64,000 nucleotides of DNA from Methanococcus voltae PS (lineage in GTDB: Archaea; AGJL01; Methanococci; Methanococcales; Methanococcaceae): the NCBI RefSeq assembly GCF_024807035.1, contig NZ_JANUCQ010000001.1, forward strand, positions 124,001 through 188,000. Reading direction: 5' to 3'. The notes below the pieces were generated by a model, which was not told the DNA's origin, made no database searches, and saw nothing but the letters and a program-made list of their open reading frames with translations. Positions 1-64,000 of the stretch are shown here, piece after piece; positions within the stretch are counted from its first letter, which is position 1, and the number at the start of each line of letters is the position of its first letter. The position numbers were made by a program, and so were the translations under genes.

Positions 1-672
1 TACCAACTTTTTTGCATTTTTTATTGCACTAATCAACGGCATTCTGGTGGAGAAACCAGCAATAGCCGAAGAAAATACGCAACCAGTTCCATGAACTTCT
101 TTATTTATTTTTCTACCATTAAATATTGCTATTTTAGTTCCTGAATACTTTTGTAGTGTATCATTAATCCCTGTAACCAATACACTTAGTTCTTTTAAAT
201 TTTCATCGTAGTATTTTTCTTTTTTTAATTTAGTATACATATAATGCTTTATAAATTTGAATTCCTCGTTATTCGGCGTTATTAAATAACATTTATTAAA
301 TAAGTCCACATATAAGTCCAGTGTTTCTTTATCGGTTAATAATCTGCCAGTAGTGGATTTTATAACTGGGTCACATATTATTTTAAAATCATAGTCTTTA
401 TGATATTTTAATATTAATTCAATTGCATTTTTGGACAGTACTCCTGTTTTTACACATTTTATATTAAAATCTTCAAATATGGATTCAAATTGTTCTTCAA
501 GTATTTGTTTTGATACGTCTTCTTTAGAATATACTTTCTGGTTGTTTTGAGGTATAAGTGATGTTATAATGGTTAATGGATTATTGCCAGTTTCTTTAAT
601 TGTTTTAGCATCAGCAATTACTCCTGCACCACCGGTGGGGTCGTAGCCACCTATTGCAAGCACATTTTTCAT
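1..672 (-). CDS. thiD: Phosphomethylpyrimidine kinase ThiD (C-terminus cut by window edge)
   Basis: The reading frame is open from an ATG at 672 (preceded by GAGGTG) to the left edge, giving 224 codons. The N-terminus MKNVLAIGGYDPTGGAGVIA matches the start of ThiD/hydroxymethylpyrimidine kinases, and the anion-hole motif HGTGC with following SSAI lies near the truncated end. The family phosphorylates HMP and HMP-phosphate in thiamine synthesis (cytoplasm, ribokinase fold). Some archaeal ThiD proteins carry a C-terminal ThiN domain; the cut hides whether this one does. Confidence 0.9.
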   Translation of the reverse strand, partial: MKNVLAIGGYDPTGGAGVIADAKTIKETGNNPLTIITSLIPQNNQKVYSKEDVSKQILEEQFESIFEDFNIKCVKTGVLSKNAIELILKYHKDYDFKIICDPVIKSTTGRLLTDKETLDLYVDLFNKCYLITPNNEEFKFIKHYMYTKLKKEKYYDENLKELSVLVTGINDTLQKYSGTKIAIFNGRKINKEVHGTGCVFSSAIAGFSTRMPLISAIKNAKKLV

Positions 673-952
673 ATGGGCACCTCAAACATTGATAACGTAG
701 TAAAATACTTAAAATATCGACTTAAATAAATTATTTGTGTTTAGCTCTTTATACATTTTTTTATAATATTATGGATATACTAATATAAAATTATTTTTAA
801 TTATGTTTTTATTCTGTGGGCGTAATTACTTGAATACTGAAATATAACTTGTGAAACATAAAATATACTAGTTGTATAAAAAAATGGCACTAAAAAATAA
901 GGTAAATAAAAATTCAAAAAATAGGAAAATAGAAAAATAAGAATAAAATAAT

Positions 953-1822
953 TTATAAATTTAATTCAATATATTCTCTTTTTATAGATGGTACTTCAGA
1001 TATACAGTCTGTTTTTATATTATTAAGTACAAAACCGTCCATATCTTTTAAATAAACCAATAAACACCCCTTAATGGTGACATTTACAGTTGGTGCTTCT
1101 TTTTTCATCTTATCTACTAGTATTAACAAATCTTTAACGTAGCCTATATCATCAATATTTGTTATTTCTTTAAGTTCTGAAGCATTAGAATCATGAACTA
1201 TAAGTTGATGTAACATAATTTCATGAACACCAATTTTTTCCATTTCTTTTGCAAGATTTATAAGTTCTTGCTCATTATAATTTGGAATATAAATACTTCT
1301 GACTATTGTATGGAAATTTTTTGCACATAATTTAATATTTTCAAATATTTTATCATAATTATCATTATTTGATAATTTAAAGTGCTTTTCAGGATTTTTA
1401 GAATCTGAGCTTAAACTAATCATAACCATATCTAATCCTAGCTCTTTTAATTCATTAATCAGATTTTCATTTAACAGTGAACCATTAGTTTGAAGGTCAC
1501 ACCTTTTACCATGTGATTTTACATATTTTACAGCTTTTTTAACTTTTTCAGGATAGGTTAATGGTTCTCCATACTGACTTATTGTAACTGCCTTATTTTC
1601 TTTTATATCTCCATAAAGACCTGCTTTTACTTCTGTTAATTTTGAATAGCAGAAAATACAATTGTGATTACATTTTTGAGTTATTTCAATGGATGGATGA
1701 TGATGGGGGTCTTTATTATTTAAATCAAGACCTTCACAGCCTATACAATGGTTAGTTACTCTTAAATCTTTCACTATATTCTCTAATTTTTCACAAATGT
1801 CATTTCTAAGTACTATTTTCAT
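953..1822 (-). CDS. Radical SAM protein, function unassigned
   Basis: A 289-aa protein with a radical SAM cluster motif CNHNCIFC (CX3CX2C, about residues 52-59), followed by SQYGEPL, the usual GGE-like S-adenosylmethionine site. A CIGCEG pair at about residue 27 and single Cys residues near the C-terminus could bind a second metal, but no complete auxiliary-cluster motif is clear. The fold predicted is a partial TIM barrel that cleaves SAM to a 5'-deoxyadenosyl radical. Neighbours (thiD, DUF169) do not reveal the substrate; it is not NifB, MoaA or BioB by motif. Start ATG at 1822 has an AGGGAT site upstream. Confidence 0.8.
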   Translation of the reverse strand: MKIVLRNDICEKLENIVKDLRVTNHCIGCEGLDLNNKDPHHHPSIEITQKCNHNCIFCYSKLTEVKAGLYGDIKENKAVTISQYGEPLTYPEKVKKAVKYVKSHGKRCDLQTNGSLLNENLINELKELGLDMVMISLSSDSKNPEKHFKLSNNDNYDKIFENIKLCAKNFHTIVRSIYIPNYNEQELINLAKEMEKIGVHEIMLHQLIVHDSNASELKEITNIDDIGYVKDLLILVDKMKKEAPTVNVTIKGCLLVYLKDMDGFVLNNIKTDCISEVPSIKREYIELNL

Positions 1823-2280
1823 AATATCCCTTATAATATTGATTATTATATTACTAATTTATATTAATAATTTTCAGAATTTCGAATTTTCAAAGCTTTA
1901 AATTTTTAAAATCTCATAAATAAATTTAAATCATAATCTTAAAATATAATAAAAATGATATTTAATACCCATATGTGCATATTATCAAAACTATCTTTGA
2001 ATTTCTATTAATACATTTATAACACTTTAAAAAAGTATCAAATTTCAAAAGTGTTGAATTCTTTAAATTACATATAACATTTATCTTAATGGATATAATA
2101 CTTATTATATATTTAATAATTTTGTAAGATTTAAATCAAAAATGTTATATATCTAATAATATATATTTGTTATATGTCTAATAGTTATGTAACTAATTAC
2201 AATATAATATCTTAAATACTATATCAATTATATAAATATACAATACTCAAAAATTAATCAAACTACCAAGTGGTGATTAT
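1823..2280. promoter_or_regulatory. Divergent intergenic region between radical SAM and DUF169 genes
   Basis: This 458-bp A+T-rich gap must hold the promoters of both flanking genes. It contains an imperfect direct repeat near 2141-2165 and 2168-2190 (GTTATATATCTAATA versus GTTATATGTCTAATA). Several TATATA runs could serve as box A and cannot be ranked by eye. No small ORF with a convincing ribosome site was seen. Confidence 0.4.
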
Positions 2281-2964
2281 ATGGAGATTTTAGAAATGGG
2301 TAACAAGCTTCAAGAATTATTAAGCTTAAAATACCCTGCAGTAGCTGTTAAATTAGTTAAAAGCAAAGAAGAAATCCCTGAAGGATATGATGAAGTGGAA
2401 AATGAAGCAAGACACTGTGAATTAGTTCAAACTTCAAGAAAAGAAGGTAAAAAGTATTATGCACCAGTTGAAAAGCAAATGTGTAAAGGTGGAGCATATG
2501 CTATGGGAATTTTACAAAATCCTCCTAAGCCACTTGAATCAGGAGTTTTATACCATAAATTAGGAAACTTTGAGACTGAAGAAGCAGCAATAAAGACTGT
2601 TGAGGCAATCCCTAAAGTAACAGAGCCAATGTTTGCAGCAGTTTACTCTCCAATAAGTAATGTAGACTTTGAACCTGATGCAGTAATCGTTTTATGTACT
2701 CCAAAACAAGCTTTAAGATTAACACAAGCAATAAACTATGTAAATGGTGGAAGATTTGAAGCAGATTTTTCAGGTATTCAATCATTATGTGCAGATGCTG
2801 TGGCAGCTGTTAAAGTTAGAGGAAAAGCAAATGCAACATTAGCTTGCAACGGCTCAAGAAAATTCGGAAAAATAGAACAAGATGAATTGATATTTTCATT
2901 CCCTCCAAAAGATTTGGAAAATATCATAAAAGCTTTAGAGCACTTTAAAGAAATTTGGGGTTAA
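2281..2964 (+). CDS. DUF169 family protein
   Basis: A 227-aa soluble protein matching the DUF169 family pattern: an N-terminal PAVAVKLVKSKEEIPEGY stretch, a middle with Cys-containing segments (residues about 46 and 72) and SPISNVDFEPDAVIVLCTP, and a late Cys-containing motif ESLCAD-like. The family is common in methanogens and anaerobes; its biochemical role is not established. The start is fixed by GGTGATTAT-ATG. It is transcribed alone, followed by T-rich DNA. Confidence 0.8.
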   Translation: MEILEMGNKLQELLSLKYPAVAVKLVKSKEEIPEGYDEVENEARHCELVQTSRKEGKKYYAPVEKQMCKGGAYAMGILQNPPKPLESGVLYHKLGNFETEEAAIKTVEAIPKVTEPMFAAVYSPISNVDFEPDAVIVLCTPKQALRLTQAINYVNGGRFEADFSGIQSLCADAVAAVKVRGKANATLACNGSRKFGKIEQDELIFSFPPKDLENIIKALEHFKEIWG

Positions 2965-3295
2965 TTAGTATTAATACTAGCAATATTATTAATTAAATAT
3001 TAATTAAACTTCCAAATCAATACTAATTTTTATTTTTTTTAGCATTATTATTCCTTAGCAAATTATTTGATAAATTATATATCTACAATTCTAATAAAAA
3101 ACTTTTATATTCCTAAACTTAAATAATATACTATATATAATCCATAATTACATAATAAATAGTGTATGTGAATAAAACCTATAGAAGATAATATCGAAGA
3201 TAAATAACGAATATAACATATGTTTCAATGAACAAATTGTATCCTGTTCATATGTATCAAAATATGTATCAAATTATCAGTTTTAAGGTGAACAC
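2965..3295. promoter_or_regulatory. Intergenic region: terminator-like T tract and promoter of small thioredoxin
   Basis: The first part has an oligo-T run around 3027-3041, typical of Methanococcus transcript ends. A box A-like ACTATATATAAT at about 3131-3142 could drive the thioredoxin gene, although this would leave a long leader. No ORF is evident. Confidence 0.35.
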
Positions 3296-3556
3296 ATGAT
3301 AAAGGTAGAAGTTTTTTCATCCCCAAGTTGCCCACATTGTCCAGCAGCTAAAAGAGTAGTTGAACAAGTAGTTAAAGAAATGGATGGCATTGAAGTAGTG
3401 CATATAAATGTAATGGAACATCCTGAAAAAGCAATTGAGTTGGGTATAATGGCCGTTCCGGCAATTGCAATTGGTGGAGATGTTGTATTTGTAGGTGCAC
3501 CATCTGTTGAAGATTTTAAAGAGAAATTACTTGAAAAAATTAATAGTGAAGAATAA
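3296..3556 (+). CDS. Small thioredoxin/glutaredoxin-like protein
   Basis: An 86-aa protein with the redox motif C12-P-H-C15 directly after the first beta strand (VEVFSSPSCPHC) and the cis-proline segment MAVPAIAI near residue 57. It resembles the short archaeal thioredoxins of methanogens of about 85 residues. Expected role: cytoplasmic thiol-disulfide exchange. ATG follows GGTGAACAC. It stands alone between DUF169 and the convergent atwA. Confidence 0.85.
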   Translation: MIKVEVFSSPSCPHCPAAKRVVEQVVKEMDGIEVVHINVMEHPEKAIELGIMAVPAIAIGGDVVFVGAPSVEDFKEKLLEKINSEE

Positions 3557-3630
3557 TAATTTTATTTATTAGTTATTTTCATTTTTAATATTTTTATTAT
3601 TCTATTTTATTTTTTGGTATTGGTAGTTAC

Positions 3631-5295
3631 CTATTTGCAGAATTTTAATGTACTTTTTTCTATAAATTTCTCGCAAATTTCATCAGGTTTTCCTTCAGAA
3701 TCAATAGTTCCATTATCAATAAGTATCGCTCTATCGCTTATTTCTTTAATAAATTCAATATGGTGACTTATTAATACAATGGTAGTACCATACATGTCAT
3801 TTATCTTTTTTAAATAGTTTGAAACATCTCGTAATGTTATAGGGTCTAAATCTCCAAAAGGTTCGTCTAATAATAATATTTCCGGCTGATTAACCAATTG
3901 AAGGGCAATTGCAACTCTAACTCTTTGACCGCCACTTAATTCACCAGGTTTTTTATTTAATATTTCAGAATCTAAATCTAAAGCATTCATTAATTTATCA
4001 TATGAATAAATATCTTCTTCTGAAGCATTAAATAAGGATAACAATATCTTCTGAGATATTCCCAATTTTTCAAGTTTGTTGTTTCTTTCAGTATCGGGTA
4101 AATCTAAAAGCTGATAAAGTGCATCCACAACTGTTTCAGGGATTTCATACATTTTAGCCTTTTCTTTTGCATCCAATAATACTTTAGAGCTTTTGATATT
4201 TCTTCTATATTTTAATAATTCACCTACTGTGGAATAATGAGCCAATGAAAACTCTTGGTGCATAATACCCATTTTTGAACGTAAATTCATTCTTTCCCAA
4301 CCAAAATGGGATAAGTCTATTCCTTTTAGGAGTATTTCTCCAGTATCGGGTAGTTCTAAACCGCCAAGTATTCTGAGTAATACTGACTTTCCAGTACCAC
4401 TAGCTCCTAGTATTGATAGAATTTCTCCTTTTTGCACTTCAAAAGATATATTTTTCAAATTTAAGGTTTCTCCACCATTTATTACAAAATATCTTTTTGA
4501 AATATCTTTAACTTCGTATATTAATTCCTTTGCTTCCTTTTCTGAATTTAATGAATTTTTCTTTACATATTCTTCATTCATATCCTTCAAAAATTCATCA
4601 ACTATTTCATCAGGTTTTCCTTTTGATTTAATTTCTCCATTTTCTAGTAATATACACTCATCGCAAAGATATTTGTGTATTTCAGGCAAGTGTGAAGTTA
4701 ATATTACAGTAATATTCAATTTTTTCCTTGCATTGTTTATAATCTCCAATATCATCTTTTTAGATGCAGGGCAGGACATTGTAACAGGTTCATCTAATAA
4801 TAAAACCCCTTCTCCTTTTTCATAGATTTTAGCTAGCTGTCTACCCATTATTAAACGCTGTTTTTCTCCACCACTTAATATATTAGAAAAAGTATTTGCT
4901 TTGTCTTCTAAACCTACTAATTTAAGTATTTCTATAGCTTTTTCAGTATATTCTGGCATGTCTTCTTCTATAGGTAAACTTTCGTCAGATTGTTCGCGAA
5001 TTGCGTGTAATTTTCTTATAATATTGTTTATAGCAGGTTCTGCCCATAGTGCAAAGTTCCTTTGCAAGTGTATCGCAGTTACATCCCTTAAGTTTTCCTT
5101 TTTCCCAAAAACTTCAATACTTCCTTCGTTGAATTTTTCAGAGCCTCTTAATATTCTGATTAAGGTAGTTTTCCCCGCTCCTGATTTACCAATAATTCCA
5201 AGTACTTTTTTAGGTTCCACTTCAAAACTAACATTATTTAAGGCTATTTTCCCATCATCATATTTTTTTGTTAAATTTTTAACTACAATACTCAT
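3631..5295 (-). CDS. atwA: Methyl-coenzyme M reductase component A2 (AtwA), twin ABC ATPase
   Basis: A 554-aa soluble protein with two nucleotide-binding domains in tandem. Domain 1 has Walker A GKSGAGKTT (about residue 37), signature LSGGEKQRL and a Walker B followed by EPVTMSC; domain 2 has GASGTGKS (about 298), LSGGQRVRVA and LLLDEPFGDLDP. No membrane segments occur, so this is not a transporter. Length and domain pattern match component A2, the ATP-binding factor known to help reductive activation of methyl-coenzyme M reductase. The gene is monocistronic and divergent from the Ehb cluster. Confidence 0.9.
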   Translation of the reverse strand: MSIVVKNLTKKYDDGKIALNNVSFEVEPKKVLGIIGKSGAGKTTLIRILRGSEKFNEGSIEVFGKKENLRDVTAIHLQRNFALWAEPAINNIIRKLHAIREQSDESLPIEEDMPEYTEKAIEILKLVGLEDKANTFSNILSGGEKQRLIMGRQLAKIYEKGEGVLLLDEPVTMSCPASKKMILEIINNARKKLNITVILTSHLPEIHKYLCDECILLENGEIKSKGKPDEIVDEFLKDMNEEYVKKNSLNSEKEAKELIYEVKDISKRYFVINGGETLNLKNISFEVQKGEILSILGASGTGKSVLLRILGGLELPDTGEILLKGIDLSHFGWERMNLRSKMGIMHQEFSLAHYSTVGELLKYRRNIKSSKVLLDAKEKAKMYEIPETVVDALYQLLDLPDTERNNKLEKLGISQKILLSLFNASEEDIYSYDKLMNALDLDSEILNKKPGELSGGQRVRVAIALQLVNQPEILLLDEPFGDLDPITLRDVSNYLKKINDMYGTTIVLISHHIEFIKEISDRAILIDNGTIDSEGKPDEICEKFIEKSTLKFCK

Positions 5296-5770
5296 AATAA
5301 CACCAATCGGATTATCCTTATTCCATCAATTGTCCCGTTAATTATCCTTTTCATAATTCTATTTATTATATCTAATTCCATTTAATTCTATTTAGTATTT
5401 TATTTCCTAATTCAATTTTTAGAACTTAGATACATTATAATTCTAGTCCTATTTATATTTCATAGATATAAATCCATTTTTGTTCCAACTAATCCTTAAT
5501 TAATAATTTTATTAATCTATAAAGTAATTTTAATATCGATATTATAATATATTTAAACGTATCATATTGTAGAAATAGTACAAATACCATAATCTTTATA
5601 TAGATATTTTTAAAGATATTTATCATTAATTATAATGACAATTTCATAAGTTAATTTAGAAATTTGTAAAAAATACATATGATGGTTTATATTTAAATTA
5701 CGACAAGATAAGATTTAATATATTAAAAAAGGATTAAATAACCACTATAAATCATAACGTAGGTGTTATT
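5296..5770. promoter_or_regulatory. Divergent atwA/ehb promoter region
   Basis: A 475-bp gap without ORFs. A good box A, TTTATATTTAAA, lies at 5686-5697 and would start the ehb transcript near 5715, leaving a leader of about 55 nt before the GTG at 5771 (ribosome site GGTGTTATT). The atwA promoter must be on the other strand near 5330-5420, but I could not single out one TATA element. Confidence 0.5.
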
Positions 5771-6130
5771 GTGGAATTACAGATGGCTTCATTTATTACA
5801 GCAGGTCTTTTAATTGTTATAGGAATTTACGGAATGTTTTTCGTCGACAATGTGATTAAAAAAATAATGGCACTTTCGGCAATTGGCGGGGGCGTAAATT
5901 TAATTTTAATTGCAATCGGTTATACTAAAGGAATAGTTCCTATAAAGACTTTGGAAGTTTCTATGCCCGTATTTTCGACTACAAGTGCATATCCTTTGCC
6001 ACAAGCTTTAGTCCTTACTAATATCGTGATTGAAGCATCTATGTTAGCAATAATGCTTGGAATTGCAATAGTTTTGTTCAAGAAATACGGTACTTTAAAA
6101 TCATCTATACTTTTAAAAAAGACAGATTAA
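5771..6130 (+). CDS. ehbE: Energy-converting hydrogenase B subunit E (MnhC/NuoK-like)
   Basis: A 119-aa membrane protein with three hydrophobic segments (about 5-25, 30-50 and 80-108) and the MnhC/NuoK-type tail ALVLTNIVIEASMLAIML. It is the first gene of the Ehb cluster, whose complex uses the ion gradient to drive H2-dependent reduction of low-potential ferredoxin for biosynthetic CO2 fixation. It begins with GTG behind GGTGTTATT. Subunit letter follows family position and gene order. Confidence 0.8.
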   Translation: MELQMASFITAGLLIVIGIYGMFFVDNVIKKIMALSAIGGGVNLILIAIGYTKGIVPIKTLEVSMPVFSTTSAYPLPQALVLTNIVIEASMLAIMLGIAIVLFKKYGTLKSSILLKKTD

Positions 6131-6311
6131 TTCTATAAATAGACTAAATGATAATATAACCAAATGATTAAAGAATAATTAATTAACTAATAAATAATTA
6201 AAAACTGAATAATTAAGTAATTAAATAATTAAGTAGATTATATATCCCTTATTAAATAAAATTTAATATTATAGTATTGTTTATAATTTTTAAGTTATTT
6301 CGGTGAGTAAA

Positions 6312-7763
6312 ATGAATTTACTTCCATTATTGGTAGTCTTCCCTATGTTCATGGCAATTGTGTTAAATTTTTTACATGGAAAGGATAAATTAATTAAATA
6401 TTCCTCAATAGCATTAGCAATAATCCTTATGGTATTACCGTTTATTCCAAATTATGGATTCTATTTCTTTGGAAACCATGGATTGGTAGAAACCATGACA
6501 TCAGGTATTGCATATTTGTTCAATCCGGCTAAGCAGCTTATTTTAATCGTACTTACATTAATAGCCTCGCTAACTTTAATATCCTCTGCAGGTGAAAAAC
6601 AGAGTGGTTTAGTTACTTCTCTGGTTTTAATGGGTTTAGCAAGCGTTACAGCAGTTGTTTTATCTGAAGATTTATTTAACATGTATGTATTTTATGAGAT
6701 AACCGCAATATCTCAAACAGGACTTTTATTATCTACAGGAACTGAAAATTCCTATAAATCAGCTCTTAGATACCTTATAATGGGTAATTTCGCAGGTTCT
6801 ATATTACTTTTAGGAATTGGGTTATTGCTTTCAATATCTGGAACGCTGTTTATTCCGGAAATCCATGCTCAATTATTGGCTAATCCAACTAATCCTGTAA
6901 TATATGGCGGTGCTTTAATGTTGATAATCGGACTTTGTTATGGTAGTGGTTTACCTCCTTTCCACACTATAAAATCCGAAGTATACTCCGGAGCAAAGCC
7001 TTTTATCTCGGCAGTATTGCAAACATTCTCTAAATTTGTATTAGTTGCACTCATGCTGTTATTGTTTAAATTATTCTATGGTTTACCATTATTTGGAAAT
7101 TTGCAAGTGTTATTAATTGTAATTTCAATCTTGGGAATGGTATTTGGCGTGGTAATGGCACTTTTACAAACTGACTATAGGAAATTACTTTCATATCACG
7201 CAATAAGTCAAGGTGGCTACGTAGCAGCAGGTTTAGCTTTAGGAACACCATTAGGGTTTGTTGCAGGGGTATTTCATGCCATAAACCACGTTATTTATAA
7301 AAGTGCTCTTTTCTTAGGGGCTCATATCGTATCAAATGAAAATAAAACTAGTAAATTAGATAAATTGGGCAATTTATTACCTGTAATGCCATTTGTAGCT
7401 TTTATGGTGCTTTGTGCAAAATTAGCGATAAGTGGTGTACCACCATTCAATGGTTTCCAAAGTAAATTATTATTGGCAGAAGCTTCTATAAACGCAAATT
7501 TGCCTGAATTAACAATTATTATGATAGTAGTTAGTATTGGAACTTTTGTATCAATGATGAAAGCCTTCTATATGATATATTTAAAACCAAATGGATTAAA
7601 AGACATTGAAGAGCTTAAAAAAGATTATAATAACCCCATGTTAAAATACCCTAAGTTTTCATTGCTTATATTGACAATTTTGTGCATAGTATTGGGTATT
7701 TTCCCAGAAATTGTCACAAATACGTTATATAATTCATTTGATAATTTTTTAAGTACTTTATAA
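6312..7763 (+). CDS. ehbF: Energy-converting hydrogenase B subunit F (MnhD/NuoN-like ion-translocating subunit)
   Basis: A 483-aa polytopic protein of the antiporter-like proton-pumping family: more than a dozen hydrophobic segments, the conserved acidic site in FYEITAISQTGLLL, and the helix YRKLLSYHAISQGGYV with LFLGAH and SGVPPFNGFQSK. It is the main ion-translocating channel of the complex. A frame-extended GTG exists at 6303, but GGTGAG at 6302-6307 is the ribosome site for the ATG at 6312, so that start is chosen. Confidence 0.9.
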   Translation: MNLLPLLVVFPMFMAIVLNFLHGKDKLIKYSSIALAIILMVLPFIPNYGFYFFGNHGLVETMTSGIAYLFNPAKQLILIVLTLIASLTLISSAGEKQSGLVTSLVLMGLASVTAVVLSEDLFNMYVFYEITAISQTGLLLSTGTENSYKSALRYLIMGNFAGSILLLGIGLLLSISGTLFIPEIHAQLLANPTNPVIYGGALMLIIGLCYGSGLPPFHTIKSEVYSGAKPFISAVLQTFSKFVLVALMLLLFKLFYGLPLFGNLQVLLIVISILGMVFGVVMALLQTDYRKLLSYHAISQGGYVAAGLALGTPLGFVAGVFHAINHVIYKSALFLGAHIVSNENKTSKLDKLGNLLPVMPFVAFMVLCAKLAISGVPPFNGFQSKLLLAEASINANLPELTIIMIVVSIGTFVSMMKAFYMIYLKPNGLKDIEELKKDYNNPMLKYPKFSLLILTILCIVLGIFPEIVTNTLYNSFDNFLSTL

Positions 7764-7892
7764 TATTTTTAATTAAATATCTTAATTAAATCTTATTAAA
7801 ATATTAGTCAAATATTAATAAAATATTTTAATATATCCTGCTTAAATTTACTTTAAGTTTGGAATAAGTATAAAATCTGATATGGTGTCTTT

Positions 7893-8201
7893 ATGGGTTA
7901 CGACAAGTATGGAAAAGAGCTAGACAAAAAAAAGCACGGTGATGGGGTTTCTGTGGGTGCAGTATTAACTGCAGAATTTACCCTATATAGCTTCATCGTA
8001 CTTTTAGCAATTATGATATTTAGAATATATAGTAATGTACTTTATGGATTAATAGGTATTTCATTAACGGCTTTATTGCTATCACAATTACCTTTAGTAT
8101 TTAAATTCGAAAAAGAGAATTCAAACGATATTTCAACGCAATTATTCTGGTTATCTATGTTTTGTGGTGGTATATCGGTTGTATTGTATTTTGCTCATTA
8201 A
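7893..8201 (+). CDS. ehbG: Energy-converting hydrogenase B subunit G, small membrane protein
   Basis: A 102-aa protein with a charged Lys-rich N-terminus (DKYGKELDKKKHGDG) and three hydrophobic segments in residues 25-100. No catalytic motif is seen. It is assigned by its place between EhbF and the MnhB-domain subunit. ATG follows GGTGTCTTT; the next gene starts 15 bp after its stop, so the two are probably translated from one mRNA. Confidence 0.7.
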   Translation: MGYDKYGKELDKKKHGDGVSVGAVLTAEFTLYSFIVLLAIMIFRIYSNVLYGLIGISLTALLLSQLPLVFKFEKENSNDISTQLFWLSMFCGGISVVLYFAH

Positions 8202-8216
8202 TATAAGGTGGTTTAA

Positions 8217-9023
8217 TTGAGAAATATTATAACAAGAGATATTGCAGTATTTTTATCGTTTTTATTCTTTGGAGTTGCCATATTGTACTCTATATTTAAT
8301 ATTAACGTGGTAGAAGGCGTAAATGCAGTTTATACTAGTAATTATGTTATCCCCAACTTTGTAACTGCAGTATTATTTGATTGGAGAGCTTTTGATACAT
8401 TAGGTGAGTGTTTAATCTTAGTAACTTCTGTTATGGTAACGGGAATGGTTTTTGGAAGGGGTATGTACAATACCGACTTTTTAAAGTCTTTATTCTGTGA
8501 AGATACTCAAGATGGTCAAAATGCCAAATATAAGAATGATGAAAACCCTGATTTGGGATTTACTTCAATAATAAAAGTTATTACGATGCCTTTAAGTGTA
8601 ATAATCATGGTTTTAGGTATTGTAACCATATTAGCGGGTCATATAACCCCTGGCGGCGGTTTTCAAGGTGGTGCTTTAATTTCAGTAGCTTACATCTTGG
8701 GAATAATTGGTTATGGCACAAAATCCCCTATTGGGTTTACCCATCACTTTTTAGAGAAATTGGAGACTTTCGGTGCCTTATTTTTCATGATAATGGGTGC
8801 ATTAGGAATTTTTGTATCTGGTTATTACCTACTAAATGTTTCAGTACTTAACGGCGTCTCTTTATTCCCTTCGCCTCAAAATATGGGTGCGGTTGGACTG
8901 ATACCTTATCTGAATATTGCAGTAGGTTTTAAGGTTTTAGCGGGCTTATCTTCAATTTCCCTGCTTTTAAGCACTAAAAAAATATTTACGAATAGTTCTG
9001 GTTTAAAAAGTTCTAATTCTTAA
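8217..9023 (+). CDS. Energy-converting hydrogenase B MnhB-domain subunit (EhbH/EhbI-like fusion)
   Basis: A 268-aa membrane protein that starts with TTG behind AAGGTGG. Residues 1-100 form two or three hydrophobic segments with FDWRAFDTLGE, like the MbhE/EhbH part of antiporter-type complexes; residues 115-260 match MnhB, including the hallmark AGHITPGGGFQGGAL. In Methanothermobacter the two parts are separate subunits (H and I), so this looks like the fused form. It belongs to the ion-translocating module. The subunit letters are inferred from order. Confidence 0.78.
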   Translation: MRNIITRDIAVFLSFLFFGVAILYSIFNINVVEGVNAVYTSNYVIPNFVTAVLFDWRAFDTLGECLILVTSVMVTGMVFGRGMYNTDFLKSLFCEDTQDGQNAKYKNDENPDLGFTSIIKVITMPLSVIIMVLGIVTILAGHITPGGGFQGGALISVAYILGIIGYGTKSPIGFTHHFLEKLETFGALFFMIMGALGIFVSGYYLLNVSVLNGVSLFPSPQNMGAVGLIPYLNIAVGFKVLAGLSSISLLLSTKKIFTNSSGLKSSNS

Positions 9024-9060
9024 ATTGAAGTAAATTGAAGTAAATTGAAGTAAATTGAAT
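9021..9060 (+). repeat. Four-copy 10-bp tandem repeat beginning at a stop codon
   Basis: Four consecutive units of TAAATTGAAG (the last ends in T) run from the TAA stop of the MnhB-domain subunit into the gap before ehbJ. The unit length is one DNA helical turn. Other intergenic repeats in this window have similar unit lengths. Confidence 0.85.
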
Positions 9061-9326
9061 TGATTTAATCTAAGAATTAGCCTTTGAAAATTTCCAATAA
9101 TTTCTAATAATTACCAATAAGATGAGTAATAATTATGAAATTATTTAAATCTATAAATATTATATAATATGAAAACAGGATAAATATGAGATAAAGCTAT
9201 TAAAATTATAGAATACCAATAAAGTTATGAATATAATAATCGGATTTTATATTAAAAAATAATGAAGTACTATTTAATGAATAATCAAGATGTATTATGG
9301 AACTTTGGCATTATTTCGGTGATAAT

Positions 9327-9605
9327 GTGAATTTAGATATATCAAATACCTTATTAAATACGATATCCTCGCTTGATATAATGTATATATCAGTAATCGG
9401 TGTTATCGTAGGTTTTGTATTAGGTTTAAAAATAAACGAAAGACTTAAATTATTGCATTGGCTTGTATTGGGACTATTTGTGGCCTTTTTATTAGGTTCT
9501 ACTCCTTACTATCAGGAAATCCCTTTTTCCCATATCTTTTTGGCAGGAATTGTTGGGGTATTGTTTGGAAATATATTTAAATCTAATTTAAAGGCGATAA
9601 AATGA
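9327..9605 (+). CDS. ehbJ: Energy-converting hydrogenase B subunit J, small membrane protein
   Basis: A 92-aa protein (102 aa if begun at the ATG at 9297) with three hydrophobic segments. The GTG at 9327 is preferred because CGGTGAT lies three bases upstream, exactly the spacing of well-supported genes here, whereas the 9297 ATG has only a weak GATG. Its stop overlaps the ehbK start (ATGA), indicating coupled translation. No motif is recognised; the name rests on position and size. Confidence 0.65.
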   Translation: MNLDISNTLLNTISSLDIMYISVIGVIVGFVLGLKINERLKLLHWLVLGLFVAFLLGSTPYYQEIPFSHIFLAGIVGVLFGNIFKSNLKAIK

Positions 9606-11353
9606 TTGTAACTAATTTGGATAAATGTATTTCTGAACAAGAAAAAGGCTGTAACAAAAAATGTATGGAGCTTTGTCCAACCAACGCAATAAAAATGATT
9701 GGTGGAACTGCAATATCTTGTATAACTTGTGGAAAATGTGCAGAAGTCTGTCCAACCAACGCAATTTTGGAAAATGAATACGGTGGATACTACGTAGATA
9801 GAAAAAAATGCGTAGGCTGTGCCATATGTGAAAAAAACTGCCCTATTGGAATTATTAAAATGGTTGACGAAAAAGAAAGTTTTTCTAAAACCTCTAAAAT
9901 TAATGATGATAGAAAAAGTAATATCTTAGAACATAAGTCTGCAGTATCTAGTGAAAAATATCCGATGGGTATATGTGTAATGTGCGGTTTATGCACCAAA
10001 GCTTGCGACCATGCTAGAATTTACTTTAATCCAAAGGAATTAAGGACTTCAAAAAATGAAATGTTGGCAAAAAGATATGCAACTATCTATAGGGTATTGA
10101 ATGCTAATCTAAATACAAATTTAAAGCCAAATTTAAAAGAAGTTAATACTAATGTTAATAATAAAATTAATGGTAAAGTCAATAATAAAAATGAGTTAAA
10201 TAAAGAATCTTCAAAATTAAAGGACGAACAACGGTATTCTATAATTATAAATTCGGAAAAATGTATAAATTGCAATAGATGTATTTATGAATGTCCAACG
10301 AACGCAATAGAGCTATTTGAATATTTAATTAATAATGAATGTATTAATTCTAATTCAATGCTTATTAATCCCCTTAATAAATTAAATTCAAAATCTGAAA
10401 TGGTATTATCTAAAAAAATATGTACAGAATGTAATTTATGTGAAGAAGTATGCCCTACCACTCCTAAATCCATATATAAAGGTAGAATTGGGGAAGGATG
10501 TATCTTGTGTACAAGTTGCATACAAAACTGTCCAAATAATGTTTTAGATATTGAAAACTTTAAGATAGTTAATAAGGGAAAATCGGAAGAATATTCGAAA
10601 AATATTGAAAATAGTAATCCCGAAGCTTGTAATAACAATAATAACAATAATAACAATAATAAAAATACGGACTATCAAACTAAGATATATTGCATAAATT
10701 GTGGAGCATGTGTGGACGTATGCCCAAATAACGCTTTATTGTATAAAGATGGTAGAATACTATATAATAAAAATAACTGCACATTATGTATGGAATGCGT
10801 TAAATCCTGCCCTCAAGGTATTAGACGAGTAATTAATAAAGATTCTAAAGATTTAAAATCAAAGCTAGTAGGAAATTGCGTTTTGTGTGAAAAATGTATA
10901 CAAAAGTGTCCTGAAGATGCAGTAGAAATTGTAAAAAGAGAAATACCTTTTGAAGTAATCGACGAATCTTGTATAGGTTGTGGTACTTGTGCAGAAATCT
11001 GTCCAAATGATTCGCTAACCATTTTGATAAATAATCTATCTTTAGAAGACAATACTGCATCAGATTTTAAAGTTTTATTCGATGAATCCTGTATTTCTTG
11101 CCAAAAATGTGGAATGTACTGTCCAAGAGACGTTTTACCAAATATTACTGGCATAAAAAAGACCATGGACAAAGAATACTCGTATATACATACTGAATAC
11201 GATTATTGCGTAAGTTGTGGATTATGTAATAAAATATGTCCAAATGATTGCATTGATTACGGAGCAATTGATTTGGATAAATGTGAATTATGCTCTGCTT
11301 GTGCAAATATATGCCCAACCAATGCAATAAAGACGTTTAGAACTTGGAAATAG
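9602..11353 (+). CDS. ehbK: Energy-converting hydrogenase B polyferredoxin
   Basis: A 583-aa polyferredoxin. I count about fourteen 4Fe-4S motifs of the CxxCxxCxxxCP type, the first with altered spacing (CNKKCMELCP) and the fourth ending CDH in place of CP. Asn/Lys-rich linkers (residues about 160-205 and an oligo-Asn run near 345) separate groups of clusters. It probably wires electrons between the hydrogenase small subunit, EhbL and partner oxidoreductases. It overlaps ehbJ by four bases. The linkers look lineage-specific and flexible. Confidence 0.92.
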   Translation: MIVTNLDKCISEQEKGCNKKCMELCPTNAIKMIGGTAISCITCGKCAEVCPTNAILENEYGGYYVDRKKCVGCAICEKNCPIGIIKMVDEKESFSKTSKINDDRKSNILEHKSAVSSEKYPMGICVMCGLCTKACDHARIYFNPKELRTSKNEMLAKRYATIYRVLNANLNTNLKPNLKEVNTNVNNKINGKVNNKNELNKESSKLKDEQRYSIIINSEKCINCNRCIYECPTNAIELFEYLINNECINSNSMLINPLNKLNSKSEMVLSKKICTECNLCEEVCPTTPKSIYKGRIGEGCILCTSCIQNCPNNVLDIENFKIVNKGKSEEYSKNIENSNPEACNNNNNNNNNNKNTDYQTKIYCINCGACVDVCPNNALLYKDGRILYNKNNCTLCMECVKSCPQGIRRVINKDSKDLKSKLVGNCVLCEKCIQKCPEDAVEIVKREIPFEVIDESCIGCGTCAEICPNDSLTILINNLSLEDNTASDFKVLFDESCISCQKCGMYCPRDVLPNITGIKKTMDKEYSYIHTEYDYCVSCGLCNKICPNDCIDYGAIDLDKCELCSACANICPTNAIKTFRTWK

Positions 11354-11449
11354 TATTCGATTAACTAAATGAATAAATACATTATATTATATTTTTATTA
11401 TATTATCAAATAAGCTAAAAATTATTAAAAATGCAAATATGGCGATATT

Positions 11450-11962
11450 ATGGACTCGGAAGTTAGGGAATTATCGAAAATATTTATTTCTGGATTTTAT
11501 CGTAATTTAGAACGTATAATTTTAGGTACTGGGAGATATACTTCAAAAGAAATGACTGAAAGTATTTTAAAAGGTATTGAATTACCAGAAAATGTTTTAA
11601 AAGACATATGTATAGGTTGTGGTGGTTGTGCAAATGCTTGCCCGACTAAAGCCATTACAATGGAAGAAATTGCACCTATTAAATTAACTGAAGAATATTC
11701 AAAAGAGTCCATACCAGTAATTGATGCTGAAAAATGTGTATTCTGCTTATATTGTCATGATTTTTGTCCTATATTCGCTTTATTTAATGAAGTTTCCCCT
11801 ATACACCCAAGACACGTGGGAGATTCTAAGGAAATAAAAATAGACGTTTCAAAAGTCCTTGAAAGACCAGTTGAAATTTCTGAAGATAAGATTCAATCAA
11901 TTATGAAGATATTGTCAATTAATTTAGATAATATTGTAAAAAATAAGAAAAAAATGAAATAA
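11450..11962 (+). CDS. ehbL: Energy-converting hydrogenase B ferredoxin subunit L
   Basis: A 170-aa protein with two 4Fe-4S motifs, CIGCGGCANACP (about residue 52) and CVFCLYCHDFCP (about 96), as in the NuoI-like subunits of energy-converting hydrogenases. The flanks are helical and charged. It is expected to pass electrons from ferredoxin or EhbK to EhbM. ATG follows GGCGATATT; ehbM starts 48 bp after its stop. Confidence 0.82.
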   Translation: MDSEVRELSKIFISGFYRNLERIILGTGRYTSKEMTESILKGIELPENVLKDICIGCGGCANACPTKAITMEEIAPIKLTEEYSKESIPVIDAEKCVFCLYCHDFCPIFALFNEVSPIHPRHVGDSKEIKIDVSKVLERPVEISEDKIQSIMKILSINLDNIVKNKKKMK

Positions 11963-12010
11963 TTTATAATAATTTGAAATTTTTTACTAAAAATAAAGAG
12001 ATGGATAGCA

Positions 12011-12454
12011 ATGTTAAAAGAAATAAGTAGAAAAAAATGTATCCATGTAATGTTAGTTTATACGGGCGGTTGCAATGGTTGCGATATAGAAGTTGTAAAC
12101 TGTGTATTGTCCCCATTTTATGACGTTGAGCAATATAATGTTTTTTTAACATGGAATCCTCGTGAAGCAGATATTTTAATTGTCACAGGCTGTGTTACAA
12201 AAGCTACAACTGCCGCTTTGAAAAAGATATATGAAGAAATGCCTAACCCTAAAGCTGTGGTAGCAGCAGGTGCTTGCGCATTAATGGGCGGGGTTTATGG
12301 AAATATTGGAGCTGATTTGGGTACCTCTGACTTTATCGATGGACCTGTTAAAAATATAATACCTGTGGATGTAAATGTCCCAGGATGTCCCCCAAGACCT
12401 GAAGATGTAATCACAGGGGTAGTCAAAGCACTTCCAAAATTATTAGAGAAATAA
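12011..12454 (+). CDS. ehbM: Energy-converting hydrogenase B small subunit (NuoB-like)
   Basis: A 147-aa hydrogenase small subunit with the proximal-cluster ligands C21 and C24 (GGCNGC), C89 (GACALMGG) and C126 (PGCPPRPED); an extra Cys sits at 61. It pairs with the NiFe large subunit EhbN, which is not in this window. Its neighbours EhbL and EhbO are its expected contacts. Confidence 0.9.
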
Positions 12455-12637
12455 AATCATACGTAAAATATGTAAATTTACATTAAAATAATACTAATTA
12501 TTATTATTATTATTATTATATAATTAATCTATTATTATCTTAATTATATTATTACATTGTTTATCATATATCTTTATTTAAATTAATTATTGTATTTATA
12601 TTGTATTTATGTTCAAATTATTATGTTTGGTGGTTTT

Positions 12638-13612
12638 ATGGTATTATTACAAGAATTGGCATCAATTTTGGGAATTCCCTTAATTGCATTTGCAATATCA
12701 ACGTGGATACCAGGTATTCAAAGAAAAATTCAAGCCAGAATTCAACAACGGAAAGGTCCATCTTTGGCTTCTATAGGCTATTGGGGATTTTTTAAGGCTC
12801 TTTATAAACAAACAATAACACCTGTTTCGAGTATGCCCGGGTTATATCATTTTATGCCAATTTTAAGCTTTTTAGTAATATGGGTTATTTTGGCGATGAC
12901 TTCTTTAACCCATTTCCATATATTGTCAAATGAAATAGGTATCGTAGGTCTATTAAAAATCGAAGAAATGACCTATATCATCATGGGCGCACTATCTTCA
13001 ACGGTTATGGGAATTAGAATGCCTTTTGAAGATATCTGTAAAGGTGGAAAAGGTAAATTATGTATAAGGACAACTTTAGAGCAACTGGGTGCAGTCAGGG
13101 CTTTTAAAATGATAACTGTGGGTTCATTTCCATTTTATATCGCTACATTGCTACCTTTCATACCTCAAGGTTCTATAATGCTGAACACAGTTGTAGGAAA
13201 CACCTTTTTATTTAGCTTAGGCGGTATACTAGGAGCTATAGCTTACTTTATCGGCTATATAATAATGTTAAAGGAGTATCCATTTTCAATAATGCACACA
13301 AAGGCAGATGTATTGGAAGGTCCTACAATGGAGCTTTCTGGAAGATATCGAGCAATATATCTCGCAGTTAGGGAGATGTTAATGATAACCTTGGGAAGTC
13401 TCTTTGCAACATTATATTTAGGAATTGCACCGGATTTATTAAACCCAATAACGGTAGTTTTAAACTTTGCAGTAGCCTTAATATTCCCTTTATCTGCGTC
13501 AGTAATTAGTGCATATACTCCAGTTTTGACATTTAAGCAAGTTTATCCTTTATCCCTTTTAGGAACTGTAATTGGATTAATTGGACTCGTTCTAGCAATA
13601 ATGGGCATTTAA
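12638..13612 (+). CDS. ehbO: Energy-converting hydrogenase B membrane anchor subunit (NuoH-like)
   Basis: A 324-aa protein with about eight transmembrane segments and the NuoH/HyfC signatures RIQQRKGPS (about residue 36), MPFEDICKGG and EYPFSIMHTKADVLEGPTME. It joins the peripheral hydrogenase arm to the membrane. The frame is open upstream to a TTG at 12590, but GGTGG before the ATG at 12638 decides the start. The 183-bp gap after ehbM carries an ATT triplet run near 12496-12520 and no ehbN. Confidence 0.88.
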   Translation: MVLLQELASILGIPLIAFAISTWIPGIQRKIQARIQQRKGPSLASIGYWGFFKALYKQTITPVSSMPGLYHFMPILSFLVIWVILAMTSLTHFHILSNEIGIVGLLKIEEMTYIIMGALSSTVMGIRMPFEDICKGGKGKLCIRTTLEQLGAVRAFKMITVGSFPFYIATLLPFIPQGSIMLNTVVGNTFLFSLGGILGAIAYFIGYIIMLKEYPFSIMHTKADVLEGPTMELSGRYRAIYLAVREMLMITLGSLFATLYLGIAPDLLNPITVVLNFAVALIFPLSASVISAYTPVLTFKQVYPLSLLGTVIGLIGLVLAIMGI

Positions 13613-13732
13613 TTTGATTATAAATATATTTTTATTATAAATTATTTTTTATCTTTATTTTTAACTCTAGCTATTATATTTTAATCCTTTTTTTAACAAT
13701 ATTTTTAAGTTTATTTATTACTCTTAATTTTT

Positions 13733-13745
13733 AAACATATATTTT
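13733..13745 (+). promoter_or_regulatory. Putative box A promoter element of the rpl15e leader
   Basis: AAACATATATTTT is the best TATA-like element upstream of the G+C-rich leader. Transcription about 25 bases downstream would begin near 13766-13770, just before the first foldable segment. Inferred from spacing only. Confidence 0.4.
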
Positions 13746-13767
13746 GGAGTAGTTAACTTAATATACT

Positions 13768-13886
13768 TGAGTGCCTTAATTAGGTAAGATAACCAAAAAG
13801 GTTCTCACATTAACGGGAGTAATCCCGTAGGGAATGTAGCGAATGCTGAACCCGGAAACAAAATATTGACTACAGTGAGTGATAAA
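13768..13886 (+). ncRNA. Structured leader RNA upstream of rpl15e (candidate cis-regulatory element)
   Basis: A G+C-rich island in otherwise A+T-rich intergenic DNA folds by eye into a compact three-way junction: P1 GGTTC 13800-13804 with GAACC 13848-13852; P2 ACATT 13807-13811 with AATGT 13833-13837; P3 ACGGG 13813-13817 with CCCGT 13824-13828 (loop AGTAAT); P4 AGC 13838-13840 with GCT 13845-13847 (loop GAAT). An alternative hairpin AACC 13791-13794 with GGTT 13800-13803 would exclude P1. CTCAC at 13804-13808 is complementary to GTGAG at 13875-13879 next to the ribosome site. I do not recognise a known riboswitch or snoRNA class; a free sRNA is the alternative. Confidence 0.6.
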
Positions 13887-14471
13887 ATGAGTATGTACAA
13901 ACATATCCAAGAAGCATGGAAAAAACCTGCTGAATCATATGTTAAAGACTTACAATGGGCAAGAATGCAAGATTGGAGAAAAGAACCAACAGTTGTAAGA
14001 TTAGAAAAACCTACAAGAATCGACAGAGCAAGAAACTTAGGTTACAAGGCAAAACAAGGAGTTATTGTAGTTAGAGTTGCTGTAAGAAGAGGAGGTTTAA
14101 GAAAACCAAGACCAAAACACTCTAAAAAACCAGCAACATTAGCAGTTAAGAAAATTACAATGGCAAAATCAATTCAAAGAATTGCTGAGGAAAGAGCTGC
14201 TAAAAAATACCCTAACATGGAAGTTTTAAACTCATACTGGGTAGGCGAAGACGGTAAAAGAAAATGGTTCGAAGTAATCTTAGTTGATGTAAACTGTCCA
14301 ACCATCAAAAACGATAAGAAGTACAGCTTCTTAGCTGACGGAACCAACAAGAATAGAGTTTACAGAGGATTAACCTCAGCAGGTAAAAAAGGTAGAGGTC
14401 TTATGTACAAAGGTAAAGGTGCTGAAAAAGTAAGACCTGGCGTAAGAGCTAACCAAAAGAAAACAAAATAA
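13887..14471 (+). CDS. rpl15e: Large ribosomal subunit protein L15e
   Basis: A 194-aa basic protein beginning [14 protein letters not shown], with [21 protein letters not shown] and a C-terminal [19 protein letters not shown], the conserved L15e pattern. It is an archaeal/eukaryotic 50S protein that binds 23S rRNA. The frame opens at a TTG at 13866, but GTGAT just before the ATG at 13887 marks the start. Codon use is that of a highly expressed gene. The COG1325 gene downstream is its usual archaeal neighbour. Confidence 0.95.
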
Positions 14472-14514
14472 TTAAATCATTAGTCAAGTAATATAAAATA
14501 AATTATATTATTTC

Positions 14515-14585
14515 TAAAATTTTTAATTATTAGTTTTAATTTTAAATTTATTTTTATTTTCTTTATTTTATTTTTAGTTTTTACA
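14515..14585 (+). terminator. T-rich transcript end after rpl15e
   Basis: Several oligo-T runs within 45-115 bp of the rpl15e stop (TTTTT, ATTTATTTTTATTTTC, TTTATTTTTAGTTTTT) form the type of T-tract terminator used by Methanococcus. The rest of the gap to 14769 is A+T-rich with no ORF and probably holds the COG1325 promoter. Confidence 0.5.
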
Positions 14586-14769
14586 ATTACTTTATCTAAA
14601 AATTATATTTTAATCTAAAATCTAACTTATAAACGAACATACTACCATAATACTAGCTATTTTATAATAATACAAGGTATTAATTTAATAAACTAGTTTT
14701 AATTTTAAAAGAATACTATTTTATATTTAAATATTAAACAATATATTAACAATATTTTTTGGGGATACG

Positions 14770-15231
14770 ATGATTAACAGTATAAAAATATCTACAATTT
14801 CAAATGCAACAGAAGACGAAGAAAAGATTCTAGATGCTATTTCATATTTCATACCTGACGTAATCGACGAAGAAGATATAGATATGGAAGTAATTGAAAC
14901 AGAGGGCTGTTTTGGTAATCCAATAAACATATACTCTGCTAAACTTAAAAATAAGAAAGCAAAAATCACTTACGACTACATAATAAATATGTTAAAACAA
15001 AATGAAAAGAATGTCGAAAATTTAAAAAACGATGTAGATTTGAGAATTGAGAAAAATGCTTTATATTTAAGGTTTGACAAGCAAAAAGCCTATTTAAATG
15101 AATGTATTCTTTCAGATGGTGACGACACTGTGAGAGTTTTAATAAAATTCAAGCTTTTCAAACCAAGTGGGAAAGAGGAAGAAGTTAAAAGAATAATTTT
15201 AGAGCGTTTAGATTCTAAATCTGTATTTTAA
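14770..15231 (+). CDS. RNA-binding protein of the COG1325/DUF54 family
   Basis: A 153-aa protein with the N-terminal pattern ISTISNATEDEEKILDAISYFIPD followed by ETEGCFGNPINIY, typical of the archaeal COG1325 (DUF54) family with a double-strand RNA-binding-like fold. In other archaea it is encoded beside L15e and was predicted to work with the exosome. Exosome core genes are absent from their usual place in this window, so its role here may differ. ATG follows GGGGATACG. Confidence 0.8.
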   Translation: MINSIKISTISNATEDEEKILDAISYFIPDVIDEEDIDMEVIETEGCFGNPINIYSAKLKNKKAKITYDYIINMLKQNEKNVENLKNDVDLRIEKNALYLRFDKQKAYLNECILSDGDDTVRVLIKFKLFKPSGKEEEVKRIILERLDSKSVF

Positions 15232-15275
15232 TAATTTATAATTTTATTTAAATTATTAACCTATTATCTATATCT

Positions 15276-15338
15276 ATTAATTTATTATTTATTAATTTAT
15301 TAATTTATTAATTTATTAATTTATTAATTTATTAATTT
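15276..15338. repeat. 8-bp tandem repeat upstream of hypA
   Basis: Units of ATTAATTT: one perfect copy, one 7-bp copy, then six perfect copies at 15291-15338. It lies 27-90 bp upstream of the hypA start, in the region where the promoter or leader should be. Such arrays can gain or lose units by slippage. Confidence 0.9.
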
Positions 15339-15365
15339 ATTTAATTTTAGTTGGGGGGTGCCACA

Positions 15366-15746
15366 ATGCACGAATTATCATACGCTACTTCAATATTAAA
15401 TTCACTCTTAGAAGCTGTCGAAAATCAAAAAGAACTAGGTAGAAAGCCCTTGAAAGTTTCAGAAATAAACCTGGAAGTCGGAGAATTAACTTTAATACAA
15501 ATGGAACAGTTAAAGTTTGCTTTTGAGGTAATTGCTGAAGATACAATATGCAATGGTATGAAATTTAATGTAGAGTATATTAAACCTCGAATACATTGTA
15601 AAGATTGTGGTTATGAGGGTGACGTAGTGCCAAAAGACGAAATTGGTGTTTATTGCCCAAAATGTAATAGCATGCGTCTTAAAATAAAAGGTGGGAAAGA
15701 ATTCAACATAAAAAATGCAATAATCGAATTTGATGACGAAGAATAA
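15366..15746 (+). CDS. hypA: Hydrogenase nickel-insertion protein HypA
   Basis: A 126-aa protein with the N-terminal nickel-binding MHEL (H2), the segment VSEINLEVGELTLI, and the zinc site CKDCGYEG...CPKCNS (CxxC twice). HypA delivers nickel with HypB to NiFe hydrogenase large subunits. The ATG at 15366 is chosen because HypA must begin MHE; the frame continues upstream to 15351 only through the ribosome site GGGGGGTG. It fits with the Ehb genes and hypF in this window. Confidence 0.93.
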   Translation: MHELSYATSILNSLLEAVENQKELGRKPLKVSEINLEVGELTLIQMEQLKFAFEVIAEDTICNGMKFNVEYIKPRIHCKDCGYEGDVVPKDEIGVYCPKCNSMRLKIKGGKEFNIKNAIIEFDDEE

Positions 15747-15862
15747 TTTCAAAAAATGCAATAATATAAAAAAGTAAATAAAGTAAATTGTATTTCTTAT
15801 GATAAAATTATATAAATAAAAAGTATTAAAATTATTAAAATTATTAAATGTATCGAATCGAT

Positions 15863-16000
15863 TTATTCTCTTTTTTCGAATAACTTTTTTGAAACTCCGC
15901 AAATCGGACAATACCATTTTTCAGGTAGTTCTTCAAAAGGAATTTCTTCTTTATCTTCATTGTAGAAGTATTCGCAAATAGTACAATCCCAGATAGCCAT
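15863..16000 (-). CDS. Rubredoxin (45 aa)
   Basis: A short protein beginning MAIWDCTICEYFYNED with the two iron-binding knuckles C6-x-x-C9 and C31-P-I-C34, and the aromatic residues expected in rubredoxin including W29. It should hold one Fe(Cys)4 and carry single electrons in the cytoplasm, for example to peroxidases or flavoproteins. Ribosome site GGGGTATATT precedes the ATG. It is too short for many gene finders. It is paired with a second rubredoxin 91 bp upstream. Confidence 0.9.
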   Translation of the reverse strand: MAIWDCTICEYFYNEDKEEIPFEELPEKWYCPICGVSKKLFEKRE

Positions 16001-16090
16001 AATATACCCCTTTAATTAACTATAGCTTAATTGGTAAGTATCCTGTATGTAACTATTTTATCATTTATTATCTAATAATTATTTTAAATT

Positions 16091-16225
16091 TTATAATTTT
16101 TTAAACATTTCTTTTTTTGCACCGCAAACAGGACATTTACAATCTGGTGAAAGGTCTTCAAATTTCTTCTTTTCCTTATCCTCATCGTATTTGTATCCAC
16201 AAACAGTACATTGCCAAACTGCCAT
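16091..16225 (-). CDS. Rubredoxin-like protein with extra cysteine (44 aa)
   Basis: A short protein, MAVWQCTVCGYKYDED..., with iron knuckles C6-x-x-C9 and C31-P-V-C34. The position usually taken by Trp just before the second knuckle is Cys (PDCKCPVCGAKK, C29), giving five cysteines, and the tail resembles the rubredoxin domain of rubrerythrin. The start follows GAGGGGTGTTACT. It is tandem with the rubredoxin at 15863-16000 and probably co-transcribed with it, this gene first. Confidence 0.88.
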   Translation of the reverse strand: MAVWQCTVCGYKYDEDKEKKKFEDLSPDCKCPVCGAKKEMFKKL

Positions 16226-16409
16226 AGTAACACCCCTCAAATTTAGCTTTTTTAGCTTTTTTTATCTTTTATATTCCATACTTAAATTATCATTAAAATC
16301 TTATATATATTTAATTATTTAATTATATTATTATCCCGCCACGTAATTATTATTTTTATTATTTTTATTATTTTTATTATATTTATTATATCGTTAATTT
16401 TTAACCCAA

Positions 16410-17312
16410 TCATTGATTAAATAGTATTAATTTTTCAATATTGGTCTGCTCTTCCTCATTTAACTTCTTTTTATCAAATGCTGTACCCAAAGCAGTCCAT
16501 ATTATTGAATCAATATGCAGTGGTGGAATTTCAGCTGATTCGGAAACATCTTTCCAGAATTCTAACATATACTTATCGGTTAATTTAATACCTTGTATTT
16601 TTTTAGGACTTTTTAAATCCATATCTAATATTTTTTTAGTGTATTTTTCAATTCTACTATCTAATGGTATCTCTATATTCATAGGGTAAGCTATATATTG
16701 ATTAAATGAAATTCTACAGGCGTATCCATACATTTTAACTGAGAATACAACTGTTTTAGCGCTTTTTTGAGTGTCTAGATTTTTGGATATAATATTTCTC
16801 AATTCGTCCATATTTTCGTAATAATATTTTATTTCTTCAAAAGTCAAATCCTTTAAAAATTCGTATATTTTTTCAAGTCTTTTTATTTTAGTAATATGGA
16901 ATCTCCTATTTCCTTTAGAATTTTTTAAAAAATTAACAAATTCATCAAGTAATAATTCCTTATTGCCAGAATACTTTTCCAATATTTTATTTTCTTTATT
17001 GGACCAGTATTTACTGAATTCTGTCCACCAAGCTTCACCCGTACTTGAAAGTTGGTAACTAATAAGGGAATTCATAACTACTAATTTAACAAAAACTTCA
17101 ATGGCTAAATCTTTGTAAAAGTCCTTAATCTCATCTTCAACCTGTTCTATTAGGCTATTGTGTAAATTAGTTAGCATCTGATATTGAACGTCAATTTCTT
17201 CTTCAAATTTCCTCGCCGTATTAGTATCAAAGTTTTTAAGCAATTTAATTAATTCATTTTTTTTATCATCCCCACCATTCTTCACCGTCTTGCCACTTGT
17301 AATTTTCTTCAT
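16410..17312 (-). CDS. 8-oxoguanine DNA glycosylase/lyase of the archaeal AGOG type
   Basis: A 300-aa protein whose second half resembles AGOG, a helix-hairpin-helix glycosylase that removes 8-oxoguanine. Candidate catalytic residues are K186 in SAKTVVFSVKM and D218 in IEIPLDSR, 32 residues apart as in the crenarchaeal enzyme. The N-terminal 60 residues are charged and poorly conserved-looking. The frame begins at a GTG at 17324, but GTGATATT before the ATG at 17312 sets the start. A divergent AlkD-like repair gene is also in the window. Confidence 0.72.
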   Translation of the reverse strand: MKKITSGKTVKNGGDDKKNELIKLLKNFDTNTARKFEEEIDVQYQMLTNLHNSLIEQVEDEIKDFYKDLAIEVFVKLVVMNSLISYQLSSTGEAWWTEFSKYWSNKENKILEKYSGNKELLLDEFVNFLKNSKGNRRFHITKIKRLEKIYEFLKDLTFEEIKYYYENMDELRNIISKNLDTQKSAKTVVFSVKMYGYACRISFNQYIAYPMNIEIPLDSRIEKYTKKILDMDLKSPKKIQGIKLTDKYMLEFWKDVSESAEIPPLHIDSIIWTALGTAFDKKKLNEEEQTNIEKLILFNQ

Positions 17313-17600
17313 AATATCACACACTTCAGACTACTGTACTTAATAGTATAATTTTAATAAAATATATTATGTTTTTTCCGAATTATATACTCGGTGCTAT
17401 TGATACGAATATATTTAAATAATTTTTATTATCAAATATATTTAAATGTATAAATTATTTTCATAATTTTCATATTGTATATATGTGTATAAACTATATA
17501 TTACCTAGCTTAAAAAGTTAAGAAAATTGAAAAAGATAATAAAAAATTAAAATATAAAAGATTAAAATTAAAATTAAAATTAAACTACAAATGGGATAGA

Positions 17601-18383
17601 ATGAATAATTTTCAAGAGTATAGTACTAAAGTTAAAGTTATTGAAAATACTGAAAAAAATAATTTTAAAAAAAATATGGCATTGAACAAAAACAAGTTAA
17701 ATAAATTATATAATGAAAGAGTGATTGAAAGAGGTTACCAATATTATCTAAATCGAAATATTATTTATTCTATAAAATATAATAATTTTTTATATGGTAC
17801 GGTCTCAGGAGGTAGCAAATACAAAGTTAAGATAGATTTGACTACACTAACGGGGGAATGCACTTGCGGGTATAAAAACAACTGTAAACACGCATATGCA
17901 CTAATTCTATCTTATTTTAATGATAATTATATTAATGGCATAGAGTTACTATCTAAATTAGACAATATGCCAAAGGAAGATTTACTAAAAATTATAAAGG
18001 ATTTAATTGTGGATAATTATTTATGGGATGACCATTTAGTGGAAGAAAATGAGTTAGAACTTGCCAAAAAGATGTTAAAATTAGTAAACTTAGAAAGAAA
18101 AAATATATTCACCTTTAAATCTTATTTATCAAATGAATTCCTTAATAAAGCAACTGAGGAACAAATCTTAGAATTTATAAAATATTTTTTAAATTCAAAA
18201 ATAAATCACGACATTGAAGAAAAATATTATGAGGAAATACTCCATAATTTAGTATCTGAAATATTTGGGCGTAAAAATGAATTATATATTAAACAACTTT
18301 TAAAAATATCTAAATCTAAAGCTGATTTGTGGATGGTCAATGATTATATAATCGATAATGAATATTATTACTTATTAGATTAA
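17601..18383 (+). CDS. SWIM zinc-finger protein
   Basis: A 260-aa protein with a SWIM domain: residues about 35-80 form the beta part (RGYQYYLNRNIIYSIKY) and CTCGYKNNCKHAYALIL supplies CxCx6CxH. The remaining 170 residues are helical with no motif. SWIM domains bind DNA or proteins; the partner is unknown. It is upstream of the tusA/dsrE pair but separated by 193 bp, so a separate transcript is likely. Confidence 0.75.
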   Translation: MNNFQEYSTKVKVIENTEKNNFKKNMALNKNKLNKLYNERVIERGYQYYLNRNIIYSIKYNNFLYGTVSGGSKYKVKIDLTTLTGECTCGYKNNCKHAYALILSYFNDNYINGIELLSKLDNMPKEDLLKIIKDLIVDNYLWDDHLVEENELELAKKMLKLVNLERKNIFTFKSYLSNEFLNKATEEQILEFIKYFLNSKINHDIEEKYYEEILHNLVSEIFGRKNELYIKQLLKISKSKADLWMVNDYIIDNEYYYLLD

Positions 18384-18576
18384 TTAATGTAATGTTAATT
18401 ATTAGCTTATCTAATGAATATATTTATATAATTAATATGTCATAAAAAATAGTGTTATAAATTATATTATGATGCAATAATTGCACTATAATTAATAAAT
18501 ATACATTATTGCGTAGCTATGTATTATATAATTTAATAACTAAGTTATTATTAATAATGTTAATATCGGTGATAAA

Positions 18577-18792
18577 ATGGATTTAGATGTTAGTGGAACA
18601 GTATGCCCAATGCCAGTTTTAAAAACTAAAAAAGCATTAGACACAATGAGTTCAGGGGAAGAATTAACCGTAACAGGAGATTATAAACCTGCTTTACAAA
18701 ACATAGTAAGATTTGTAGAAGAAAAAGGACACAAAGTAATTTCAGCAGACGGAAATGCTGACGGTTTTAAAGTAGTTATTTTAAAAAATTAA
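18577..18792 (+). CDS. TusA-like sulfur carrier protein
   Basis: A 71-aa TusA/SirA/YeeD protein with the persulfide cysteine C10 in the hallmark CPMPVLKTKKAL. It shuttles sulfane sulfur between a donor and acceptors such as tRNA thiolation or cofactor enzymes. GGTGATAAA-ATG is an ideal start. The DsrE-like gene begins 19 bp after its stop, forming a sulfur-relay pair. Confidence 0.88.
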   Translation: MDLDVSGTVCPMPVLKTKKALDTMSSGEELTVTGDYKPALQNIVRFVEEKGHKVISADGNADGFKVVILKN

Positions 18793-18811
18793 TTAGATAA
18801 GAGGTATCCTT

Positions 18812-19153
18812 ATGAAATTTGCTGTAATTATCACAACTGCACCGTATGGTCAAGAAAGAGCATATTCTGCATTAAGATTTGCTCTCACATCACTTGTAGA
18901 AGGAATTGACGTAAACATATTTTTATTAGAAGATGCGGTTTATGTTGCAAAAGATACTCAAAACCCGGTAGATGTTCCAAATTATTTAGAACTTTTAAAA
19001 GGTGCAATTGACGCAGGAGCTGTAGTTAAGGCTTGTGGACCTTGTGCAAGAGCAAGAGGTCTTTCAGAAGATTTAATAGAAGGCGTTCAATTAGCTACAA
19101 TGCATGATTTGGTAGATTTCGTTAAAGATTCTGATAGAACAATTACCTTTTAA
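18812..19153 (+). CDS. DsrE/TusD-family sulfur relay protein
   Basis: A 113-aa DsrE-family protein: a Rossmann-like start (KFAVIITTAPYGQERAYSALRFA) and a cysteine pair C75/C78 in ACGPCARARG, where the family carries persulfide. It probably exchanges sulfur with the TusA-like partner encoded just upstream. It begins with ATG behind GAGGTATCCTT. Confidence 0.85.
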   Translation: MKFAVIITTAPYGQERAYSALRFALTSLVEGIDVNIFLLEDAVYVAKDTQNPVDVPNYLELLKGAIDAGAVVKACGPCARARGLSEDLIEGVQLATMHDLVDFVKDSDRTITF

Positions 19154-19252
19154 TTTATATATTTTAAATCATTTTTTTAATTTTAAATCATATAATTTGA
19201 TTAGTTATTCTTATTTAGTTTTATATTGGTTTACGTTACTTTTTATTTTTAG

Positions 19253-19314
19253 ATTTTTTATATCCAAATATTATATCTATCGATATGTTTATACTCAATT
19301 TTTTATATCCAAAT
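19253..19314. repeat. Perfect 17-bp direct repeat upstream of taw3
   Basis: ATTTTTTATATCCAAAT occurs at 19253-19269 and again at 19298-19314, 45 bp apart. Each copy contains a TTTATA box A-like core, so the pair could be a duplicated promoter or a binding site for a regulator of taw3. Confidence 0.8.
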
Positions 19315-19376
19315 GTGCATATTCATATCTAAAATAAGAATATGTTATAATTATAAATTATTTAATTTGGTGAATT

Positions 19377-19964
19377 ATGTTTTTAGAATCTAAATACAAT
19401 ACTTTAAAAAAATTACAATATGCAGTAGATAATAATTTAGTTGATAAAGAAATAATGTACTTTGTAGACCGTATAAATGAAGAAGACGACTATTATACAA
19501 CTAGTAGTTGTATAGGACGTTGTGGAATTATGGAATTTCCAAAAAACGTAAATACAAAGATTTATTCACGTTGGTTAGGAAAATGGCACCATTATGCAAC
19601 ATCCGAAGAAATGATGGAGGCTTTAAGGGGTGCATCAGATAATTATGATAGACTTTATTTCGTTTTAAACTCTCCAATTATGCACATAGCTTGTAAGGAT
19701 GCAGTTTCTGCCAAAAAACTTTTGGAAATAGCTTACCATAATGGTTTAAAGGCATCTTCTGTAAAATCCTTGTCTGAAAAACGATATATTGTGGAATTTT
19801 TAACCACAATGAGATTAGATGCTCCAATTGGCTATAATGGAAAATTGGTTGTAGATAACGATTATTTAAATATTTTATTAGACGAAGGAAATTTAAAACT
19901 TATGAAAGCAAGAGATATGTTGCATAAGGTTTATTTAAAATTTGATGAAGAATTTAACCTTTAA
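19377..19964 (+). CDS. taw3: tRNA(Phe) wybutosine methyltransferase Taw3/TYW3
   Basis: A 195-aa protein of the TYW3 family: SSCIGRCGI (residues 43-51), the SRWLGKWHHYAT segment, and NSPIMHIACKDA with GLKASSVKSLSEKRYIVEF. TYW3 N-methylates the tricyclic guanosine at tRNA-Phe position 37 in wyosine synthesis. Trm5, which makes the m1G37 precursor, is encoded at 51.7 kb. The start ATG follows GGTGAATT. Confidence 0.9.
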   Translation: MFLESKYNTLKKLQYAVDNNLVDKEIMYFVDRINEEDDYYTTSSCIGRCGIMEFPKNVNTKIYSRWLGKWHHYATSEEMMEALRGASDNYDRLYFVLNSPIMHIACKDAVSAKKLLEIAYHNGLKASSVKSLSEKRYIVEFLTTMRLDAPIGYNGKLVVDNDYLNILLDEGNLKLMKARDMLHKVYLKFDEEFNL

Positions 19965-20028
19965 ATTTAAAATTTTAAATTTATTCGTTATGTATTCACA
20001 TTACTACTTACGAAGTAATTATTAAAAT

Positions 20029-20058
20029 AATTAAAAACAATTAAAAACAATTAAAAAG
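20029..20058. repeat. Three-copy 10-bp tandem repeat upstream of the marker-5 gene
   Basis: AATTAAAAAC twice and AATTAAAAAG once, head to tail, about 100 bp before the marker-5 start. Its composition is simple, so it is weaker evidence than the other arrays. Confidence 0.7.
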
Positions 20059-20160
20059 TATATTATAAGTTAATGTAGATATAAAATAAATGATAATTAC
20101 AATGATTATATATTATTAGAATTGAATTTCAATAAATATTAAGTTTAAAATGGTGAGAGT

Positions 20161-20604
20161 TTGAAAGTATTTATTTATCCTACAAATAGCCTTATCTTAG
20201 CAGATTTAGTGGAAAGATTTGGGCACAAACCATTAATGATTAACAATGCAATTGGTGAAAAGGTAAGGAATGCAGAAATTGACCATCCACCAATGAATAT
20301 TACTGACGAGGACCCAAAAAAAGGTTTAAAATATGCAGCTATCGAAGTTCCATCTGGCGTTAGGGGTAGGATGTCAATGATTGGACCACTTATCGATGAA
20401 GCAGAAGCAGCAATCATAATGAACAAAGCACCAATGGGTTTTGGTTGTGTTGGTTGCGAAAGAACAAACGAATTAACAAAATACCTTGTTAGAAGGTCTG
20501 AAGTACCAATATTAAATTTAGAATATCCGGAATCTGAAGAGGATGCAAAAGTAATCGTTAAAAAAATAGCTTTATTCTTGGAAGATTTAGGGGATAAAAG
20601 ATAA
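20161..20604 (+). CDS. Methanogenesis marker protein 5
   Basis: A 147-aa protein beginning MKVFIYPTNSLILADLVERFGH with GVRGRMSMIGPLIDEAEAA and a CVGCERTNE Cys pair (C98, C101). It matches the small family found only in methanogens and named marker 5; its function is unknown. A TTG start is used, four bases after GGTGAG. It is followed 76 bp later by an AlkD-like gene behind its own poly-G ribosome site. Confidence 0.75.
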   Translation: MKVFIYPTNSLILADLVERFGHKPLMINNAIGEKVRNAEIDHPPMNITDEDPKKGLKYAAIEVPSGVRGRMSMIGPLIDEAEAAIIMNKAPMGFGCVGCERTNELTKYLVRRSEVPILNLEYPESEEDAKVIVKKIALFLEDLGDKR

Positions 20605-20680
20605 AACAATATAATTTAAAAATAATTTAATACCATTACTTTTTACATATTTTTTTAAATTTTTTTATGGGGGGGGAAAT

Positions 20681-21457
20681 ATGAAAGATGAATTTATAAA
20701 AGAATGGACTATCGATTTAAAAAATGAAATAATGGCAAATTCTTGCGAAGAACGTAAAAAAGCTACAGAAAGATTTTTTAAATTAGAAAAAATAACTGGT
20801 GCAAGGGCTCCAATTCTAAGAAAAATTTCTAAAACATACTATCGTAATTTAGAGAAATTTTTAAAGAATTACTATACAGAATTACATGAATATAAAAATA
20901 AAGATGAAATTAACCATTTTATAAAAAATGACATATACAACACATGTAATAATCTTTTTGAAGAGAATTTTTACGAGTACAACTATTTATCATTAATAAT
21001 GTTACATAGTGCTAAAAAATACTATGAAAAAGAAGATTTTGAATTTTTTTCAAAAGTATTATCTAGTTATGTAAAAAATTGGGCATCTTGTGATGAATTT
21101 TCATTACACGCATTTTATGAGTTAACAAATAAATATCCAGAGTTATTGGATGAGGTATTCAAACTTACAACTTCTGAAAATCGATGGGTGCAAAGGTCAA
21201 GTGCAGTTACTTTAATATATCACATAAAGAGAAATGACGTCAGAGAAAGAGTCTTTAAAACTGCAGATATTTTAATTTTACAGCGTGACGTTATGGTGGA
21301 AAAAGGCATAGGGTGGCTTTTAAAAGTTACTGCAAATAATTATCAAGAAGATGTTTACAATTATGTCTTAAACAATAAAGATAAGATGACTCGAACTACC
21401 TTAAGATACGCAATTGAAAAAATGCCTCAGGAGTTAAGAAAAGAAGCAATGAGTTAA
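20681..21457 (+). CDS. DNA alkylation repair protein, AlkD-like HEAT-repeat glycosylase
   Basis: A 258-aa all-helical protein with the AlkD family segments VKNWASCDEFSLHAF (about 128-142), RWVQRSSAVTLIYHIKRN and VMVEKGIGWLLK. AlkD-type enzymes excise bulky or positively charged alkyl bases using HEAT-like repeats; an Asp and aromatic residues in WASCDEF are at the expected active site. ATG follows a run of eight G residues, an unusually strong purine tract for this A+T-rich DNA. Confidence 0.85.
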   Translation: MKDEFIKEWTIDLKNEIMANSCEERKKATERFFKLEKITGARAPILRKISKTYYRNLEKFLKNYYTELHEYKNKDEINHFIKNDIYNTCNNLFEENFYEYNYLSLIMLHSAKKYYEKEDFEFFSKVLSSYVKNWASCDEFSLHAFYELTNKYPELLDEVFKLTTSENRWVQRSSAVTLIYHIKRNDVRERVFKTADILILQRDVMVEKGIGWLLKVTANNYQEDVYNYVLNNKDKMTRTTLRYAIEKMPQELRKEAMS

Positions 21458-21672
21458 AACCATTAATTTATTATTTCTATTATTTTTACATCATATTTTT
21501 TAAATAATTTTTAATATTTTATTATTTTTTATATCTAATTTTAATTTTTCAATACATTTTAAGGTAAGCTTTATATCCTATTATTTAATACTATATACTG
21601 AATTAACTATGTATACAATTACGAAATTATACATTTATCTACTATCAATTACAAATTCTTAAAAGTGAAATT

Positions 21673-22887
21673 ATGATACAAAAATGCAGAGAATGTGGAA
21701 AAGAATACGACGTTGACGAAATTATTTACAACTGTGAATGTGGCGGTCTTTTAGAGATTAAATACGACCTCGGAAAAATTAAAAGCGAAGTTTCAAAGGA
21801 AAAATTAAGAGAAAGAAGAAGTGGAGTTTGGAGATACTTAGAATACTTGCCAGTTAAAGATACCAACAAAATAGTTAGCCTTTGGGAAGGTGGAACTCCA
21901 TTATACAAATGTGATAACTTAGCTAAAAAATTAGGCTTAAAAGAACTTTACGTTAAGAACGAAGGTGCAAACCCAACCGGTAGCTTCAAAGATAGAGGAA
22001 TGACTGTGGGAGTAACAAGAGCGAACGAATTAGGTGCTCCTGTAGTTGGTTGTGCTTCAACAGGTAACACTTCAGCATCATTGGCAGCTTACTCAGCAAG
22101 GTCTGGAAAAAAATGTATTGTTTTATTACCTGGCGGTAAAGTAGCACTCGGTAAATTAGCTCAAGCAATGTTTTACGGTGCAAAAGTTGTCCAAATCAAC
22201 GGTAACTTTGACCAAGCATTAGTTATGATTAAAAACTTAGCTCTTGAAAATAAACTTTACTTACTCAACTCAGTAAATCCATTCAGATTGGAAGGTCAAA
22301 AAACAATTGGTTTCGAAATCTGCGACCAATTAGATTTTGAAGCTCCAAGCGCTGTTATTTTACCAGTGGGTAATGCAGGAAACATAAGTGCAATATGGAA
22401 AGGTTTCAAAGAATTTAAAGAAACAGAATTAATCGATAGCTTACCTATGATGATTGGTATCCAGGCAGAAGGTGCCCAACCAATAGTTAAAGCATACAAA
22501 GCTCAAAAGGATAACATCACACCTGAAGAAAGCCCTGAAACAATTGCAACAGCAATAAGAATCGGAAACCCTGTAAACGCTGTAAAAGCTCTCGAAGCTA
22601 TCAACCAATCAAACGGTTTAGCTGAATTCGTAACTGACGAAGAAATAACAGCGGCTCAAAAGTTATTAGCTCAAACGGAAGGTATTTTCGTAGAACCAGC
22701 ATCTGCATCATCAATCGCAGGTTTAATAAAATTGTTAGACATGGGAGCAGTTGATAAAGATGGTAAAATTGTATGTATTACCACAGGAAACGGTTTAAAA
22801 GACCCTGACGCAGCAATTAAAGCAAGTATCTTACCATCTGAAATTGAATGTGACATGGAAGTCTTAAGAAAAGTAATTGAAGAATAA
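21673..22887 (+). CDS. thrC: Threonine synthase
   Basis: A 404-aa PLP enzyme. An N-terminal zinc ribbon (C5, C8, C21, C23) precedes the PLP lysine K106 in NPTGSFKDRG; the phosphate-binding glycine loop is PVGNAGNISA. It converts O-phosphohomoserine to threonine. The start ATG follows AAGTGAAATT. Codon use is biased as in strongly expressed genes. It is monocistronic, with T-rich DNA after the stop. Confidence 0.95.
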   Translation: MIQKCRECGKEYDVDEIIYNCECGGLLEIKYDLGKIKSEVSKEKLRERRSGVWRYLEYLPVKDTNKIVSLWEGGTPLYKCDNLAKKLGLKELYVKNEGANPTGSFKDRGMTVGVTRANELGAPVVGCASTGNTSASLAAYSARSGKKCIVLLPGGKVALGKLAQAMFYGAKVVQINGNFDQALVMIKNLALENKLYLLNSVNPFRLEGQKTIGFEICDQLDFEAPSAVILPVGNAGNISAIWKGFKEFKETELIDSLPMMIGIQAEGAQPIVKAYKAQKDNITPEESPETIATAIRIGNPVNAVKALEAINQSNGLAEFVTDEEITAAQKLLAQTEGIFVEPASASSIAGLIKLLDMGAVDKDGKIVCITTGNGLKDPDAAIKASILPSEIECDMEVLRKVIEE

Positions 22888-23048
22888 TCAAATAAATACC
22901 TAAATAATTTTAATTTTTTTAAATAACATTGATTTGTTTTTATTTTATTTTTTAAAGCTAATTATTATAATTATAACGTATAATTCATAATAAAATACGC
23001 TATATTATATACAAATTAACAAATATTACGTTAAAAATAATCGGGTGA

Positions 23049-24074
<1,026 letters not shown>

Positions 24075-24705
24075 AGTTTTTAAATAAAATAAAACAAAAT
24101 ATCAATAGAAATTATAACTTTTTTTAAATTTTTTAAAATAGAAATTAACTTTGAATGATTTTAACTAAAATCAAAATTTAAAACATTAAAAGAATTTAGT
24201 AAATTCAAGTAATTTAAAAAATATCTAACGGTTAATAAAAATATATGATAATATTTTTATTAAATAAGATTTAAGCTTATATAAATCGTTCATGCTAACT
24301 TGGTAAATATAACGGTGTTTTATCAAGTATTAACATATAACATAATCCATATATTTTAAAATATCAACTAAATGAATTCAAATTATTAAATACTGGTATT
24401 TAATAGGGTGACCTTAATTAAGTGGTTATGTGCAACTAATGCACATTACATTATAGTACCTACGTAATATATATAGCTTACGATTTAACATTGAGGTAAT
24501 TAGTATATTATTTAGAATCCAAAAAATGGGTTAAATTCTTAAAAAAACTGAAATTTGAGCTAATAAAAATAATAAATAGGTATCAAATTATTAAATATCT
24601 AATAGTGAAAAAATAAAAATAGTAATTATAAAAATAAAAAATATTAAAAATAATTTGGTTATTTTAATTTATATTTAAAATACAATATTTATCTAAAATA
24701 TGGTC
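24075..24705. other. Large convergent gap between dys and hypF with possible small RNA
   Basis: At 631 bp this is the longest gap in the window and, lying between convergent genes, needs no promoter for either. It contains a box A-like CTTATATAAA (24276-24285), then a 10-bp hairpin ACTTGGTAAA 24298-24307 with TTTATCAAGT 24319-24328 (one G-T pair), and a second hairpin ATGTGC 24428-24433 with GCACAT 24441-24446. This could be an sRNA gene of about 150 nt; no ORF is convincing. By composition, single hairpins of this size arise often by chance. Confidence 0.3.
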
Positions 24706-27117
24706 TTATAATTCATTTTTTAAAATATATCCCAAAGCTTGACCAAAAGCAATTCCACCATCGCCATTGGGTACATTTTTATGTAAAAGTACCTTAAATC
24801 CTTTATTTTTTAACTTAGTTACAATGTGCTCTGTTATTATTTTATTGTATGTAACACCACCTGTGAGTCCAATGGTCTTAATATTTAGGTTTTCGGCACA
24901 TTTTATGCTAATGCCTACTAAACAATGTGATAAAGTCAAATGAGCATAGTAGGCTATTCCATTTTTACTAAAAGCTACATTTTGTAGCATTTCATAACAA
25001 TCATATACTATTTGTGTGGTATTAATTATATTATTCTCATAATCTATGTATTTTGAATAATCCTTATTTTCAACAAGTTCTAAAATTTGTTTTTTTTCGC
25101 TAATACTACAATTATTTGCAAAGGCTTCTAATCGTATAGATGGTTCTCCATCATAAGTCTTTTTAAAGCAAATCGATAATAAAGAAGCTATACTATCTAA
25201 AAATCTACCTGTAGATGTAGTAATTGAAGTATTTAAGCCACTTTTTATTTGCATTTTAATTAATTTCAATTCTTTTTCAGTTAATTCTGGGTATTCTCCA
25301 ATATATCCTTTTATAAATTCGAAAGATTTTTCAAGTCCTATTTTTTTACTAAGTATCGAGAATAGCATTCTAATAGGATATTTGGTAGATAAATCACCAC
25401 CTAATTGCAATTGTTCTTCTAAATGACCGACACGATGTATATCATACTTTTCATCACAATAAAGTAGCTCACCGCCCCAAATATTACCATCTTTTCCATA
25501 TCCGAGTCCATCAAGTGCAATAGTTATATTTGGTTCGAAAAATTCATTATCACCCATTAAAGAGTAAACATGAGCTTCATGATGTTGTACATCATATAAT
25601 TTTGTACCATATTCTTTTGATAGTTCATTAGCGAATTTTTTGGAGTTAAATTGAGGATGCAAATCGCAAACAATCATATCTAATTTATTGGTATTTGTTA
25701 ACCTTAAAATATTATGCACAGCATCCTTTAGATAGTTATAAGTTTCGTATTTGGATGTATTTCCAATATATTGGGTCATATAAAACTTATTTCCTTTTGA
25801 TAAGCAAGCTACTGAATTTAATTCTGCTCCAACGGATAATATATTTTTTGATAGTATATTATTATTCTTATTATTATTCTTATTATTTAAAAGCCCATTT
25901 TTTGAAAAATCTATTTCTATAGGTTCGGGAGCATAACCTCTCGAACGTCTTAACAGCATCATTCTACCGGAAATTTGTTTTAAAACGCTATCATCACATC
26001 GATTTACAATATCTCGGTCGTGTAGTAAGAAATAATCTGCAATGTTTTTTAAGCTTTCGATAATTTTGTCATTGGTAATTGCCATGGGTAAGCCAGGTAG
26101 ATTTGCAGAAGTCATGACATATGAAGTGCATTTATCAAATAACAAATAATGTAAGCCGGAATAAGGTAACATAACCCCCAGAGTATCCAAATTAGATATA
26201 TTTTTTGATATATGTTTTCCATACTCATTTTCTTTCTTTTTTAAAGCTACTATTGGCTTCCGATATGAATTTAAGGCATTATCTTCCAATTCGGTAGGTT
26301 CTGAAAATAATTTGTACTTATCTTCAGTACTCATAATTGCAAAGGCTTGTGTCGGTCTATTAAGTCTTTTTCTAAGTTCTAAAACTGCTTCGTCATTATT
26401 GGCATCACAAACTAAGTGTGTACCCCCTATACCTTTAATTGCAATTATTTTGCCATTTTCTAATAATTCAACAGTTTTTTTAATGGCAGATTCTTTTTCA
26501 AATAATATTTTACCCTTCGAATCTGTTAAAAATACTTTTGGACCACATTTTTCACAGCAATTGGCTTGTGCATGAAATCGTCTATTATTTGGATTTTTAT
26601 ATTCTTCTTGACATTCTTCACATAATGGAAATTTGTCCATAGATGTGTTTTCTCGGTCATAAGGTAACTTTTTTATAACTGTAAACCTTGGACCACAATT
26701 TACACAGGCAATGAATGGATAATTATACCTTAAATCTCCCTTAGCTTTAAGTTCTCTAACGCAATCTTCACATAATCCCACATCTGGAGGTATTGTTCCA
26801 GCTACATCGTTATCCACATTTTGACTTGAATATATCTTAAATTCGTCTTTTAATTCACTTAAATTATTATTTTTTAAATCTTTTAAATCCATATTTTCTA
26901 TTTTTAAGTTATTTATTTTGGATAACACAGGTTTTTCCTCTTTTAAATTTCTTATAAAATTGTCTATGTCGTTTGAATTTCCATTTACAATTATTTCGAC
27001 AAAATTTCCTTTATTTTTAACATATCCTGTTAAATTGTTCTTCTCTGCAATATTGTATACAAAAGGTCTAAATCCAACGCCTTGAACAATCCCGCTTACA
27101 AAAATTTTTTTTAGCAT
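24706..27117 (-). CDS. hypF: Carbamoyltransferase HypF
   Basis: An 803-aa multidomain protein: N-terminal acylphosphatase (VSGIVQGVGFRPF, residues 7-19), paired zinc fingers with CEDC...CVNCGPRF and CEEC...CEKCGP, a YrdC domain (about 215-395) and a C-terminal Kae1-like carbamoyltransferase domain with YDVQHHEAHVYSLMGD. It makes the cyanide ligand precursor for NiFe hydrogenase from carbamoyl phosphate, handing it to HypE. An Asn-rich insertion near residue 410 separates YrdC and Kae1 parts. GTGATAAA precedes the ATG. Confidence 0.95.
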   Translation of the reverse strand: MLKKIFVSGIVQGVGFRPFVYNIAEKNNLTGYVKNKGNFVEIIVNGNSNDIDNFIRNLKEEKPVLSKINNLKIENMDLKDLKNNNLSELKDEFKIYSSQNVDNDVAGTIPPDVGLCEDCVRELKAKGDLRYNYPFIACVNCGPRFTVIKKLPYDRENTSMDKFPLCEECQEEYKNPNNRRFHAQANCCEKCGPKVFLTDSKGKILFEKESAIKKTVELLENGKIIAIKGIGGTHLVCDANNDEAVLELRKRLNRPTQAFAIMSTEDKYKLFSEPTELEDNALNSYRKPIVALKKKENEYGKHISKNISNLDTLGVMLPYSGLHYLLFDKCTSYVMTSANLPGLPMAITNDKIIESLKNIADYFLLHDRDIVNRCDDSVLKQISGRMMLLRRSRGYAPEPIEIDFSKNGLLNNKNNNKNNNILSKNILSVGAELNSVACLSKGNKFYMTQYIGNTSKYETYNYLKDAVHNILRLTNTNKLDMIVCDLHPQFNSKKFANELSKEYGTKLYDVQHHEAHVYSLMGDNEFFEPNITIALDGLGYGKDGNIWGGELLYCDEKYDIHRVGHLEEQLQLGGDLSTKYPIRMLFSILSKKIGLEKSFEFIKGYIGEYPELTEKELKLIKMQIKSGLNTSITTSTGRFLDSIASLLSICFKKTYDGEPSIRLEAFANNCSISEKKQILELVENKDYSKYIDYENNIINTTQIVYDCYEMLQNVAFSKNGIAYYAHLTLSHCLVGISIKCAENLNIKTIGLTGGVTYNKIITEHIVTKLKNKGFKVLLHKNVPNGDGGIAFGQALGYILKNEL

Positions 27118-27392
27118 TTTATCACTTAATCAAATAAAACAATACATGGTACATTTATAAATTAGTTAAAGTTCAATATATATCTTGATATAATTTTATT
27201 AATTACTTTTCAATTAGTTTAAATACATCTATAAATTTAAATTATTAAATTATTAAATTATTAACTTTAAAAAAAGGCTTATATATTCATTTTAGATTAT
27301 AATCTAAAATTGTAATAATAATTGCAAAAATAAGTTTAAAATAGAAAAATAAATTAATTATAATTATTTATTAGCTATTTATTAGTTATTTA

Positions 27393-28265
27393 TTAATACT
27401 TTTTATTTAAATATCTTCTGTATAAACATTTTGGATAGTCAGTACACCCCAAAAATTCTCCTTTTTTGGTTTTAATGGTTCTTAAAGCACTTCCACACCA
27501 TGGGCATACATCATCGCTTCTATTTTTTAATTCATCGGTTAATGTATTTTTATTTTTACACAATCTGTCGCCATTATATCGTATAACTTCATTTTCTACA
27601 TCAACGTAAACTAAGTAGTTTTCGAATAACTTTGCGTTTTCCAAATCAATGATTAATTCATCATTTTTATGGCACAAACCTTTGGTTATTTCAGATTCTG
27701 TTTTTAATGGTAATAACCAAAATCCTTCACCCGAATAATTAAACATCTTGGACATGTATTTAATTCTACCTATTAACCATTCATAGTCTCTATTTGCGAT
27801 ATATTCTGCACTTTCGTCTATGGATTTTAATTCATTTCTGTCTTTAATCCTATCGAGTACATCTTTCACATGAACGTCATTCTTTGAATAGTCTTCAAGT
27901 AATAGATTTTTAAAAGTAGCTATAAATTCTGGTTTGCTAATTTTAACGGCTAATAATAATCCATTGAATCCATTGCCTACGATATATTTTTCTTTTTCTA
28001 TTAATGAATCTTTATCAAATTTTAAATAAACTCTTGCATTTATAAAGTTATTTCCGTTTTCAGATTTTCCTTTTTTAATTATGAAAGAGGTTCTATAGTT
28101 TTGAGTAATTCCATAATAGAAAACTGGCTTTTTACCGTTTTTAATTCCAATCATCGAAACCAAGCATTCTGGAACTTGCCAATCTTGACCAAAGTTATTT
28201 TTATCTAATTCTGTTACGTTAAAGTGTATATTTTTTGTTAATTCCTTGAATAAGTCGTGCCCCAT
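27393..28265 (-). CDS. Uncharacterised protein with C-terminal topoisomerase-type zinc finger
   Basis: A 290-aa protein. Residues about 255-285 form a type IA topoisomerase C4 zinc finger (CPWCGSALRTI...GEFLGCTDYPKC). The first 240 residues carry no motif I recognise; they contain VKISKPEF and YEWLIGRIKYMSKM and look globular, perhaps a nuclease or nucleic-acid-binding domain. The start follows CGGTGAAAAA. It is separated from hypF by 275 bp, so an operon is unlikely. Confidence 0.65.
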   Translation of the reverse strand: MGHDLFKELTKNIHFNVTELDKNNFGQDWQVPECLVSMIGIKNGKKPVFYYGITQNYRTSFIIKKGKSENGNNFINARVYLKFDKDSLIEKEKYIVGNGFNGLLLAVKISKPEFIATFKNLLLEDYSKNDVHVKDVLDRIKDRNELKSIDESAEYIANRDYEWLIGRIKYMSKMFNYSGEGFWLLPLKTESEITKGLCHKNDELIIDLENAKLFENYLVYVDVENEVIRYNGDRLCKNKNTLTDELKNRSDDVCPWCGSALRTIKTKKGEFLGCTDYPKCLYRRYLNKKY

Positions 28266-28494
28266 TTTTTCACCGAGGTATGATTCAAATATATAAAATA
28301 AGTTTTAAATTATTATTAATTTTATATATTCAATCTATATTCTGTTTTGTTGTTTCAATTAAGTCTAATTTAAGTTATTTTTTAAGTTATTTTTTAATGT
28401 TATATAGTACTATTTTATAAGTTAAATTGAGCACTATTTAGATATTTTTTAAATTTTATAGATATTTAATTAAATAGTTGGTTCATTGAAATAT

Positions 28495-30156
28495 TTAATT
28501 TTCAGGTTTCGGTAAACTTTCATCTTCACATTCGATTACTAAAATTAAAGGACCATTACCTTCTAAATATTCATTTACACATTTTTTTATTTCATTTTCA
28601 GATTTAACCAATTTGGATGTTATCCCATAGGCTTCTCCAAGTTTTACATAGTTGGGGTTATCTAAATCACAAAAAATATTTAATCTGCTATTTTTCATAA
28701 TTATGATTAACATTTTTAAGTTATTTTTGGCAACAGTTGCTAATTCTTGGATATTCATCTGAATTCCGCCATCCCCATTAATATTTATGACTTCCCTATC
28801 TATGCTTTTATCAATACACCCGTACTTTACGCCGATGGCGCAAGGAAGTCCAAAACCCATGGTACCCATGCTGTGGGAGGAAATTATACTTTTGGGTAGC
28901 ATACATGTCTTAAATAGTGACGTAAATACAGTATGATTCCCAGCATCTGTTACAATAATCGAATCATTAGGGATTGATTCTATTAATTCTTTAACTTTTT
29001 TGGAGTAGTCTCCAAATTTAACTATTTTGTTTAAACTATGGTTATTATTTCTGTAGATTTTATTGTACTTTTTAAAAATATCACATTTTTCAAAAATATC
29101 GTTAATATTTCTAACAATTAATTCAATATCTGAAATATTATTGATATTTACATTTAAATCAACAATTTTTGACTTAATATCGTCCCAAGACTCAAGAATT
29201 GTATTGTATGATAAACTTGAACCTAAGTTTATTATTAAATCACAGTTTTTCAAATGTTCATTTGCAAAATACCCTCTTCTACCAATCATGCCCAAACATT
29301 TTTCGTCTTCTTCCGAAATAATGCCCCTTGCAGGGTATGTAGTGACTATTGGGATTTTTGAATTTTTTAACATATTATTAATTTGAAGTATTTCAGAATA
29401 GTTTAGTTGCCCAAAAATACCCTGCCCTATAAGTAATATAGGATTTTTAGAATTTTGAACGATTTCATTATTTTTTAAAGTCTCAAAATATTCATTAATT
29501 TCAAGATTTTTAGAATTTTTAGTATTATTCATATTATTTATTTGATATGTAGCATGTATATTGTTACATAATTCACTATTGTTATGATTATTAATATACT
29601 TTTCATAAGATTTATAATTCTTTGTAATTTTTAATAAACTACCCGATTTATCTAGTGAATTATAGACATTTTTGGAAATATTAATTTGGATAGGTTTTCG
29701 ATTAAAAAAACTTTTTTCAAATACATTTTTTACAGTATTCAGGTTTTCGTCGTTCGATTCAAAAATATAACTACCTTCTTCGAAATCTAGAAAATCCATG
29801 GGTATTTCTTGAAAAAATTCAGTGCCAATATATTTTGAAGAGCAACGACCGGTAAAGCATACAATAGACGAATTATCTCGAAATGCCGTAGCAACACCTG
29901 TGGTTATGTTTGTTGCACCTGGGCCTGCAGTTACTAAACAAACACCCGTTTCATTAGTTATCCTAGCGTAACCGTCAGCCATATGCGCCGCAGCCTGTTC
30001 GTGTTTAACATTTATTAAATTAATATTTGAATTTTCAATGGCTCTGTAAAATGGAAGTATTTGTTCACCAGGGTATGAAAATATGGTTTTTATATCATTA
30101 TATTCTAGAAAATTAATTAATTTGCCTACAAATTCTTTAGAATTTGAATTATCCAT
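28495..30156 (-). CDS. Acetolactate synthase large-subunit-like TPP enzyme
   Basis: A 553-aa thiamine-diphosphate enzyme: Pyr domain with catalytic Glu in VKHEQAAAHMADGYAR and GPGATNITTGV, an FAD/DHS-like middle, and PP domain with NGDGGIQMNIQEL. The ilvN-type regulatory partner is not nearby, and an Asn-rich insertion lies near residues 195-225, so this may be an ilvB paralogue with another 2-oxoacid substrate. Many upstream codons belong to the frame (TTG at 30273), but GAGGGATTTG precedes the ATG at 30156. It follows the DUF2117-like gene on the same strand. Confidence 0.8.
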   Translation of the reverse strand: MDNSNSKEFVGKLINFLEYNDIKTIFSYPGEQILPFYRAIENSNINLINVKHEQAAAHMADGYARITNETGVCLVTAGPGATNITTGVATAFRDNSSIVCFTGRCSSKYIGTEFFQEIPMDFLDFEEGSYIFESNDENLNTVKNVFEKSFFNRKPIQINISKNVYNSLDKSGSLLKITKNYKSYEKYINNHNNSELCNNIHATYQINNMNNTKNSKNLEINEYFETLKNNEIVQNSKNPILLIGQGIFGQLNYSEILQINNMLKNSKIPIVTTYPARGIISEEDEKCLGMIGRRGYFANEHLKNCDLIINLGSSLSYNTILESWDDIKSKIVDLNVNINNISDIELIVRNINDIFEKCDIFKKYNKIYRNNNHSLNKIVKFGDYSKKVKELIESIPNDSIIVTDAGNHTVFTSLFKTCMLPKSIISSHSMGTMGFGLPCAIGVKYGCIDKSIDREVININGDGGIQMNIQELATVAKNNLKMLIIIMKNSRLNIFCDLDNPNYVKLGEAYGITSKLVKSENEIKKCVNEYLEGNGPLILVIECEDESLPKPEN

Positions 30157-30283
30157 CAAATCCCTCATATAAGTTTTATTTTTAATATTTGTATCAATAA
30201 TATCTAATAAATTTATGATAGTAAATATATGGCTAATAACCATATATAAATTATAAATTATAAATTCTTGCAATTTATATTAT

Positions 30284-31558
30284 TTAATTATCAATTTCTT
30301 CAAGAGTATATTCTAATTTAAGAGAATAATTGGCTAATAATTTAAAAACATGATTAAAATATTCCTCAAAAGTTTTAAAATCTTCAAATTTTGAATTTTT
30401 AATAATATAGTCACCTACATCGTCATCTTTAGCATTCAATATTTTAAAAACTTTTGAACCTTTGGTTAACCGAGGGTTATCAAGAATTTCGTCTTTATCT
30501 CCATCGGTAATACCAATTATCCTAATATTAAATCTTGCAAGTATATCTCCACAAACGGTGGTTGTATCATCACCAATAGTTAAAACTGCTGAAACAGGAG
30601 CATTTTTTAACATTTCTAATGTATTTTCGCCTGCATGATGTATAAATAATAGCTTTCCAACATTTTGCATATTTTCTTGTATGTTTTTATTATCAATAGT
30701 ATTATCAATTTTATTGTTAAAGTCGCCTAATTTATGGTCATTTTCGCAAAAGTTACTATGCCTTCTTAACATGCCGGTTTTTATAATTATTTTATTTAAA
30801 TCAATATTTCCTAGTTTCTCAACACCATGCCATTTGACATCTGCATTTTTAATACCTAAAAGTTTCCCATTTTTACAAACGATTGTAACTTCTTCACCTT
30901 TTGAGCGCCCTACTACTATACCATTAACCATAATTGATTCATTAGGGCTTACTCCATGTATTTTACGACATTGATTTCCTAATTCATCGTAATAAACGTT
31001 CATACCTTCGCTTATGCAATTTTCAATAGAGATATCAAATTTTCGGCTGATAGTTTCGACTAAACCATCAATAAAGTGTTCTATATCCTTATTATTGTCT
31101 TTATCCTTATTTTTTAAATCAACGTCATTTAAAAACTTTTTATTCCATAGTATTATTGTCCCATCTTTTTCGCCAGGTCTTTCAATCTGAATAACTGGTT
31201 TGTGGATTTTGGAGTTATTTATGACTATTTTACCGAAGGTATGCCCTGTAATTTTTGATTTTCCATAATTGAGCAAAAATAAGAAGTCATTGAATTCCCC
31301 AAGCTTTTGAATCGATTTAGATGGTACTAATTTTTCAGAAATATCAATAATTTCTTCTAAATTATTATCTATAACGGCAACTCGACCCATAGTACCGCCT
31401 AACTTTACAAATATTTCTTTTTCAATATACTTATCAGTAAAAACTTGATAATTTTTAATTATATCGATTATTTTTTTTGCATAACCGCTATCTATAATTT
31501 CAGGACCATGAACTATAATTCCTATTTTTAAAACATTTTTCTGAAAATCGTTTTCCAT
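30284..31558 (-). CDS. Methanogen-conserved protein, DUF2117-like
   Basis: A 424-aa protein without membrane segments. Residues 10-150 have an alternating strand/helix pattern (IGIIVHGPEIIDSG, KLGGTMGRVAVID), and residues 305-370 contain FIHHAGENTLEMLKNAPVSAVLTIGDDTTTVCGDI-like Rossmann features (split here: HHAGENTLE, IGDDTTTVCGDI). It resembles a methanogen-only family (DUF2117); this match is from memory and moderate. Two Asn/Lys-rich insertions occur. It lies between the ferredoxin gene and the TPP enzyme gene, 27 bp after the former. Confidence 0.6.
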   Translation of the reverse strand: MENDFQKNVLKIGIIVHGPEIIDSGYAKKIIDIIKNYQVFTDKYIEKEIFVKLGGTMGRVAVIDNNLEEIIDISEKLVPSKSIQKLGEFNDFLFLLNYGKSKITGHTFGKIVINNSKIHKPVIQIERPGEKDGTIILWNKKFLNDVDLKNKDKDNNKDIEHFIDGLVETISRKFDISIENCISEGMNVYYDELGNQCRKIHGVSPNESIMVNGIVVGRSKGEEVTIVCKNGKLLGIKNADVKWHGVEKLGNIDLNKIIIKTGMLRRHSNFCENDHKLGDFNNKIDNTIDNKNIQENMQNVGKLLFIHHAGENTLEMLKNAPVSAVLTIGDDTTTVCGDILARFNIRIIGITDGDKDEILDNPRLTKGSKVFKILNAKDDDVGDYIIKNSKFEDFKTFEEYFNHVFKLLANYSLKLEYTLEEIDN

Positions 31559-31585
31559 AATTTCACTTTCAATTAAATATTAATT

Positions 31586-32257
31586 TTATTCATTAAATTC
31601 TATCCCATTTTCATTCAAAGGACATATATATTGACAATCTTTGCAAAATATACACGAATTGATATCTAATTTTATAATACATGACTTATTGTAATCTTTG
31701 GGCAATACTATTGCATTCATAGGACAATAATTTTTACAAATCATACATTCATTTTTTGAATTTTGACTATCATTATCAGTATTGTAGTAACTACAATTAT
31801 CGGATATTGTGATTTTACCGAATTTATTGTAGTATATGGCTTTTTCAGGACATTTTGGGATACAAAGACCGCAATCGTTACATTCTCCAGTAATGTATGG
31901 TATTTTTATCACGGGTATTTCATTCATAATTATTGGAATTGTACAAAATAATGCACAATAACCGCATTTTGTACATTTTTCAGAATCTATATCGAATCTA
32001 TTTTCATGTATTGCATCTACTGGACATACATTTGCACAAGCTCCACAATTTTCGCAAATAATATTTTTAAATTTGAACACGCTTATTGACTCAGTAGGGC
32101 AGGCTTTTTCACATAATCCACAAGCTAAACACTCTATAACCACAGGTTTTTTAGTCCGAGCCTGTTTTTCAAATTCTTTTGGATTTAAAACGTTTGAAAG
32201 AATATTCTTTAATAATTTACTCTTTGAAATACCTTTTTTAACTGTTCTTTTTAGCAT
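31586..32257 (-). CDS. Six-cluster ferredoxin
   Basis: A 223-aa polyferredoxin with six 4Fe-4S motifs: CLACGLCEKACP, CENCGACANVCP, CTKCGYCALFC, CNDCGLCIPKCP, a fifth with a long first gap ending CMICKNYCP, and CIFCKDCQYICP. A basic N-terminus of 40 residues precedes the first cluster. It is the first gene of a minus-strand run with the DUF2117-like and TPP-enzyme genes, which suggests it supplies or accepts electrons for that unit. Confidence 0.85.
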   Translation of the reverse strand: MLKRTVKKGISKSKLLKNILSNVLNPKEFEKQARTKKPVVIECLACGLCEKACPTESISVFKFKNIICENCGACANVCPVDAIHENRFDIDSEKCTKCGYCALFCTIPIIMNEIPVIKIPYITGECNDCGLCIPKCPEKAIYYNKFGKITISDNCSYYNTDNDSQNSKNECMICKNYCPMNAIVLPKDYNKSCIIKLDINSCIFCKDCQYICPLNENGIEFNE

Positions 32258-32335
32258 AATATCCCTATAATATAAAAATAAATCATATTTTTATATTGTT
32301 ATAGTATCAATTGATTTACATTAATTTAATTTAAT

Positions 32336-33244
32336 TTAATTTTTATCTTTTTCATTGTTATCTTTATTTTTATTCAAGTCTTCATTTCCATTTTTAGGAT
32401 TTAATTCCATTAAATCTTTTAAATATTCAATTAAATTCTCTTTTCCAATATGTGAGCGTAATTCATAAATTTTTAGAGGGGTTATTTTTTCATATAATTT
32501 ATTATCTTCAATATTTAAGTCTCTTGCTCTTGAATTTCCAATTCTGATTGCAATATCATTTAAATTAGCGTCCATATTATCCGCAAGGTGTATAATCCAA
32601 GCTTCTATTGAATCAGGACGCGAAGACCCATAATCACCATGATGACTTGAGACTACTTTAATTAATTTCAATGGAAAATCTCTTTTATATAATTCTGATA
32701 CTGCTAATGTCAAATGTTCCAAATGGAAATCTGAAATATGGTCAAATCTTCTAATAACTTTTGTTTCAATCGTATATCCTGGTTTCTCAGATTCACAATT
32801 ATTATTATAATTATTATTTTTGTTTTCATTACTTTCTTTATTTTCGTTATTTTCGGTATTTCTAACTTTATATTCTTTGATTTCTTCTTTCAATACGTAG
32901 TTTTGCGGTTTCATGATATCATGAAGTAACGCTCCCGAAACTATTAAATCTTTATCTAATTCTAATCCGTAAACATCTTCTAAAGCTGTCGCAATATTGT
33001 ACGATAGTTTAGTAACTGCCATAGTATGTTCTAAAAGTCCTTTTGGATATTTATGATGTCTTTTAACACTCGCAGGGGATTCTTCCAACGAAACATTTGA
33101 ATTCTCTATCTCACAATGTGTAGGGATTGGATTTTTTATAAATTCAATTGTTTTTTCTCTAAGTTCGGGGTCTTTTATTTTCTTTGTTTCATCAAATAGG
33201 CTTTCAATGCTTAAGTTATCCATATTATTTTTATGATTTATCAT
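32336..33244 (-). CDS. HD-domain metal-dependent phosphohydrolase
   Basis: A 302-aa protein with an HD domain: HHKYPKGLLEHTM (first His), ALLHDIMKP (His-Asp) and SSHHGDYGS with IIHLADNMDA (later His and Asp). Such enzymes cleave nucleotides or RNA; the specific substrate is not evident. An Asn-rich insertion (residues about 135-155) interrupts the domain right after the HD pair. The frame opens upstream at TTG 33256, but GAGGAACAAC precedes the ATG at 33244. It is upstream of the ferredoxin gene by 78 bp. Confidence 0.8.
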   Translation of the reverse strand: MINHKNNMDNLSIESLFDETKKIKDPELREKTIEFIKNPIPTHCEIENSNVSLEESPASVKRHHKYPKGLLEHTMAVTKLSYNIATALEDVYGLELDKDLIVSGALLHDIMKPQNYVLKEEIKEYKVRNTENNENKESNENKNNNYNNNCESEKPGYTIETKVIRRFDHISDFHLEHLTLAVSELYKRDFPLKLIKVVSSHHGDYGSSRPDSIEAWIIHLADNMDANLNDIAIRIGNSRARDLNIEDNKLYEKITPLKIYELRSHIGKENLIEYLKDLMELNPKNGNEDLNKNKDNNEKDKN

Positions 33245-33534
33245 GTTGTTCCTCAATTATTATTTAATTTTTATAATGTTCTAATATTTTTATTTTAATT
33301 CAATATTCATATGTCACACATGTGTAATAAATATATCATTATGACCTATTTTAGAATTAATTAAAATTTTAATATTATCTGCTATGAACTACAATGCAAA
33401 TATCATGATAGATATAAATTAACAAAAATAAAATGGCAATTATTAAATAATTTAGAGTAGTATAATCTAAATACGTAAAAAAAGTAAATAAAATTAGTTA
33501 ATATGTATATTCTATTTAGATGGGGTATGATAAT

Positions 33535-33903
33535 ATGATAGAACTTGCAAAACAACATTTAAAAAAAGTATTGGAAACATCCGGTTCAAATACAAACTGC
33601 GAATATTATCCCTGCCATTATGAAGGGCAATCCTGTTTATGGTGCTATTGTCCATTTTACCCATGCAATGATAAAGAATTGGGAGATTGCATTACAAGAA
33701 AAGATGGTTCCAAAATATGGAGCTGTATGAAATGTAAATGGATTCATAAACCCGAAATAGCTTCTGAAGTTTTGAAGCAAATATTGGAAGTTACACAAAT
33801 GGATACTATTGAAGAAGCAGTTAAGAAATTAGATGAAGACCCTTCGATATTAGGAAATATTAAAAAGAATGTAGAAAATAAACTTGGAAAGAATAATGAA
33901 TAA
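33535..33903 (+). CDS. Cysteine-rich small-domain protein (COG2158-like)
   Basis: A 122-aa protein whose residues 20-70 hold nine cysteines (CEYYPCHYEG, CLWCYCPFYPC, SCMKCKWIH), matching the Cys-rich small domain found in archaea and some anaerobes and expected to bind zinc or another metal. The C-terminal half is helical. The alternative ATG at 33520 lies in the purine-rich leader; GGTATGATAAT favours 33535. The gene stands just before the pilus locus, with 119 bp between. Confidence 0.72.
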   Translation: MIELAKQHLKKVLETSGSNTNCEYYPCHYEGQSCLWCYCPFYPCNDKELGDCITRKDGSKIWSCMKCKWIHKPEIASEVLKQILEVTQMDTIEEAVKKLDEDPSILGNIKKNVENKLGKNNE

Positions 33904-34022
33904 TGTAACTAAAATATGTAATATATAAAATAATTAAAATAAATTAAAATAATAAACAAATAACTACTATATTTTATTTAATTATTTAAAATATAGAACG
34001 ATATGGATTTAAACGTGGAATT

Positions 34023-35039
34023 ATGGATTTTTTGATTATTGCATACATTTTAAATGGATTATTGATAGGTTTGGCTACTTATACCGATATAAAGGAAAAG
34101 ATAATACCGCATTATATCACAATATTTATGTTTTTAATAAATATTTCTGTTGGATTTTATTATTTCGGCTTTGATTCGATAACTGCATTAATATCTACGC
34201 TAATTTTGGGCTTAATACTTGGTGTAGGTATGGGTGGGGGAGATATTAAGCTTTTTGCTACATTAGCGCCCATATTCGCATATTCTAGCTTTTTATACAT
34301 CCCTATCCCAATTTTTGCAATAATCTTGTTAAGTTTCATATTTGCAAGTATTTGGCCAATGAAATCCATATTTGTAAAATATTGGAAAGAAATTGTACCT
34401 TCTGCAGGATATATGGCAATGGTAATTGGTTTTATTACTTATATAATAACTTTTTATGGCTTACCTTTCAAAATTTTGTTTGTTTGGGGTTTTGCAATTT
34501 TATCTATAATATCAATTAGGAAATTCTCAGTTTATAAGACTTTATCAAAATATTTGGGTTATTTATCTCCACTATACCTCGTAGTAATATATTTGATAGA
34601 TAGTGCCTATTTTGCAACTCAAAATATACTTATGACTTTCATAGGTTATATTTTACAATTATGCTTACTTTCAGTAGTATTATATGCTTTAACTGGTGAA
34701 GAAATATCTATTAAAAAGCCTGTTTCTGAATTAAACGAAGGTGACATTATACGAGATATAATAATTATAAACGGCGAAAATGTCACCGTTGAGAATTCTG
34801 GACTTTTAAAGCGTATAAAAATAATGTTTAATGCTCAAATTGGAAAAATAGAAGGTAAAGTTATTAACTTAGATGGTGAAGGTATCTCTAATGAAGAGAT
34901 GGAATTGATAAAAGATTTAAATTCTAAAGGTAAATTGGATGAATTAAATATTTTAAAAACTTATCCTTTCGTGCCTTTTGTATTACTAAGTTATATAATA
35001 ATTTTAGCAGTAAAATACTTAAATATTTACCCAATTTAA
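34023..35039 (+). CDS. eppA: Type IV prepilin-like peptidase EppA
   Basis: A 338-aa polytopic aspartyl protease of the A24 family. Catalytic candidates are D22 (TYTDIKEKIIP) and D74 in GMGGGDIKLFA, the GxGD motif. After the six-helix core, residues 225-315 form a hydrophilic domain before a last membrane segment, making it much longer than the preflagellin peptidase FlaK (about 230 aa) and like EppA, which cleaves Epd pilins. It is first in a nine-gene pilus locus, and the start has GTGGAATT. Confidence 0.88.
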   Translation: MDFLIIAYILNGLLIGLATYTDIKEKIIPHYITIFMFLINISVGFYYFGFDSITALISTLILGLILGVGMGGGDIKLFATLAPIFAYSSFLYIPIPIFAIILLSFIFASIWPMKSIFVKYWKEIVPSAGYMAMVIGFITYIITFYGLPFKILFVWGFAILSIISIRKFSVYKTLSKYLGYLSPLYLVVIYLIDSAYFATQNILMTFIGYILQLCLLSVVLYALTGEEISIKKPVSELNEGDIIRDIIIINGENVTVENSGLLKRIKIMFNAQIGKIEGKVINLDGEGISNEEMELIKDLNSKGKLDELNILKTYPFVPFVLLSYIIILAVKYLNIYPI

Positions 35040-35265
35040 ATTTTATTCTTATTTTTATTCTTATTATCCTTTTTTTAATGGTTTAATTTAACAATATATT
35101 TTCAATCGTTCATTTTTCAATATTCATTATAATTACCATCATCCCTAATTACTATATTCATATATATCATAAAAAAAATATGATATATTATGTGAAATAA
35201 TCTATGAATTAAATATACTTATATAAAAATAATTTCTCAATAATTTCACATTATTCGGTGAAACT

Positions 35266-35676
35266 TTGAAAAAAATAGAAAATAATATTTTTACAATCAA
35301 TAATGGTCGAAAAAGGGGTAAAAAAGGTCAATTATCTTTGGAATTTTCAGTTATGGTATTGGCAATACTTGTAATTTCTTATGCCATGACTTCCCATTTT
35401 ATGAACGACGTTTTAAACCAACAGGTTAAAAATGTGGGTGATGTGGACATACTTGCAAAATCTGCCGTAAGTTTTTTAAATGCTGGTTATAATGGTTCAA
35501 ATGCAAGAGTATACTTCATACGTTCTGAGATAATCAACCGTGAAGGTGAATACGATATAACAATCGTGTTAGCAAACGATACGCCGATTTCAGATTCTGA
35601 TAAAAAATATTTAAGAGATTATATTACGGATAATTTATCTGCAAATGCTACAGTTACCTTACAATTTGAAAATTAA
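35266..35676 (+). CDS. epdA: Type IV-like pilin with class III signal peptide (EpdA-like)
   Basis: A 136-aa prepilin. The basic leader ends KKG21 before QLSLEF, the class III signal with Q at +1 and E at +5, followed by a hydrophobic helix (FSVMVLAILVISYAM). EppA should cut after G21, leaving about 115 residues for assembly. It starts with TTG after CGGTGAAAC. The symbol follows the order in Methanococcus pilus loci; exact orthology is inferred. Confidence 0.82.
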   Translation: MKKIENNIFTINNGRKRGKKGQLSLEFSVMVLAILVISYAMTSHFMNDVLNQQVKNVGDVDILAKSAVSFLNAGYNGSNARVYFIRSEIINREGEYDITIVLANDTPISDSDKKYLRDYITDNLSANATVTLQFEN

Positions 35677-35898
35677 ACCAATTTATAAGTAAATTACCTC
35701 GTACTTATCGCTAATCTAAACCCATAAATTAATATAAAATGTAAAAGATAGAGTACTTTATAAAAAGGGTATTTTGTACTTGGTACATTATATTTAAATT
35801 ATTCAATTATTCAAATTTTTATTATATTTAATTTTATTTATGATACCCATTATTTATCATTAATTATTGACAATATTGTTATATTTAAGGGGGAAATA

Positions 35899-37053
35899 AT
35901 GTCTGCTGAGGAGTATAGCGATAAAGTAAAGTCTTTGAAGTCTAAATCAAAAAAGTCTTCAAGAATTTATTATAGGCACCTTCGTTCGGTTTTAATATTG
36001 GCACTGATAACAGTTATTATTGTTAGTTCTTACTATATATATACCAATATAAAGGCTGAAGATCAGGTCAGGCTGGAGCAAACCAAGGAATCATCCATAA
36101 TTACTGTAAATAATCTGTTTGAAGCTTATCCATCAGACCATCGAAGGTTATCTTTTATTGCCAAAATACAAAATAGTCAATCTATATCTGAAGTTAACGA
36201 AGTAGTTGATGAAGCTACTGATTATATACAGGTTAAGGAATATAAAGATTCGTCCATAGGTCAAATTATCGCCATGTATGGCTCTTATTATGATTATAGT
36301 AGTAGGGCGCCAGAATTGGTTCGTAAAATACAAAGTGCAAATAGTATTGATGAAATAGATGAATATTTCAGCACCATAGATATAAAATCTGAAATAACAA
36401 CTGTATTAAATAGTTATGTGGATTATCAGCTATCATCTGGTGACGAATACTATTATGTTAAAACAAAAACTACTAGGATATTTATAAATAGAGATAATTT
36501 GAAGAAATACGTAGAATCATTGAATTTAGGAAGTTTAGATGGATTTTCAGTAACTTCCGTTAAAGGAATGGATAAAGTAACTATAATGTTAAGTTCTGAC
36601 CAATGTGGTAAATTACCAGAAATTGGTGAATTTATTAAAATATATTCAAAGAATGATACTAATTTCTTAACATACGCAATTGTAGATAATTCATACATGG
36701 CATTATCTAACTTGAAATATTCTGAAACTAAAATGGTATCTTCTGTAGTAGAAGATGATGGTAATGAAGATACTTTAGAAAGTAGCTCTTCTGTATCATA
36801 TACTTTAGACAACGTACCCGGAATATTGCACGCTACAGTAGCAGGAAAATTGGATTATGGTAGTGTAAGTAATAAATTTTCAAGTTATGGGCAAAAACTA
36901 AATGAAATTGAAGAAAAAACTCAAATATTTGATGATAATGTCAATTATGTATTAATTGTATCAATACCTTCAGAGCAAATTCCAATGCTTATTTCGAAGA
37001 ATAGTGAAGAACTTGTAATTGTAAGAACATTAGGTGGTTTGGATGACGTCTAA
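35899..37053 (+). CDS. Pilus-locus membrane protein with one N-terminal anchor
   Basis: A 384-aa protein with a Lys/Ser-rich cytoplasmic start, a single membrane helix (about residues 31-50, SVLILALITVIIVSSYYIY) and a large external part beginning with helical segments (50-170) and continuing with beta-rich sequence. No catalytic motif is seen. It is conserved in position between epdA and the secreted protein gene, whose start overlaps its end by 11 bp, so an assembly role is probable. ATG follows AAGGGGGAAATA. Confidence 0.6.
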   Translation: MSAEEYSDKVKSLKSKSKKSSRIYYRHLRSVLILALITVIIVSSYYIYTNIKAEDQVRLEQTKESSIITVNNLFEAYPSDHRRLSFIAKIQNSQSISEVNEVVDEATDYIQVKEYKDSSIGQIIAMYGSYYDYSSRAPELVRKIQSANSIDEIDEYFSTIDIKSEITTVLNSYVDYQLSSGDEYYYVKTKTTRIFINRDNLKKYVESLNLGSLDGFSVTSVKGMDKVTIMLSSDQCGKLPEIGEFIKIYSKNDTNFLTYAIVDNSYMALSNLKYSETKMVSSVVEDDGNEDTLESSSSVSYTLDNVPGILHATVAGKLDYGSVSNKFSSYGQKLNEIEEKTQIFDDNVNYVLIVSIPSEQIPMLISKNSEELVIVRTLGGLDDV

Positions 37054-38074
37054 CTCTAAAGGCAAAGATTTTAAAACTTTGAAAGGGAATAATGGATTTA
37101 AAATTCCCTTATTCTTCTTTTTCATATTATTTATATTATTATCATTAAATGCAACATTTGCGGAGACTAATATAGCATCTATAAATACAAATTGGGAATT
37201 TAAAGGGGATATGACAAATAATAACCCTTATTCGGTTTTTGTGAATGTTCCAACAGAAGTTAAATACGAGATTAAAGAATTAAAGAAAGTTCAGTATTTT
37301 AAAACATTAGATTATGAAGACTATGATGATGAAGGTTATGAATACGACATGTTAAATGTGGGTATAGAACCATTATCTGAACTAAATGGTAGAACTGGAT
37401 TTTGGATACCACCTTATTCAAAAGTAACTTTTAAATTTTATGGTGCAGGTGTCGATTACCTGGTTGTAGATTATGAAGAAGACGAAGACGATGATAATGA
37501 CGAAGAAGACGATGATAATAACGAAGATACAATACAATCTAGCATTCCAAAAGTTATTATTAACATAACTAGAGGCGATGACTTAGATTTAGATTATACC
37601 GAAGATAAAATGGAAATTGTTGGACCGATGGTTCTATCAAACATCAAAATAATCGATATGAATGAATTTATACCTGCATATAAAAATAACGGCATAGAGT
37701 TGAGCAACGTTAGACTTTATGTACGTGGTAACTTGGTTAATTTAGCTGGAGGTACTATATCCATAGTTATGCCAGCACCAATCGTATTAAATGGATATTC
37801 GGAAATAGATACGTATAAAGCTATAAATGGTCCAAAAGCTTGGATTGATTCTTACAATACTTGGATAGGTAAGTTTAAAGAATTATCTAGTAAAAATAAT
37901 CACATCGATAGTTTTTTATTACCTACAATAACTGATTACTCAATAAGTAGTAATTCTTTAGATGTACCTGCATTTGCATATACTACAGATTCGCCCGAAG
38001 AAGTCGGATTTTATTATGTAGTAAAATGGGAACCAAAATCTTCAGATTTAGAGGTTGAAGATTTATTTATTTAA
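37043..38074 (+). CDS. Secreted pilus-locus protein with acidic tract
   Basis: A 343-aa protein with a Sec-type signal peptide (IPLFFFFILFILLSLNATFA, cleavage near residue 42). The mature part is beta-rich, with WEFKGDMTNNNPYSVFV and FWIPPYSKVTFKFYGAG. A strongly acidic stretch of about 20 Asp/Glu/Asn residues (about 145-170) may bind calcium. GGTGG just before the ATG at 37043 favours this start over the GTG at 37034. It overlaps the previous gene's stop and lacks a prepilin motif. Confidence 0.65.
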   Translation: MTSNSKGKDFKTLKGNNGFKIPLFFFFILFILLSLNATFAETNIASINTNWEFKGDMTNNNPYSVFVNVPTEVKYEIKELKKVQYFKTLDYEDYDDEGYEYDMLNVGIEPLSELNGRTGFWIPPYSKVTFKFYGAGVDYLVVDYEEDEDDDNDEEDDDNNEDTIQSSIPKVIINITRGDDLDLDYTEDKMEIVGPMVLSNIKIIDMNEFIPAYKNNGIELSNVRLYVRGNLVNLAGGTISIVMPAPIVLNGYSEIDTYKAINGPKAWIDSYNTWIGKFKELSSKNNHIDSFLLPTITDYSISSNSLDVPAFAYTTDSPEEVGFYYVVKWEPKSSDLEVEDLFI

Positions 38075-38151
38075 TTATTTTAAAAATGAATAAATAGAAT
38101 ATATTATATAATAAAATATAATTTTATTTATTAATTAATTCTTATCTATAT

Positions 38152-38186
38152 TTTATCACTTTTATAATGTTTATCACTTTTATAAT
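38152..38186. repeat. 17-bp direct repeat upstream of epdB
   Basis: TTTATCACTTTTATAAT occurs at 38152-38168 and again at 38170-38186, 18 bp apart. It lies about 56 bp before the epdB start and carries TATAAT-like cores, so it may be a duplicated promoter or regulator site. Confidence 0.75.
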
Positions 38187-38241
38187 CTTATTATGCTTAT
38201 AAATTTTATACTAGGTTGCCAAAATCAAATGAGAGGATAAT

Positions 38242-38721
38242 ATGACAATTAAATCTAAATATAAGCCCGATAATAATTCAAAAAAAATATTTGGTAGAAA
38301 ATTTAGGAGAACCAAAGGTCAAATATCCATGGAATTTTCAATATTGTTTTTGGCTTTATTGGCATCTGTTGTAGTGGCAACTATAATTCCAGGTTTATTT
38401 GGGTTAGATAAGACCACAGAAGTTGCTAAAGCTAGTTTAGCACACGGTAGTTTGTCAAATCTAAAATCAAATATTCATATGATAGCTAGTCTTGATGAAG
38501 GTTCTTATAAATTAGTACGGGTAAAATCTCCAGCTGACTCAACTTGGAACTTTGCAACGCGTAATATTTCTGTTTCAGGGGATGGTTATGAGGTAAGTGC
38601 AAGTTTGGACACAGATATAGAAATGCTCAATAGCAATTCTTTTCATGTAAACACCTCTAAATTGTTATCTTTCAAACTTTTAAATGACGATAACAAAGTA
38701 AAGATTGAATTAATACCTTAA
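38242..38721 (+). CDS. epdB: Type IV-like pilin with class III signal peptide (EpdB-like)
   Basis: A 159-aa prepilin with a long basic leader ending TKG26 before QISMEF, followed by the hydrophobic helix SILFLALLASVVVATII. Cleavage by EppA after G26 leaves about 133 residues. The mature region is Ser/Asn-rich (SNLKSNIHMIASLDEGSYK). ATG follows GAGAGGATAAT. Symbol assigned from locus order and motif. Confidence 0.82.
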   Translation: MTIKSKYKPDNNSKKIFGRKFRRTKGQISMEFSILFLALLASVVVATIIPGLFGLDKTTEVAKASLAHGSLSNLKSNIHMIASLDEGSYKLVRVKSPADSTWNFATRNISVSGDGYEVSASLDTDIEMLNSNSFHVNTSKLLSFKLLNDDNKVKIELIP

Positions 38722-38752
38722 ATCTAATTTAAAATTATTTCTTTTTTAATAC

Positions 38753-38960
38753 ATTCAACATATTCAACATATTCAACATTTGATTATACTTAATCCATAA
38801 AATTATATATTTTTTCGAATATATTTAATATTATAAAGTAGAGAATTAGTTATGAGAATAACATATTAAAACAATTTAAAACAATTTTAAAATCATTACT
38901 TTAATTATTCCATATGGTCAAGATACTCAACATATTCAAAATATTCAAAATATTTAACAT
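38753..38960. repeat. 9-bp repeat blocks at both ends of the epdB-epdC gap
   Basis: Three perfect ATTCAACAT units at 38753-38779 and four degenerate units (ACTCAACAT, ATTCAAAAT twice, ATTTAACAT) at 38925-38960, all in the same orientation. They bracket the 291-bp non-coding gap before epdC. Confidence 0.8.
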
Positions 38961-39012
38961 TATGAACCAACATTTTAAATTTTAAAATTTCTGCGGTTAA
39001 AAAGTCGATACT

Positions 39013-39447
39013 ATGAAAATAGGTAGTTTTAAAACAAATAGGGGGCAAATTGCTTATGATTTTTTAATAGCTATGCTGTTAATCATCATAACATTTTCAA
39101 TAATTGGAAATATTGTTATAAATACTGCAAATGAATTTAAAAAGGCAGAAATAGTTAATTCAGCAGATGCAGTGCTTAATATATTTGAGAATACTGCTAT
39201 AGTGGCTTATAATAAAGATGTAATACTAAATTCAAGTTTTGATAGGATATACGGAAAAAACTACGATATATTTTATGCAAATAAGGTAATACACGTCAAA
39301 AGTAAAACAACTATAACATTTTATAAAAATGGTACTAAAGTTATGACTAAAAATGCCGAATTATCGGGTATAGATATGGGAAACTCTTTAAAAGTAGTTG
39401 TTGATGATTTTTACGTTTCAAAAGAGTTAAACGTAGAATTGGCGTAA
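39013..39447 (+). CDS. epdC: Pilin-like protein with Asp in place of Glu at +5 (EpdC-like)
   Basis: A 144-aa protein with a short leader, NRG11 before QIAYDF, then the hydrophobic helix LIAMLLIIITFSIIG. The residue at +5 is Asp rather than the usual Glu. The mature part (about 133 aa) is beta-rich. No strong ribosome site is seen before the ATG, so translation may depend on the upstream gene or a weak site. Order supports EpdC. Confidence 0.75.
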   Translation: MKIGSFKTNRGQIAYDFLIAMLLIIITFSIIGNIVINTANEFKKAEIVNSADAVLNIFENTAIVAYNKDVILNSSFDRIYGKNYDIFYANKVIHVKSKTTITFYKNGTKVMTKNAELSGIDMGNSLKVVVDDFYVSKELNVELA

Positions 39448-39618
39448 GATAATACAGTTAATGTTAGTAGTTTAATAGCAATTATAACACGTATAATAAT
39501 ATCACTCATATTATAATACTAATATTGATAATTAAATATTTTTAATTAAATATTTTAAAACTATTAAATACGCAAATATTATATTTAATGCGATATTAGA
39601 ACTTTTGAAAGGTAAATT

Positions 39619-40527
39619 ATGAAGATTATTAAAAAAAGTAAAATTTTAGCAAAATTAGAGGGCATAGCTAAAAATTCTGACCAATTTAAATTCAGAGGTC
39701 AAAATATATTAACTCGTAAATTGCGGTCAAAAAAAGGTTATATATTTAGCTATGAAGCATTAATTGTAATTATGCTATTTTTAATCATTTTTTTCATAAT
39801 TACCTCTAATTTGTTTAATTCTTTCTTAAATGTCCAAAATGAAGTGCAGGATACTCAGGAAGTACAAAAAGTTAATTTACTTGCAGCAAAAATATACAAT
39901 GATTACGAATTTCCTTCTGATAACTACGAAGTGGATTACCATAATTTCTTAACGTCTTTAACAAGACATTATTATGATGATGAGAAAATAAAGGGTAGTT
40001 ATGACCCAAATTGTGACGATACGTATAATTATGAGTATGAATATCAATTTACTAATATATTGGTTTCAGATGTTAATTCACTGGTCATAAACAATTCGAA
40101 ACATCAAGGGGTTTTTAGTAGAAAAGTTTATAATTTTAATGGTAAAAAATTGGTACCTATCTCACTATCTAAATTAACTGGATACAAATACTACTTTACA
40201 ATGAACCAAGGTCAAATATTTTACTATAAAAATAATGACGAAGGGGCTTTGGGTAACGTTACAATACGTGCTGACGTTCCAACAAACGCCATATTTGAGA
40301 TAAACGGTGTTTTAACCAATAGAACATTATCCACTACAGACTCAAGATCTGAATTTGAAAAATTTTTAGATTATAATAATGGAAATTACTTAGAAATTAA
40401 ATTATTGAGTGTATATAATAATCCAGAAACTAATAATATTTATTTCACAGTTACAAATGATTATAATTTAGTGAATTACGGTCTTAAAATGGAGTCTAAA
40501 AATGTTACATTGAGTATAGGGGCTTAA
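39619..40527 (+). CDS. Pilin-like surface protein with modified class III signal
   Basis: A 302-aa protein with a basic N-terminus ending RSKKG40 before YIFSYEAL and the helix LIVIMLFLIIFFIITS. Instead of Q at +1 there is Tyr, and the Glu is at +6. A mature part of 262 residues is far larger than EpdA-C and rich in Tyr and Asn. It may be a minor pilin or adhesin cut by EppA, but cleavage is uncertain. ATG follows AAAGGTAAATT. Confidence 0.62.
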   Translation: MKIIKKSKILAKLEGIAKNSDQFKFRGQNILTRKLRSKKGYIFSYEALIVIMLFLIIFFIITSNLFNSFLNVQNEVQDTQEVQKVNLLAAKIYNDYEFPSDNYEVDYHNFLTSLTRHYYDDEKIKGSYDPNCDDTYNYEYEYQFTNILVSDVNSLVINNSKHQGVFSRKVYNFNGKKLVPISLSKLTGYKYYFTMNQGQIFYYKNNDEGALGNVTIRADVPTNAIFEINGVLTNRTLSTTDSRSEFEKFLDYNNGNYLEIKLLSVYNNPETNNIYFTVTNDYNLVNYGLKMESKNVTLSIGA

Positions 40528-40563
40528 TTTGATTAAATCATTTTTTATATAATTTATAAAATT

Positions 40564-41175
40564 ATGTTTATTAAAGAGAAATATATCCATATAAATTATA
40601 AAAAAGGTAATAAAGATACTATCGGTGATTTAAGTATGATATTTGATTACGATGTTCTTTTTGCAATTTTAATTTTAATTGTGGGAACATCTATTTACAC
40701 TGTTGCAGTATTTGAAGATACAGAAGGATACACTGAAGCAGTAGAATTCAATGTTTTAAACAATAAAGCAATATCTACCATGGAATCATTATTATCTGAA
40801 GGTACTTTGGAAAATGTGATAGTGTTGCTTAATACAGATATTGAATCGTCAATAATTGATTTGTATTTGGATAGTCGGATAAATTATGATAATTATAATT
40901 TGGTGATTGGTAATTACAGCTATTCAAAAGGCACCATAAACGAAAATTTTGCAATAGTTCACACAATTGTCCAAATGAATCGTTCAAGCGGTTGGTATGT
41001 AATATATTGGAATACACAGTCCGGCTCTAAGAATGTAAATACAATGGGTCCATTTTCTGATGAGGATACTGCGTTTAAAGCATCTGATTCCATATCTGCA
41101 GACCGTAAGAAAGTATTGTATTATCATAAATCAGGATTGCCTGTAAACGCATCTTTAACCCTATATACCAAATAA
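40564..41175 (+). CDS. Pilin-like membrane protein with degenerate signal
   Basis: A 203-aa protein with KDTIG21 before DLSMIF and a helix VLFAILILIVGTSIYTVAVF. The segment G-D-L-S-M-I-F aligns with G-Q-I-S-M-E-F of EpdB, but Gln and Glu are lost, so peptidase processing is doubtful. A second possible start, ATG 40636, has GGTGAT upstream and would remove the leader entirely; the first ATG lacks a ribosome site. The two starts give different topologies. Confidence 0.58.
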   Translation: MFIKEKYIHINYKKGNKDTIGDLSMIFDYDVLFAILILIVGTSIYTVAVFEDTEGYTEAVEFNVLNNKAISTMESLLSEGTLENVIVLLNTDIESSIIDLYLDSRINYDNYNLVIGNYSYSKGTINENFAIVHTIVQMNRSSGWYVIYWNTQSGSKNVNTMGPFSDEDTAFKASDSISADRKKVLYYHKSGLPVNASLTLYTK

Positions 41176-41404
41176 ATACTAAATAACTATTAAATAATTA
41201 ATTAAATAACTAATAAACAAATTTAAATAGCCTATTTATTTAATATATATATCTGAAGTATTTTAAAATTATAAGTTTCATTTGTTAATACTTTTTAATT
41301 TTAACTTTATAATTACTTTTAATTCGTAAAACATGAATTATTTAAAATTCAAAATAATAAAAGAATAGGTATATAAGAATATAAGAAGATAATGTCGTGA
41401 TATT

Positions 41405-43207
41405 ATGTATCTTTCCCACTCTACAACAACTCTAGTACTTTTGATAATGCTATTCGGCGTTATTTCGTTTACAATGTTGGATACGTATAAAAATAGTGCT
41501 TTAGAGGAAGCTAGTGCCAATACTTTGGGTCTTAAGGCGGATTCTTTAGAAATAATGGTTTCTAATTCAATACCCAAGGTTTTTAACAAAGTCTTAAATG
41601 ATGCAGAATTCCAGGTTATAAATAGCCATAATTCGGGTAGTGACAGCCCATTTTTTGATAATACGGATAGTGTGTTAAATTATCTGGATAGTCGTACAGA
41701 AACCGAGGTTCATAATAATTTAGAATCCGTAAAAACTGCTTATGAGGATTCAGGTTATGATTTAGATTATAATTTTGAAGTAACAAATATTTCAATGGTG
41801 AATGGATTTACATTCAATTTAGAATATACCTTAGATTACAATTTATCAAAATCTGGGGCTTTGAGAAGTAAATCTTACGAAGATTCAAAAAATGTAACTG
41901 TTAAGACAATAATTAGCGCTTATCATTATGTAATGAGTGATAAAAAAGACTCTTTGTATATTAAAAATCCAAATGCTCAGGATTTAGAGAATTTCCCAGT
42001 ATTTATCGTATTAAATAACTCTAATTATAACTTTGATAAGAATAATAATGGTGAAGGGTTAGACTTTTATCATAATGGTGTAAAATTAAATTACTGGGTT
42101 GAATATTGGAATTCATCATCACTAAGACCTAAGGCGTTTGTATGGTTAAAAATGAATTTAAGTGCGAATTCTGTTCAACAGGTGGACATTCATTACGAAG
42201 GTACTGGAATATCTGATGGTAAAAATGTTTTTACCATGTTTGATGATTTTGAAAGTAGTGACGATACAATATTTAAAAAATATATATTTGAAGATAATGA
42301 CGAGTGGGATTACGATACTAGCACAAGTCCATTTTCCAATCCATTATACAATAACAATATGACATATTCACTTGCAGATTACCAGCCTCCGCGGATGATT
42401 ACTTATGATACGCTAAATTCAGTTACAACTGATAATATATATCATCCAACACAGGGAAGACCCTATATTGCAGAAGTGGATTTAAAAGGTAAAGAGGATG
42501 GTTATTCGTCACCGCAAATGTTAATGGGTTTTTATGGAGATTATAATGGTGCTTACGAATTAGGTTATTATACTGCCGAATTAGGCGGCTCTCGTGATTA
42601 CATATACTACTTTACCACCAATAATTTCTATGGAGATATACCATTGAATGAAGATTATTTAATTATTGGGGAGTATTATGAACAATACTACTATAGTTAT
42701 CTTGCAGATAGTTATATTTTACACAATGATAAAGACTGGATAGGTGTCGATTCAGGATATAGTCCTTCTAGTGACAGGTGGTATCGACTTAAAGTGGTAT
42801 TGGATCACGTTATGGGCGATACGAGGGTACAAGTGGCTACGTTAGATGATTACATTTATTACAATAATAAAATATATCATAATTATTGGCGATATGGAAC
42901 ATATCGGCCTAGAGATTCTTATTTCATATTGGGAAGTTCAAACGGAGATAACTTAAATAACCCTGAACTTTACTACGATAACTTTAGAGTAAGGAAATAT
43001 GCACAATTTGACCCCTATGTTTCAGGAAGTACACTAGGAAATAACTTAATTTATATTTCGCCACCAACTTCTTCGGATAAATATGAAATAGGCGGTTCAA
43101 ATGCAGTATTTGTGGAAAATCCAACAAGTCCTTCAATAGTAGATATGTTAACGGGTTTAAATAATTCAAATTGGGGTTATGGAATTACAGTATCTTCTTA
43201 TTTATAA
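41405..43207 (+). CDS. Large surface protein with DUF2341 domain, last gene of pilus locus
   Basis: A 600-aa protein with an uncharged hydrophobic N-terminus (TTLVLLIMLFGVISFTML) and no KGQ motif. Residues about 185-300 match DUF2341 (LYIKNPNAQDLENFPVFI ... FVWLKMNLS ... VFTMFDDFE), a domain of archaeal surface proteins, and the Tyr/Asp-rich C-terminal 300 residues are beta-rich, like a lectin-type sandwich. It may be the tip or adhesive component. GTGATATT precedes the ATG. Confidence 0.68.
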   Translation: MYLSHSTTTLVLLIMLFGVISFTMLDTYKNSALEEASANTLGLKADSLEIMVSNSIPKVFNKVLNDAEFQVINSHNSGSDSPFFDNTDSVLNYLDSRTETEVHNNLESVKTAYEDSGYDLDYNFEVTNISMVNGFTFNLEYTLDYNLSKSGALRSKSYEDSKNVTVKTIISAYHYVMSDKKDSLYIKNPNAQDLENFPVFIVLNNSNYNFDKNNNGEGLDFYHNGVKLNYWVEYWNSSSLRPKAFVWLKMNLSANSVQQVDIHYEGTGISDGKNVFTMFDDFESSDDTIFKKYIFEDNDEWDYDTSTSPFSNPLYNNNMTYSLADYQPPRMITYDTLNSVTTDNIYHPTQGRPYIAEVDLKGKEDGYSSPQMLMGFYGDYNGAYELGYYTAELGGSRDYIYYFTTNNFYGDIPLNEDYLIIGEYYEQYYYSYLADSYILHNDKDWIGVDSGYSPSSDRWYRLKVVLDHVMGDTRVQVATLDDYIYYNNKIYHNYWRYGTYRPRDSYFILGSSNGDNLNNPELYYDNFRVRKYAQFDPYVSGSTLGNNLIYISPPTSSDKYEIGGSNAVFVENPTSPSIVDMLTGLNNSNWGYGITVSSYL

Positions 43208-43209
43208 TC

Positions 43210-43275
43210 CCATGTAATTTATTTTTATTATTTTTAGTATTTTTTCAATTTTTTATACACTTAATACTATTTTTA
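43210..43275 (+). terminator. T-rich end of the pilus transcript
   Basis: Directly after the stop at 43207 comes ATTTATTTTTATTATTTTTAG followed by further oligo-T runs, the usual shape of a Methanococcus terminator. The opposing transcript for mptD ends from the other side. Confidence 0.5.
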
Positions 43276-43392
43276 GATTTAATATCATTTCTTTTAATTA
43301 ATTTTAAATTAAGATTTTTAAACTAGTATAAATTTTAAAATATCATAAAAAGAGAAAAAAGTAAGTATAATTTAGTTAAAAAGTAGTTAAAT

Positions 43393-43770
43393 TTAATCTT
43401 CGACATACATTAACGGATAATTTAATTCAGGTATGTAGTTTAATCTTATTTTGTATTCTTTTTCTTTTCCCACAATTAGTGTAACATCTAACATTTCACC
43501 AGTTAGTGATACGTAATCATTTTCTGCAATTTCTAAGTTTATGTTTATAAGAGCCTTTTTTATGAAAGGTTGGTTTTCCATAGCGCTCTTTATAGCCTCT
43601 TCTAAACACCCCTTTGAATTCATGCTTATTGGAGTCCCTACAAATTGGTGGAATAAAGCACCCATGGAAATACCGCCTTCAAATACTGCCCTTTCTTTTT
43701 CAGTTAAATTTTTAAAGTAACTATCGAATATATCATCCTGTTCTAATCTTTTTTCGTTTAAATTATCCAT
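43393..43770 (-). CDS. mptD: Archaeal dihydroneopterin aldolase MptD
   Basis: A 125-aa protein with FEGGISMGALFHQFVGTPI (about residues 28-46), the signature of the archaeal 7,8-dihydroneopterin aldolase family, which makes 6-hydroxymethyl-dihydropterin for tetrahydromethanopterin. The frame extends upstream to 43809, but GGTGTGTTT precedes the ATG at 43770. The start lies 39 bp after the DHH gene stop, so the two are probably co-transcribed. Confidence 0.88.
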   Translation of the reverse strand: MDNLNEKRLEQDDIFDSYFKNLTEKERAVFEGGISMGALFHQFVGTPISMNSKGCLEEAIKSAMENQPFIKKALININLEIAENDYVSLTGEMLDVTLIVGKEKEYKIRLNYIPELNYPLMYVED

Positions 43771-43809
43771 AAACACACCATATTTTATCTGTATTTTACT
43801 AATTAACAA

Positions 43810-44880
43810 TTATTCATTAGAGTTTAATTTTTCTTTGATAGTATCTATACAAATTTTAATTATTTTAGAAACTGCTTCATCCTTTGAAGTAGTTTTATCC
43901 CAATTAGCGTTTAAACCGGCAGCTTCTGCATGCCCTCCGCCTTGACCATTTATTTTATGAGCTACTTCTTCCATTAGTTCACCCATATGGAGTTTTTTAG
44001 AAACTGATTTTCTACAACGTGAGCTTATTCGTATTTGCCTATCTCTCTTTCGAACCGCTGTAACTAAGGCTAAATCTGCACCGATACTGACCGCAGTTTT
44101 TGCGCAAGAGGCTTCATATGAACTAGCATTTGAAATGGTAACTATTAATCCGTTTATTTCTTCAATCTGCATTCTACTACATGCTTTTAAATGTGCAATT
44201 CTTTTCCCTTTTTCGCTTTCTTGACTTAAAAGATAGAGTATTCTCTGAAAATTTAAGTCTTTAATCAACCAGGTAATCATTTTAAAGGTTTCTTCGCTAG
44301 CAAGTTTTAAATGTTTTGTATCGTAAGCTATACCACAAAGTAAAGCAGTTCTAACACTTTTTGGAGGAAACAAATTAATATCTTTAAGTATTCGTGTAAC
44401 CATTTCACAAGTGGATGTAGATTCTTCATTAACTATTAAAAAATCGCATTTTGTAGACAGTTCCGTTTTTTTGTGATGGTCAACCATGGCAAGAAATGAC
44501 TTGTATAGTTTTTCTTCATTAACGGTTATTTGGTTAATTGAAGATGTATCTACTAAAAATACTTTTTCCGGAATGTTGGGATATTCTATAATTTCGATAT
44601 CATAATTTAAGGAAGGTAATTCTTCAAGCATGTTACGTGATATCTTGCTAATTGAATTTGCTGAAATTTTGTATTTTCCAATAATTTGGCTTTTTTCATC
44701 CTTAATTTTATCTTCGACAATCTGCTTTGATTTTTTAGGTTTGTTCAAATGTTCCGCTAAAAATCTAAGGCCTATACATGCCCCTATTGCATCAGGGTCG
44801 GCATTGTGATGACATAAAAATAAAATTTCATCGGATTTTAGGCTTTCCTTTAATTTTTCAATATTGTATTTATTATTCAT
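43810..44880 (-). CDS. DHH-family phosphoesterase (NrnA-like)
   Basis: A 356-aa protein with the metal motifs HHNADPDAIGA (DxD), VDTSS and VDHHKKTE (DHH), and a C-terminal DHHA1 domain with GQGGGHAEAAG. The family cleaves short oligoribonucleotides, cyclic dinucleotides or pAp. A Lys-rich insertion sits near residues 48-70. GATGATTTT precedes the start. In related archaea a DHH gene ends the superoperon of RNA-processing and prefoldin genes, as here. Confidence 0.85.
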   Translation of the reverse strand: MNNKYNIEKLKESLKSDEILFLCHHNADPDAIGACIGLRFLAEHLNKPKKSKQIVEDKIKDEKSQIIGKYKISANSISKISRNMLEELPSLNYDIEIIEYPNIPEKVFLVDTSSINQITVNEEKLYKSFLAMVDHHKKTELSTKCDFLIVNEESTSTCEMVTRILKDINLFPPKSVRTALLCGIAYDTKHLKLASEETFKMITWLIKDLNFQRILYLLSQESEKGKRIAHLKACSRMQIEEINGLIVTISNASSYEASCAKTAVSIGADLALVTAVRKRDRQIRISSRCRKSVSKKLHMGELMEEVAHKINGQGGGHAEAAGLNANWDKTTSKDEAVSKIIKICIDTIKEKLNSNE

Positions 44881-45122
44881 AAAATCATCATCTTTTCTTT
44901 TAAATTTTATAAATTTAATTTTCCTTATTTTATATTAAAATGTAAAGTAATAATGTATTACTACGTAATTAACATTGTTAAATGTTTGTAAAATAGAATT
45001 AAATATTTGAGTAATTATTGTCAATTAATTAAAAAAATTATAGTAAAATAATAAAGATAAGAACTAATAGTTAATTATTATATTATATTCTTACCATATT
45101 TTTGAATTAGCGAGCTATTGAA

Positions 45123-45464
45123 TTATTGGGTATTTTCAAGAGCTTTTTGTAAGGTTTCTTGGAGTTCTTCATATCTTTTTTGCATTTTCTCTTCTTGCTT
45201 AGCGAATGTAGCAACTCTAATGCTTAAAGTTTCCAATTTTTCTTCTAATTCAACTTTAACTTCGTCTTTGTTTCTTTTAATTAAAATTCCGCCAGCCATT
45301 TTGAAAACTTCGTCAGATTCTGATTTTGCCATTTCTTCAATTGCTTTTTCGAATTCTTTCATTTGTGTTTCAAATTGTTGTTTTTGCATCATAATCATTT
45401 GCAATTGTTGTTGTAATTGTTGAAATTGTGCAATTTGATTTTGAACATCTGCAGGAATATCCAT
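45123..45464 (-). CDS. pfdB: Prefoldin beta subunit
   Basis: A 113-aa protein made of two coiled coils (Gln-rich [20 protein letters not shown] at the start, [18 protein letters not shown] at the end) around the beta hairpin segment [18 protein letters not shown]. It forms the hexameric chaperone with prefoldin alpha and passes nascent chains to the thermosome. GAGGATTGATA precedes the ATG. A repeat of ATATTATT units lies in its leader near 45500-45530. Confidence 0.95.
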
Positions 45465-45537
45465 ATTATCAATCCTCTTTATCTTTCATTGTGTTATTAT
45501 TATATTATTATATTATTATATTATTCAAACTTTAATA

Positions 45538-45801
45538 TTATCTTTTATTTATAATTTCGTATATATTTTCAGCGGTTTTTATCCATCTAATATATGAATA
45601 AACTGAAGCTTTTAATATACTTACTTCTTCAGCACTTCCACGTATTTTTATGACATTGCCAATAATATTCATATCACATTTTGAACGAATTTGACTATCA
45701 CAATGCTCAACATATATACTATTATAAATAGTTTTAGCTATTTCAACGTCTTCAAACTTTAATTCAAGTTCAAAATATGGATTTTCGTTATTTTTTTCCA
45801 T
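45538..45801 (-). CDS. pcc1: KEOPS complex subunit Pcc1
   Basis: An 87-aa protein with the Pcc1 fold pattern: LELKFEDVEIAKTIYNSI, a central IRSKCDMNIIGNVIKIRG and a final helix ILKASVYSYIRWIKTAENI. Pcc1 dimerises KEOPS, which makes t6A37 in tRNA. The frame opens further upstream inside the Brix gene; CGTGAAATA before the ATG at 45801 and a 19-bp gap to the Brix stop favour this start. Typical superoperon neighbour. Confidence 0.85.
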   Translation of the reverse strand: MEKNNENPYFELELKFEDVEIAKTIYNSIYVEHCDSQIRSKCDMNIIGNVIKIRGSAEEVSILKASVYSYIRWIKTAENIYEIINKR

Positions 45802-45820
45802 TATTTCACGAATAATAAAT

Positions 45821-46363
45821 TTATTCTTCATCTTCAAAAATATCAAAGATTTTATGACCCGTAATTTTTAATTTAGGGCCTATGTGAGTAGTTGTGGATT
45901 CATTAACATCGTAAAAGTCTAAAAAGTATACTCCTTCACAACCTTTATTGAATTTTAATAGCGTATAATTTATGTTATCTTTTTTATTGGTATTAATAGC
46001 ATAAATTGGCTTTTTTATATTTTTAAACAAAAATTTTGTAAATAATTTTCTAAATTCTCCACAATTGTCTTCAAAATCATAAACAATACTATTTTGAATG
46101 TCTATTTTTTCAGAGATTATCTCTCTTTGTAATTTAACCGCCATAATTACTGAAAAAACCTTATTATTTTCAACATCGTATATCTTTAATTTATTGGGGT
46201 TACCCTTTAATTCTTCGATAACAATTAGATTTTTGTATTTTTCAAGTAATTCTGAAGCTGAAGTTTTACCTCGGTTAACAGTTTTTATGTTAAAAACTCT
46301 TGATAAATCATTTGCTAAACTACGAGTTCTTTGTGAAGGTTTTCTAGATGTGGTTATTATCAT
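45821..46363 (-). CDS. Brix-domain rRNA-processing protein (Imp4-like)
   Basis: A 180-aa archaeal Brix protein beginning IITTSRKPSQRTRSLANDLSR with NRGKTSASELLEKY and a late STTTHIGPKLKI segment. The family binds rRNA in ribosome assembly (eukaryotic Imp4/Rpf relatives). It lies between rpoP and pcc1 in the same order as in other euryarchaea. Start ATG at 46363 is 27 bp after the rpoP stop. Confidence 0.88.
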   Translation of the reverse strand: MIITTSRKPSQRTRSLANDLSRVFNIKTVNRGKTSASELLEKYKNLIVIEELKGNPNKLKIYDVENNKVFSVIMAVKLQREIISEKIDIQNSIVYDFEDNCGEFRKLFTKFLFKNIKKPIYAINTNKKDNINYTLLKFNKGCEGVYFLDFYDVNESTTTHIGPKLKITGHKIFDIFEDEE

Positions 46364-46389
46364 TTTACTAACCCTACTTAACCTTTTGA

Positions 46390-46530
46390 TTATCTTGCCT
46401 GAACTTTTTTAACTATTTTAGGTCTTAATTTTATCAATACTCTGTTACTACAGTGAGGACATTTAGCTTTTGAACCTATATCATCGATAGTTATTATTCT
46501 TTGGCAATTTGAGCATCTATATTCTACCAT
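46390..46530 (-). CDS. rpoP: DNA-directed RNA polymerase subunit P
   Basis: A 46-aa zinc-ribbon protein beginning MVEYRCSNCQRIITIDDIG with CPHCSNRVLIKLRPKIVKKV, that is CxxC twice. It is subunit P (Rpb12 homologue) of RNA polymerase. GGTGATAAT precedes the ATG. It is too short for many gene finders but sits exactly at its conserved place between L37Ae and Brix. Confidence 0.95.
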   Translation of the reverse strand: MVEYRCSNCQRIITIDDIGSKAKCPHCSNRVLIKLRPKIVKKVQAR

Positions 46531-46922
46531 ATTATCACCATAATCGTATATTTTTCCTATTTAATTTGAAATAATAATAAATTACAATAAATAAATTAAA
46601 ATAATTTTTAATTTTAAGTTAATTTAACTTACTTTGATTTAGTTTAACTTACTTTATTTTATCTCATGAATTTTATACATAGTAACTTAAATTATATATT
46701 TTTATTCATTTATAAATAATATATTAATACAATCATATTATCTCATTATATGGTCATATAACCAATAATATCTATAATCAATTAAAATCTAAAATAATCA
46801 TAAAATAAATTTCCATATATAATAATTTATATAATCCATATAATGGTATAAGCTTATTAAAAGTGGTTAATTACCTTTAAATCTCTAAAATTAAAATAAA
46901 ATAAGTAAGAATATTTAATAAA
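46531..46922. other. Gap between rpl37ae and rpoP
   Basis: A 392-bp A+T-rich gap without ORFs. It has a 13-bp direct repeat, TTTAACTTACTTT, at 46623-46635 and 46643-46655. The promoter of the rpoP-Brix-pcc1-prefoldin run probably lies here on the minus strand. Confidence 0.4.
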
Positions 46923-47213
46923 TTAAATTTGTTTGTTTTTACTGTCGATAACTCTTCTGATAGCTTTTGTAACAGCTTTTCCTGAACCTGTTTCAGGAGT
47001 GTAAGCTCCACCAGCTAATTTAGCATTACATTTTGAACATACCCAAATTGAGGTTCCTGCTCTTTTTAATTTAGGGAATCCACATACAGGGCATTTGTAT
47101 GCTTTTTTCTGTTTCATTTCTACGTTTCTTAATCTTACTCTGAGTTTTCTACCGTATCTTGGTCCGAATCTACCAGCTGAACCAACCTTTTTAGTGTGGC
47201 TGTATTCTACCAT
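46923..47213 (-). CDS. rpl37ae: Large ribosomal subunit protein L37Ae
   Basis: A 96-aa zinc-ribbon ribosomal protein with RFGPRYGRKLRVRLRNVE, CPVCGFPKLKRAGTSIWVC and CSKCNAKLAGGAYTPETGSG. It is a 50S component. The frame extends upstream to 47249, but GGTGATAAC sits just before the ATG at 47213. Codon use is biased. A box A (TTTATAAA, minus strand, 47299-47306) would give a leader of about 60 nt. Confidence 0.95.
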   Translation of the reverse strand: MVEYSHTKKVGSAGRFGPRYGRKLRVRLRNVEMKQKKAYKCPVCGFPKLKRAGTSIWVCSKCNAKLAGGAYTPETGSGKAVTKAIRRVIDSKNKQI

Positions 47214-47717
47214 GTTATCACCTAATAATTTAAAAATATTTGAAACCACAATTTATTATCTTTAAATTGTAATTTCGTGTGTTTTCGATTTAACTTTGTT
47301 TATAAACATTATTTTATGTATATATTAATAATATGGGTTATTTCATCGCTTTTGGATTTATTTCTAAATTTTATAAATTTAAACGATAATCCTTTTAGAA
47401 TGAAATTAGTTTCATTCAATAATTAAACACATAGAATTCTAAAAAATACAAATTCGATGCGTATTTTAATATTGTATGTTAAATTAAGTTTTACACATAT
47501 CCACGATATATTTACTTTATAGAATATCCCATACTACAATATAAAGTTATCTATGGTATAAAATATCCCAAGTATCGTCTCATAATTTTGGGTTATTTAC
47601 CTTGAAAATATTATGAGATATATCTAAAATTAGTATTGTTTTTTAATATATAAATCTATATACTATGGTTAAAAACTAATAATAAAATAAAATTAATAAA
47701 AAATGATAAAATTTAGG
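47214..47717. other. Gap between SBDS and rpl37ae, place of missing exosome genes
   Basis: This 504-bp region holds no ORF. It has a minus-strand box A at 47299-47306 for rpl37ae, an 8-bp hairpin GAATGAAA 47398-47405 with TTTCATTC 47410-47417, a 9-bp inverted repeat TCTCATAAT 47578-47586 with ATTATGAGA 47610-47618, and AATATCCCA twice (about 47523 and 47563). Other euryarchaea place rrp4, rrp41 and rrp42 here. Confidence 0.5.
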
Positions 47718-48422
47718 CTAGAATCTTTTTAAGACTCTTGTTTGTACAGAACCTTTTGTTATTTTATTTAAAAACATATAAAATTCATTCTCAATACCGC
47801 TAGGAATTTCAATCACAAATACGAGTGACCCATCTCCAAGCCATTCTTCTTTTTTAATAGTACCATATTCTGACAAAGAATGGTAAACTGTACCAGCGTA
47901 CTCCCCACCAAGTTTAACTGCTACCTCTCTTTTTTCAAATTTCATAGGTAAAATTAACCTAAGTTTTTTTATTACATCGTTGATTTGTTCCTCAGCACTT
48001 TTATATAAATCAACGGTAACTCTAGCCTCGTTCATGGCATTTTCAATCCTTTTAGGTGGGTGAGGGGTATCTGTTTGTGGATTGATAGTATTTCTAGCAA
48101 TAATAGATATTACTTGCTTCTTTTTTTGCTCTTGCATTTCTTTTCTTTGTTCTGATGTTAAATGAACCTGTCCTTTAAGTATAATCTTTTCAGCAATTTT
48201 TTTGCTATCTAAAGTTTCAAATACTTTCATTAATAGCTCTTCTGGAGCTTTTTCCCCTTTTGAAATATCCTTATAAATATTCTCTGACGCTAATATGTCG
48301 GAAATATCCACAGATGATTTATTTTCTTTAAATTTGGCTGCTAAATACGGGTCAACATATATTTCGAATTTTTCACCGTGTGATTGTAATCTAGCCATAA
48401 CCGCATTATCTAATGACGCCAT
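47718..48422 (-). CDS. SBDS-family ribosome maturation protein
   Basis: A 234-aa protein with the SBDS three-domain pattern: N-terminal FYSH domain (residues 1-90, with YKDISKGEKAPEELL), the middle helical domain containing IARNTINPQTDTPHPP, and a C-terminal RRM-like domain. It assists release of anti-association factor from the 50S subunit. It follows psmA on the same strand, separated by 214 bp. ATG follows AAGGGGTATT. Confidence 0.94.
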   Translation of the reverse strand: MASLDNAVMARLQSHGEKFEIYVDPYLAAKFKENKSSVDISDILASENIYKDISKGEKAPEELLMKVFETLDSKKIAEKIILKGQVHLTSEQRKEMQEQKKKQVISIIARNTINPQTDTPHPPKRIENAMNEARVTVDLYKSAEEQINDVIKKLRLILPMKFEKREVAVKLGGEYAGTVYHSLSEYGTIKKEEWLGDGSLVFVIEIPSGIENEFYMFLNKITKGSVQTRVLKRF

Positions 48423-48636
48423 AATACCCCTTTTTAATATATTTTGTGTTAATAACTTACCAAAACAATAACAATAAAATAATGAAATATGAAAATAAAT
48501 GAATAAATAAATAATCTAAAAATATCAAAATAAAGCTAATTGATTAGATAATAACTAATTACGTAATTAATTAACATTAATTATTAGTTAATTAATCTTT
48601 CTGTAGTTTTAAATAAAATTTAGCTTTTAATAATAT

Positions 48637-49401
48637 TTATTCTTTATTTTCATCTTCAATTTTATTTTCATCTTCGATAGCTTTTGAAACATATTCTATA
48701 ATTGCTTCAATTTCTTCAACTGATTTTTTCTCAACTAATTTTTCACTATCTTTTACAATTGCCATATCAACGCTAACAGCATTTAACTCAGGGTTTATTT
48801 TGTTTAAAACGTATATTGCTAAGTCCATACCTTCACTAACAGTGATATCTTCATTGTATTTCTCTTCGAGAAGTTCCATTGCAACATGTCTTCCTGAACC
48901 GATTGCAGAAGCTTTATACTCTATTAAAGCACCGCTTGGGTCTGTTTCAAATAATCTAGCACTGTGTTTATCGATTCCGGTAATTAAAAGTGCTAAACCA
49001 AATGGTCTTGCTCCACCGTGTTGTGTATAAGCTTGTTTTATGTCACAGATTTTTTTAGAGAGGGCTTCAACAGTGATTTTTTCACCGTAAGTCATTCTAT
49101 TTATTTGAGCTTCTGTTCTTGCTCTATCGATTAATACCCTAGCATCTGCAACTAATCCGGACGTAGCAGCAACAATGTGGTCATCAACTTGGAATATTTT
49201 TTCAATTGATGATACTTCCACTAATTTGTTTGAAATTCTTCTATCTACTGCTAAAACTACGCCATCTTTACATCTAATGCCTACAGCGGTAGTGCCTCTT
49301 CTAACTGCTTCTCTTGCGTACTCAACCTGGTATAATCTACCTTCTGGGCTGAATATGGTGATTGCTCTATCGTATCCTGATGCTCCTGGAACCATTTGCA
49401 T
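48637..49401 (-). CDS. psmA: 20S proteasome alpha subunit
   Basis: A 254-aa proteasome alpha protein: N-terminal gate and H0 helix YDRAITIFSPEGRLYQVEYA, then GTTAVGIRCKDGVVLAVDRR. Alpha subunits lack the catalytic threonine and form the outer rings. The C-terminus is Glu/Lys-rich. AGGAGGATAATT before the ATG is one of the strongest ribosome sites in the window. It begins the superoperon order psmA-SBDS-L37Ae-rpoP. Confidence 0.96.
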   Translation of the reverse strand: MQMVPGASGYDRAITIFSPEGRLYQVEYAREAVRRGTTAVGIRCKDGVVLAVDRRISNKLVEVSSIEKIFQVDDHIVAATSGLVADARVLIDRARTEAQINRMTYGEKITVEALSKKICDIKQAYTQHGGARPFGLALLITGIDKHSARLFETDPSGALIEYKASAIGSGRHVAMELLEEKYNEDITVSEGMDLAIYVLNKINPELNAVSVDMAIVKDSEKLVEKKSVEEIEAIIEYVSKAIEDENKIEDENKE

Positions 49402-49914
49402 AATTATCCTCCTTTCTAAGCACTATTTTCATATTGAGAAAATTAAACTATAATTTGTAATAATATAATATGTATTCATATAGTCATATATTCATCTTAT
49501 TACTTTAAGTTTTAGTTATTTTATTTTTAATTTAATAATTTATTTTTATTTTCGTAAATATCATATAATATTGAATATATTCCTTTATATAATTTTATAT
49601 TTTAAAGTTATTTATTAGATTATATATTTATCATCTATATTATACTTTAATATTTTTATTTGTATTTTAATAACTACTTAATAACTACTTAATAACTAAT
49701 TAATAAGTATTTAATAAGTATTTAATAGGTATATGTCTTCAATAAATAAGAATTAATACAAAATAATATAAAATATTAATATCATAGGTTACAAATTATT
49801 ATATATGATACGATAATTAAAATAACTAAGAAACAACATAATAAGAATAAACGATAATATTAAAAATAAAACAAATAAAACAAATAAATAAAAAAATTCA
49901 GATATGGTGATGTT
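49402..49914. promoter_or_regulatory. Divergent psmA/gap promoter region
   Basis: A 513-bp gap without ORFs that must hold both promoters. Its middle contains the 11-bp tandem array listed separately. The last 150 bp before the gap gene is an A-rich stretch with repeats of ACAAATAAA, likely the 5' leader. No single TATA box can be chosen with confidence. Confidence 0.4.
49667..49732. repeat. Six-copy 11-bp tandem repeat between psmA and gap
   Basis: Six 11-bp units in a row: TTAATAACTAC twice, TTAATAACTAA, TTAATAAGTAT twice, TTAATAGGTAT. The gradual change along the array shows stepwise duplication and divergence. Unit length is close to one helical turn. Confidence 0.9.
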
Positions 49915-50937
49915 ATGACGGCAAAAATATTGGTAAATGGATATGGCTCGATAGGTAAAAGAGTAGCTGACGCAGTAGCTTGTCAGAAGGATATGGAAGT
50001 TATTGGAGTAACAAAAACAAAGCCTGATTTTGAAGCAAAAATGGCATTAGAGAAAGGTTATAAATTATACGCAGCAGTACCTGAAAGAGCTCACTTATTT
50101 GAAGAAGCAGGTTTGGAAATATCCGGTACACTCGACGATGTAATTCAAGATGCTGATTTAGTGGTTGACGGAGCGCCTAAGAAAATAGGTAAACAAAATT
50201 TAGAAACAATCTATAAAAAGCACAACGTTAAGTCTATCATACAAGGCGGGGAAAAAGCAACAGATGCAGAGGATTCATTTAACTCATTATGGAGCTATAA
50301 CAGATGTTACGGAAAAGACGCTATTAGGTTAGTTTCTTGTAACACAACAGGGTTATGCAGGTCATTATATGCAATAGATTCTGTAACGGATGTTTTAAAA
50401 GCAAGAGTTGTATTAGTCAGAAGAGCTGTAGACCCTAATGACTCTAAAAAAGGTCCAGTTAACGCAATAATCCCATCAACAGATGTACCTTCACACCACG
50501 GTCCAGATGTAGAATCAGTAATCGATAAGTTAAAGGGAAAAATTATTTCTTCAGCTGTTATTGTACCTACAACATTAATGCACATGCATTCATTAATGGT
50601 TGAAACAACAGGAACTACAAAAGATGATTTATTAGATGCTATTGCTAAAACACCAAGGATTTTCACCGTAAAAGCTTCAGAAGGCTTAGATTCAACAGCA
50701 GCTTTAATTGAAATGTCAAGAGACATGGGTAGATTAAGATACGATTTAAACGAAATTCCAGTATGGGAAGAAAGTATCAACGTAATTGATAATGAAATCT
50801 TCATGATGCAAGCAGTTCACCAAGAAAGTGACGTTATCCCTGAAAATGTAGACTGTATAAGGGCTATGTTACAAATGGAAGAAGATAACATGAAATCCAT
50901 TGAAATGACAAACAAAGCAATGGGTTTAATGAAATAA
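49915..50937 (+). CDS. gap: Glyceraldehyde-3-phosphate dehydrogenase, archaeal type
   Basis: A 340-aa enzyme with the Rossmann start [14 protein letters not shown] and catalytic C142 in [13 protein letters not shown], the archaeal GAPDH pattern. In Methanococcus it works in gluconeogenesis and glycolysis, phosphorylating and using NADP or NAD. Start ATG follows GGTGATGTT. Codon bias suggests strong expression. It is monocistronic. Confidence 0.96.
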
Positions 50938-51127
50938 ATTAATTTTATACCATATAAGTATGAAATTTACCAAATATTAATTTTTTTATTTTTAATTATA
51001 TTAGTTTTATAAAATAGCTTTTTTTATTAGTGCTTTAGTTGTATTTGTTAACCCTATTTTTATAGTCACAAATAGTTATAAAATATAGTAAGTACTAATT
51101 CATAATACTATAATCTAAAGTGATATT

Positions 51128-51616
51128 ATGGACGTAAATTTAAATGAATCAACCAACACAAGTTTGGAAAGTTTGAAAAATTTAAAAAAGAAATTGAATA
51201 TAACAGAATTAAGGGCAAATTCCATCGAAGAATTAATTGAGAAGTTAGATGAATTAAATGAGGAAGAAGAAGGAATTTATTTAAACAAAGAGTTAACAAA
51301 ATCATTAATAATCGAACTTTTGGAAGTTTGTGACGTGGAAGAAATATATTTACCGGTTTCGAAATACAACAGGACTAATAAAAAGATATTAGAGGCCTTA
51401 AGTGAGATAGGAATCACCGTAAAACCCCTAACGACTGAGAAAGGCCGTCCTACAACTAAAAAACAAATTATTAAAAAAAAGATGGAAGAGGGTAAAAATC
51501 CCAAGGAAATAGCAATTAGCACAGGGATTAATTTAAAAACTGTTGAATATCATTATTATAAATTAAAAAAAGAAATAAAAAATAAAATAACTAATAACAA
51601 AGGAATAGACAAATAA
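51128..51616 (+). CDS. Probable DNA-binding protein with C-terminal helix-turn-helix
   Basis: A 162-aa protein. Residues about 70-105 (VEEIYLPVSKYNRTNKKILE) form a small strand/helix module reminiscent of the DUF1699 family, and residues 112-150 (KKQIIKKKMEEGKNPKEIA, then STGINLKTVEYHYYKLKK) form a resolvase/LuxR-like helix-turn-helix. The N-terminus is charged and helical. No target site can be named. It ends 57 bp before the trm5 start, so the two could share an mRNA. Confidence 0.6.
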   Translation: MDVNLNESTNTSLESLKNLKKKLNITELRANSIEELIEKLDELNEEEEGIYLNKELTKSLIIELLEVCDVEEIYLPVSKYNRTNKKILEALSEIGITVKPLTTEKGRPTTKKQIIKKKMEEGKNPKEIAISTGINLKTVEYHYYKLKKEIKNKITNNKGIDK

Positions 51617-51673
51617 ACAAATAAACAAATAAACAATATGTATTTTTTATTATGTATTACATATGGTGAAATT

Positions 51674-52810
51674 TTGAAAATAAATATCGAAGAAAGTGAA
51701 AATAATCTAATTTTAAAAGCAGTAAAGACTAATTTAAAAAACGGGGAATTTATAAGAAGAATTCTTTTAGATTATAATTTATTGAATAAGGATTATAAGT
51801 TAAAAAAACTGGATAATAACTTATATTTGCCATTGAATTATGAAGAAATTGAAGAAATAGGCGAGGAAGACTTAAAAAATACCTTAAAAAATGTTATAAT
51901 TAAAAGCCAAAATCAAAATCAAAATCAAATGGACGATATGGATTTTGAAATTATAACTACAAATGAATCCGATTTTGAAAAGTCAAATAATAAAAAAAAT
52001 CCAAGTTTTAAAGATTATCTTTTAAATAATTATAGTGACGAATTAACAAACGGAAGAATAGCACACGCATATGATATTATAGGGGATATCGTAATATTAC
52101 AAATTTCGGATGAAATTGATAAAGAAGAACGGTTAAAGCTTGGAGAAAAGGCTAAAGAATTAATACCTTCTGTAAGAGCTGTTTTTAGGCGAGAAAGTGA
52201 CGTAAAAGGAGAATATCGTGTAAGAGATTTAGAACATTTGGCAGGAGAAGAGAATACATTAACACTTTATAAGGAAAATGGCTATAAATTATATGTGGAT
52301 GTTGCAAAAGTGTATTTCTCACCACGTTTAAGCTGGGAAAGAAATAGAATAATGCAGAAAGTCGAAAAAGACGACGTAATAGTAGACATGTTTTGTGGAG
52401 TGGGACCTTATTCAATTGCTTGTAAGGATGCAAAAAAGATATATTCTATAGACGTAAACCCTGAAGCTATAAAATTATTAAAAGAGAATATAAAATTGAA
52501 TAACTTGGAAAATAAAATATTTTCTATCCTCGAAGACGTTAGAAAGGTAGATTTAAAAGGTAATAGAATAATTATGAATTTACCAAAATATGCAAATCAA
52601 TTTGTCGATAAAGCTTTGGATTTGGTGGAAGAAGGCGGGACAATACATTATTACATGGTTGGAGCAGATGTAAACGAGGGCATAAATTTATTTAAATCAA
52701 AGTGTGAATGTGAAGTTTTGGAAAGCAGGGTTGTAAAATCCTATTCTCCACGCGAATATGTCTTTGTAATTGATTTTAAAATCAATAATCCTAATAAAAA
52801 TAAAAAATAA
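51674..52810 (+). CDS. trm5: tRNA (guanine37-N1)-methyltransferase Trm5
   Basis: A 378-aa class I methyltransferase. The D1 domain (residues about 1-75), the linker and D2 (KPSFKDYLL-like, YDIIGDIVILQISDEIDKEE) and the SAM domain (VDMFCGVGPYSIACKDAK, IDVNPEAIKLLKEN, IIMNLPKYA) follow the M. jannaschii enzyme closely, apart from a Gln/Asn insertion near 85-105. It makes m1G37, the substrate of the wyosine pathway that includes taw3. GGTGAAATT before TTG 51674 is preferred over ATG 51638. Confidence 0.93.
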   Translation: MKINIEESENNLILKAVKTNLKNGEFIRRILLDYNLLNKDYKLKKLDNNLYLPLNYEEIEEIGEEDLKNTLKNVIIKSQNQNQNQMDDMDFEIITTNESDFEKSNNKKNPSFKDYLLNNYSDELTNGRIAHAYDIIGDIVILQISDEIDKEERLKLGEKAKELIPSVRAVFRRESDVKGEYRVRDLEHLAGEENTLTLYKENGYKLYVDVAKVYFSPRLSWERNRIMQKVEKDDVIVDMFCGVGPYSIACKDAKKIYSIDVNPEAIKLLKENIKLNNLENKIFSILEDVRKVDLKGNRIIMNLPKYANQFVDKALDLVEEGGTIHYYMVGADVNEGINLFKSKCECEVLESRVVKSYSPREYVFVIDFKINNPNKNKK

Positions 52811-52841
52811 TATTTAAAATAAGAATAATAAAAATAAGAAT

Positions 52842-53429
52842 TTAAATGTCAATATGTTCTTTAAATTTGTTTAATACTATCATATGCTCTTTAGAACCTA
52901 CTTTTTTTATTATATTCGCATATTCTTTAATTTTTTCCATCATTTTAATTTTTTCAGTTTCTGAAACTAGATTTATGCGAGAATATAAAACTGCAATTTC
53001 AACCAGTAAACTATCGGCTCTGTTAAATGGTTTAAGCTCATTTTGATACTTTTTATTAGTATCAATGATTTTTTCATCTATTTTTTCACATTCTAAATTC
53101 ATTATGCATGAATTACCATATTCATTTTTAAAACTACTAAATTTACGGTTTTTAACTTTGACTATATCAATTTTTTCAGCTTCTTTGATATAATAATAAG
53201 TTTTTCCATTATATTCTAATTTTTCATAGTTTCCTACATCGTCAATTACAGATTCTGCAATAATTAATGGACTACATACATTTAAAATTATAATATCTTC
53301 ATTTTTAAGCATTTCATAAGTGTGAGAACCTTCGAATAAATTAATTATATAATTTTTAAAATCCGAAGTTTTTGCCCCAATTGGAGCCCTATTCAATAAA
53401 GAAGACGTTAAAACATACTCATATTTCAT
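52842..53429 (-). CDS. DUF447-like flavoprotein of unknown function
   Basis: A 195-aa protein whose first part (YEYVLTSSLLNRAPIGAKTS) resembles DUF447, a split-barrel, flavin-binding family of archaea; a helical C-terminal domain (ADSLLVEIAVLYSRINLV) follows as in that family. No pathway is evident. It is convergent with trm5, with only 31 bp between the stops. Family call is from motif memory. Confidence 0.62.
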   Translation of the reverse strand: MKYEYVLTSSLLNRAPIGAKTSDFKNYIINLFEGSHTYEMLKNEDIIILNVCSPLIIAESVIDDVGNYEKLEYNGKTYYYIKEAEKIDIVKVKNRKFSSFKNEYGNSCIMNLECEKIDEKIIDTNKKYQNELKPFNRADSLLVEIAVLYSRINLVSETEKIKMMEKIKEYANIIKKVGSKEHMIVLNKFKEHIDI

Positions 53430-53575
53430 AATATCGCTACTTTAAATTTTTAGAATTACTGTATATTTAATTGCATTAAATTACATTACAATAGTTATTT
53501 TAATTATATATCCCTATATAAGAATTATATAATAAAGATTTTGAATTTTTAAACATTTATAATTTTGGTGAATAT

Positions 53576-54487
53576 ATGTATTCAAAATGTACTGCAATAT
53601 CTCATGGTTCTGGGACTATAATAAATGCCATTGCTACAAATAAGGGCTCTGCATTTGGTATAACTTTAGGAGTTGAAGCAACTGTCGAGTTAATAAATGA
53701 CCATAAAAAAATCATTAATGGAAAGATTGAAGGGCAAAAAGAAATTGCCCCTAATTTGATAGAGACATGTGTAAAAAATGTTTTAGATTATTATAATTTG
53801 GATTACTCCGCAAAGGTTACTACAAAATCTAATTTGCCCATAAAATCCGGCTTAAGCAGTAGTAGTGCAACAGCTAATGCAGTTACTCTTGCCACAATGG
53901 GGGTTTTAGGAAAATATGCTCCCGAAGGCGATAAAAAAATTAATAAAAAAATTAATAACGAGTTGGATGATTTAATAATTAATTTGGGCATAAAATCTTG
54001 CTTTGATGAAAATTTAACGATAACTGGGGCATATGACGATGCAACAGCCTCATACTATGGTGGAATTACAATAACAGATAATGAAAATAGAAAAATTTTA
54101 AAGAGAGACGCATTTAATGATGAAGATGTAAAAGTAATCGTTTTAATTCCAAATAACTATCAAAAAAATTTAAACAAAGAACGTATGATATTAATTAAAA
54201 ATTACGTTGAAATAGCATTTAACAATTGTTTAGTGGGTAATTATTATGAAGCCCTTTTTATGAATGGATTATTTTATGCGTCTACTTTGAATTTTCCTAC
54301 AAACATATCTATAGAAGCATTAGAGTCAGGAGCTTTAACTTTTGGGCTTTCTGGAACGGGACCTTCCTATATAGGTCTTTGTAAAGCTGAAAATGTTCCA
54401 AATATCGTAAAATATCTTGAAAAATACGGAAAAATATATATTACGGAAGTTTGTAATTCGAAATCTAAAATAATTAATTTAGAATGA
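53576..54487 (+). CDS. aroK: Archaeal shikimate kinase (GHMP family)
   Basis: A 303-aa GHMP kinase with the ATP loop PIKSGLSSSSATANA (about 88-102), GAYDDATASYYGG and the C-terminal GLSGTGPSYIGL. The sequence starts SKCTAISHGSGTIINAIA as in archaeal shikimate kinases, which are unrelated to bacterial AroK. It phosphorylates shikimate in aromatic amino acid synthesis. GGTGAATAT precedes the ATG. Confidence 0.92.
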   Translation: MYSKCTAISHGSGTIINAIATNKGSAFGITLGVEATVELINDHKKIINGKIEGQKEIAPNLIETCVKNVLDYYNLDYSAKVTTKSNLPIKSGLSSSSATANAVTLATMGVLGKYAPEGDKKINKKINNELDDLIINLGIKSCFDENLTITGAYDDATASYYGGITITDNENRKILKRDAFNDEDVKVIVLIPNNYQKNLNKERMILIKNYVEIAFNNCLVGNYYEALFMNGLFYASTLNFPTNISIEALESGALTFGLSGTGPSYIGLCKAENVPNIVKYLEKYGKIYITEVCNSKSKIINLE

Positions 54488-54804
54488 TAAATTTTTTTAA
54501 TATTTTAATATTTTAATATTTTAATATATGATATCATATTTTAATCTTCAACTGTATTTTATCCCAATCATGCGATAATTATATAAAAGTGAAATTTATA
54601 ATATATGGTGCTTTATGATATTGATTTATCAGATAATTATTTTAATCAATATCCTTAATTAAATTTATAAATAATAGAATGTAGATAAAATATTTATTGA
54701 ATGTCATACTATTATTTGCTAATTATTTATCACTATTTATTTAATGATATCTAAATTAGATACTAATCAATACTAATATCCAATATCTCTAAGTAGGTGT
54801 AATT
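54488..54804. promoter_or_regulatory. fbp upstream region with possible leader transcript
   Basis: A 317-bp gap. TATTTTAA is repeated in tandem near 54499-54525 after the aroK stop. A box A, TTATATAA, at about 54580-54587 could start a transcript near 54612, where a 10-bp inverted repeat GATATTGATT 54617-54626 with AATCAATATC 54644-54653 begins. A 15-codon ORF (ATG 54615, GGTG before it) lies there. TATCTAA-A-TTAGATA, a 15-bp palindrome, is at 54748-54762 just before fbp. Confidence 0.35.
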
Positions 54805-55953
54805 ATGGAAGAAAAAGTAACTGTAAGTGTTATTAAAGCAGATGTGGGCGGTTTATGCGGTCACACATTAGCTCCTATTGAATTATTAGACGCTGTTGAA
54901 TACGTAGTTGAAAACGCGGTTGACGAAACATTAATCGACTACTACGTTACAAACTGTGGTGACGACATCGATATTGTTATGACTCATAACAAAGGTGTAG
55001 ATAACGATGAAGTACACAAATTAGCTTGGGACGCATTAACAGATGCGACAGAAGTTGCAAAAGAGTTAAAATTATACGGTGCAGGTCAAGATTTATTATC
55101 AGACTCATTTTCAGGAAACGTTAAAGGTTTAGGCCCAGGATGTGCAGAAATGGAATTCGTAGAAAGAAGAAGCGAACCATTAGTTGTATTTTGCTGTGAT
55201 AAAACAGACCCTGCAGCATTTAACTTGCCATTCTACAAAATGTTCAGCAGTCCATTCAACACACCAGGTTTAGTATTTGACCCATCAATGACAGAAGGTT
55301 TCAAATACGAAGTTATGGACATCATCGACCACAAAAGAGTTTTAATGAGCACACCTGTTGAAACATACTCCTTATTAGCTTTAATCGGAAACTTAGAAAG
55401 ATACGCAATTAAGAGAGTTTACAGAGGATACGACAACGAAATTGCAGCTGTAGCAAGTTCAGAAAAATTAAACATGATGGCAGGAGAATACGTTGGTAAA
55501 GACGACCCTGTAGCTATCGTAAGAGCTCAAAGCGGTTTCCCGGCAGTTGGTGAACTTTTAGAAGCTTTCGCTAACCCACACTTAGTATCAGGATGGATGA
55601 GAGGATGCCACTGGGGTCCAATGATGCCAGTTGGAGAAGAAGACGCTATGCCTTCAAGATTTGATGGTCCTGCAAGAATTATGGCTTTAGGATTCCAATT
55701 GTCAAAAGGAAGATTAGTTGGTCCAAATGACTTATTCGCAGACAAAGCATTTGATAAAGCAAGAGATAAAGCTTTAGACATGGCTGATATGATGAGAAGC
55801 ATGGGTCCATTCCAACCTCACAGATTACCAGAATCAATGATGGAATATACCTCAGTACCTAAAGTTTTAAAAGCTTTAGAATCAAGATTCGAAGAAATTC
55901 CAGAAAACAACTGTAAATTAGACAAAGTTACCGATAGAGGAGACTTAGAATAA
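54805..55953 (+). CDS. fbp: Bifunctional fructose-1,6-bisphosphate aldolase/phosphatase
   Basis: A 382-aa enzyme of the archaeal type V FBPase family. The aldolase Schiff-base lysine K232 and Y229 are in EYVGKDDP at the numbering known for the family, and metal-binding acidic residues are in IKADVGGLCGH, NCGDDIDIVMTH and VFCCDKTDP. It joins triose phosphates to FBP and then removes the 1-phosphate, making gluconeogenesis one-way. GTAGGTGTAATT precedes the ATG. Strong codon bias. Confidence 0.95.
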   Translation: MEEKVTVSVIKADVGGLCGHTLAPIELLDAVEYVVENAVDETLIDYYVTNCGDDIDIVMTHNKGVDNDEVHKLAWDALTDATEVAKELKLYGAGQDLLSDSFSGNVKGLGPGCAEMEFVERRSEPLVVFCCDKTDPAAFNLPFYKMFSSPFNTPGLVFDPSMTEGFKYEVMDIIDHKRVLMSTPVETYSLLALIGNLERYAIKRVYRGYDNEIAAVASSEKLNMMAGEYVGKDDPVAIVRAQSGFPAVGELLEAFANPHLVSGWMRGCHWGPMMPVGEEDAMPSRFDGPARIMALGFQLSKGRLVGPNDLFADKAFDKARDKALDMADMMRSMGPFQPHRLPESMMEYTSVPKVLKALESRFEEIPENNCKLDKVTDRGDLE

Positions 55954-56277
55954 TTTAATAGGTTAATAAGTTAATAATATTAAAAAATATTATTAATTTT
56001 ATTATTCTAAGTTTTATATCTAAGACTTAACACTGTCAAAATCTTTTATTTTACTTAAATTTTTAAATTTTTAAATTTTTACTTGCTTATTTTTATTTTT
56101 ATTTTTAAATTTTTTAAATCATACATTATTGTAATTTCACCATAACCATACTATGATTTTAATCCAATTTCTTTTTTTATCAATTAGATATTAAGATATC
56201 TAATAACCTTATAAATATAGTTATGAGTTAAACCTATATATTCAATAATTATATAGAATTACACAGGAGGTGTTAAG
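55954..56277. promoter_or_regulatory. Terminator of fbp and promoter of the HesB-like selenoprotein
   Basis: A 324-bp gap. T-rich DNA (about 55995-56115) ends fbp. The inverted repeat TTAGATAT 56184-56191 with ATATCTAA 56196-56203 lies directly upstream of a box A, CTTATAAATA, at 56208-56217; initiation near 56240 would leave a leader of about 38 nt ending in a perfect AGGAGGTG ribosome site. The palindrome is placed like an operator. Confidence 0.5.
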
Positions 56278-56577
56278 ATGATACCAGTTACCATATCTGA
56301 TGATGCTAGAGAATTCATCATGGAAAAACTACCTCAAGCAACTTCAAAGGACTTCATTGTAGTATTTGAAGGATTTGGTTGAGGAGGGCCTAAATTTTCA
56401 GTAGATTTAGTAGATAAAATAATGGATACAGATGAATTAATACACGAAGAACCAGAGTTTAAGGTTTACATCGACAAAATGGCAAAACAAGTGCTCGAAA
56501 GTGTAAACATTGTATTAAAAAAGTCAGTATTCAGTGGAAAATACCTTGCTATACAAGGAGCAGGTGGATGTTGTTAA
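56278..56577 (+). CDS. HesB/IscA-like selenoprotein (in-frame TGA = selenocysteine)
   Basis: A 300-bp gene encoding 99 residues if the in-frame TGA at 56380-56382 (codon 35) is read as selenocysteine: MIPVTISDDAREFIMEKL, then EGFG-U-GGPKFSVDLVD, ending GAGGCC. The Sec is in the position of the first metal/cluster-binding Cys of IscA/HesB, and C98-C99 correspond roughly to the C-terminal pair. Similarity runs through both sides of the TGA, the frame stays open, a strong AGGAGGTG site precedes the ATG, and a SECIS hairpin follows. HesB-like selenoproteins are known in Methanococcales. A standard gene caller misses it. Confidence 0.93.
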
Positions 56578-56607
56578 GATTTAAGAACCAAAATGGATTA
56601 AATCTTA
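56575..56607 (+). promoter_or_regulatory. Archaeal SECIS element overlapping the stop codon
   Basis: The hairpin has a lower stem of ten pairs, TAAGATTTAA (56575-56584) with TTAAATCTTA (56598-56607), the archaeal hallmark internal loop GAA (56585-56587) opposite A (56597), a short CC/GG upper stem and an AAAAT loop. In archaea the SECIS lies in the 3' untranslated region, as here, but its first three bases are the TAA stop itself. It directs insertion of selenocysteine at codon 35. Confidence 0.88.
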
Positions 56608-56761
56608 TCTAAACATCGATACTATATATCAAATATACAAAATAACAAATTTTTAATTTTATATGATTGTCGCATATTATATAAAATATTTTAATACTTT
56701 TTTGAATCACTTAATCAATTTAAAAATAATAAAAATAAAATAGAAATTAATTAATAATAAT

Positions 56762-56803
56762 TTAACTAGTTACTAAATTAACTAGTTACTAAATTAACTA
56801 GTA
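56762..56803. repeat. 16-bp repeat with ACTAGT palindromes at the acd 3' end
   Basis: TTAACTAGTTACTAAA twice, then TTAACTAGTA, head to tail, three bases beyond the acd stop codon. Each unit holds the palindrome AACTAGTT. It lies in the gap between two convergent genes, so a transcription-end or RNA-stability role is possible. Confidence 0.85.
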
Positions 56804-56806
56804 TAC

Positions 56807-58918
56807 TTAGTTTGTCATGATAAGAGCGTCTCCTATCACACCTTTTTTACCGTCTTCTTTAACGAAAACAGGGTTTATGTCAATTTCTTGAATTTCATCG
56901 TAAGCTTCCATAATTACACCGACTCTTACGATTAATTCCTTAATAAATTCAATATCTCTTTTAGGCTCTCCCCTTACACCTTCGAGGATTTTATATGTTC
57001 TAAGTTGTTGTAACATTTCTTCAGCGTAGTTTTTGGTTATTGGATGTACTCCAAAGGTAACATCTTTCATAACTTCTACAAAGATACCACCAAGACCGGT
57101 CATGATAACAGGGCCAAATACTTCGTCTCTTTTACCACCGATGATAATTTCTTTACCTTCTACAAATTCTTCAATTAATACACCATCAATAACGCCAGTT
57201 TCTCCTTTTTTTGCAAGATATTTTGTACCGTTTTCGATAATTGTATTGTAAGCACCTTCAATGTCTGACGGAGCAATGATAACGCAACCCGCATCTGATT
57301 TGTGTAATATCTGAGCTGAAACAACTTTCATTACAACTTTATCCATTGTCGAAGCATATTTTACAGCTTCCTCTGCACTTGTAGCTACATATCTACCAGG
57401 TGTAGGAACTCCGTTAATTTTTAAGAATTCTTTTGCATTGTTTTCATTAGGATTTGCAAGTAATTCTCTTAATTCGTCGCCTTTTTCTGTTTTTATTGCG
57501 TATATTTCTTCCTGAACTTTTTTAAGGTATTCTCCATCATCAACAACATTTTGGTTTAAGTATTGTTGGTATGTAGCAGATAAAGCTTTAACTGCAAGTT
57601 CTGGGCACATGAATGTAGGTATTTCATGTTCTTTTAAGTATTCAGCACCTTCTGAAACTGAGTTACCGCCAACCCAAGCAGCAACAATTGGTATTGTTTC
57701 TCCTTTTGCTCTAAGAGTATCTTGGAATTTAACCAATTCTTTTGCAGCTCCAATATCGTCAGTCATTCCTTGGGGGGTTAATATTACAACGATACCATCT
57801 ACATTGCTATCTTTTGCTAATTCTTCAAATGCGTGTTTGTATCTTTCTGTATCTGCATCTCCAATTAAATCCAATGGGTTTGAAACACCTGATGTATCGG
57901 GCAAGTATTTTTTAAGTTCATTAATTGTTTTTTCTTCAAATTCAGCCATATTTAAGCCATATTTACTTACCATGTCTGTAGCAAGAACTCCAAATCCGCC
58001 TGCATTTGTGATAATACCTACATTGTTACCTTTCATAACTGGTTGTGTTGAGAATATTTTTAATAAGTCAACCATTTCCTCGAAAGTTTCAACATTGAAT
58101 ACTCTTCCTTTTTTAAATGCAGCTTCGTACATTTGAGCGTTACCTGCAAGACTTCCGGTGTGCGATGATGCAGCTTTAGCTCCTGCATCTGATTTTCCAC
58201 TTTTTAAAACAATAACTGGTTTTTTGCAAGATAAAGCACGTGCTGAGTCTATGAATTTTTCGTTTTTAAGTCCTTCTACGTATAAAACAACAACGTCTGT
58301 ATTTTCATCGTCTGCGAGGTAATCTAAAATTTCATCCTCCTGAACGTCTATTTTATTACCCATACTTACGATTTTTGAGTAACCTAAGTTTAAAGGGATT
58401 GAAATATCCATTAAAGCGGTCATAATAGCACCACTTTGTGAGATAAATGCGATATTTCCTTTTTGGTCGAAATCTTTACTAAATGAAGCGTTTAAGTCAT
58501 CGTGCATGTTGATTACACCGAGACAGTTAGGACCAATTGTTCTAATATTGTATTTTTTCAAAATTTCGATGGTTTTTTCTTCGAGACTGTGGTCACCAAC
58601 TTCTGAAAAACCAGCAGTAATAATAATTGAGCCTTTAACACCCTTTTTTCCACATTCTTCCATTGTTTCAGGAACGAATTTAGCAGGGATTGAAACTAAA
58701 ACGAGGTCAATGTCACCCGGAACATCTAAAACAGAATCATAGCATTTTAAACCATATACTTCCTCATATTTTTTGTTAATTGGGTATACGTTACCGCCTT
58801 TTTCCATAAAGCTTTTTAAGTTTTTCATCAAAGATTGTCCAACTTTTCCTTCTATTTCAGTAGCGCCTATTACTGCAACTGATTTTGGGTTGAAAATTGC
58901 TTCAAGTCCATTATTCAT
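56807..58918 (-). CDS. acd: ADP-forming acyl-CoA synthetase (fused alpha-beta)
   Basis: A 703-aa NDP-forming acyl-CoA synthetase with CoA-binding domain (NPKSVAVIGAT), two succinyl-CoA-ligase-like domains with the phosphohistidine H253 in SSHTGSLAGN, and a C-terminal ATP-grasp domain containing KVVSAQILHKSDAGCV. It interconverts acetyl-CoA (or a related acyl-CoA) plus ADP and phosphate with acid plus ATP. GGTGAGATTT favours the ATG at 58918 over the frame's upstream codons. Which acid is preferred is not seen in the sequence. Confidence 0.88.
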   Translation of the reverse strand: MNNGLEAIFNPKSVAVIGATEIEGKVGQSLMKNLKSFMEKGGNVYPINKKYEEVYGLKCYDSVLDVPGDIDLVLVSIPAKFVPETMEECGKKGVKGSIIITAGFSEVGDHSLEEKTIEILKKYNIRTIGPNCLGVINMHDDLNASFSKDFDQKGNIAFISQSGAIMTALMDISIPLNLGYSKIVSMGNKIDVQEDEILDYLADDENTDVVVLYVEGLKNEKFIDSARALSCKKPVIVLKSGKSDAGAKAASSHTGSLAGNAQMYEAAFKKGRVFNVETFEEMVDLLKIFSTQPVMKGNNVGIITNAGGFGVLATDMVSKYGLNMAEFEEKTINELKKYLPDTSGVSNPLDLIGDADTERYKHAFEELAKDSNVDGIVVILTPQGMTDDIGAAKELVKFQDTLRAKGETIPIVAAWVGGNSVSEGAEYLKEHEIPTFMCPELAVKALSATYQQYLNQNVVDDGEYLKKVQEEIYAIKTEKGDELRELLANPNENNAKEFLKINGVPTPGRYVATSAEEAVKYASTMDKVVMKVVSAQILHKSDAGCVIIAPSDIEGAYNTIIENGTKYLAKKGETGVIDGVLIEEFVEGKEIIIGGKRDEVFGPVIMTGLGGIFVEVMKDVTFGVHPITKNYAEEMLQQLRTYKILEGVRGEPKRDIEFIKELIVRVGVIMEAYDEIQEIDINPVFVKEDGKKGVIGDALIMTN

Positions 58919-59394
58919 AAATCTCACCATATTGGATTAATATTTTTAATTATAATTTAGGTATAATATAAGTATAATTTAACTATAATTTAATTACAAT
59001 ATTTTATATTTTCAATATTTTAATTTGGTTGGTTGTATAATATTTTTCGAGATATTTTATTCATGCGATATTAAATTAAATATTCAATTGTATTAGTGTA
59101 TAATTTATTATATTGTTATGCCCTCGCGGACTATTTAGTTTTATCCTTGCTAAAAATTTTAGTCATTCAAAAATCCATATTTAAATTTCATTTTACACTT
59201 ATTTTGTATCTTCAATTTCATTATTATAACGTTATAATTAATTATCGTATTAGATATATGGTATAATATAGCATGAATTACATATGTATTTTTAGATAGT
59301 ATTACTTAGTATATAAGCTTTATTTATGGCTTTCAAGAGCTAATTATCGTGAAATGACGAATAAAATACGCAATCATATATATAAGGTGGTCAA
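58919..59394. promoter_or_regulatory. Divergent acd/nnr promoter region with a small G+C-rich patch
   Basis: A 476-bp gap without ORFs. Near acd, TATAATTTA-like units recur at 58951-58990. A short G+C-rich patch, GCCCTCGCGG (59120-59129), is followed by a split hairpin GACTA-TTTAG 59129-59138 with CTAAA 59150-59154 and TAGTC 59160-59164. This may be a small structured RNA or operator; evidence is weak. Confidence 0.3.
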
Positions 59395-61080
59395 ATGGAT
59401 TTAAACAATACTAAATTAGATTTAGGTAATAATATAATAAATCAATTGAAAAATTTTCAGCAAAAATTTAAAATAATTCAAAAAGAATACATAACTACCG
59501 CCGAAATGAATATATTAGATAATAATTGTGAATATTATGGAATATCTAAACGTATGTTAATGGAAAATGCAGGAATACAGGCATATAATGAAGTAATTAA
59601 TCATGAAAAACAGGTTGAAAATACAACTTATGCCGAAATATATTTGTTTTGTGGTAAGGGAAATAATGGGGGAGATGGCTTTGTATTGGCTCGGCATTTG
59701 TCGAACCCACATAGAGTTAATGTCGTGTTATTAAATGATGAAGATGAAATTAAGACACAAGAAAGTAAAGAAAATTTTGACATAATAAATAATATTTATA
59801 AATTTGGAAATATTAATATATACAATCTAAAAAAAGATTTTGAACAATTATTTTTGAATATATCTTATAAATTAGATACAATTGCTAACGAAGATGAGTG
59901 TAAAAAGAAGATTTTATTCGTAGATGCTATGTTGGGGACTGGAATATCGGGTAATTTAAGATATCCTTATGATAAATGTATTGAATCTCTAAATTTGTTA
60001 AAAAATAATGTTAATTATAATAATTATATTGATATAATTAGTTTAGATACCGAAACTAAAGGTTTAATCTCTGATAAGATAATTACTTTTCATAATTATA
60101 AGGATGAGTATAACGAAGATAATTTCAACAATTTAAATTCAAGTGAAAAATCAAATAATAAAAACAAAACTATCTTAAAAGAAATAGGCATTCCAGATTA
60201 TATTAATTATTTAATAGGAATTGGTGAGTTAAAAAGTCTTTCAAAGACTGAAACGGATTCCCATAAGGGAAATAATGGTAGAACATTAGTAATCGGGGGC
60301 TCTAAGGACTATTATGGGGCTCCAATTTTTTCAGCAGTAGCCGCTTCAAAGATTGTGGACGTCGTAACTGTAGCAACCGTTATTCCTGTAGCAATAGCCT
60401 TAAAAAATTATCCTGAATTAATGATTAAAGAGTTTAAAGGGGAATATTTTAACAAACATCATGTCGAAGAATTGGCATCTATCTCTAAAAACTATGATTC
60501 TATAGTTTTAGGTTGCGGAATTGGCTTAAATCCTAATACAAAAGAATTTTTGGAAAAATATTTAAATAAAATTTTAAGTGAAAAGGAGTCCATGCCTAAA
60601 TTAATAATAGATGCTGACGCTATAAAATTGATTAATCCATTAGACAGTGATGATTTAAATAAAAATTTAAATGAAAAAAATAAAGAATTATATATAAAAT
60701 TGTTTACGGACAAAAATATTATATTTACACCACATAAGGGAGAATTTGAATACATAAAACCAATTTTGAAAGAATTATCGGACATATATCAGTCAAATAT
60801 AGTTTTAAAAGGTAAAATAGATATAGTATTCAATAAAAACAACATAAAATTAAATATGACAGGAAACGCCGGAATGACTATAGGGGGTACTGGGGATATT
60901 CTAGCAGGGTTAATCGCAGGTTTTTCCGCTAAAAATGACCCTTACGTATCCGCTTGTGCAGGCGTATTTATAAACGGACTTGCAGGCGATTACTTAAATA
61001 AGCAAATTGGATATAATTATAATTCCAGAGATATTTTAAATGTAATGCCTAAAATTTTACATAATTATTTAGATTTTTAA
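59395..61080 (+). CDS. nnr: Bifunctional NAD(P)H-hydrate repair enzyme (epimerase and dehydratase)
   Basis: A 561-aa fusion. Residues about 30-285 are the YjeF_N epimerase (FCGKGNNGGDGFVLARHL, FVDAMLGTGISGNL); residues about 290-560 are the ADP-dependent dehydratase (GNNGRTLVIGGSKDYYGAP, FTPHKGEFEYI, GTGDILAGLIAGF). Together they restore hydrated NAD(P)H. Asn-rich insertions near 225-260 and 420-430 make it longer than usual. GGTGGTCAA precedes the ATG. Confidence 0.93.
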   Translation: MDLNNTKLDLGNNIINQLKNFQQKFKIIQKEYITTAEMNILDNNCEYYGISKRMLMENAGIQAYNEVINHEKQVENTTYAEIYLFCGKGNNGGDGFVLARHLSNPHRVNVVLLNDEDEIKTQESKENFDIINNIYKFGNINIYNLKKDFEQLFLNISYKLDTIANEDECKKKILFVDAMLGTGISGNLRYPYDKCIESLNLLKNNVNYNNYIDIISLDTETKGLISDKIITFHNYKDEYNEDNFNNLNSSEKSNNKNKTILKEIGIPDYINYLIGIGELKSLSKTETDSHKGNNGRTLVIGGSKDYYGAPIFSAVAASKIVDVVTVATVIPVAIALKNYPELMIKEFKGEYFNKHHVEELASISKNYDSIVLGCGIGLNPNTKEFLEKYLNKILSEKESMPKLIIDADAIKLINPLDSDDLNKNLNEKNKELYIKLFTDKNIIFTPHKGEFEYIKPILKELSDIYQSNIVLKGKIDIVFNKNNIKLNMTGNAGMTIGGTGDILAGLIAGFSAKNDPYVSACAGVFINGLAGDYLNKQIGYNYNSRDILNVMPKILHNYLDF

Positions 61081-61380
61081 CCAGCTCCAATCTGTTAATA
61101 TTTTAATCATCCAACCTATAATCATTTAATTTTTTCAATTCTATTTTTTATTTTTTTATCGATTATCACACTCGTTTTTACATCTATATATTATATATAG
61201 TAAAATCGACAGATAATCATAAATAGGATATAAAATTAAAACTAAAAAATTAATTAAAACTAAAAAATTAAAAACACTGACGTGTAACATATAAGGAATA
61301 ATTTAAATTTTTAAGATAAAATACTTTATATAATAATTTATATTTATGAAATAATTTTAATTTACAAAAAGAGGGAATTT
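61081..61380. other. Gap between nnr and the PHP gene
   Basis: A 300-bp A+T-rich gap. T-rich runs at 61125-61160 probably end the nnr transcript. AAACTAAAAAATTAATT-like units recur at 61235-61275. A promoter for the PHP gene should be near 61325-61345, but I see no distinctive box A. Confidence 0.3.
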
Positions 61381-62277
61381 ATGGAAGATTATAATTCATT
61401 AGCGGATTTGCACACACACTCTAAATATTCCGGTTTAATGAGATATATGGGATTAAAATTCCCGGATTCGGTTGAAGAACCAGAAAAGATAGTAAGATGT
61501 GCAGCTAAACGTGGTTTAAACGTGGTTGCAGTTACGGACCATAATACTATACAAGGTGGATTAAAAGCGACAGAGTTTGCAAAAAAATACAATGTCGACG
61601 TGGTTGTAGGTAGCGAAGTAATGACGAATGATGGGGAAATTTTAGGACTATATTTAAATGAAGAAATCCCTAAATTCTTAAGTGCTGAAGAGACAATCGA
61701 TTTAATACACGAACAAGGTGGTTTAGCGGTATGCCCTCACCCATATAGCCCGATATGTCACGCAGTTGGTGACAAGATATTTGACTTGGATTTAGATGGT
61801 GTTGAAGTATACAACGCATACCACAGAGATGGTATTGTTAACAATATTGCATTAGATAAAGTACTTAAGAACTATCATAAAAAATCTTTTGCATTTTTAG
61901 GAAATAGTGACGCCCATATTGCAAGAATGGTGGGTAATGGCCATACTAAATTTAATGGAGAGACTGCCGAGGATTTATATACATCTATAAAATCCAGAAA
62001 GACATCATTCCATGGAACGCCTACTCCGTTATCCGATATAATATTATGGAGTTATAACATTGTTTACGCTTCCGAAAAAGCTTTATTTAATTCGGCATTC
62101 CGTAAAAAAGAAGATAATATATTAAAGTACCAAACTACGCGATTTAAGAAATGTTTAGGTGCATTTTGTGGTATGGCTTATATCGGAACGCCATTACCAT
62201 TATTAGCAGGGGTAGCTGGTAATATGTATCTTAAAAGAAAAGCAAAGGCTAAGTATAGAGAAACCTATAGAATTTAA
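61381..62277 (+). CDS. PHP-domain metal-dependent phosphoesterase with hydrophobic C-terminus
   Basis: A 298-aa protein with the PHP metal motifs ADLHTHSKYSG (HxH), VTDHNTIQG (DH), VCPHPYSPICH and FLGNSDAHIARMVGNG. The family cleaves phosphoesters, for example histidinol phosphate or nucleic acid. Residues 255-285 (LGAFCGMAYIGTPLPLLAGVAG) form a possible membrane segment, unusual for the family. It lies alone before the convergent pyrD; ATG follows AGAGGGAATT. Confidence 0.82.
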   Translation: MEDYNSLADLHTHSKYSGLMRYMGLKFPDSVEEPEKIVRCAAKRGLNVVAVTDHNTIQGGLKATEFAKKYNVDVVVGSEVMTNDGEILGLYLNEEIPKFLSAEETIDLIHEQGGLAVCPHPYSPICHAVGDKIFDLDLDGVEVYNAYHRDGIVNNIALDKVLKNYHKKSFAFLGNSDAHIARMVGNGHTKFNGETAEDLYTSIKSRKTSFHGTPTPLSDIILWSYNIVYASEKALFNSAFRKKEDNILKYQTTRFKKCLGAFCGMAYIGTPLPLLAGVAGNMYLKRKAKAKYRETYRI

Positions 62278-62378
62278 CTAAAAAAGTAAATAATTAATTA
62301 TTTTTATTATTTTAATATTATTTATCAATCTTTTTATTTTTTCAATTTATTTATATTGTAATTTAAAGAAAATTCGAA

Positions 62379-63353
62379 CTAGTTATGGACACATCCAATA
62401 ATGTCACTCATTTTTAATTCTTTTTTAAGTAAATATTCGCTGATTTCATCGTTTATTTTGTTGAATATTTCGTATCCTCGGTAATAAACGCCTGTACCAA
62501 CTTGAACAGCTGAAGCACCCGCCATCATAAATTCGATTGCGTCAGAACCTGTCGTAATACCTCCAACACCAATTATTGGAATTTCAACAGCCGAATATAT
62601 ATCATATACATTCTTAATTGCAATAGGTTTGACAGCTTTTCCAGACATTCCGCCGTAAATATTTCCCAATATTGGCTTTTTGGATTCTATATCTATAACC
62701 ATACCTGGACCAAGTGTATTAATAGCGGTAATACCATCAGCGCCCGCATCTTCAACGCTAGTAGCAATTTCTTTAATGTCTGTTACATTAGGTGTTAATT
62801 TAGCTATTACTGGCACTTTTGTTACATTTTTAACTGTGGAAACAACTTTATGACTTAAATTACAATCTTGACCAATCGATGACCCATAACCACCACCTGC
62901 ATGTGGGCAAGATATATTCAATTCAATTAAATCTACATGTTCGGCTATTGTTTCAGCAACTTTTTCAAATTCTTTTTCATTTTTGCCGTATATCGAACCT
63001 ATAACTTTTACATTTAAGTCTTTCATCTGTTTTCTAATATATTCTATTTCGTCAATATATTCGTCAATTCCAGGGTTAGGTAATCCCATGGCATTTAAGA
63101 ATCCACCCTCTACTTCAACCATAGTTGGGTTATTATGCCCAGGCTTTTTTTCAATTCCTATGGATTTTGTACATACTGCACCAGCCCCATTTTTAGCAAT
63201 TCTACGCATAGCAGAACCAGTTTCCCCCATAACACCTGCCGCTAGAAATACCGGGTTTTTGAAATCAATTCCAAATAAATTTAAATTTAAAATATCCTTT
63301 TTACCATTGGTATCGTTTATATTATTTTTATTATGCACACTAAATTTAGACAA
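62379..63353 (-). CDS. pyrD: Dihydroorotate dehydrogenase, class 1B-type catalytic subunit
   Basis: A 324-aa FMN TIM-barrel enzyme: NPVFLAAGVMGETG, GGFLNAMGLPNPGIDEY, the catalytic cysteine in LNISCPHAGGGYGSS, and GVGGITTGSDAIEFMMAGA. Cys rather than Ser is typical of class 1B, which needs the PyrK iron-sulfur flavoprotein; pyrK is not next to it. A 24-residue Asn/Lys-rich N-terminal extension precedes the domain. TTG is the start, with GGTGAAATA just before it. Confidence 0.93.
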   Translation of the reverse strand: MSKFSVHNKNNINDTNGKKDILNLNLFGIDFKNPVFLAAGVMGETGSAMRRIAKNGAGAVCTKSIGIEKKPGHNNPTMVEVEGGFLNAMGLPNPGIDEYIDEIEYIRKQMKDLNVKVIGSIYGKNEKEFEKVAETIAEHVDLIELNISCPHAGGGYGSSIGQDCNLSHKVVSTVKNVTKVPVIAKLTPNVTDIKEIATSVEDAGADGITAINTLGPGMVIDIESKKPILGNIYGGMSGKAVKPIAIKNVYDIYSAVEIPIIGVGGITTGSDAIEFMMAGASAVQVGTGVYYRGYEIFNKINDEISEYLLKKELKMSDIIGCVHN

Positions 63354-63687
63354 TATTTCACCTAATTAAAAAGTTTTAAACCTACAATTCTTACGATTTT
63401 ATAACTTATTTAATAAATTTAAATTTTAGTTATTATTTGTATTTATTTATATTGGAATTATTTATTTTTATAATTATTTGATAGGCCACTTCAAATATAA
63501 TAATTATTTTAATTATACGTATCTGTCCTCATAAAATATCAGTATATTTGAATAGATAATTACTTAAAGAATAATTTTTATAAATTATATTGAAACTAAC
63601 TTAACTATTTAGTAGATAATCCTATCTCAAAATTAAATATCGGTATTAATTTGTATATATTGCTAAATATTGTTAGAGAGGGGTATT
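63354..63687. promoter_or_regulatory. Divergent promoter gap between pyrD and DUF378
   Basis: A 334-bp A+T-rich gap without ORFs. It must contain promoters for both genes. The region before DUF378 has TATATT at 63653-63660, which is close to the start, and an earlier TAAATTATATTGAAACT at about 63580. Nothing else stands out. Confidence 0.35.
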
Positions 63688-63927
63688 ATGGATATGGAAG
63701 TGGAATCAAAAATGCGAAATATGGCAAATCATAAAACATGGTTGGATAAACTTGCTATCTTTTTGGTAATAATTGGGGGTTTAAACTGGGGGTTAGTGGG
63801 AGCACTAAACATAGACCTCGTACAAATTATTTCACTAGGTAACTCATTAGTAGCAAGAACTATTTATGTTCTAGTTGGTTTATCTGCCCTTTATATGATA
63901 TATTACGCATATAAAACAAGCCAATAA
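63688..63927 (+). CDS. DUF378 small membrane protein
   Basis: A 79-aa protein with two membrane helices (LAIFLVIIGGLNWGLVGAL and TIYVLVGLSALYMIYYA) and the hallmark GGLNWGLVG of DUF378. Its function is not known. The frame extends upstream to 63670, but GAGGGGTATT precedes the ATG at 63688. It is the last gene of the window. Confidence 0.85.
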   Translation: MDMEVESKMRNMANHKTWLDKLAIFLVIIGGLNWGLVGALNIDLVQIISLGNSLVARTIYVLVGLSALYMIYYAYKTSQ

Positions 63928-64000
63928 TTTAAGAATAAATTAATATTGAAAATACTTAGAAAGTATTGATAATATTGGAATTATCGAATTATTGGAATAA

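Follow-up and report, generated by a model that had tools for sequence, protein, structure and literature searches.

The window, that is, the whole stretch of 64,000 nucleotides of Methanococcus voltae PS DNA that was analysed, carries on its forward strand a gene for a HesB/IscA-like selenoprotein (hesB) that ends in a hairpin, such that the stop codon of the gene is also the beginning of the hairpin. The features of the locus are the following:

56266..56272, + strand: putative Shine-Dalgarno-like GGAGGTG immediately 5' of the ATG, located by eye, with approximate bounds
56278..56577, + strand: gene of the HesB/IscA-like selenoprotein, with 99 codons and a TAA; single-copy orthologue in 33/36 Methanococcales genomes; scored against PF01521 and TIGR01911 (values below)
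56380..56382, + strand: UGA codon 35, read as selenocysteine (Sec); TGA in 33/33 orthologues; in the alignment, at the position of the first cluster Cys in IscA-family chains
56569..56574, + strand: two Cys at the C-terminus, the final one shared by 32/33 orthologues
56575..56577, + strand: TAA stop, which doubles as bases 1-3 of the SECIS basal stem
56575..56584, + strand: SECIS basal stem, 5' strand
56585..56587, + strand: GAA of the kink-turn-like motif
56588..56596, + strand: SECIS apical stem CCA/UGG with AAA loop
56597..56597, + strand: opposing A of the kink-turn-like motif
56598..56607, + strand: SECIS basal stem, 3' strand

Read from the ATG at 56278, the frame runs through 34 codons to the UGA at 56380-56382, continues for 64 more codons and closes at the TAA at 56575-56577. 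The sense frame (56278-56574) comprises 99 codons, with the UGA as codon 35 and no second interruption, exactly as the original prediction had it. The UGA-interrupted gene is confirmed, and ordinary annotation is expected to truncate it.

With the UGA read as Sec, the product scored 31.7 bits against PF01521 (Fe-S_biosyn / HesB-IscA superfamily), over the cut-off of 26.3, and 61.1 bits against TIGR01911 (HesB_rel_seleno), below the curated cut-off of 66.35. By their one-to-one orthologues, 23 of 36 Methanococcales genomes pass the TIGR01911 cut-off; the shortfall is common to the whole genus of the window species and is therefore attributed to divergence. The protein contains the motif UGGPKF, which, together with single-copy orthology, fits the UxGP pattern listed for the HesB-like selenoprotein family in a passage of PMC13188914. 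The orthologue profile places Sec35 opposite the first cluster Cys in HI1723, AQ_1857 and E. coli IscA, the IscA-family chains compared at this position being 2apn, 1nwb, 1s98 and 1r94. An AlphaFold2 model (mean pLDDT 89.9) had IscA and SufA as its best solved-structure matches (Foldseek, probability 1.00), and comparison of the predicted fold with 1x0g (IscA) gave a TM of about 0.69. Profile match, alignment and fold search all uphold the proposal of a HesB/IscA-like selenoprotein with Sec at the position of the first IscA cluster Cys.

The predicted fold and the first cluster-cysteine position, held here by Sec, are shared with the IscA/SufA/ErpA carriers (PF01521; E. coli IscA 1r94, SufA 2d2a, IscA 1x0g), but the C-terminal CGC of those proteins is missing and one conserved terminal Cys is present; compared with the aligned IscA chains, the GP after Sec is found in the hesB family only. 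Of the three cluster cysteines of an A-type carrier (Cys plus a C-terminal CxC), the first position is Sec and the CxC of IscA is absent. The protein ends in CC, a terminus that it shares with other Methanococcus, whereas in other genera a single Cys is the very last residue. In one orthologue (L029, G010) TAC (Tyr) stands in place of TGC, the last Cys codon, a change that also breaks one SECIS stem pair and is either a mutation or an assembly error. In the predicted IscA fold, Sec replaces the first cluster cysteine and is accompanied by a very C-terminal Cys, which is double here. As the likeliest role we infer that of a Sec/Cys site handling Fe-S, selenium or sulphur.

The HesB-like selenoprotein family is already known, and the window gene adds a member to it. 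Mutagenesis and 75Se labelling revealed a HesB-like selenoprotein in M. maripaludis, according to passages of PMC11097638, in which the disruption mutant still fixes nitrogen and the function of the protein is given as unknown; the class had correctly been described beforehand as one known from Methanococcales. The M. maripaludis counterpart, MMJJ_08070 (TIGR01911), is likewise an orthologous small IscA-fold protein with UxGP, a single UGA and a 3' SECIS.

The genome of the window species has both a tRNA-Sec (RF01852, 59.3 bits, over the cut-off) and a selenophosphate synthetase (SelD, 216.5 bits, with one TGA), the pair by which a Sec-decoding genome is recognised, and it also encodes VhuD with two TGA codons and HdrA with one. 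The selD hairpin (L135, G000:C2:100500-106000) reads AUCC UAA CC UUUU GG A GGAU, with UAA opposite A and not GAA/A, and the SECIS of vhuD (L136, G000:C1:108500-114000) carries AAA/A. In the adjacent hdrA upstream, no recognisable SECIS of its own was seen before vhuD; hdrA may share the SECIS of vhuD or use another form.

Our sample comprised 36 Methanococcales genomes, 33 of which have one hesB orthologue each, and in all 33 exactly one in-frame TGA occupies the same column (codon 34-35). A Cys version of this position occurs in none of them, and scans of the contigs for Cys in the UxGPKF motif, with narrow patterns that give weak evidence, returned no relative. Between the window species and its nearest sister (G020), the part of the gene after the UGA gave a dN of 0.058 and a dS of 0.627 (dN/dS about 0.09); dN being low relative to dS, this part is taken to be translated and selected. 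A UGA is a stop by default, and a real stop at codon 35 would make the locus a pseudogene or the source of a 34-residue peptide. We regard this as exceedingly improbable in view of the TGA kept in every orthologue, the purifying selection downstream of it, the nearly invariant terminal Cys, the covarying SECIS described below and the 75Se labelling of an orthologue in the cited passages of PMC11097638.

The SECIS occupies 33 nt (56575-56607), with the sequence UAAGAUUUAA GAA CCA AAA UGG A UUAAAUCUUA. Its basal stem consists of ten contiguous pairs (56575-56584 with 56598-56607), the first three 5' bases coming from the stop, and its apex can be drawn with a 3-nt loop closed by three pairs, two from the CC and one A-U, or, equivalently, as two C-G pairs with a 5-nt loop. 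The features of an archaeal SECIS, namely GAA opposite A, a C-G apical clamp, a basal stem and a loop of 3-8 nt, were all found. The three stem bases supplied by the TAA had been recognised at the outset; the accompanying extent, the 32 bases after the coding end, needs correction to 33 nt including the stop. The fold of the 66-nt region had a z-score of -4.41, and 0 of 200 shuffles were as stable. When both strands of the window were scanned for hairpins with NAA/A, at least five contiguous and at least 8 of 10 basal pairs, the hesB hairpin was the sole one; first-order Markov versions of the window contained a mean of 0.45 such hairpins, and ten contiguous pairs in 0 of 20 trials. An Rfam search at the hesB locus returned no match. 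We rejected a further helix that folding had predicted outside the SECIS, as it uses letters of the 3' flank that are missing from the sister G020, and also a second match of the SECIS covariance model in the genome (G000:C2:155854, 21 bits), an A/T-rich chance match with no adjacent UGA gene.

Like the methanogenic SECIS (Peiter and Rother 2022; Peiter et al. 2025), the hairpin combines a basal stem, a GAA/A kink-turn-like motif, a C-G apical clamp and a short A/U loop. It differs from them in the weak A-U pairs beside the motif, in a third apical pair that is A-U, and in a stem that starts at the first base of the stop and not downstream in the 3'-UTR. According to passages of PMC11881835, neither A of the GAA can be dispensed with in vivo, whereas its first base is flexible, and a three-pair basal stem has partial, reduced SECIS activity. 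The need of a SECIS for Sec insertion in vivo is documented there and in passages of PMC9622424 for other M. maripaludis SECIS elements; the latter source also describes a SECIS that was moved directly 3' of the coding region in M. maripaludis and works with no apparent loss.

A SECIS adjoins the stop in 30 of the 33 orthologues. In their alignment, 91% of the cells are paired (67% in shuffles), double-sided changes occur in 11 of 13 pairs, and shifting the partner by one column lowers the pairing to 45-58%. Covariation, a check that had been suggested for the basal stem, is strong over these pairs (score 0.70 vs 0.23 in shuffles), and the archaeal pattern originally proposed, with a ten-pair lower stem, GAA opposite A and a CC/GG upper stem, is the one that covaries in the orthologues. 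These 30 natural variants, with covariation in every basal pair, give the SECIS comparative support across the order. In G018 the motif is an AAA variant, the same as the AAA/A variant that is active in vivo in methanogenic SECIS according to a passage of PMC11881835.

The GAA/A and the C-G apex are kept where the stem covaries, as in the SECIS defined in vivo (PMC11881835, in part), and the same motif lies 3' of other UGA genes. On these grounds we consider it very unlikely that the hairpin serves solely in transcription termination or mRNA stability and the UGA is decoded through another signal, a reading favoured by the T-rich sequence 3' of the hairpin in many orthologues and by the three genomes that have the UGA and no hairpin. 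Cys or a real stop at codon 35 in relatives devoid of the hairpin had been named as the finding that would speak against a selenoprotein; no Cys was seen, TGA being present in 33/33 and the hairpin in 30/33, and only the absence of the hairpin was encountered, in those three genomes.

The three orthologues, G007 (L134), G008 (L133) and G014 (L132), keep the UGA and the frame with no recognisable SECIS. None was found from 400 nt 5' of the UGA to 700 nt 3' of the stop under relaxed rules, in a scan of limited reach, as the SelD hairpin of the window genome has UAA/A and HdrA shows no recognisable SECIS; the covariance model gave no convincing match near hesB. The tRNA-Sec and the VhuD SECIS are intact in all three, and the differences between G008 and G014 after the UGA fall at third positions (7/7). 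G007 keeps only UAACUGGAAAGUUAGC of the hairpin, the core of which looks to have been deleted. Given these three SECIS-less orthologues, the rule of one gene, one SECIS is imperfect in the HesB family, and they constitute natural cases in which to seek a non-standard signal.

The overlap of stop and SECIS stem had been singled out as the unusual part of the locus. This was not supported, as the stop lies wholly within the contiguous stem in 16 of the 33 orthologues and the nearest sister lacks the overlap. The 16 comprise every SECIS-bearing gene of family f2 (11, often with the last Cys codon paired as well), the two of genus g4, the only one of g3, the window genome and its near-identical relative G019. 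The stop is outside the stem in the sister G020 (+4), in the M. maripaludis-like genomes G015-G017 (+3), where the stem starts right after the stop whereas the UAA of the window is inside it, and in the remaining g1 and g2 genes; in G018 and G027 single stop bases only are inside. The overlap is conserved, then, in part of the order.

Relative to the stop, the first base of the stem lies between -6 and +17 across orthologues. In the overlapping genes, the distance from the stop's first base to the start of the GAA is 5, 7, 8 or 10 nt; since the stop does not sit at the same place in the stem in every clade, the overlap was gained or lost more than once, or it slides. In vhuU of two genomes (L115 in G007, L130 in G010), the basal stem of the SECIS either directly adjoins the stop or includes its last base. 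In the vhuD, hdrA and selD genes sampled, the stem begins some 14-118 nt beyond the stop, a spacing taken from a few regions. Because close spacing of SECIS and stop is typical of hesB and vhuU, we read the overlap as its by-product, a compact layout and not a special switch, and we are highly confident that the window holds an ordinary Methanococcales HesB-like (TIGR01911-type) selenoprotein gene with its SECIS placed compactly at the stop.

In such a gene, a ribosome at UGA 35 would stand about 195 nt 5' of the SECIS, such that the hairpin would be intact during decoding and, via a putative archaeal SECIS-binding factor and SelB, would direct Sec-tRNA-Sec to the A site. Translation would then reach the UAA at the base of the SECIS stem, where the finishing ribosome would open the hairpin briefly, and the hairpin would refold after termination; we infer both melting and refolding, and refolding between ribosomes is the simplest reading. 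Across the order, the SECIS stays within a few bases of the stop and shifts into and out of that codon. The footprint of a ribosome covers 12-15 nt downstream. In 29 of the 30 SECIS-bearing genes, 5-16 nt separate the GAA from the stop's first base; therefore, with or without overlap, a terminating ribosome should cover the motif. The earlier suggestion of a stem that has to melt when a ribosome arrives at the stop is valid, in this sense, for almost every orthologue and is not distinctive of the overlap.

A stronger proposal would let termination control recoding, each finishing ribosome shutting the SECIS for its followers, and would have the layout kept for that reason, which we think unlikely. 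Acting as a feedback switch, terminating ribosomes would open the SECIS under busy translation or slow termination, upstream ribosomes would stop at the UGA, and output would be capped, so that hesB would limit its own Sec output. The proximity of GAA and stop in 29/30 orthologues would suit such a switch, as would the more distant stems of vhuD, hdrA and selD (few examined) and the energetics of the hairpin, in which 2.6 of 7.8 kcal/mol depend on the TAA pairs and removal of six bases leaves no basal stem. The switch is nevertheless improbable: the overlap is absent in the nearest sister (+4) and in the M. maripaludis-like genomes (+3), the UGA lies 185-214 nt from the GAA among orthologues, which leaves space for several ribosomes, the SECIS of vhuU abuts the stop too, and stems of three basal pairs are partly functional in the passages of PMC11881835.

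The literature passages searched hold no mention of a stop codon within an archaeal SECIS, and an earlier description may exist elsewhere. A stop can belong to a SECIS, and in family f2 it always does where a SECIS was found; predictors restricted to the sequence 3' of the stop would clip such elements. Elsewhere in the window, an eL15-Euryarchaeota ribosomal protein leader (RF03144) was matched at 13814-13857, barely above the gathering score.
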